20,366 bases of DNA. Source: a virus. The stretch covers positions 1 to 20,366 of IMG/VR virus record IMGVR_UViG_3300025141_000996; one strand, written 5' to 3'. The position numbers and the translations under genes were made by a program. The notes beneath the pieces are model-generated. The model worked only from the letters and a program-made list of their open reading frames with translations. It searched no databases and was not told the origin of the DNA. Positions 1 through 20,366 of the stretch are shown in pieces. Every line of letters begins with the position of its first letter. The stretch's first letter is position 1.

Positions 1-270
1 TGCTCCAACAGTAATTGTATAAGCCGACCCCGCACTAACAGCTTGACCTGTACCTACACGATAGCCTCCTGCACCGCCACCACCTGCAAAAGCTCCACCA
101 CCGCCTCCACCTCCTGCAACAATAAGGTAAGCAACCTCAGTTGTTCTTGCTGGTGCGTTCCAAGTTCCCGAAGAAGTAAAACTTGTTATGGTAGTTGATA
201 ACGGTTCTAATAAACCAAAACCATAATTGCGAGCTGCCGCAGAGCCGAAAGAAGAAAGTATAGGAGCCAT
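1..270 (-). CDS. Glycine-rich tail/fibre protein, N-terminal 90 residues (partial)
   Basis: The frame opens at an ATG ending at base 270 and runs off the left edge without a stop, giving 90 residues. Residues 1-30 are an ordinary start (MAPILSSFGSAAARNYGFGL). Residues 31-52 are beta-like (FTSSGTWNAPARTTEVAYLI). Residues 53-69 are a polyglycine stretch with two G-runs (GGGGGGG and GGGG). This layout, with a short beta strand, the SSGTW motif and then glycine runs, is the usual start of glycine-rich tail-fibre or receptor-recognition domains. The gene lies 7 bases after the stop of the repeat-containing fibre, and the spacer (CACCCGATTAAACT-like on the coding strand) has no clear Shine-Dalgarno, so translation may depend on coupling. 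It probably forms a fibre tip or minor tail protein. The missing C-terminus prevents a firmer call. Confidence 0.75.
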   Translation of the reverse strand, partial: MAPILSSFGSAAARNYGFGLLEPLSTTITSFTSSGTWNAPARTTEVAYLIVAGGGGGGGAFAGGGGAGGYRVGTGQAVSAGSAYTITVGA

Positions 271-277
271 AGTTTAA

Positions 278-2041
278 TCACCCGAATTGTGTCTGTGCGG
301 CTAAAGCCGTGAAAGCATCATCGCCTGTTTTAATTATTGTAATTGCATATCCATCTATACCACTTGCGTTACCTGCACTAAAAGCTGAACCCCCTGCGTA
401 TTTAGGAGTTACGCTACTACCATCAACGGTAAAGGCGTTCATGTAATAAGCTGAACTTCCTTGTGTTGATAAGAAAGCTATAGTCAATGAATCTCCTGTA
501 GCCATTATTGCATTTAAAGCAGTTGAGCCATCACCCCTTACATTAATGGTAAAGTTACCAGATGCGTTAGTTGTGTAATAAAGAACACTCTGAGTTACGG
601 CATCAAAGTTAATTGTACCTGTGGAAGCAGTGGCTGATATTGTTACTTTTTCTCTGACATTACCGCCAAAGAAAGTATCGCCTGTTACATGAAGAGCCGC
701 TAATGGTGTTGCTGTTTTAATACCAACCCTGTCTACCGAAGCATCACACTTAATAAGGTTAGCATCACCATCACCTTCAATCCTGAAGTCTTTGTCAGCT
801 CCTGCTTCGTTAAAGACAAATGTACCTCCGTTAAAGGTAACATCATCTGTCGCAGATAAGGTTGTAAAAGCTCCTGTAGTTGCAGAAGACGCACCTATTG
901 TTGTGCCGTCTATTGCTCCTGCTGCTATGTCCACTTTAGATATATCAACTTCGCCTGATCCATTGGGTGTAATAGCTATGTTGCCATTAGTACCATCTGT
1001 AATTGTAATAACACCAGAGTTTGTGCCACTATTCGTTGATATAGTTATATCGCCTGTACCGTTTGATGTAACCGTAGCGGCTGCTCCACTGTCTCCTACA
1101 ACAACTGTGTCAGCAACAAGATTGACATTCCCTGTTCCGTTTGGCGTAACAGTAATATCTTGATTAGCTGCATCTGTTATTGTGATTGTACCAGAGTCTG
1201 TTCCTGCATTAGTGCTAAGAGTTAGATCACCTGTTCCATTAGATGTAATGGTAGCTGTTGCTCCAGAATCTCCAACAACCACTGTATCAGCTACAAGTTT
1301 AACGTCTCCTGTGCCGTTCGGTGTTAGCGTAATATCGTTGTTGGCTGCATCTGCAATTACAATCGTACCTGAGTTTGTGCCACTATTTGTACTAAGAGTT
1401 AAATCCCCTGTACCCTGAGTTGTTAATGTTGCATCAGCATCATCATCACCAATCATTACTGTATCAGCACCAAGATTAACGTCCCCTGTACCCGCAGGGG
1501 TAATGTTGACGTTACCATTCGTATCTGTTGAAGTAATAGAGTTACCGTCTAATAAAAGGTTATCGACTTGATAAGACCCTGTGACAGCAAGATTAGCCGC
1601 AACTTCTACAACAACTGCACCACTACCTGCTCCATCAGAACGAACAAGTTTTGTTTTACCATTCGGTATTTCTATGTCATTTGAGGCATTGTATGTGCCT
1701 TGAAACAAAAGAATTGATTGCGACCCTGATAAAGCGTTTTCAATCCAGAAATATCTTTCTGCGTCATTTGGGGTTATTTGATAATAAACCGTGCCACCTA
1801 AATCACCGCCATCAACAATCTTAATAATTCTATTTCGACCATTAGAAACAGACCCATCTGTAATTGGTAGGGTATTAGGGGAACCTGTAGAACCTGTAGC
1901 TGCCGCTGTAACAGAAATAAATCCATCAAGGGCTTGGTCTATAAGGTCCATATTAGTATTAACCATAGTACCCCAAGTACCTGACTTGTCTCCTGTGGCT
2001 GGTTTCTCTATACCGTTAAAAGTTGTGTATGTACTTGTCAT
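278..2041 (-). CDS. Tail fibre-like protein with three 59-aa beta repeats (587 aa)
   Basis: This is probably a trimeric tail fibre or spike subunit. Residues 1-45 (YTTFNGIEKPATGDKSGTWG, then a segment ending LIDQALDGF) match the N-terminal region common in marine-phage fibres, probably the virion-attachment part. Residues 180-356 are three tandem 59-residue repeats, each running TPNGTGDV..L.ADTVVVGD to GTGDLTLSTN to an ITITDA-type strand, followed by a partial fourth copy at 357-368. Residues 380-400 (TTIGASSATTGAFTTLSA) and 417-455 (DKDFRIEGDGDANLIK then VGIKTATPLAALHVTG) are linker motifs widespread in phage fibres. The rest is beta-rich. Composition is Gly/Thr/Asn/Asp with almost no Cys. 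The start at 2041 has AAGGA about 8 bases upstream. It sits between other small tail proteins and the glycine-rich gene. The host receptor is unknown. A fibre role is well supported; exact position in the tail is not. Confidence 0.82.
   Translation of the reverse strand: MTSTYTTFNGIEKPATGDKSGTWGTMVNTNMDLIDQALDGFISVTAAATGSTGSPNTLPITDGSVSNGRNRIIKIVDGGDLGGTVYYQITPNDAERYFWIENALSGSQSILLFQGTYNASNDIEIPNGKTKLVRSDGAGSGAVVVEVAANLAVTGSYQVDNLLLDGNSITSTDTNGNVNITPAGTGDVNLGADTVMIGDDDADATLTTQGTGDLTLSTNSGTNSGTIVIADAANNDITLTPNGTGDVKLVADTVVVGDSGATATITSNGTGDLTLSTNAGTDSGTITITDAANQDITVTPNGTGNVNLVADTVVVGDSGAAATVTSNGTGDITISTNSGTNSGVITITDGTNGNIAITPNGSGEVDISKVDIAAGAIDGTTIGASSATTGAFTTLSATDDVTFNGGTFVFNEAGADKDFRIEGDGDANLIKCDASVDRVGIKTATPLAALHVTGDTFFGGNVREKVTISATASTGTINFDAVTQSVLYYTTNASGNFTINVRGDGSTALNAIMATGDSLTIAFLSTQGSSAYYMNAFTVDGSSVTPKYAGGSAFSAGNASGIDGYAITIIKTGDDAFTALAAQTQFG
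974..1504 (-). repeat. Three tandem 177-bp coding repeats in the fibre gene
   Basis: Within the fibre gene, residues 180-238, 239-297 and 298-356 align at an exact 59-residue (177-bp) spacing: 1328-1504, 1151-1327 and 974-1150. The phrase ADTVVVGDSGA and the phrase STNSGTNSG recur at fixed offsets. Copies 2 and 3 are more alike than copy 1, which carries ADTVMIGDDDA. A truncated fourth unit (ITPNGSGEVDIS) follows. Synonymous differences between copies are common, so the duplication is not recent. Confidence 0.85.
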
Positions 2042-2051
2042 CTTCTTATCC

Positions 2052-2420
2052 TTATGCGTTTATGTCTGACCAACTTGGTGTTTGGCTTGGAGAAACAGCG
2101 CCCCAACTCGGAGACTGACTCGGAGAAACCCCCGACCAACTTGGTGTTTGGTCTGGAATAATTTCGCCCCAAACAATAACTGAACTAATCTCCCCTGTAC
2201 CTACTACTCCTGTTACACTTACCGATTCACTCAGAGAAACAACAACTTCTCCAATTACTCCTGTACTTGCTTCTCCCGTCACAGAAAAAGAAGCTTCTCC
2301 TGTAACTGTGACACTACCTAATCCTGTTGTCCCTACGACATTTGTAACATCAACAGGGTCGGGTGTACCCCATGCTCCTTCGCCCCATGTACCTCTTCCC
2401 CAACCTGTTATTTCCGCCAT
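2052..2420 (-). CDS. Small tail-associated protein with WG and QTPSW repeats (122 aa)
   Basis: The protein has three parts. Residues 7-18 are GWGRGTWGEGAWG-like, a short Gly/Trp motif. Residues 30-85 are Val/Ser/Thr-rich beta strands with repeated SVTVTGEAS and SVTGEAS phrases. Residues 91-117 contain three copies of Q[TS]PSW at an 11-residue spacing (91, 102, 113). C-terminal segments of the QTPSW type, with Trp/Pro/Ser, occur in many marine-phage tail or fibre-associated proteins, but I know of no defined function. The gene lies one base from its upstream neighbour and 10 bases ahead of the fibre gene, so it is probably a structural partner of the fibre. It has no signal peptide or membrane segment. 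Confidence 0.65.
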   Translation of the reverse strand: MAEITGWGRGTWGEGAWGTPDPVDVTNVVGTTGLGSVTVTGEASFSVTGEASTGVIGEVVVSLSESVSVTGVVGTGEISSVIVWGEIIPDQTPSWSGVSPSQSPSWGAVSPSQTPSWSDINA

Positions 2421-2421
2421 T

Positions 2422-2850
2422 TTAAGCTATTCTTATAATCGCATTACTAGCATCAGCCGTTGGGAAAACAATCGTAAAATCACCACTTGAAGCCGTTTTA
2501 TCCGCCCCAAAGTCTAAAACACAAACAGATTTGTCTGCTTGTGTATCATTATAAATCAATGCACCTCTTGCAGTAATACTTACATTACTAAAAGTTAAAT
2601 CCGCAAAATCACAGATAGCCGTAGTCCCACTTAGAACAGGAGTAACAGAAGTCAAAGCCGATCCCGTTGCAGAATAGTTTGTTCCACTTGCTTCGTTAGA
2701 AGAAGTATAAGCGGTAGTACTCGCCCCTAAAGTTGCACTTGATGTATACAAAGCTAATTTGAAAGTATTACCAGAACTCGCCGTAAAATTGTGTGTTCCT
2801 ACCAACAACTCCTGCTTGAAACTTGAACACATTGCTTGACTGATCGCCAT
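2422..2850 (-). CDS. Conserved marine-phage structural protein, function unknown (142 aa)
   Basis: The product begins MAISQAMCSSFKQELLVGTH and continues with alternating Ser/Thr/Ala-rich beta strands (KLALYTSSATLG, then GTTAICDFADLTFSNVSITA, then DKSVCVLDFGADKTASSGDF). I recognise this type as common among environmental phages next to tail-fibre genes, but not with an assigned role. It has no transmembrane segment or catalytic motif. The start ATG at 2850 follows AGGAGATT-type spacing. One base separates its stop from the start of the next gene. A minor tail or virion-surface protein is the best inference. Confidence 0.65.
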   Translation of the reverse strand: MAISQAMCSSFKQELLVGTHNFTASSGNTFKLALYTSSATLGASTTAYTSSNEASGTNYSATGSALTSVTPVLSGTTAICDFADLTFSNVSITARGALIYNDTQADKSVCVLDFGADKTASSGDFTIVFPTADASNAIIRIA

Positions 2851-2851
2851 T

Positions 2852-3145
2852 CTAATCTCCTAAAATTGCTTTAGCGAGTTCTTCGTGACCCGCTTCTTTA
2901 AATTTGTTATACAAAGTCACTCTATCGCTTTTAATTGCTTGTCTCATATAATGTTCCACAACATTTAAAATATCCTTTTTAAAGGCATTTGCTTGTTCTT
3001 TAATGGGAGGAGGAGCGTTATCTGATACAGAAACGAGCTTATCTGCACACATTTTTGCAACTTCTGCGGGAGTGTGTCCCCTATTTATTGTTGTTGCAAC
3101 ACCAATTTTAAAATCACTTGGTATTTCTGTTATAACACTTAACAT
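2852..3145 (-). CDS. Small helical protein, function unknown (97 aa)
   Basis: This acidic/basic, mostly helical protein contains NRGHTPAEVAKMCADKLVSV near residues 21-40, a short PPPIKEQANAFKKDIL linker-helix, and a C-terminal helix (VTLYNKFKEAGHEELAKAIL). There are no membrane segments, signal peptide or recognised catalytic residues. Single bases separate it from the genes on either side, between the SU10-type adaptor and the 142-aa structural protein, which suggests a virion accessory or assembly role. No family is recognised with confidence. Confidence 0.6.
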   Translation of the reverse strand: MLSVITEIPSDFKIGVATTINRGHTPAEVAKMCADKLVSVSDNAPPPIKEQANAFKKDILNVVEHYMRQAIKSDRVTLYNKFKEAGHEELAKAILGD

Positions 3146-3146
3146 A

Positions 3147-3794
3147 TCATTGCTTTTGTTTAATTATCATACCAGTAGTATAGTCATCTGTCACTTCTTT
3201 TGCCTCTCCAAAGTTTTTAAGACTTAGTATAGCTTCCGAAAATCTTTGATTGTACGTGTTTAACAAGTCTGGATCACCTTTCATAAAAGTGTACGCCTCG
3301 ACTAAACACCCATACAGCAACGCATTAGGAGCATTTTCACTTAGCCACGTTGTCCCACTATCGCTCCCTGCTGTTAGAGAAGCAGGACGATAATAATAAT
3401 GCAATTCTGCGGTATAGGCAGCATCCGGAGTAGGGGCTAAGATAAAATTACTTACATCAAAAATAGCATAATATCGGGGTGTTCCAGTAGTTGCAGGATT
3501 AGGCGTAAAAGTTTGAATAAAATTAACGTCTTTAAATTCTAAAAATTCATGTGCAGACGAGCTTAAAACACTTAATGAGAAAGGCGCTAAAAAGTCGCTT
3601 GGCATTGCTAAATACTTATTAGAAGAAGAAGCTGTTCCTGTTGAGTTTTTACGAAATAAAGATAATTGTACGTTTTTAAGGATTCTTTCTTCTGCTTCTT
3701 TTATAAAAAGAGATAGATTATTAACAAAAGTAGTTTCAGAATTATCTGTGTAATCCTGTATAGCAGTTTTTAATGTTGCAAATGTAAAACTCAT
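3147..3794 (-). CDS. Head-tail adaptor protein, SU10-type (215 aa)
   Basis: Residues 1-75 (TLKTAIQDYTDNSETTFVNN then FIKEAEERILKNVQLSLFRK) and MPSDFLAPFSLSV near 64-76 match the phage SU10-like adaptor family, which sits beneath the portal in short-tailed phages. The middle has RYYAIFDVSNFILAPTPDA and LHYYYRPASLT, and the C-terminal helix is SENAPNALLYGCLVEAYTFM followed by KGDPDLLNTYNQRFSEAI, typical of the same family. The length of about 215 aa fits. Its ATG overlaps the upstream stop as ATGA (3791-3794), so the two are probably translationally coupled. An adaptor of this type, and the absence of tail-tube genes, is the main evidence for a podovirus-like virion. The family name is from memory of motif patterns, not a search. 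Confidence 0.8.
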   Translation of the reverse strand: MSFTFATLKTAIQDYTDNSETTFVNNLSLFIKEAEERILKNVQLSLFRKNSTGTASSSNKYLAMPSDFLAPFSLSVLSSSAHEFLEFKDVNFIQTFTPNPATTGTPRYYAIFDVSNFILAPTPDAAYTAELHYYYRPASLTAGSDSGTTWLSENAPNALLYGCLVEAYTFMKGDPDLLNTYNQRFSEAILSLKNFGEAKEVTDDYTTGMIIKQKQ

Positions 3795-4096
3795 GCGATT
3801 GTCACCGTTACAAATCCAATAGAACCTATCGCTCTAATTTGGATGGTTTCAGGGGTTTCTACGTTGGGTTGACCTGCGTAGATAGTTAAAGCTTCTGGAG
3901 TATTTGGTCTAGGATTTCTTAAGGCTTGTGGGTCAAAAACTTTAGGTGTTGGATTTAATTGAGGTTGTTTAGACTCGTATTCATCAAAGCCAACCAAAGC
4001 TCCTGTCCACTCTCGTTTCATTCTTCGTAAAGGGTAAGAAAAGCCAGATCTGTCTGAAATCCCTAGTGCAAATTTTCCAGCAGCATACTTAGGCAT
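3791..4096 (-). CDS. Conserved phage virion-module protein, function unknown (101 aa)
   Basis: The N-terminus is MPKYAAGKFALGISDRSGFS, then YPLRRMKREWTGALVGFDEY (about residues 21-40), which resembles small proteins found beside adaptor genes in environmental phages. The middle is proline-rich (QLNPTPKVFDPQALRNPRPN). The C-terminus is beta-like (ETIQIRAIGSIGFVTVTIA). It has no catalytic motif or membrane segment. It lies between the 292-aa connector-like protein and the SU10-type adaptor, with an ATGA overlap to the adaptor. The role is probably structural or in head completion. Confidence 0.68.
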   Translation of the reverse strand: MPKYAAGKFALGISDRSGFSYPLRRMKREWTGALVGFDEYESKQPQLNPTPKVFDPQALRNPRPNTPEALTIYAGQPNVETPETIQIRAIGSIGFVTVTIA

Positions 4097-4098
4097 AT

Positions 4099-4977
4099 TT
4101 AGCTCCCATTAGTAGCAGGAACAACACTAAAGGATGTTCTGTCTGCATCTTGGCTAATTGCCCGGGCTATTTCATCATCGTATATACTTTTTAACAAAGT
4201 TACTCTATCTGGCGCTTTTTTCATTGAAAGATAATAGGCTAATCCAGCAGATAAAGCAGGATAAAAACGAAAAGGCATTTGAAGTGTATCTATGTAATTA
4301 TCAGCATCATCTATTCGAACAAGCCTATCAAAATATAAAACATCTGTATTATTCTCAGGAGTAGGCCAAAGTGTTACTTTAGGCGTTATTTGTTTGTCTA
4401 CAAAAAACTGAGAAGCTCTTCCTTTTGTAGCTTTATTAGGAATACCAAGATAATCTCCTCGGCTAATTCTCTGGATATTATAATCGGTGTTAGTACGGCG
4501 AACAACAGAGGCTAATATATCAATAGTGCTCTGAACATTCTGGAAACTAACTGCTGCGGATACGGTAGTTGTAGCCCCGCTTGTTCCTCCTGTTATTGTC
4601 TCTCCAGAGGTAAAAGTCCCTGAAGGAATAGTAATAGCAAGACTGGTAGAGGAAGGTTTACTCGTAATAGAAGCCGTAGCCCCACTTGTTCCTCCTGTTA
4701 TTGTTTCCGCAACAGAAAAAGAAGCAGTAGCTCCTACCGTCATAGTTAATGTTCCCGCAGGATACTCGGCTATTCCATCTGCAAGAGTTATAGAAACCTG
4801 CTCAATTGTCCATTGATTTAACCCCCTATTCGCCCAATCAGCAAAAAGGAGGTTCATAGAACGTTTAGCCGTCTTAAGATCGTAACCCGTCCTCATTACT
4901 AGACCACATCGCTCAAATGCTTCTTCAATGTATTCGGTTACATCAAGTTCAAAATCCTTGGACCCCGATAAAGCCAT
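4099..4977 (-). CDS. Connector/tail-accessory-like virion protein (292 aa)
   Basis: Residues 9-60 (FELDVTEYIEEAFERCGLV, then RTGYDLKTAKRSMNLLFADW and NRGLNQWTIEQVSITL) are the hallmark start of a widespread podovirus protein family that sits next to head-tail adaptors and resembles tail accessory proteins. Residues 150-215 (DILASVVRRTNTDYNIQRIS then PKVTLWPTPENN) and 236-270 (FRFYPALSAGLAYYLSMKKA) continue the same family. Between them, residues 82-143 form an inserted beta module with two ETITGGTSGAT repeats 35 residues apart. This insert is not needed by the core family and may be a surface domain. The start at 4977 is close to the stop of the upstream basic protein. I see the family pattern clearly, but cannot say whether it is a tail-tube or adaptor component. 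Confidence 0.72.
   Translation of the reverse strand: MALSGSKDFELDVTEYIEEAFERCGLVMRTGYDLKTAKRSMNLLFADWANRGLNQWTIEQVSITLADGIAEYPAGTLTMTVGATASFSVAETITGGTSGATASITSKPSSTSLAITIPSGTFTSGETITGGTSGATTTVSAAVSFQNVQSTIDILASVVRRTNTDYNIQRISRGDYLGIPNKATKGRASQFFVDKQITPKVTLWPTPENNTDVLYFDRLVRIDDADNYIDTLQMPFRFYPALSAGLAYYLSMKKAPDRVTLLKSIYDDEIARAISQDADRTSFSVVPATNGS
4571..4704 (-). repeat. Near-identical 29-bp duplicated segment, 105 bp apart
   Basis: Bases 4571-4599 and 4676-4704 match except for one base. Both encode TITGGTSGAT in the 292-aa protein. The spacing of exactly 105 bp (35 codons) marks a duplicated beta unit within the inserted domain. The near-identity at the DNA level suggests recent duplication or gene conversion. 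Confidence 0.8.
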
Positions 4978-4980
4978 TAA

Positions 4981-5277
4981 TTACTTTCCTTCTTTACCTA
5001 TGTTATATCTATATTTTCCACCAAGCATAAGAGAAGGCGTAAACCTGCCTCCGCCAAGTCCTTGTCTTCTACGAAAACTAGCTTCTAAAGACGGTTTTCT
5101 TCTTTTTATTCTTTTAGAACTAAAAGGAATAGTTAATGCAATACGCCCAGAAGTATCCGAATAACGGGTAGGAGAACCTGCACCTAAATTTACTGACCCT
5201 GAAAAACCACCTCCGTTTTTAAGTTTTCTAACTTTTTTAGGGGCAGAAACTCCTAATTTTACGCGAGAAGAACCCAT
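4981..5277 (-). CDS. Small basic glycine-rich protein (98 aa)
   Basis: This strongly basic protein starts MGSSRVKLGVSAPKKVRKLK followed by NGGG (residues 21-24), then has a lysine/arginine cluster near residues 54-70 (SSKRIKRRKPSLEASFRRRQ) and a Gly-rich tail. No domain is recognised. Its first 24 residues resemble those of the 60-aa protein encoded at 5408-5590: RVxLG, then an Ala/Lys-rich stretch, then a KLxNGG or KMRGGG motif. It lies 3 bases from the 292-aa protein. It could be an internal DNA-binding virion protein or a packaged peptide; both ideas are inference. Confidence 0.6.
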   Translation of the reverse strand: MGSSRVKLGVSAPKKVRKLKNGGGFSGSVNLGAGSPTRYSDTSGRIALTIPFSSKRIKRRKPSLEASFRRRQGLGGGRFTPSLMLGGKYRYNIGKEGK

Positions 5278-5280
5278 TGG

Positions 5281-5406
5281 TTACTTTCCTTTTTTACCTT
5301 CTGGAACCTTTACTTTAGAGGCATCTGGAGAAGTAACACCTTCATTATACCTTTGACGGTTTAACTCAAGAGGTTGAGGGCCTTTATCTATTTTTCCTAA
5401 TGCCAT
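5281..5406 (-). CDS. Tiny basic protein (41 aa)
   Basis: The frame is open from further upstream, but that part overlaps the 60-aa gene in another frame. The better start is the ATG at 5406, one base after the neighbour's TAA stop (5408-5410). An AAGGGA-type Shine-Dalgarno lies about 10 bases before it. The product is MALGKIDKGPQPLELNRQRY followed by NEGVTSPDASKVKVPEGKKG and a final K. It is Lys/Pro-rich and has no recognised domain. It belongs to the row of small basic proteins between the connector and the DUF1415-like gene. Confidence 0.6.
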   Translation of the reverse strand: MALGKIDKGPQPLELNRQRYNEGVTSPDASKVKVPEGKKGK

Positions 5407-5407
5407 T

Positions 5408-5590
5408 TTATTTTTTCCCTTTTTTGTTTTGTTTAGCAATTTTTCTAATAGCTTTGTCATAGTTTTCTTGGTTTTTATCCTCATCTGTTTTAGAAGGACC
5501 ACCTTTATCTAACTTTTTAACCATGCCGCCGCCACGCATCTTTTTAACTTTAGCTGCGCCATTACCTAAATTAACTCTACCCATTGCCAT
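5408..5590 (-). CDS. Tiny basic protein with two GG motifs (60 aa)
   Basis: The sequence opens MAMGRVNLGNGAAKVKKMRG and contains two basic-GG motifs: KKMRGGG at 16-22 and KKLDKGG at 25-31. The remainder is a charged helix (SKTDEDKNQENYDKAIRKIA) ending in lysines. The start at 5590 is favoured over the internal Met at 5584 because TAGGAG lies 8 bases upstream. The gene overlaps the end of the 188-aa gene by 14 bases. It is similar in its first 20 residues to the 98-aa protein at 4981-5277. Unknown role; small KxxGG proteins of this kind are frequent in marine phages. Confidence 0.62.
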   Translation of the reverse strand: MAMGRVNLGNGAAKVKKMRGGGMVKKLDKGGPSKTDEDKNQENYDKAIRKIAKQNKKGKK

Positions 5591-6143
5591 TTCGCAATCT
5601 CCTACATGTTTCTTGACGTTTCTTTAACATTTGAGAAACATCATATTGTTCAAGATAAGTGTTATAATACCCTAATTTCTTAATTTTATCAGAAGATTCT
5701 TGAAGTTTACTGAGTCTCTGAACAAAAATCATCGAATACGGCTCATTAACAGACTCTGAGAAAGTATTATCATCAATAAATTCGTTAGGGTCGTCATAGG
5801 GGTGAAACCCCATAACCCACACATCTTTTTGAACATAACCGCCTTCTGATATTGCCATGTTAATTCTCTCTAAAGAATCGTGAAATTCTTCCGCATCTTC
5901 TTCAAAATCAAAATCAATTAATACAACAACATCATAACGATCATCAAACTGAGATATTAATGTTGTTAGCGCTTGAGAGTTCTTTTCATACAAAAAAGAA
6001 AACCCAACACGATTATCTTCCCATGCTTTCTGAGCATAAGGACAAGCAGGAAGACCGCTAAACATGTCATTAGATTGTTCTAAAGCATGTTTTGACCAAT
6101 CTTTAATTTCCTGTCGCACAGCCTCTTCTAACGAAGCGTCCAT
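5577..6143 (-). CDS. DUF1415-like protein (188 aa)
   Basis: The layout matches DUF1415, a family of unknown function of about the same length. CPYA at 34-37 corresponds to the family's CPFA, WS.H.LE before it to the conserved Trp helix, VVVLIDFDFEEDAEEFHDS (72-90) to the central strand and helix, FHPYDD at 113-118 to FHP.Y.F.D, and NEPYSMIFVQR at 133-143 to the N-x-SPYP.LHLLR segment. The C-terminus (residues 150-188) is a charged helical extension. The assignment comes from remembered motifs and is not certain. The family has no established biochemical role, but the Cys and His motifs suggest metal or ligand binding. The start has no evident Shine-Dalgarno (GTTAATCAC upstream), so expression may be low. 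It sits in the middle of virion genes, which is odd for what looks like a soluble enzyme. Confidence 0.6.
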   Translation of the reverse strand: MDASLEEAVRQEIKDWSKHALEQSNDMFSGLPACPYAQKAWEDNRVGFSFLYEKNSQALTTLISQFDDRYDVVVLIDFDFEEDAEEFHDSLERINMAISEGGYVQKDVWVMGFHPYDDPNEFIDDNTFSESVNEPYSMIFVQRLSKLQESSDKIKKLGYYNTYLEQYDVSQMLKKRQETCRRLRNGNG

Positions 6144-6147
6144 GTGA

Positions 6148-6756
6148 TTAACTATAAAACGCCGTCAATGACGATAAATGTGTCTGTGTATACACAACAT
6201 AACCGCCTCCACTAAATCGAAGACCTTCACCTCCTATATCGGGGTAAGCATTAGTATTTGCACCCGCTATAGTGTTAAATTTCATTCTATTAGAACCTGT
6301 TGCAGACCCTTCGTTTAACGAAATAGTTCCTGCGGAACCTGTATTAACAAAATAAAAATTACGAAGTCTTAGGCTACCTCTAAATATCGGGGCAGCTATT
6401 GCTGTGCCTGAACCTGCTTCAACATTACCCGCACTTGCACCAGACGCAGCAATCTGTGAAACAGTAGCAAAATAAGATGTTCCTGTTGCAACACCTGTAT
6501 CTGCTCCTGTAATAGCTTCAGTCTGTGCCGCACCTGTCTCATCTGTGCCAGTCACAGTAAAAGTATCACCGCTATCGTCACCAGCAGAAGTGATAATAAT
6601 ATTACGGGGCTGGTCAAAAGTAACGGAACCTCCGTCAGCTAACGCACCATTAATGGTAAGGTTTCCTGCTCCAGACAGGGTAGCTGCCGTTGATATTCCA
6701 TTATCATCGGAAGCTGCTGCCTCAATAAACGTGGATTGTACATCTGAACCCGACAT
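6148..6756 (-). CDS. Beta-rich virion protein, decoration-like (202 aa)
   Basis: This protein is very low in charge and high in Ala/Gly/Ser/Thr, with alternating strands throughout (TAATLSGAGNLTINGALADG, DTFTVTGTDETGAAQTEAIT, AAPIFRGSLRLRNFYFVNTG). It begins MSGSDVQSTFIEAAASDDNG. The pattern is typical of head-decoration or tail-shaft proteins in environmental phages, but no specific family is recognised. The start has an extremely strong Shine-Dalgarno (AAGGAGG, 5 bases from ATG), implying high expression, as for an abundant virion component. It follows the 44-aa basic gene by 12 bases. Confidence 0.68.
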   Translation of the reverse strand: MSGSDVQSTFIEAAASDDNGISTAATLSGAGNLTINGALADGGSVTFDQPRNIIITSAGDDSGDTFTVTGTDETGAAQTEAITGADTGVATGTSYFATVSQIAASGASAGNVEAGSGTAIAAPIFRGSLRLRNFYFVNTGSAGTISLNEGSATGSNRMKFNTIAGANTNAYPDIGGEGLRFSGGGYVVYTQTHLSSLTAFYS

Positions 6757-6768
6757 ACACCCTCCTTC

Positions 6769-6903
6769 CTATTCTTTGATCTCGCCTCTTAGAACCATTG
6801 CTTTATGCTCGGAACTACCCTGCGGAGGTAGTTCCTTTTTTGAGCTTTTAGCAGTAGTTTTAGAAACTGATTTCTTTGTTACAGTTTTCTTTGCTGTTGT
6901 CAT
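6769..6903 (-). CDS. Short lysine-rich peptide (44 aa)
   Basis: This short frame fits the gap exactly. The start at 6903 follows an AGGAG Shine-Dalgarno that overlaps the TAG stop of the 245-aa gene (6913-6915), and its own stop at 6769-6771 is just before the strong Shine-Dalgarno of the next gene. The product is MTTAKKTVTKKSVSKTTAKS followed by SKKELPPQGSSEHKAMVLRG and EIKE. The first half is a Lys/Thr/Ser repeat like a nucleic-acid-binding tail, the second half is neutral. An RNA hairpin is embedded in its codons (6811-6841). Function unknown. Confidence 0.6.
   Translation of the reverse strand: MTTAKKTVTKKSVSKTTAKSSKKELPPQGSSEHKAMVLRGEIKE
6811..6841 (+). terminator. Perfect 9-bp hairpin followed by T6 (plus-strand orientation)
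   Basis: GGAACTACC (6811-6819) pairs perfectly with GGTAGTTCC (6827-6835) around a 7-base loop and is followed directly by six T on the plus strand. GCTC before and GAGC after (6807-6810, 6842-6845) could extend the stem with the T-run as a bulge. This is the form of a rho-independent terminator for plus-strand transcription, but it lies inside the minus-strand 44-aa gene. In the minus-strand RNA the hairpin is preceded by A6 and lacks a U-tail. It could stop antisense transcription, or be an mRNA processing or stability element. Confidence 0.5.
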
Positions 6904-6912
6904 TTGTTACTC

Positions 6913-7650
6913 CTATCTATCTTGAGCCGCAAATAAGTAATCAATGGAAGATGTTTTCGTTCCAGTAGCATTACCAGAAAGTTCCATAGCTCCAACTGTT
7001 AAGTTTTCGTCATCTGGAATATTTGTCGTATGTGTAGCAACTAATTGTCTATCAACAAAAAATTCAACTATTGCACTGCTTTTGTTTTTACCAGAAACTT
7101 TAAAACCTAAAGTAACAAAAGTATCATCAGCAAGGTCATATGTAGAATCTAAAGCTGTAGCTGTTTCTGTACCATCTTTTTCTGTAATAACTTGCAAAGT
7201 TGCGGTTCCGTCATCAGATTCAAACACAATTCTGTCGGCTGCTGTCAACATTGCTTCAGGGTTTGTCGCAAAATTAACGGTCATACCTATACAAAAGTCC
7301 ATTTGGTCAGCGTCTGAAACTTTACATTTAGTTTCGAACCAAATGTCTCTGCCAGTTGAACCTGTAGCAACTGCAAATATTTCGTTGCCTTGAACGGAAG
7401 CACCGTCATCATCTGTTGTAGCTGTAGAAGAAAGTAAAAGAACTCCGCTTTCAACGTCTGCGGCTATTGCTGCTGACGCTCCACTATCTTTAACAACTGT
7501 CCAATCGTTTGTTGAGTCTAAAGCAACCCCAGTATAGTCATCAAATGTAGTGACATAATCTGGTGTGTTAGCTATAGGTAAATTTGCGAACCATTTTCTT
7601 GGGGCATCCTTACCCGCATACAGAATAGGTCCTGTAAAATGTACTGCCAT
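6913..7650 (-). CDS. Beta-sandwich virion protein, lectin-fold-like (245 aa)
   Basis: Residues 34-230 read like a concanavalin/laminin-G-type jelly roll: FDDYTGVALDSTNDWTVVKD, SGVLLLSSTATTDDDGASVQ, GRDIWFETKCKVSDADQMDF, then ATLQVITEKDGTETATALDS, TFVTLGFKVSGKNKSSAIVE and FFVDRQLVATHTTNIPDDEN. The pattern of a W[FY]E core strand, a FKVSG strand and a final FVDxxxVA strand is typical. The fold suggests glycan or surface contact, but no ligand residues can be named. It is the first gene after the capsid terminator, with ACAGGAG about 8 bases before the ATG. It is probably a capsid-surface or fibre-associated structural protein. Confidence 0.62.
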   Translation of the reverse strand: MAVHFTGPILYAGKDAPRKWFANLPIANTPDYVTTFDDYTGVALDSTNDWTVVKDSGASAAIAADVESGVLLLSSTATTDDDGASVQGNEIFAVATGSTGRDIWFETKCKVSDADQMDFCIGMTVNFATNPEAMLTAADRIVFESDDGTATLQVITEKDGTETATALDSTYDLADDTFVTLGFKVSGKNKSSAIVEFFVDRQLVATHTTNIPDDENLTVGAMELSGNATGTKTSSIDYLFAAQDR

Positions 7651-7716
7651 GTTAAATCTCCTGTCGTGGCAAATGTCAACCGCACCATGCAGTTGTCAGG
7701 AATATAAATTTTACAC

Positions 7717-7746
7717 AAAAAAAAGAGGAGGCGCAAGGCCTCCTCT
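7717..7746 (-). terminator. Rho-independent terminator after the major capsid gene
   Basis: On the minus strand AGAGGAGGC, a 5-base loop (CTTGC) and GCCTCCTCT form a perfect 9-bp stem, followed by a run of seven further T (eight T in all). It is 30 bases beyond the capsid stop codon (7777-7779). A strong terminator directly after the capsid gene is a usual way of raising capsid mRNA relative to the genes downstream, with partial read-through for those. Confidence 0.9.
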
Positions 7747-7776
7747 CTAACTATTGTTACATTTAGCGTAAAACAG

Positions 7777-8685
7777 TTAAGCGCCGGGTGTTCCAAACAC
7801 ACAACGCCAGTCAGATACACCAAAACTGTATCTTTCTCTGGCTTTGTAACGCATGTTGCCCGTGTCAAAATCACCTTCCATAGCTGTACGAAGAGGTGTT
7901 CTGTTAAACAGTTTAAATCCATTTGGACAATCTGTTTTAATAAAGAACGCATCTGTATCAGTAAGGAAGTGATTAACAACTGCACCTTCTGGGAGCATAC
8001 CCATTGATTTAGTTGCATTAACATCATTATCCGCAGTGCCAGGACGTAGATTACTGTTAAGCAATCTTTCCGCAACAAATTGAAGTTCTTTTGGAATAAT
8101 CAATTTTTGACCACGAATAGCAACTTTTAAGCCACGCTCATCTTGTGCGCCTGCGACATTAATAAGTAACTGCTCGAGAGAAGTTTCATTAAGGTCAGCA
8201 GCTACAGCAAGAATATTGCTTTGATTGCCATTGATTGTAGGATGAGTTGAAGCACAAAGAGCCACACCATCTCCAATAGCACTCGCACCTGCAGTAAACG
8301 CATTGTTTAAAACAGCAGCAGCTTTAATTTGCTTAGTTTGAGACATAGACCGAGCTAATGCTCTTGTATAACGACTTGCAAGTCTATCATACAAGTTATC
8401 CTCAACAGCTTCTTCAGTAATACTGAAAGCCAACGCAATTGTTTCGTGAGTATAACGAGCGGTATATGTTTCCTGTGCATCATCAAAATCAACGCTTCCA
8501 CCTTCTGATTTAACAGGGGCAGTCGAAAATCCTGATAACATCACATCTTCTTCAAACGCACGATCCGAGCTTTCTTCGTCAAAAATCTCAGCATGTTCTG
8601 CGTCATATCTATCGTACTCTAGCCCAAATAAGGCGTTAAGTCCGGGTTCTAGCTCTTTAGCTAGTTGTGAACGAGATATCGCCAT
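7777..8685 (-). CDS. Major capsid protein, HK97-fold, Mu T-like (302 aa)
   Basis: The length and layout fit Mu gpT-like major capsid proteins. It has an N-terminal arm with ELEPGLNALFGLEYDRY (11-27) and FDEESSDRAFEEDVMLSGFS (35-54). There is a long helix (LYDRLASRYTRALARSMSQT then KQIKAAAVLNNAF, 98-130), a CASTHPTINGNQSN loop (144-157), and IIPKELQFVAERLLNS (196-211). The C-terminal domain ends KARERYSFGVSDWRCVFGTP (281-300). The gene comes after scaffold and decoration genes and ends at a strong terminator, as expected for the most abundant virion subunit. The Shine-Dalgarno GAAGGAG is 10 bases upstream of the ATG at 8685. No separate prohead protease is visible here. Confidence 0.88.
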   Translation of the reverse strand: MAISRSQLAKELEPGLNALFGLEYDRYDAEHAEIFDEESSDRAFEEDVMLSGFSTAPVKSEGGSVDFDDAQETYTARYTHETIALAFSITEEAVEDNLYDRLASRYTRALARSMSQTKQIKAAAVLNNAFTAGASAIGDGVALCASTHPTINGNQSNILAVAADLNETSLEQLLINVAGAQDERGLKVAIRGQKLIIPKELQFVAERLLNSNLRPGTADNDVNATKSMGMLPEGAVVNHFLTDTDAFFIKTDCPNGFKLFNRTPLRTAMEGDFDTGNMRYKARERYSFGVSDWRCVFGTPGA

Positions 8686-8702
8686 AGTTTACTAGCTCCT
8701 TC

Positions 8703-9353
8703 CTAGATACCAGTTGAGTCTGCGGTAGTCTGTGAAGCAAATCCACGGGTCGCAGCGTTAAAGTGAGCATTAAGGCGAACGAGCAACGGAATACCTGCGG
8801 CGGCATAATCGCTGTTTGCTTCATCATCAACAATACCTACAATTCTCAAAGGAAGAGTTGCGGTGACTGCGATAGTTGAAACACCTAATGCGGAGTTGGA
8901 TTGTCCTGAAGTATCGGAACCCGTTCTTGCTGAAGTGCCTAAAGAGGCATTAGCAAAAACAGCAGCTTGTGCTGTAGCCTTATTTGTTAAAGTAGCGTCT
9001 GAGGCTACTTTAAAAATTTGGTTAGGGTTATCCGCTACGAAAGCACGGACAGGATGGTTTGTGTCTACAGACACAGAGTTAGAACCGGGCCAGAAATTTT
9101 TCCAAATTGTCTTACCTGTTCCTGAATCTACGTATTCAACGCCAGTCAGAACGCCAAGGGCTTGAGTTGTACCCCCATCAGTAGCACCTGCGTAAGCAAT
9201 TACGCCCGCTGCTAATGGAACACAAATTCCGCCATGATAGATTGCATTTGTATTATCATTTGCAATTTCATATTCAGTTACCCCAGTTGAGTTAGGGCCT
9301 GAACCTACCATTCCGACAGGAATTAAACCGTAGGCTGTACTATTATTAGCCAT
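8703..9353 (-). CDS. Capsid decoration-like protein (216 aa)
   Basis: The N-terminus is MANNSTAYGLIPVGMVGSGP, followed by a GGICVPLAAGVIAYAGATDG segment (about 41-60), GVLTGVEYVDSGTGKTIW (67-84), and VRAFVADNPNQIFKVASDA (102-120), which are typical of phage capsid-surface proteins encoded next to the major capsid gene. The mid-section is Ala/Ser/Thr-rich and ends with beta strands (LPLRIVGIVDDEANSDYAAA). Its position immediately before the capsid gene, and the strong GGAAGGAAA-type Shine-Dalgarno, fit an abundant head protein. Exact function (cement, spike or vertex protein) is not visible. Confidence 0.72.
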   Translation of the reverse strand: MANNSTAYGLIPVGMVGSGPNSTGVTEYEIANDNTNAIYHGGICVPLAAGVIAYAGATDGGTTQALGVLTGVEYVDSGTGKTIWKNFWPGSNSVSVDTNHPVRAFVADNPNQIFKVASDATLTNKATAQAAVFANASLGTSARTGSDTSGQSNSALGVSTIAVTATLPLRIVGIVDDEANSDYAAAGIPLLVRLNAHFNAATRGFASQTTADSTGI

Positions 9354-9382
9354 TTAAAGGTTTCCTTCCTAAAAAGTAGTAG

Positions 9383-9880
9383 TCAATCTTTTTTAGTCTG
9401 ACCACCAAAAGTTACACGACTCTGACGTTCAGGTTTACTGATCGTCATAGATGAATGAGAGTTCTCACGAAGCATATCATTATCTACCGCTTGCATCTGA
9501 TCTGCATTTCTATCGTTAAAGTAAGCTGATCTTTCTGCAACTGTTTCTAATGGTATCCTTGCAAGAAGCAAACCACCAACGCCAAATACACCTTCATATT
9601 TCCCTGAATCAACTACCGGAGCTTCAAAATCAGGATATTCATCTTGTCTTACAAGCTCATACCCTTCGCGGAGCCTTGCAGAAATATTTTTACGGTCGTC
9701 AAAACCGCGAACTTCTGCTCGTATCCACCTGTGTTTGTAGCCCTCTGGTGCAGGGGGTGCATCTAACATAGTGGGTGGGGTCCACGGCTTACGCCTAGCC
9801 GACTTCTCCCTTGTGTTTTTTGCGCGAGAAGCGCGACTAACAGATTTAATTCCGTCTTGGTTTGCATCAGTCACTTTCAT
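9383..9880 (-). CDS. Conserved head-module protein, function unknown (165 aa)
   Basis: The first 35 residues are basic and disordered (KSVSRASRAKNTREKSARRK), then a globular part contains PEGYKHRWIRAEVRGFDDRK (45-64), NISARLREGYELVRQDEYPD (65-84), and GVFGVGGLLLARIPLETVAE (98-117). The C-terminal region is SSMTISKPERQSRVTFGG. This pattern is familiar from marine phages, where it lies between scaffold and decoration genes, but no function is known. The ATG at 9880 overlaps the scaffold stop as TAATG, with GAAGGAG ahead of it, suggesting coupled translation. A structural head or scaffold-associated role is inferred. Confidence 0.7.
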   Translation of the reverse strand: MKVTDANQDGIKSVSRASRAKNTREKSARRKPWTPPTMLDAPPAPEGYKHRWIRAEVRGFDDRKNISARLREGYELVRQDEYPDFEAPVVDSGKYEGVFGVGGLLLARIPLETVAERSAYFNDRNADQMQAVDNDMLRENSHSSMTISKPERQSRVTFGGQTKKD

Positions 9881-10833
9881 TACTCCTTCACGTATTTCGC
9901 GTATTCTTCTAATGGCACACCTAATTTTTTAGCAATCGCTACTTGGGAAGAGGTGAGTCTAACCTTTTTGCCCCGCCCCTTACTTGGGGTATTGCGGGAT
10001 ACAGAAGCAACCGTTTGAGCGGGTTTTTTGGGTGCTTCCCCGTTTGTTAATTTATGCGGGAACTCTTCTCGCATACGTTTATCTAACTCATTGTAGTATT
10101 CATCAGTGTTAGTGTCAAAGGATTCTTCCTCTACCATCTTCTTATGGATACCAAAAGCAGCATAAGTCATAGCATCATCCGAACCAAACCACTCATTTTT
10201 CTGCGCCCATTTTTCTGCTTTAGGGTCAGGTTGTTTTGCCGGAGCAGGAGCTGCAGGTTGAGGAGGCGCTTGTTGCTGTTGCTGGCTGTAAGCCTCTACT
10301 TGTTTTTGATAATTTTCTTGCTCTACTTTAGCCTGTCTAATTCTTTCACGAGAAACAGTTACTTCGGACAGTTTTTTCTGAGCTTCTATAATGGCTTCTG
10401 CATCACCTGAATTTAAAGCATCTCTTAATTTTTGTTCTGCTGAACCTTCTTCTGCATCCACACGATTAGTATACTCACTTAAATACCCTTCGTCTAAAGT
10501 CTGCATACGAGAACGTAATTGTTCCGATTCTCCTTTTACGTTTTCTGCATAATGTAAAGCTGCTTTTTCTCGGCGCTCTGCTTCTCGCATTTTCTTCGTT
10601 AATTTATCTATTCTTTTTTGAACATTGTCTGTGTATTCGGTTTGTTCATTTTCTGGGGTTTCCGGTTTATCTCCTTTACCACCAACCAAATCTAAAGACC
10701 CTTGCTCTTCCGGTTCTTCCGAGGACTCCGCATCAAGAACGATTTCCTGTCCTTTTGTGTCTTCGTCCCCTACGTCAACCGTAGGTTCGTCTTTTTGTTC
10801 TGCTAATTGTTCAGCAGTCGATTTTTTAACCAT
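9880..10833 (-). CDS. Capsid scaffold protein (317 aa)
   Basis: The protein is highly charged and largely helical. Residues 1-65 are acidic and disordered (KDEPTVDVGDEDTK, SSEEPEEQGSLDLVGG). Residues 68-185 are coiled coil (TDNVQKRIDKLTKKMREAER, VSRERIRQAKVEQENYQKQV), followed by a Gln/Pro/Ala linker (184-205), WAQKNEWFGSDDAMTYAAFG (209-228), and EEFPHKL (256-262). The C-terminus (KKVRLTSSQVAIAKKLGVPL, 289-308) looks like the small basic helix-turn-helix that contacts capsid in scaffold proteins. Scaffold sits between GroES and the capsid gene, the classical position. The Shine-Dalgarno TAGGAG overlaps the GroES stop codon. It would be expelled or degraded when the head matures. Confidence 0.82.
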   Translation of the reverse strand: MVKKSTAEQLAEQKDEPTVDVGDEDTKGQEIVLDAESSEEPEEQGSLDLVGGKGDKPETPENEQTEYTDNVQKRIDKLTKKMREAERREKAALHYAENVKGESEQLRSRMQTLDEGYLSEYTNRVDAEEGSAEQKLRDALNSGDAEAIIEAQKKLSEVTVSRERIRQAKVEQENYQKQVEAYSQQQQQAPPQPAAPAPAKQPDPKAEKWAQKNEWFGSDDAMTYAAFGIHKKMVEEESFDTNTDEYYNELDKRMREEFPHKLTNGEAPKKPAQTVASVSRNTPSKGRGKKVRLTSSQVAIAKKLGVPLEEYAKYVKE

Positions 10834-10842
10834 TTTATTCTC

Positions 10843-11298
10843 CTAAAAATGCAATATATCTTCTGGATCAAGTATTGTCGCAAGAATTTCATCGTCATTT
10901 AAAACTCTGACTTCTCCGCCTTCAATCCTAAACCGTGACCCCGCATATCGTGCAAAAATAACCCAATTACCCTTTTCACACCACGCTCCATTTGGAAACT
11001 TTTCTTCATCCCTATACGCCAAAGGACCTACTTTTAATACATAACCTGCAACGGTCGCTATGTTTGAATCTTCTTGCACTTTATCTGGAAGATAAATACC
11101 CCCTTCAGTTTTACCCTTTCCCCTGTACGGAAGAATAAGTAATCGCCACCCCGTAGGATTAGGCATACGCTCTAACGCACTTTTATCTATTAAAGTCGGG
11201 TCCAAAACCCGGTCTTCTTTATTTACATAATGAGAGGGAAGATCAATCTTTTTAGGTTCTTCTTGAACCTTAAATTCTTTTACTGCAGCTTTAGTCAT
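10843..11298 (-). CDS. groES: GroES-like co-chaperonin (151 aa)
   Basis: Residues 47-148 carry the GroES fold. The core is PTGWRLLILPY (48-58), followed by a glycine-containing mobile loop (KGKTEGGIYLPDK, 61-73) in which IYL at 68-70 is in the place of the hydrophobic GroEL-binding tripeptide. ATVAGYVLKVGPLAY (81-95), KGNWVIFARYAGSRFRIEGG (109-128) and VLNDDEILATI (132-142) follow the standard GroES strand order. Cellular GroES is about 97 aa and the T4 gp31 co-chaperonin 111. This one has about 45 extra N-terminal residues, including DPTLIDKSALERMPNP (33-48). It lies directly ahead of scaffold and capsid genes, so it probably replaces or supplements host GroES to fold the capsid protein. AGGAG lies about 8 bases before the ATG, within the preceding gene. 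Confidence 0.88.
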   Translation of the reverse strand: MTKAAVKEFKVQEEPKKIDLPSHYVNKEDRVLDPTLIDKSALERMPNPTGWRLLILPYRGKGKTEGGIYLPDKVQEDSNIATVAGYVLKVGPLAYRDEEKFPNGAWCEKGNWVIFARYAGSRFRIEGGEVRVLNDDEILATILDPEDILHF

Positions 11299-11494
11299 CT
11301 ATATGCTCCTGTTTTTCGAGCAGGCTCTGGAGTTCCTGTTTAATAAAATTTAATCCGTCTAATTCTCCCATTAATGAATGGTATTTTTCCATATTAGAAA
11401 CACCTTTATTTTCTAATACTTCTAAGATCATCTGACGGCGTTCTTTGATTAGTTTTAATATAAAACTAGAAGTATCTATAGTATTTATGCCAAT
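11291..11494 (-). CDS. 67-aa helical protein that appears to start at ATT
   Basis: The frame is open from just after the TAG stop of the 84-aa gene to TAA at 11291-11293. The only well-placed start is ATT (11492-11494), 5 bases after a perfect AGGAGG at 11500-11505. An in-frame ATG exists only at codon 22 and lacks a Shine-Dalgarno. From ATT the product is (I)GINTIDTSSFILKLIKERRQ followed by MILEVLENKGVSNMEKYHSL, MGELDGLNFIKQELQSLLEK and QEHIDD. It is a charged helix, probably coiled coil, of unknown function. The stop overlaps the GroES start by 8 bases, so this gene probably feeds GroES translation. If the ATG at codon 22 were used, the product would be 46 aa. Confidence 0.72.
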   Translation of the reverse strand: MGINTIDTSSFILKLIKERRQMILEVLENKGVSNMEKYHSLMGELDGLNFIKQELQSLLEKQEHIDD

Positions 11495-11499
11495 TAGTA

Positions 11500-11505
11500 C
11501 CTCCT
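11500..11505 (-). promoter_or_regulatory. Perfect Shine-Dalgarno deciding an ATT start
   Basis: AGGAGG on the minus strand, 5 bases from an ATT codon and about 68 bases from the nearest in-frame ATG. The first bases coincide with the TAG stop codon of the upstream 84-aa gene (11504-11506), so terminating ribosomes could restart here. This site is the reason to accept the rare start. Confidence 0.7.
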
Positions 11506-11758
11506 ATGTGAGACTTTGTAAAATTAAACTTATAATATACCCACAAACAGCTCCTGCAAAGAGGAAAATGTAAGATACTTTAGGAAAGTTTTTCCAAACA
11601 AATATTAAATTACTTTTTTTCTCTCGAAGAAACAGTTCAACCTCATCAATAGCTTTTAGTGCTTTTTCATCAAGATCTGTCTTATCTAAAACATATTCCT
11701 TTAAAATAGACTTTTCTTCTAAACCAAGCATCTCTGCTTTTTCTTTTGAATCAACCAT
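11504..11758 (-). CDS. Single-TM membrane protein with cytosolic N-terminus (84 aa)
   Basis: Residues 1-58 are charged and helical (MVDSKEKAEMLGLEEKSILK, EKALKAIDEVELFLREKKSN), and residues 61-82 are one strongly hydrophobic segment (VSYIFLFAGAVCGYIISLIL). The C-tail is very short. This arrangement fits a tail-anchored inner-membrane protein. It lies directly after the 3-TM holin gene, so a regulator of lysis such as an antiholin is possible, but no family is recognised. AGGAG about 6 bases before ATG. Confidence 0.68.
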   Translation of the reverse strand: MVDSKEKAEMLGLEEKSILKEYVLDKTDLDEKALKAIDEVELFLREKKSNLIFVWKNFPKVSYIFLFAGAVCGYIISLILQSLT

Positions 11759-11767
11759 ATTTAACTC

Positions 11768-12148
11768 CTATTTTCTAAAAAACTTAGCGGCACTTCTTAC
11801 ACCATAACTAGCCGCTACTATAACTCCCAGACTTGCTGTGTACCACGTTGGTGCTTTATCTAATGCCGCAAACCCATCCATTACAATCTGTACACCAGTT
11901 GGACCTGTAAAGCTAAGTATTAAGGGTATAGACCAGAGGGCTAGAATCCACTCATCTTTAAGACTGTCTTTTGAGGCTTCAGCCATTGTCTGATCCCAGT
12001 CAATCTCACCTGTTGCCATCTTAGTTTTACGTTTCTCAACAGCAACCTTAAGCTCACCTTTAGCTTTAGTTTCTTCAACTTTGTTGTTCATCCACGCTGT
12101 TGCAACACCGCCAACAGCATTAATTATTCCACTAAATATCATACCCAA
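11768..12148 (-). CDS. Holin, 3-TM GTA-type (126 aa)
   Basis: The sequence fits the 3-TM holin family first noted in gene-transfer agents. Hydrophobic segments lie at about 3-20 (MIFSGIINAVGGVATAW), 67-81 (WILALWSIPLILSF) and 102-117 (WYTASLGVIVAASYGV). Between the first and second is a charged helical stretch with KDEW just before the second segment (64-67), which is characteristic of the family. Such proteins make inner-membrane holes to start lysis. It overlaps the upstream nuclease gene by 10 bases and precedes the 84-aa membrane protein. No endolysin is found beside it. Confidence 0.78.
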   Translation of the reverse strand: MGMIFSGIINAVGGVATAWMNNKVEETKAKGELKVAVEKRKTKMATGEIDWDQTMAEASKDSLKDEWILALWSIPLILSFTGPTGVQIVMDGFAALDKAPTWYTASLGVIVAASYGVRSAAKFFRK

Positions 12149-12516
12149 GGCTCCCTTTTTCCACCGTCATACAAACGAGCATGACCTTCTTTGATTAAAA
12201 TATCACACACAGAAACACCTTCTTCTGTAAGAGGTATACCTAATATTCTTCCAAATTTTCCTTTTTTATCTTTATGCGTTTCCATACGAAACTCTTTTTT
12301 AACTAACTCTTTAACCCTTGCTTTCGCTTGAAGACCGAGTTTCTTTTCTGCCAAGTTCCGAGTTCTGCTTTCCGGGGTGTTAATACCTTTAAAACGAACC
12401 TTTTGATTAGCAAGAATAACATTAAAACCAAGATTGACATCGCAGACAACAGTGTCACCATCAATAACTCTTCGCAACCTACATCTGTAAACATAATTTT
12501 CCGACCCTTGGTTCAT
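12139..12516 (-). CDS. SNase-like thermonuclease (125 aa)
   Basis: The protein has the staphylococcal-nuclease (OB-fold) layout. DGDT is at 19-22 with Asp21 as calcium ligand, VRFKGINTPESR at 40-51 with Arg41 and Glu49 in the positions of catalytic Arg35 and Glu43, and FGRILG at 88-93 with Arg90 in the place of Arg87. The usual second calcium ligand (Asp in D-TPE) is Asn46 here (INTPE), which may change metal dependence. No signal peptide is seen, so it probably acts in the host cytoplasm or is virion-associated. It lies between the 2-TM protein and the holin gene, and could degrade host nucleic acids late in infection. Alternatives: recombination or genome-processing nuclease. Confidence 0.82.
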   Translation of the reverse strand: MNQGSENYVYRCRLRRVIDGDTVVCDVNLGFNVILANQKVRFKGINTPESRTRNLAEKKLGLQAKARVKELVKKEFRMETHKDKKGKFGRILGIPLTEEGVSVCDILIKEGHARLYDGGKREPWV

Positions 12517-12518
12517 CC

Positions 12519-12728
12519 CTATTTCCTATTCGACAAAGCAAAATATCCGCCAACACAGCCACTCATAGCAAGATACTGGGTCATAATAATAGACTCAGCT
12601 TCTGCCATTCTTTCCGGTTGAAATAAAGTCATAACAGTTGTCAGCCCCATCAAAGTAATTAAGAACCAACACATATAACGTCTGTTTGATTGATGTTTCT
12701 TTATGTCAAATTTAGGGTCTTCAACCAT
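12519..12728 (-). CDS. Two-TM membrane protein, holin-like (69 aa)
   Basis: Residues 1-17 are charged (MVEDPKFDIKKHQSNRR). Two hydrophobic segments follow at about 18-36 (YMCWFLITLMGLTTVMTLF) and 46-65 (SIIMTQYLAMSGCVGGYFAL), joined by a short QPERMAEAE loop, and a short basic tail (SNRK). This is the shape of small class II-type holins, but no family match is claimed. The start comes directly after the upstream TAA (TAATATG) and lacks a good Shine-Dalgarno, so it is likely coupled. It lies next to the SNase and 3-TM holin, in a membrane-protein cluster. Confidence 0.62.
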   Translation of the reverse strand: MVEDPKFDIKKHQSNRRYMCWFLITLMGLTTVMTLFQPERMAEAESIIMTQYLAMSGCVGGYFALSNRK

Positions 12729-12729
12729 A

Positions 12730-12885
12730 TTAAACTTTGTTTACGGGAGTTCTGCCATCTTTATAGGCTTCGTTTACATTTGGTGTAGTCTTATCATCTG
12801 GGACATATTGACCTTTATCATTTCTGGCTCTTTCTCCCGTGGGTTCACCAAACAAAAAAGTTCTTATGTTTTCTAACCAACTCAT
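12730..12885 (-). CDS. Small conserved phage protein (51 aa)
   Basis: MSWLENIRTFLFGEPTGERA followed by RNDKGQYVPDDKTTPNVNEA and YKDGRTPVNKV. The gene starts with an ATGA overlap on the stop of the upstream 53-aa gene and has AAGGA about 8 bases ahead of the ATG. The GEPTGERARNDKGQ phrase is one I have seen in small marine-phage proteins, of unknown role. It has no membrane segment or catalytic motif. Assigned as real because it fits exactly between two genes with 4-base overlap and has phage-like codon use. Confidence 0.62.
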   Translation of the reverse strand: MSWLENIRTFLFGEPTGERARNDKGQYVPDDKTTPNVNEAYKDGRTPVNKV

Positions 12886-13043
12886 TTTTTCTTTCCTTTT
12901 TTAAAAAAGACTAAGTTTTCCATTTGTTCCTGTATCAAAACCTGCTGACGTTTTAAAGTCAATTTTTGCTTCTTTATCTTTTCCGTTTGTTTGTCTATAG
13001 AATTTTTAACAACGTCATATAGACCATCATCATAATCACTCAC
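12882..13043 (-). CDS. Small charged coiled-coil protein, GTG start (53 aa)
   Basis: The GTG start at 13043 overlaps the TGA stop of the 123-aa gene (GTGA), and the end overlaps the next ATG as ATGA. The product begins VSDYDDGLYDVVKNSIDKQT, continues EKIKKQKLTLKRQQVLIQEQ and ends MENLVFFKKGKKK. It is a basic helix with heptad-like hydrophobic positions, probably a coiled coil. A run of ATG codons at 13025-13033 is in another frame and meets a stop after 12 codons, so it is not the start. No function is recognised. Confidence 0.58.
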   Translation of the reverse strand: MSDYDDGLYDVVKNSIDKQTEKIKKQKLTLKRQQVLIQEQMENLVFFKKGKKK

Positions 13044-13411
13044 GGAACACGACCAGAAACGGACTGGACAAACTCCTGTATGCTGGCCACAACATGCAAC
13101 CTATTGCCTGTTGCTGCTGTCGCTTTTAAAATTTCACTTGGTTGCAAGACTAAATCCCTGCTTAATAACTCTACCGTCCCATTTGCTCCAACAGCCGCAA
13201 CTTTGAAAAGACTAAACACATCTGACCCATTTGTAAGAGTCAAAGTTATGGTGTCAGCGTTGCCTGTGTCCTCCGACACAAGGATAGAATTAACGACAGA
13301 AAAAGAAACATTAGAAGGAGCCGTGTACAAAGTTGTTACTCCTGTACCCGTCAAATCTAACTTTGCATTTGTCAAACCCTGTATATACTGGGGATAGCTT
13401 TCAATAAGCAT
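13040..13411 (-). CDS. Beta-rich virion protein, function unknown (123 aa)
   Basis: Begins [20 protein letters not shown] and has regular strands: GVTTLYTAPSNVSFSVVNSI (24-43), NADTITLTLTNGSDVFSLFK (51-70), VELLSRDLVLQPSEILKATA (80-99) and NRLHVVASIQEFVQSVSGR. This is the style of a small all-beta head or tail protein. The start overlaps the 46-aa gene's stop as TAATG and the end overlaps the next GTG, so it is within a coupled chain of genes. No known family is claimed; the portal-proximal position suggests a structural role. Confidence 0.66.
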   Translation of the reverse strand: MLIESYPQYIQGLTNAKLDLTGTGVTTLYTAPSNVSFSVVNSILVSEDTGNADTITLTLTNGSDVFSLFKVAAVGANGTVELLSRDLVLQPSEILKATAATGNRLHVVASIQEFVQSVSGRVP

Positions 13412-13551
13412 TAAGCAACCTTTTTCTTCTTCTTTTTCTTCGAGTGACTATAAGCAATAGCAACCGCTTGTTTTCGAGGGTATCCTTCCTTTACAAGCTG
13501 ACTGATATTTGCCTCTATAGTTTTTTTGCTTTTACCTGTTTTTAACGGCAT
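13411..13551 (-). CDS. Short conserved basic phage protein (46 aa)
   Basis: [20 protein letters not shown] followed by [20 protein letters not shown] and KKKKVA. The combination LKxGKSKKTIxxNI, then [14 protein letters not shown], is a frequent pattern in small phage proteins, often in structural operons, with no proven role. The C-terminal lysine run may bind nucleic acid. The ATG at 13551 is directly beside the upstream stop at 13552, and the stop overlaps the next start by one base (TAATG). Confidence 0.68.
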
Positions 13552-13755
13552 TTAACAAATCGTAAATTTGCCACCACGTAAAGCACCACCCATACCTCTG
13601 GACTGACCTTTGGTAATAATACCGTCCATTGTGTCGGGGGCATCTTCTTCGACAGGTTGAGCATAAGGCATTTTACCCTGACCTTTAATATCAGAATAAG
13701 GCGTTGCTTCAGGGGGATTAGATGGTTTATTTCCAGTATATTTTACTCTCGACAT
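13552..13755 (-). CDS. Small conserved protein with C-terminal GG motifs (67 aa)
   Basis: The frame is open upstream, but the best start is the ATG at 13755, which has AGAGG about 5 bases before it; the earlier Met lies inside the portal gene. The product begins MSRVKYTGNKPSNPPEATPY, has a middle DIKGQGKMPYAQPVEED, and ends ITKGQSRGMGGALRGGKF followed by TIC. The C-terminal GGALRGG resembles, but does not exactly match, the KxxGG motif of nearby proteins. It follows the portal by one base. Function unknown. Confidence 0.62.
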   Translation of the reverse strand: MSRVKYTGNKPSNPPEATPYSDIKGQGKMPYAQPVEEDAPDTMDGIITKGQSRGMGGALRGGKFTIC

Positions 13756-13756
13756 A

Positions 13757-16189
13757 TTAACCTCTCTTCTGTTGTTGTCGTAGTCGTTCACGGTCAAAAG
13801 CAGCTTGTATTTTAAGTTGAGTTTGATTCATTTGACCTTGTTGACGTAAATCAAACTCCTCTGCTTTACGCGCAGTTTTCTGCGCTTCTAAGTTAAGTTC
13901 AGCCTGATCTATTGCGGTATCTGCTTGATCCTTCTGCGCTCTAAGTTGTAGTTCTTGTTGCTTTAATGCAACAACAGGGTCAGGTTGTTGCTGATCTGCA
14001 CCTGTAACCTGCGCGTTAATTGCTTTAAGGTTTTGCATACCCTCCGCAATAAACTGAGCTTTTAAAGCTTCAAACACAAGATCTCCCTGCATTTGAGGAG
14101 GTCCACCTGTTTGTTGTTGGAAAGTCTCCATAGCTTGTTCTGTTGCCTGTATCTGAACATGCTCCATAACATGTTTTTGCAAATCCATAGCAATGCGAGG
14201 CAATTGAGCAACCATCGGCGTTGCGCCATAAACCATATGCGCCATAATGTGTGCTTGATGGTCTTGCCCCTCAAAAGCTTTTAGTACCGTCCCTGAAAAT
14301 GTATCTATGTTTTCTTGTGCAGCATCTTTAGGAACTTCTTCCGTTGTACTTGGGGGTATCAATATTTTGTCTATGTCTCTCACATTAAGGGCTTCATACA
14401 TCCTTCTGTACACTTCATACATATTATGGATTTCAGGAGCCTGCATAGCGAGTTGTATCTCAGTTTGAGCAAGCGTTATACGTTGTGCCTGAGAAAATAT
14501 ATTCGGGTCAGATATAGGAACAATGTCCACACGATCATCAAAGTCCTGTGCAAAAACCATTTGATCGCCACCTTGAACCGTATAAGGGTACTCTTGGGGC
14601 AAATAAACAGACATAACACGGGACAAAAGCTTAAATTCTATCCGCATTGCATAATGAAGACGTTTATGAACAGCAGACATCACTCTGGAACCTTGTTCCA
14701 TCATAGCAATAGTCGTTCCCACTGCAGCAGATTGGTTCCCATCTCCTACCTTAAGATCTGTAATCGTAGCAAAACGCTGCCCTGCCTGAACAACAAAACC
14801 TAAAAGTTGAAATAACGTAGAATCAGGCCCTTTAAACGGTAAAGGCATCAAAGAATCACGAATTGCCCCTCCCGGAGCGTCAACATCTCTAAATTCACCC
14901 GGTTGTAAGGGGTTTTCATCGTCTCTTATGCGTAATCCACGGGCTTTAAACCCTGCTGGAAGGTTTGACAGCGTTCCTGCATCAATTAACTGCCGTAAAG
15001 CCGCTGTTGCAGTGCGTGAAAGCCCTCCAATCGTGTGAATTAGCCCTAATCCGTAGAAACCAAAGCCCGGAAGGAACTTATAATGCACAAAATACTGTAT
15101 TTTCTTGTATGTAGGGTCGTTTTCTTCGTAATTTCTACGAATTGACAGTATTTTTCCGTTATCTTGACTGATTGTAACAATATAAGGAAGTCTAATTCCC
15201 GTTTCTTCTCCTTCAGCGTCTTTATCTTCATGCCCTGCAAGGTCTAAATCAGCATGACACTCCAATAAAGTGCAATCATAATCAACATTAGAAGGCGTTA
15301 CGCCGTCTATCTTGTCTATTTCTTCTATCAAACTACTAGATTCTGCCTGACTTGGAAGGACATCTATATCTCGGTAGAACCCTGCAATCTGTTTTTTTCT
15401 CAAATCATTCATAGACATACGCACAACGTGTGTAATATTCGGGCATGTTTCGAGATCATTTGCTTCATACGGAACAACAAGATGTTCCGCTGCTACAAAC
15501 TTACTAACCGCACGATCTAACCCAGAATCATAATAAACTTTCTTGAAAGTAGACCCTGCCAACGGAAGATAAAATAACATTTGATCTAATTCAGGGGTGT
15601 ACTCCTCCATTACATTTGTAATGTAATAATTCATAAACTGCCGTACACGCTGAGATTGATCTTCTTTTTGTTTTGTGACCGCGCCCATTACATCTGTACG
15701 GACTGGGCCACTTGCAGGAAGCAACTCGTTAAAAGCCTGCGCTTGAAACTGGGTTGCGGCTTCCGCTAGGAGGGGGTGCGTCACGCCTGTTGCTCCTGCA
15801 AATGGTTCTGTTCTCTCCTCGTAATTAAAGCCTAAAAGCTCTAACCCTTTGGAATAAGCCTCTTCCCAATCGCGTCTGGAAGATTTATTGCTTTCATATT
15901 CCTCCAGCAATTGATTGGATACTTCTGCAAGCTGACTATCATCCATATTTTCAGCAAGGTTCATGTAAAATTCTTCTGGAGGCCCGTATTCTGCATTAGG
16001 GTCAAAATCAACAACAACCGCCCCATCATCATCAGGGATAATTTCAAATAAATCAGAAGAAGGAAGTTCTGGTTCCTCTGGGATCTCTATTGCCAGCATG
16101 TCTTCTTCGTTCAACCCTTTCGGGATGCGGTCCATGAGCGATGCTGCGCTCTCCATAATCTCTTCGGGTTCTTCGGGTTCTTCAGCCAT
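13757..16189 (-). CDS. Portal protein (810 aa)
   Basis: This is the dodecameric channel at the unique head vertex through which DNA is packaged. Residues 1-75 are acidic and low complexity (PEEPEEIMESAA, IPEEPELPSSD). The conserved core starts with RRDWEEAYSKGLELLGFNYE (105-124) and TEPFAGATGVTHPLLAEAAT (127-146), then FQAQAFNELLPASGPVRTDV, LPLAGSTFKKVYYDSGLDRA and EHLVVPYEANDLETCPNITH. The later part includes DLKVGDGNQSAAVGTTIAMM. Residues about 730-810 are a Gln-rich coiled tail (QQPDPVVALKQQELQLRAQK, MNQTQLKIQAAF). The length and sequence match large podovirus-type portals. The Shine-Dalgarno TAGGAGG is 4 to 5 bases ahead of ATG at 16189. Its order after terminase and the polyvalent protein is normal. 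Confidence 0.88.
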   Translation of the reverse strand: MAEEPEEPEEIMESAASLMDRIPKGLNEEDMLAIEIPEEPELPSSDLFEIIPDDDGAVVVDFDPNAEYGPPEEFYMNLAENMDDSQLAEVSNQLLEEYESNKSSRRDWEEAYSKGLELLGFNYEERTEPFAGATGVTHPLLAEAATQFQAQAFNELLPASGPVRTDVMGAVTKQKEDQSQRVRQFMNYYITNVMEEYTPELDQMLFYLPLAGSTFKKVYYDSGLDRAVSKFVAAEHLVVPYEANDLETCPNITHVVRMSMNDLRKKQIAGFYRDIDVLPSQAESSSLIEEIDKIDGVTPSNVDYDCTLLECHADLDLAGHEDKDAEGEETGIRLPYIVTISQDNGKILSIRRNYEENDPTYKKIQYFVHYKFLPGFGFYGLGLIHTIGGLSRTATAALRQLIDAGTLSNLPAGFKARGLRIRDDENPLQPGEFRDVDAPGGAIRDSLMPLPFKGPDSTLFQLLGFVVQAGQRFATITDLKVGDGNQSAAVGTTIAMMEQGSRVMSAVHKRLHYAMRIEFKLLSRVMSVYLPQEYPYTVQGGDQMVFAQDFDDRVDIVPISDPNIFSQAQRITLAQTEIQLAMQAPEIHNMYEVYRRMYEALNVRDIDKILIPPSTTEEVPKDAAQENIDTFSGTVLKAFEGQDHQAHIMAHMVYGATPMVAQLPRIAMDLQKHVMEHVQIQATEQAMETFQQQTGGPPQMQGDLVFEALKAQFIAEGMQNLKAINAQVTGADQQQPDPVVALKQQELQLRAQKDQADTAIDQAELNLEAQKTARKAEEFDLRQQGQMNQTQLKIQAAFDRERLRQQQKRG

Positions 16190-16217
16190 ATTGCCTCCTA
16201 TTAAACTTCATCATACC

Positions 16218-16505
16218 TTAATGAAGTTCATTTGTCTCTGGAAGTTTTTCCATAAAGATAGGGGTGTCTTCCCCGACATACGCTCCTTGGACATTGTATT
16301 CAAAGTATTCTTCCGCTTCCTCAAAGTCCATGTTATCTCGCGTTATCAAGATATCAATACATTTTTCCCGATCATAAATAGCAACAGGTTTATTGAACTG
16401 CCGTCCAACCCCTATAAAAGCCTTTTCAAAACCATCGGCAACTAAAAGTCCTTCTTCATATACATCTGGAAAATTCTCTTCTAGTCTTTGATTAAATTTT
16501 TGCAT
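16218..16505 (-). CDS. Conserved phage protein, function unknown (95 aa)
   Basis: MQKFNQRLEENFPDVYEEGL, then LLVADGFEKAFIGVGRQFNK (about 20-39), KCIDILITRDNMDFEEAEEY (48-67) and FEYNVQGAYVGEDTPIFMEK (68-87). The pattern of a DGF-x-A-x-IGVG stretch, a KCIxIL-x-RD-x-M helix and an EYNV-x-GAYVGE-x-TPxF end is widespread in phages and near portal or terminase genes, with no established function. The gene overlaps the end of the 1179-aa gene by 14 bases and has AAGGAGG 8 to 9 bases before the ATG, so it should be well translated. Probably soluble, with no membrane segment. Confidence 0.7.
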   Translation of the reverse strand: MQKFNQRLEENFPDVYEEGLLVADGFEKAFIGVGRQFNKPVAIYDREKCIDILITRDNMDFEEAEEYFEYNVQGAYVGEDTPIFMEKLPETNELH

Positions 16506-19500
16506 TAGTTTCCCTCCTTAATGCTGTTGGTATTCCTGTAGAAAAAACCGTGGGCCGTGTTCCACGTGAAACAATTCCGCCACGATTAAACTTTTTAACT
16601 ATAACAGATACATCCCCTATTTTCTTTTTTGGATTAGTGGTTACCAAAAAATCTTTGCCTAACACTTTTTTAATATAATCGCTTAATTCTTTTGGTTCAA
16701 AATGTTTTTGATAAGTACCTCGGTCTGTAATTATAGATCTTTCTTCAGAGCCTTTTCTACCTCTTGTTTGTTTTCTAACATAATCTATGTCGGGTACAGA
16801 AATTATAGCATGTCCTTCTTTTTTTAAAATGCGTCCTATATCCTTAATAACATAATCGCGATTTTTTTTAGGCAAAACATTTAATACATTAAAATTAGTT
16901 ATTTTTCCATAACTACTAGAAGGTATTTTTTTAGAATCCGTGTAAGTAGCGTTACTTTTTACTCCAAGATAAGGGTCAAAAGAATCAAACTTTAAAAAGT
17001 CTGCCCCTAACCCTAAACCAGAGCCGTAGTCTAATCCTGTTTGCAAGTCTTGTTTCCCTTTATTTAATTCTTTAAATATAGGGATTGTCTTTTTGTATGT
17101 ATTAAGTGTATTTGATCTTGCAGTCTTAGCCGACACACTCAAATCTAAATTTTTATTTGAAGCTTTATCTTTTGCTCTTTGTTCTTGGTTTTTAATAAGA
17201 AAAAGATCCTCTCGCTCTAAATTATATAATTTATATTGTTCTTTTCCTTTTTCAAATTGCTTTACCCCTTCAAAACCTTTTTCTTGTAAGATGTCAACAA
17301 TGTGACTATTTTCAGTTAAATCAGGGCGACTAAAATCTAATTCTTCAAACAGTTGTTTTTTTGTAAGCTTTGCACGTTTCTCTGGATCTCTTACTTTTGA
17401 ATTTACTTCTAAAAAATCAACAACATTACGTGGTTTTAACCTAGAAATAGAATCTTTAGTAAATTTTTTAACAAAGTCAGGGTCATTTTTTATAGCGTCT
17501 GTTATACTTTTTTTATGATCAGAGTTATTATAATCAAATATTTTATAACGATTTAAATCTAAAGGTACTTCTATTACAGTAGAGCCATACCCTCTGGCTA
17601 TTTTAGGGTCCGAAGTAATTGAAACACCTTTTCCTCCCCTTGGTTTTTTTCCAAAAATAGATTTACGAAATTCTATTTCATCAGGGTCTATTTCTGAATC
17701 AAACCCGTGATAAAAACTAACTACATTTTCTTTCCTTGGAGCTTTTTCCATTGCCTGAAGAGAAGAGGATAGATACTCTTCAAGCTCCGGCTTAATAATG
17801 CTTTCATCAAAAGGAATGTCGGAGCCATACAAATCTATTTTTAATTTGTCTTTATTGTATCCTTCTCCTCTTGTTCTTAAAGCAGCGCGATTCATTGTTT
17901 CGCCTGCATTTAAAACATCATTAAGCTCGTCTATCTCCGCGTTTTGTTTGTCTGTTTTGTTTTGTATTTTAAGTAATTCGAATTTCTTGTCTTTAGCTCT
18001 TTCTTGTTCTTTGTCATAAGGCGATTTTCTGTACAAAGGAGTGCGTTCTGCCTTAATTATCTCTTCAAGTTGTTTTTTAAGGTCTTTAACATGCGAAGGA
18101 AGAAAATTACTTTTGTCAGAAGCAGTAATTGTAACCTTTAAAGAGTCCTCCAATTTAGGAGAATAAAATGGAAGCTCTACTTTATATCCCTGATCTTCTA
18201 GTTCTTTTACGATTATTTGACCTAAATTAATATCAGGCGAAAGAATATTGCGTTCACCAGCGGTTAACCAATCCCTTCTTTGAATTGAACGCGAAGCTAT
18301 CTCCCCTCCAAGCGCTCTGTACAGTTTTCTTGATTCACCCTCAAGAGCCTCTTCCGCTGCTTTAGTTCCTGTTTTTTTAAACTCCAAATCAGCTTTTTTC
18401 CAATCTTTTAACAAAAGTTCGACAGAACTTGCTTCTGCTTTTAACTGGGCAAGCCTGTTTGAATCTGAAGGTTCTAAAATTTTATTAAGATTTAATCTTG
18501 TTTCTAAAACATTTATCTTTCCGTATATACTTTCCAACCCTTTGTTTATGTTTCCTGCGGTTTCAAAACTGCCGCCTCCCGCAAAACGCATGAAATCTTG
18601 CGTTTCATGCCCTAATTCATGCAGAATTATACTTTTAAACGTTTGCGGGTACTTCTTAGGATTAATTTTTACTGCGATTTCGTCTGGACCTTTATCCTTT
18701 CTTCTAAACACACCAAAAGAATCTAGGTCAGATTCATACAAAACACGTGTTTTTCCTAATTCAGGATACATTTTTAAAACAGGAGAACCTTTTAAAAGAT
18801 CCCTTGTTAAAACAGTAATCCCATCTTGAATTGATGTTCCTGATAAAGCATCCATAAGCTTTTTATCAGTTATATAAGGATTTTCCACTAAGCTTTTTGC
18901 TAAGTCTTTATCTAGGCTTGTATTTTTATCCGATACCTCATACCTTTTCGTACCATCAGGGCCAATGTGCCAGCCCAAAGGTTTCCTGATTTTATATTCC
19001 TGTAAAACTTTTATTTTTAAAACATCAGGCATACTTGCTAGGCTTTTAAAACCAAGTTCTTCTAATTCTTCTGTAATCTGTGACATCGAAAGATCGTTAA
19101 TACGGTCAGACTCAATCCTAGCCTCATTTAAATTATCCTTAAATTTCTTACCCGTTATATTATTAATCTTCATGTCGTCAGGGATTTTTGTAAGATCTCT
19201 TTCTCCGATAAAAGAACGAAGAGTAGTACTGTTCGAAACAGCTTTAGCTTTTCCAGCCCCTCCTATTACTGACCCCGTAGCACCTGTTCCCAACAAAGTA
19301 AGCAGGGAAAGCAACACATCATGCCTTCCTACTCTAGTCCCATCTTCATATTCAATGTAATCTGCACCCGGATTGTTCAAAAGATCTTGTTGTCCGTATA
19401 TAATTGCTCCTAATTTCTTATTAATAGGTTCCAAAACCTTAGTAACATTTTCACCAGCTTTCGTCCGTGTTTCAGGGTCGGAAAGAAAATCATATATATA

Positions 19501-20031
19501 CTGCCCTGTCTTCTTTGCTCCTGCAGGAAGTTTCTTGAGAATTTGTACGCTTGGCATATATTTCAAACCGTATTCTGCTTCACCGTAAACGGCAGGGTTT
19601 GTTATCTCAAGATACCCCTCGTTAGGGTTACCTTCTGCATCAAACACAAACCTGTAATCTTTCGGAAGTAATTTTTTTCCACTCCAAAAATCTACGTCTT
19701 GCTCTCCTTTTCTCGGAGAATAAAAAAAATCTTCTTTCGTCAGAGGTTTTCCTGTTTCTTTAGAAATAAAATCTAAAACACTTTGAGCATTTGGCGGTCT
19801 ATTAACAGGTATTCTAATTATTTCTTTGTCTTGAAGACGCTCTCTTCTCAGGGGATAGAAAGCTTCTACAAATGTTCGACCAACACCCAACAGCCCCTTT
19901 GAAGATTTTGAAAAAGGGTTGAAATTTATTTCGGTATCCGTGTACCCATGTTCAAAAACAGGCTCTGCTTTGCCCCCTTTTTGTAATTTACGGGCCAAGG
20001 TTCCAATGCCTTGATTGTACACATTACCCAT
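16492..20031 (-). CDS. Polyvalent protein: zincin peptidase + ART-like + methyltransferase (1179 aa)
   Basis: Three enzyme-like domains can be read. (1) Residues about 440-590 are a zincin metallopeptidase: SIILHELGHETQDF (468-480, HELGH 471-475), then FAGGG (483-487) and ALGGEIASRSIQRR (573-586) with Glu577 as possible third zinc ligand, as in peptidases of phage polyvalent proteins. (2) About 770-948 resemble ADP-ribosyltransferases: SFYHG (His775), GVSITSDPKIARGY (802-815), then KGFEGVKQFEKGKEQYKLYN (918-937) with Glu931 as candidate catalytic acid. (3) About 975-1145 are a class I methyltransferase: GLDYGSGLGLG (999-1009), Asp1019 in FDPY, and FNVLNVLPKKNRDYVIKDIG (1047-1066). Residues 1-280 are unassigned except for a Gly/Ala hydrophobic stretch at 238-260. 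[KR]K[LF]x[KR]GG motifs are near both ends. Placement between terminase and portal fits a packaged effector. The start has a weak Shine-Dalgarno and overlaps terL by 8 bases. The gene looks more AT- and Lys-rich than its neighbours. Confidence 0.78.
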   Translation of the reverse strand: MGNVYNQGIGTLARKLQKGGKAEPVFEHGYTDTEINFNPFSKSSKGLLGVGRTFVEAFYPLRRERLQDKEIIRIPVNRPPNAQSVLDFISKETGKPLTKEDFFYSPRKGEQDVDFWSGKKLLPKDYRFVFDAEGNPNEGYLEITNPAVYGEAEYGLKYMPSVQILKKLPAGAKKTGQYIYDFLSDPETRTKAGENVTKVLEPINKKLGAIIYGQQDLLNNPGADYIEYEDGTRVGRHDVLLSLLTLLGTGATGSVIGGAGKAKAVSNSTTLRSFIGERDLTKIPDDMKINNITGKKFKDNLNEARIESDRINDLSMSQITEELEELGFKSLASMPDVLKIKVLQEYKIRKPLGWHIGPDGTKRYEVSDKNTSLDKDLAKSLVENPYITDKKLMDALSGTSIQDGITVLTRDLLKGSPVLKMYPELGKTRVLYESDLDSFGVFRRKDKGPDEIAVKINPKKYPQTFKSIILHELGHETQDFMRFAGGGSFETAGNINKGLESIYGKINVLETRLNLNKILEPSDSNRLAQLKAEASSVELLLKDWKKADLEFKKTGTKAAEEALEGESRKLYRALGGEIASRSIQRRDWLTAGERNILSPDINLGQIIVKELEDQGYKVELPFYSPKLEDSLKVTITASDKSNFLPSHVKDLKKQLEEIIKAERTPLYRKSPYDKEQERAKDKKFELLKIQNKTDKQNAEIDELNDVLNAGETMNRAALRTRGEGYNKDKLKIDLYGSDIPFDESIIKPELEEYLSSSLQAMEKAPRKENVVSFYHGFDSEIDPDEIEFRKSIFGKKPRGGKGVSITSDPKIARGYGSTVIEVPLDLNRYKIFDYNNSDHKKSITDAIKNDPDFVKKFTKDSISRLKPRNVVDFLEVNSKVRDPEKRAKLTKKQLFEELDFSRPDLTENSHIVDILQEKGFEGVKQFEKGKEQYKLYNLEREDLFLIKNQEQRAKDKASNKNLDLSVSAKTARSNTLNTYKKTIPIFKELNKGKQDLQTGLDYGSGLGLGADFLKFDSFDPYLGVKSNATYTDSKKIPSSSYGKITNFNVLNVLPKKNRDYVIKDIGRILKKEGHAIISVPDIDYVRKQTRGRKGSEERSIITDRGTYQKHFEPKELSDYIKKVLGKDFLVTTNPKKKIGDVSVIVKKFNRGGIVSRGTRPTVFSTGIPTALRRETNAKI

Positions 20032-20366
20032 AATATGAAACCACTTTCAAATCTCCCGTGTCTTCTTCCCAATCGTCAGTCGGTATCTGCACAAAGTTCC
20101 CCTGCCTGTACCGCATCAACGCCTGTGTTGTTGAATCCACCAAGTCATCATGTTGACCGTTAGGAAATGCAGCACACTCCTCAATCACTTCTTCCGCCCA
20201 TTTCTCGTCAGGATACCATATCATTCCCGCTTCAAAAAGAGGCGATATACTATGAACACGACTTAGTTTATCGTTTCCACGGCTCGGTGTAAAGTTTACA
20301 ACAGGTATACCCATGTTCCGTAATTCATGCGTCAGAGGAAGTCCACTCGCCTTCGCCTCAATAATT
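20024..20366 (-). CDS. terL: Terminase large subunit, C-terminal part (partial)
   Basis: The open frame runs from the right edge to TAA at 20024-20026, giving 113 residues; the N-terminal ATPase is outside the window. It reads IIEAKASGLPLTHELRNMGI (with the IEAKASG strand typical of the RNase H-like nuclease), PVVNFTPSRGNDKLSRVHSI, then PLFEAGMIWYPDEKWAEEVI, FPNGQHDDLVDSTTQALMRY. The HDDLVDS motif supplies the metal-binding Asp pair of the nuclease that cuts packaged DNA. The Met at 20314 is internal, not a start. The stop overlaps the next gene's start by 8 bases. The enzyme motors the genome through the portal encoded downstream. Confidence 0.88.
   Translation of the reverse strand, partial: IIEAKASGLPLTHELRNMGIPVVNFTPSRGNDKLSRVHSISPLFEAGMIWYPDEKWAEEVIEECAAFPNGQHDDLVDSTTQALMRYRQGNFVQIPTDDWEEDTGDLKVVSYYG

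Follow-up and report, generated by a model that had tools for sequence, protein, structure and literature searches.

A probable phage branch of the AglA/DUF6875/DUF1415 superfamily is encoded next to an overlapping MRGGGM peptide gene

In a viral stretch of 20,366 nucleotides (IMG/VR record IMGVR_UViG_3300025141_000996, here called the window), we found that the gene at 5577-6143, described in the original prediction as DUF1415-like, is overlapped at its 3' end by a small gene for a basic peptide with the motif MRGGGM. This peptide partner is our main finding and the strongest clue to function, and it was missed by the original prediction; the peptide is probably the substrate or a close partner of the larger protein. 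For the larger protein, a superfamily of heme enzymes is a better frame than DUF1415: it is very probably a phage branch of the AglA (YqcI/YcgG)/DUF6875/DUF1415 superfamily. As a whole, our best explanation is that an enzyme of this branch, with heme on Cys34, oxidises the peptide encoded behind it, a proposal that we put forward tentatively, at somewhat less than an even chance.

An overlapping gene pair in a virion gene cluster

The features of the window on which the analysis draws are the following.

3147-3794, minus strand: SU10-type adaptor protein gene, on the opposite side of the putative enzyme gene within the cluster
5408-5590, minus strand: overlapping peptide gene, 60 aa, in another frame, with one MRGGGM unit
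5522-5539, minus strand: the MRGGGM unit, the only MRGG coding in the window
5577-5590, minus strand: overlap of the two genes, 14 nt
5577-6143, minus strand: gene for the DUF1415/DUF6875/AglA-like protein (the putative enzyme), ATG start, 188 aa, stop TAG at 5577-5579
5599-5603, minus strand: Shine-Dalgarno AGGAG of the peptide gene, spacing 8, within Arg-Arg codons near the C terminus of the putative enzyme
5799-5804, minus strand: His114-Pro115, the HP motif
6033-6044, minus strand: CPYA motif, residues 34-37, with Cys34 at 6042-6044
6148-6756, minus strand: preceding ORF, 202 aa, with its stop 4 nt before the ATG of the putative enzyme
7777-8685, minus strand: major head protein gene, which marks the virion cluster

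From N to C terminus, the 188-aa protein contains ACPYA (with Cys34), LIDFDF, GFHPYDD (with His114) and NEPYSMIF, and the translation thereby bears out the motif order first described. The location in a virion cluster was also correctly recognised, as the gene has the major head protein gene on one side and SU10-type adaptor genes on the other. We judged the gene to be real because relatives are encoded in 41/43 stretches of a first viral scan and, among the matches listed, in 576/600 stretches of a second. The product of the preceding ORF has no Pfam or PHROGs match. At the start of the putative enzyme gene, we found no Shine-Dalgarno match of at least 3 bases at usable spacing, in agreement with the earlier observation, and such a match is likewise absent at 6 of the 27 window ORFs checked. 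This absence had been taken to mean low expression, a reading that finds no support here; the ATG 4 nt past the preceding stop fits translational coupling, which is the simpler explanation.

Elsewhere in the window, a gene for a GroES-like co-chaperonin (Cpn10, E 5e-11) lies between the portal and head genes (10843-11298, minus strand). The 1179-aa protein encoded at 16492-20031 (minus strand) has a C-terminal part that by eye we take to be SAM-methyltransferase-like (DYGSGLGLG), followed by an RGGI tail, and the product of 12139-12516 (minus strand) is presumably of thermonuclease type (VIDGDTV...GINTPE).

In relatives, the overlap of the two genes is mostly 20, 17, 10, 11 or 14 nt, and the peptide in most cases consists of a few consecutive KKMRGGGMV-like units (median length 51 aa, range 36-134), the commonest number of units being 3, with an N terminus that by eye is a MAMKPRK-like stretch. 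Its composition is 26% Lys, 20% Gly, 18% Met and 8% Arg. Where the choice of units did not depend on Arg, Met is followed by Arg in 448/504 and by Lys in 29. MRGGx is encoded by 78 distinct 15-mers with five Arg codons in use, and this variety indicates that conservation is at the level of the peptide and not of the DNA. For peptide starts with a Shine-Dalgarno, 150/151 is an upper figure, as such starts were preferred by the script; 157/160 is an upper figure too, the peptide ORF having been picked for its GG and basic content. When the longest ORF was picked instead, the GG motif was present in 169/198, although some of these rows read the repeat in a different frame. Among the matches listed in a literature search on MRGGG, no title concerned phage genes of this kind.

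We had considered the C-terminal Arg-Arg of the larger protein as a heme anchor, and withdrew this reading, as its codons contain the AGGAG of the peptide gene. The conserved Arg-Arg may be retained for the Shine-Dalgarno of the peptide, because the codons overlap it.

Spread of the two genes among viruses

A scan with the HMO-2011 protein recovered a relative of the putative enzyme in 359/359 stretches, and in a T4-like clade, reached via locus L209, a relative is encoded in 59/60. Relatives in named phages include HMO-2011 gp66, CRP-345 gp78, CRP-810 gp20 and S-SSM7_092, all annotated as hypothetical. In PHROGs, the window protein matches the phage families phrog_28122 (E 2.2e-23) and phrog_10325 (E 0.0035), with no function recorded for either. 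For counts below, the window/HMO-2011-type set holds 203 proteins from 205 loci (L001 and L046 left out), including 38 repeats of identical genes.

To quantify the pairing, we counted MRGG[GMAV] codings on both strands of 160 distinct loci with the putative enzyme (1,039,693 nt; identical-gene repeats and loci with <250 nt downstream dropped). We found that 458/460 lie beside the putative enzyme gene, in a counted neighbourhood that makes up 15.9% of this 1.04 Mb, and that 151/160 loci have at least one. Seven of the nine remaining loci have variant GG repeats; the other two, CRP-810 and L205, have none. In the reverse test, with KMRGGGM DNA alone, the putative enzyme is encoded in 96/117 viral loci among the matches listed (from at least 120 matching stretches; L004 left out, duplicates kept, and 23/117 sharing a 300-mer with the 203 loci of the set above); a first count on 79 of these 117 had given 67. 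The two are adjacent in 96/96 of these listed loci, with the motif downstream in 93 and directly upstream in 3. Among the same listed matches, 21/117 loci lack the putative enzyme, two of them at a stretch end; of the 19/117 away from stretch ends, 16 are single-match, and we viewed 8 of the 21.

The pair is also carried by HMO-2011 and CRP-345, and it is kept between phages whose putative enzymes are only about one-third identical and whose flanking genes differ. The HMO-2011 record has no CDS for the peptide between gp66 and gp65, and CRP-345 gp77 is the peptide ORF with a later start. No MRGGG coding was found in the 59 T4-like stretches with the putative enzyme, nor in the S-SSM7, CRP-810 and L205 stretches. 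In another contig (L351:8117-8452), a four-unit MRGGGM peptide gene is present with the flanking gene order of the window and no putative enzyme at the site; this contig is 13.7 kb, and the putative enzyme may be encoded elsewhere.

In five further loci (L317, L326, L371, L372 and L410), the C termini of varied small proteins read KMRGGGMA..G..F, followed by a few residues that are basic or polar, and L351 has RGTGAATKGTGF near the adaptors. These motifs make up a broader group of short, basic Gly motifs encoded by marine phages. Near the adaptor genes of other marine phages, at loci without the putative enzyme (L318, L351, L403, L413), small Lys/Gly proteins of related motif are encoded as well.

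The neighbours of the putative enzyme gene vary. In CRP-810, it lies between a resolvase/2OG-oxygenase gene and a methyltransferase gene, the adjoining gene at L045:5465-6028 coding for the 2OG-Fe(II) oxygenase. We rejected this oxygenase as a conserved neighbour, as a scan of the genes around the putative enzyme shows it in CRP-810 and not in CRP-345 or HMO-2011. Of the 11 plasmid loci viewed, two (L420, L425) have a TauD-type dioxygenase gene next to the DUF6875 gene. In the T4-like loci viewed (n=5), the putative enzyme gene is convergent with a gene for a 256-257-aa protein of unknown function, and in L253 an arginine-deiminase-like protein (E 0.047) is encoded nearby (genes noted at L253:4473-5243, minus strand, and L253:5748-6758, plus strand).

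Placement in a heme-enzyme superfamily

The Pfam number given in the original prediction, PF07209, is indeed that of DUF1415. The window protein scores 20.9 bits against this family, below its gathering score of 26, and 12.7 bits against DUF6875 (PF21780), below 24.5; PF08892 (YqcI/YcgG) is not listed for it in Pfam at E <= 10, and an NCBIfam search gave nothing useful. Among 43 diverse relatives, DUF1415 is matched by 19 at E <= 1 (best 1.4e-4) and DUF6875 by 11 (best 1.1e-3). We then used hhalign, whose E-values are for one single comparison, with bacterial alignments of DUF1415 (15 sequences), YqcI/YcgG (11) and DUF6875 (12). The phage profiles match DUF1415 at a probability of 95.7-96.2% (E 9.4e-9 to 2.2e-9; the all-phage profile gives 96.2%, E 2.2e-9). 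The all-phage profile matches DUF6875, with the Cys of CP[FY] included, at 96.3% (E 1.7e-9), a score reached by 0/100 column shuffles and 0/100 block shuffles, and YqcI/YcgG at 60.9% (E 8e-5). The T4-like profile alone gives 95.0% for DUF6875, 85.0% for DUF1415 and 1.4% for YqcI/YcgG. At the level of sequence profiles, the window protein thus appears to be a distant relative of DUF1415 from a family equally close to DUF6875; of the kinship first proposed, the distant relationship stands and membership does not.

The bacterial families are themselves connected to different degrees. DUF1415 and DUF6875 match each other at 97.2% (E 4e-11), while YqcI/YcgG reaches only 2.6% with DUF1415 and 5.1% with DUF6875. 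Two proteins (L226, L227) that Pfam assigns to DUF1415 (221 and 222 bits) score 27.9 and 24.3 bits for DUF6875 (cut-off 24.5) and, judged by these scores, link the two Pfam families directly; both were found via a DUF6875 search and are included in the DUF1415 alignment, A4, of 15 sequences. Against YqcI/YcgG, the profile of clade 1 (the window/HMO-2011-type set) gives 6.7%, with 0/200 column and 19/200 block shuffles as good; merged with DUF1415, it gives 16.1%, with 0/200 and 1/200 as good; DUF1415 alone gives 1.0%, with 7/200 and 28/200 as good. By these profile scores, the sequence link to YqcI/YcgG is weak for the clade-1 profile and absent for the DUF1415 or T4-like profile alone. Searches of PDB sequences with profiles A3, A4 and A8 and with protein L225 did not recover AglA; the YqcI/YcgG profile recovered it from position 72 on only. 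DUF1415 proper was confirmed for 0/21 candidates of a scan of viral contigs.

The Cys of CP[YF]A is present in 43/43 rows of alignment A3, 45/45 of A6, 15/15 DUF1415, 11/11 YqcI/YcgG and 11/12 DUF6875 sequences. CP[YF]A itself occurs in 203/203 proteins of the window/HMO-2011-type set and in 58/59 proteins of the T4-like clade, the sole exception being truncated by the contig end; the motif was part of some scan patterns, which favours it in these counts, and was not part of those of the HMO-2011-protein scan. When 17 chosen sequences from the four families are aligned jointly, only this Cys and the initial Met are invariant. Both hhalign and MAFFT align Cys34 with the one Cys that all 11 YqcI/YcgG sequences share, and it is profile-aligned with the Cys of DUF6875; the profile searches stopped short of Cys44 of AglA. 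The HP motif is present in 43/43 rows of A3, 45/45 of A6, 15/15 DUF1415, 10/11 YqcI/YcgG and, by eye, 5/12 DUF6875 sequences. AglA has Ser-Pro at the place aligned with the HP of YqcI/YcgG, and in the cyanophage protein S-SSM7_092 (L046) CPFA is kept and the stretch with His-Pro is lost.

With DUF1415, whose function is unknown, the phage proteins have CPFA and FHPxY in common, the CPYA and FHPY of the window protein being in register with them; the NRSPYPxLHxxRE signature of DUF1415 is not in the window protein, which has NEPYSMIFVQRL there instead. With DUF6875, they share an N-terminal W..F...P.P..G....CP[FY]...A, seen by eye in most of the 12 DUF6875 sequences, and FHP in the 5/12 above. 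The DUF6875 genes that we fetched are bacterial, eleven of them on plasmids, and some have adenylation, TauD-type or halogenase genes as neighbours. DUF6875 proteins are reported to be heme-binding Trp oxidases (PMC13307353), for which a preprint on a 'cytochrome P422' family is cited.

The hypothesis of a YqcI/YcgG-AglA relationship preceded the fold searches and was drawn from published work and the pattern of the sequence. The structure prediction that had been suggested as a check gave two AlphaFold models: that of the window protein with 42 relatives has pLDDT 85, pTM 0.80 and the elements H-H-E-H-E-H-E-E-H-H-H, and that of L239, a protein of the T4-like clade 30% identical to the window protein, has pLDDT 87 and pTM 0.82. 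The two models are not fully independent, as 22/45 rows of the L239 alignment come from outside the T4-like clade. In VIA-align, the top five entries for the window model are all AglA (Z 7.1-6.3, 146-158 of 188 residues), and the top five for the L239 model are the same AglA entries (Z 8.5-7.9, 146-160 of 175 residues), with the next unrelated entry at 5.8 and 4.8, respectively. These Z values of 6.3-8.5, obtained on predicted models, are modest and lie around the VIA-align caution level of 8. The best structural match of both models is AglA. In Foldseek against the PDB, neither model had a match at E <= 0.001, and AglA was outside the best 50 rows; VIA-align re-scores the Foldseek top 1000, so AglA was among those. 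Two viral proteins in BFVD match at 5.6e-12 and 4.2e-9.

AglA, of the YqcI/YcgG enzymes, is reported to have a sandwich fold with four strands and a heme ligated by Cys44 (PMC12866846), and the helix and strand order of the window model agrees with this description. AglA was assayed with ferredoxin, ferredoxin reductase and NAD(P)H (PMC12866846). The AglA structures (9ub3, 9ub5, 9uba, 9ubb and 9ubs; PF08892) are like both phage models in fold over most of the length, with a four-stranded sheet and the main elements equally ordered, and the phage Cys after helix 1 is profile-aligned with the Cys of YqcI/YcgG sequences. They differ in that identity in the structural alignments is 8-11%, the phage proteins are shorter and without a PF08892 match, the AglA substrate is a small Arg conjugate and, via the YqcI/YcgG alignment, AglA has Ser-Pro where the phage proteins have His-Pro. 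Taken together, the predicted models of both divergent clades match the AglA sandwich fold.

Two other folds were considered. RlmM, a methyltransferase-like fold, reaches Z 5.8 over about 112 residues with the window model, <1 below the last two AglA rows, which amounts to a tie with these; it was rejected, as the L239 model gives 4.7 for RlmM and up to 8.5 for AglA. A thioredoxin-like reading arose from Thioredoxin_8 (E 0.0093, for the window protein alone of the 43) and thioredoxin chains (E 0.46, profile A3), and we rejected it because no thioredoxin is among the listed fold-search matches of the model.

Proposed chemistry and alternative readings

YqcI/YcgG enzymes hydroxylate guanidine nitrogens of arginine or arginine conjugates, as published (PMC12866846, PMC8976061), and DUF6875 proteins are reported to bind heme and to be able to oxidise L-tryptophan (PMC13307353). 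By analogy, the phage protein likely binds heme, with Cys34 as the predicted ligand by comparison with Cys44 of AglA. Electrons from a host redox protein would allow the enzyme to activate oxygen, and it would then oxidise the peptide. The most likely site is the repeated Arg, at its guanidine as in the YqcI/YcgG reaction, and Met is a possible one. Coupled translation, through the ATG 4 nt past a stop and then the 14-nt overlap, would keep the production of enzyme and peptide matched. That the enzyme acts on the MRGGGM peptide is a possibility we regard as close to evenly balanced, on the doubtful side. Hydroxylation of a guanidine lowers its basicity, so such a modification would tune the binding of the Lys/Arg-rich peptide to nucleic acid or another part of the virion. 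Stated in its most specific form, marine phages would have a two-gene system in which a heme enzyme N-hydroxylates the Arg of MRGGGM repeats to give an oxidised, protamine-like or signalling virion peptide; this full version is speculative and rather unlikely. We know of no phage precedent for protein arginine N-hydroxylation, and a search of the related literature gave no title on such a phage enzyme.

The arrangement resembles RiPP systems, which combine a modifying enzyme with a small precursor: in the phage pair (and not in the T4-like clade), a small repetitive peptide gene overlaps an oxidative-enzyme-like gene. Unlike RiPP systems, the phage pair lies in a virion cluster. The enzyme-peptide pair is possibly a new kind of phage system. 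The earlier suggestion of a redox-type or auxiliary metabolic gene holds in its first part, as the comparison with AglA suggests a redox-type enzyme with a special Cys; the overlapping peptide gene speaks for a phage peptide as the target and against auxiliary metabolism.

An auxiliary metabolic or counter-defence role is nevertheless the basis of one alternative, in which a heme enzyme acts on a small host molecule and the peptide is an independent late protein, linked to the enzyme through gene coupling only. The characterised relatives do act on free amino acids or small conjugates (PMC12866846, PMC8976061, PMC13307353), MRGGG is near the putative enzyme in 0/59 T4-like loci and not in CRP-810, and in CRP-810 the gene adjoins that of a 2OG-Fe(II) oxygenase. 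Against these points, the pairing survives about one-third enzyme identity and changed flanks, with 96/96 adjacent among the matches listed, and we consider this alternative somewhat unlikely. Adjacency could also reflect operon hitch-hiking in related phages, with MRGGGM proteins drawn from a wider, scattered Lys/Gly set near adaptors, such as the K..GG proteins encoded there without the putative enzyme in L318, L351, L403 and L413. We find this very unlikely, given that 15.9% of the sequence, the counted neighbourhood of the putative enzyme, contains 458/460 motifs and that HMO-2011 and CRP-345 have the same pair among differing neighbours.

The AglA-like fold may instead have no heme and serve as a non-catalytic partner or chaperone of the MRGGGM peptide, for example delivering it to the head in assembly. 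This would suit the position between head and adaptor genes, the close association with a peptide as basic as this one (26% Lys, 8% Arg) and the missing HP stretch of S-SSM7; an active site better explains why the Cys and His-Pro are conserved and why the protein occurs in phages that lack the peptide, and we regard a chaperone as unlikely. A virion structural protein was rejected on the position of the CRP-810 gene between resolvase/2OG-oxygenase and methyltransferase genes, and such a role may be secondary. The small cationic peptide and the overlapping genes would also fit a toxin-antitoxin-like pair in which the larger protein neutralises a toxic peptide. This is extremely unlikely: the protein gene comes first in 93/96 pairs among the matches listed, the window pair lies in a late virion cluster, L351 retains the peptide without the protein, and no PADLOC match was better than E 0.014.

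Our preferred reading, a Cys34-heme enzyme that oxidises its neighbouring peptide, offers a testable function for a conserved unknown gene of HMO-2011-type phages and their relatives, which are abundant at sea. It predicts that tailed phages encode heme enzymes, connects DUF1415 with a heme superfamily and brings to light a small gene left unannotated between gp66 and gp65 of HMO-2011. Should the peptide be modified, phages would use a post-translational chemistry whose examples described here are from antibiotic biosynthesis; if the reading is true in full, it would mean a phage RiPP-like system and protein arginine N-hydroxylation.
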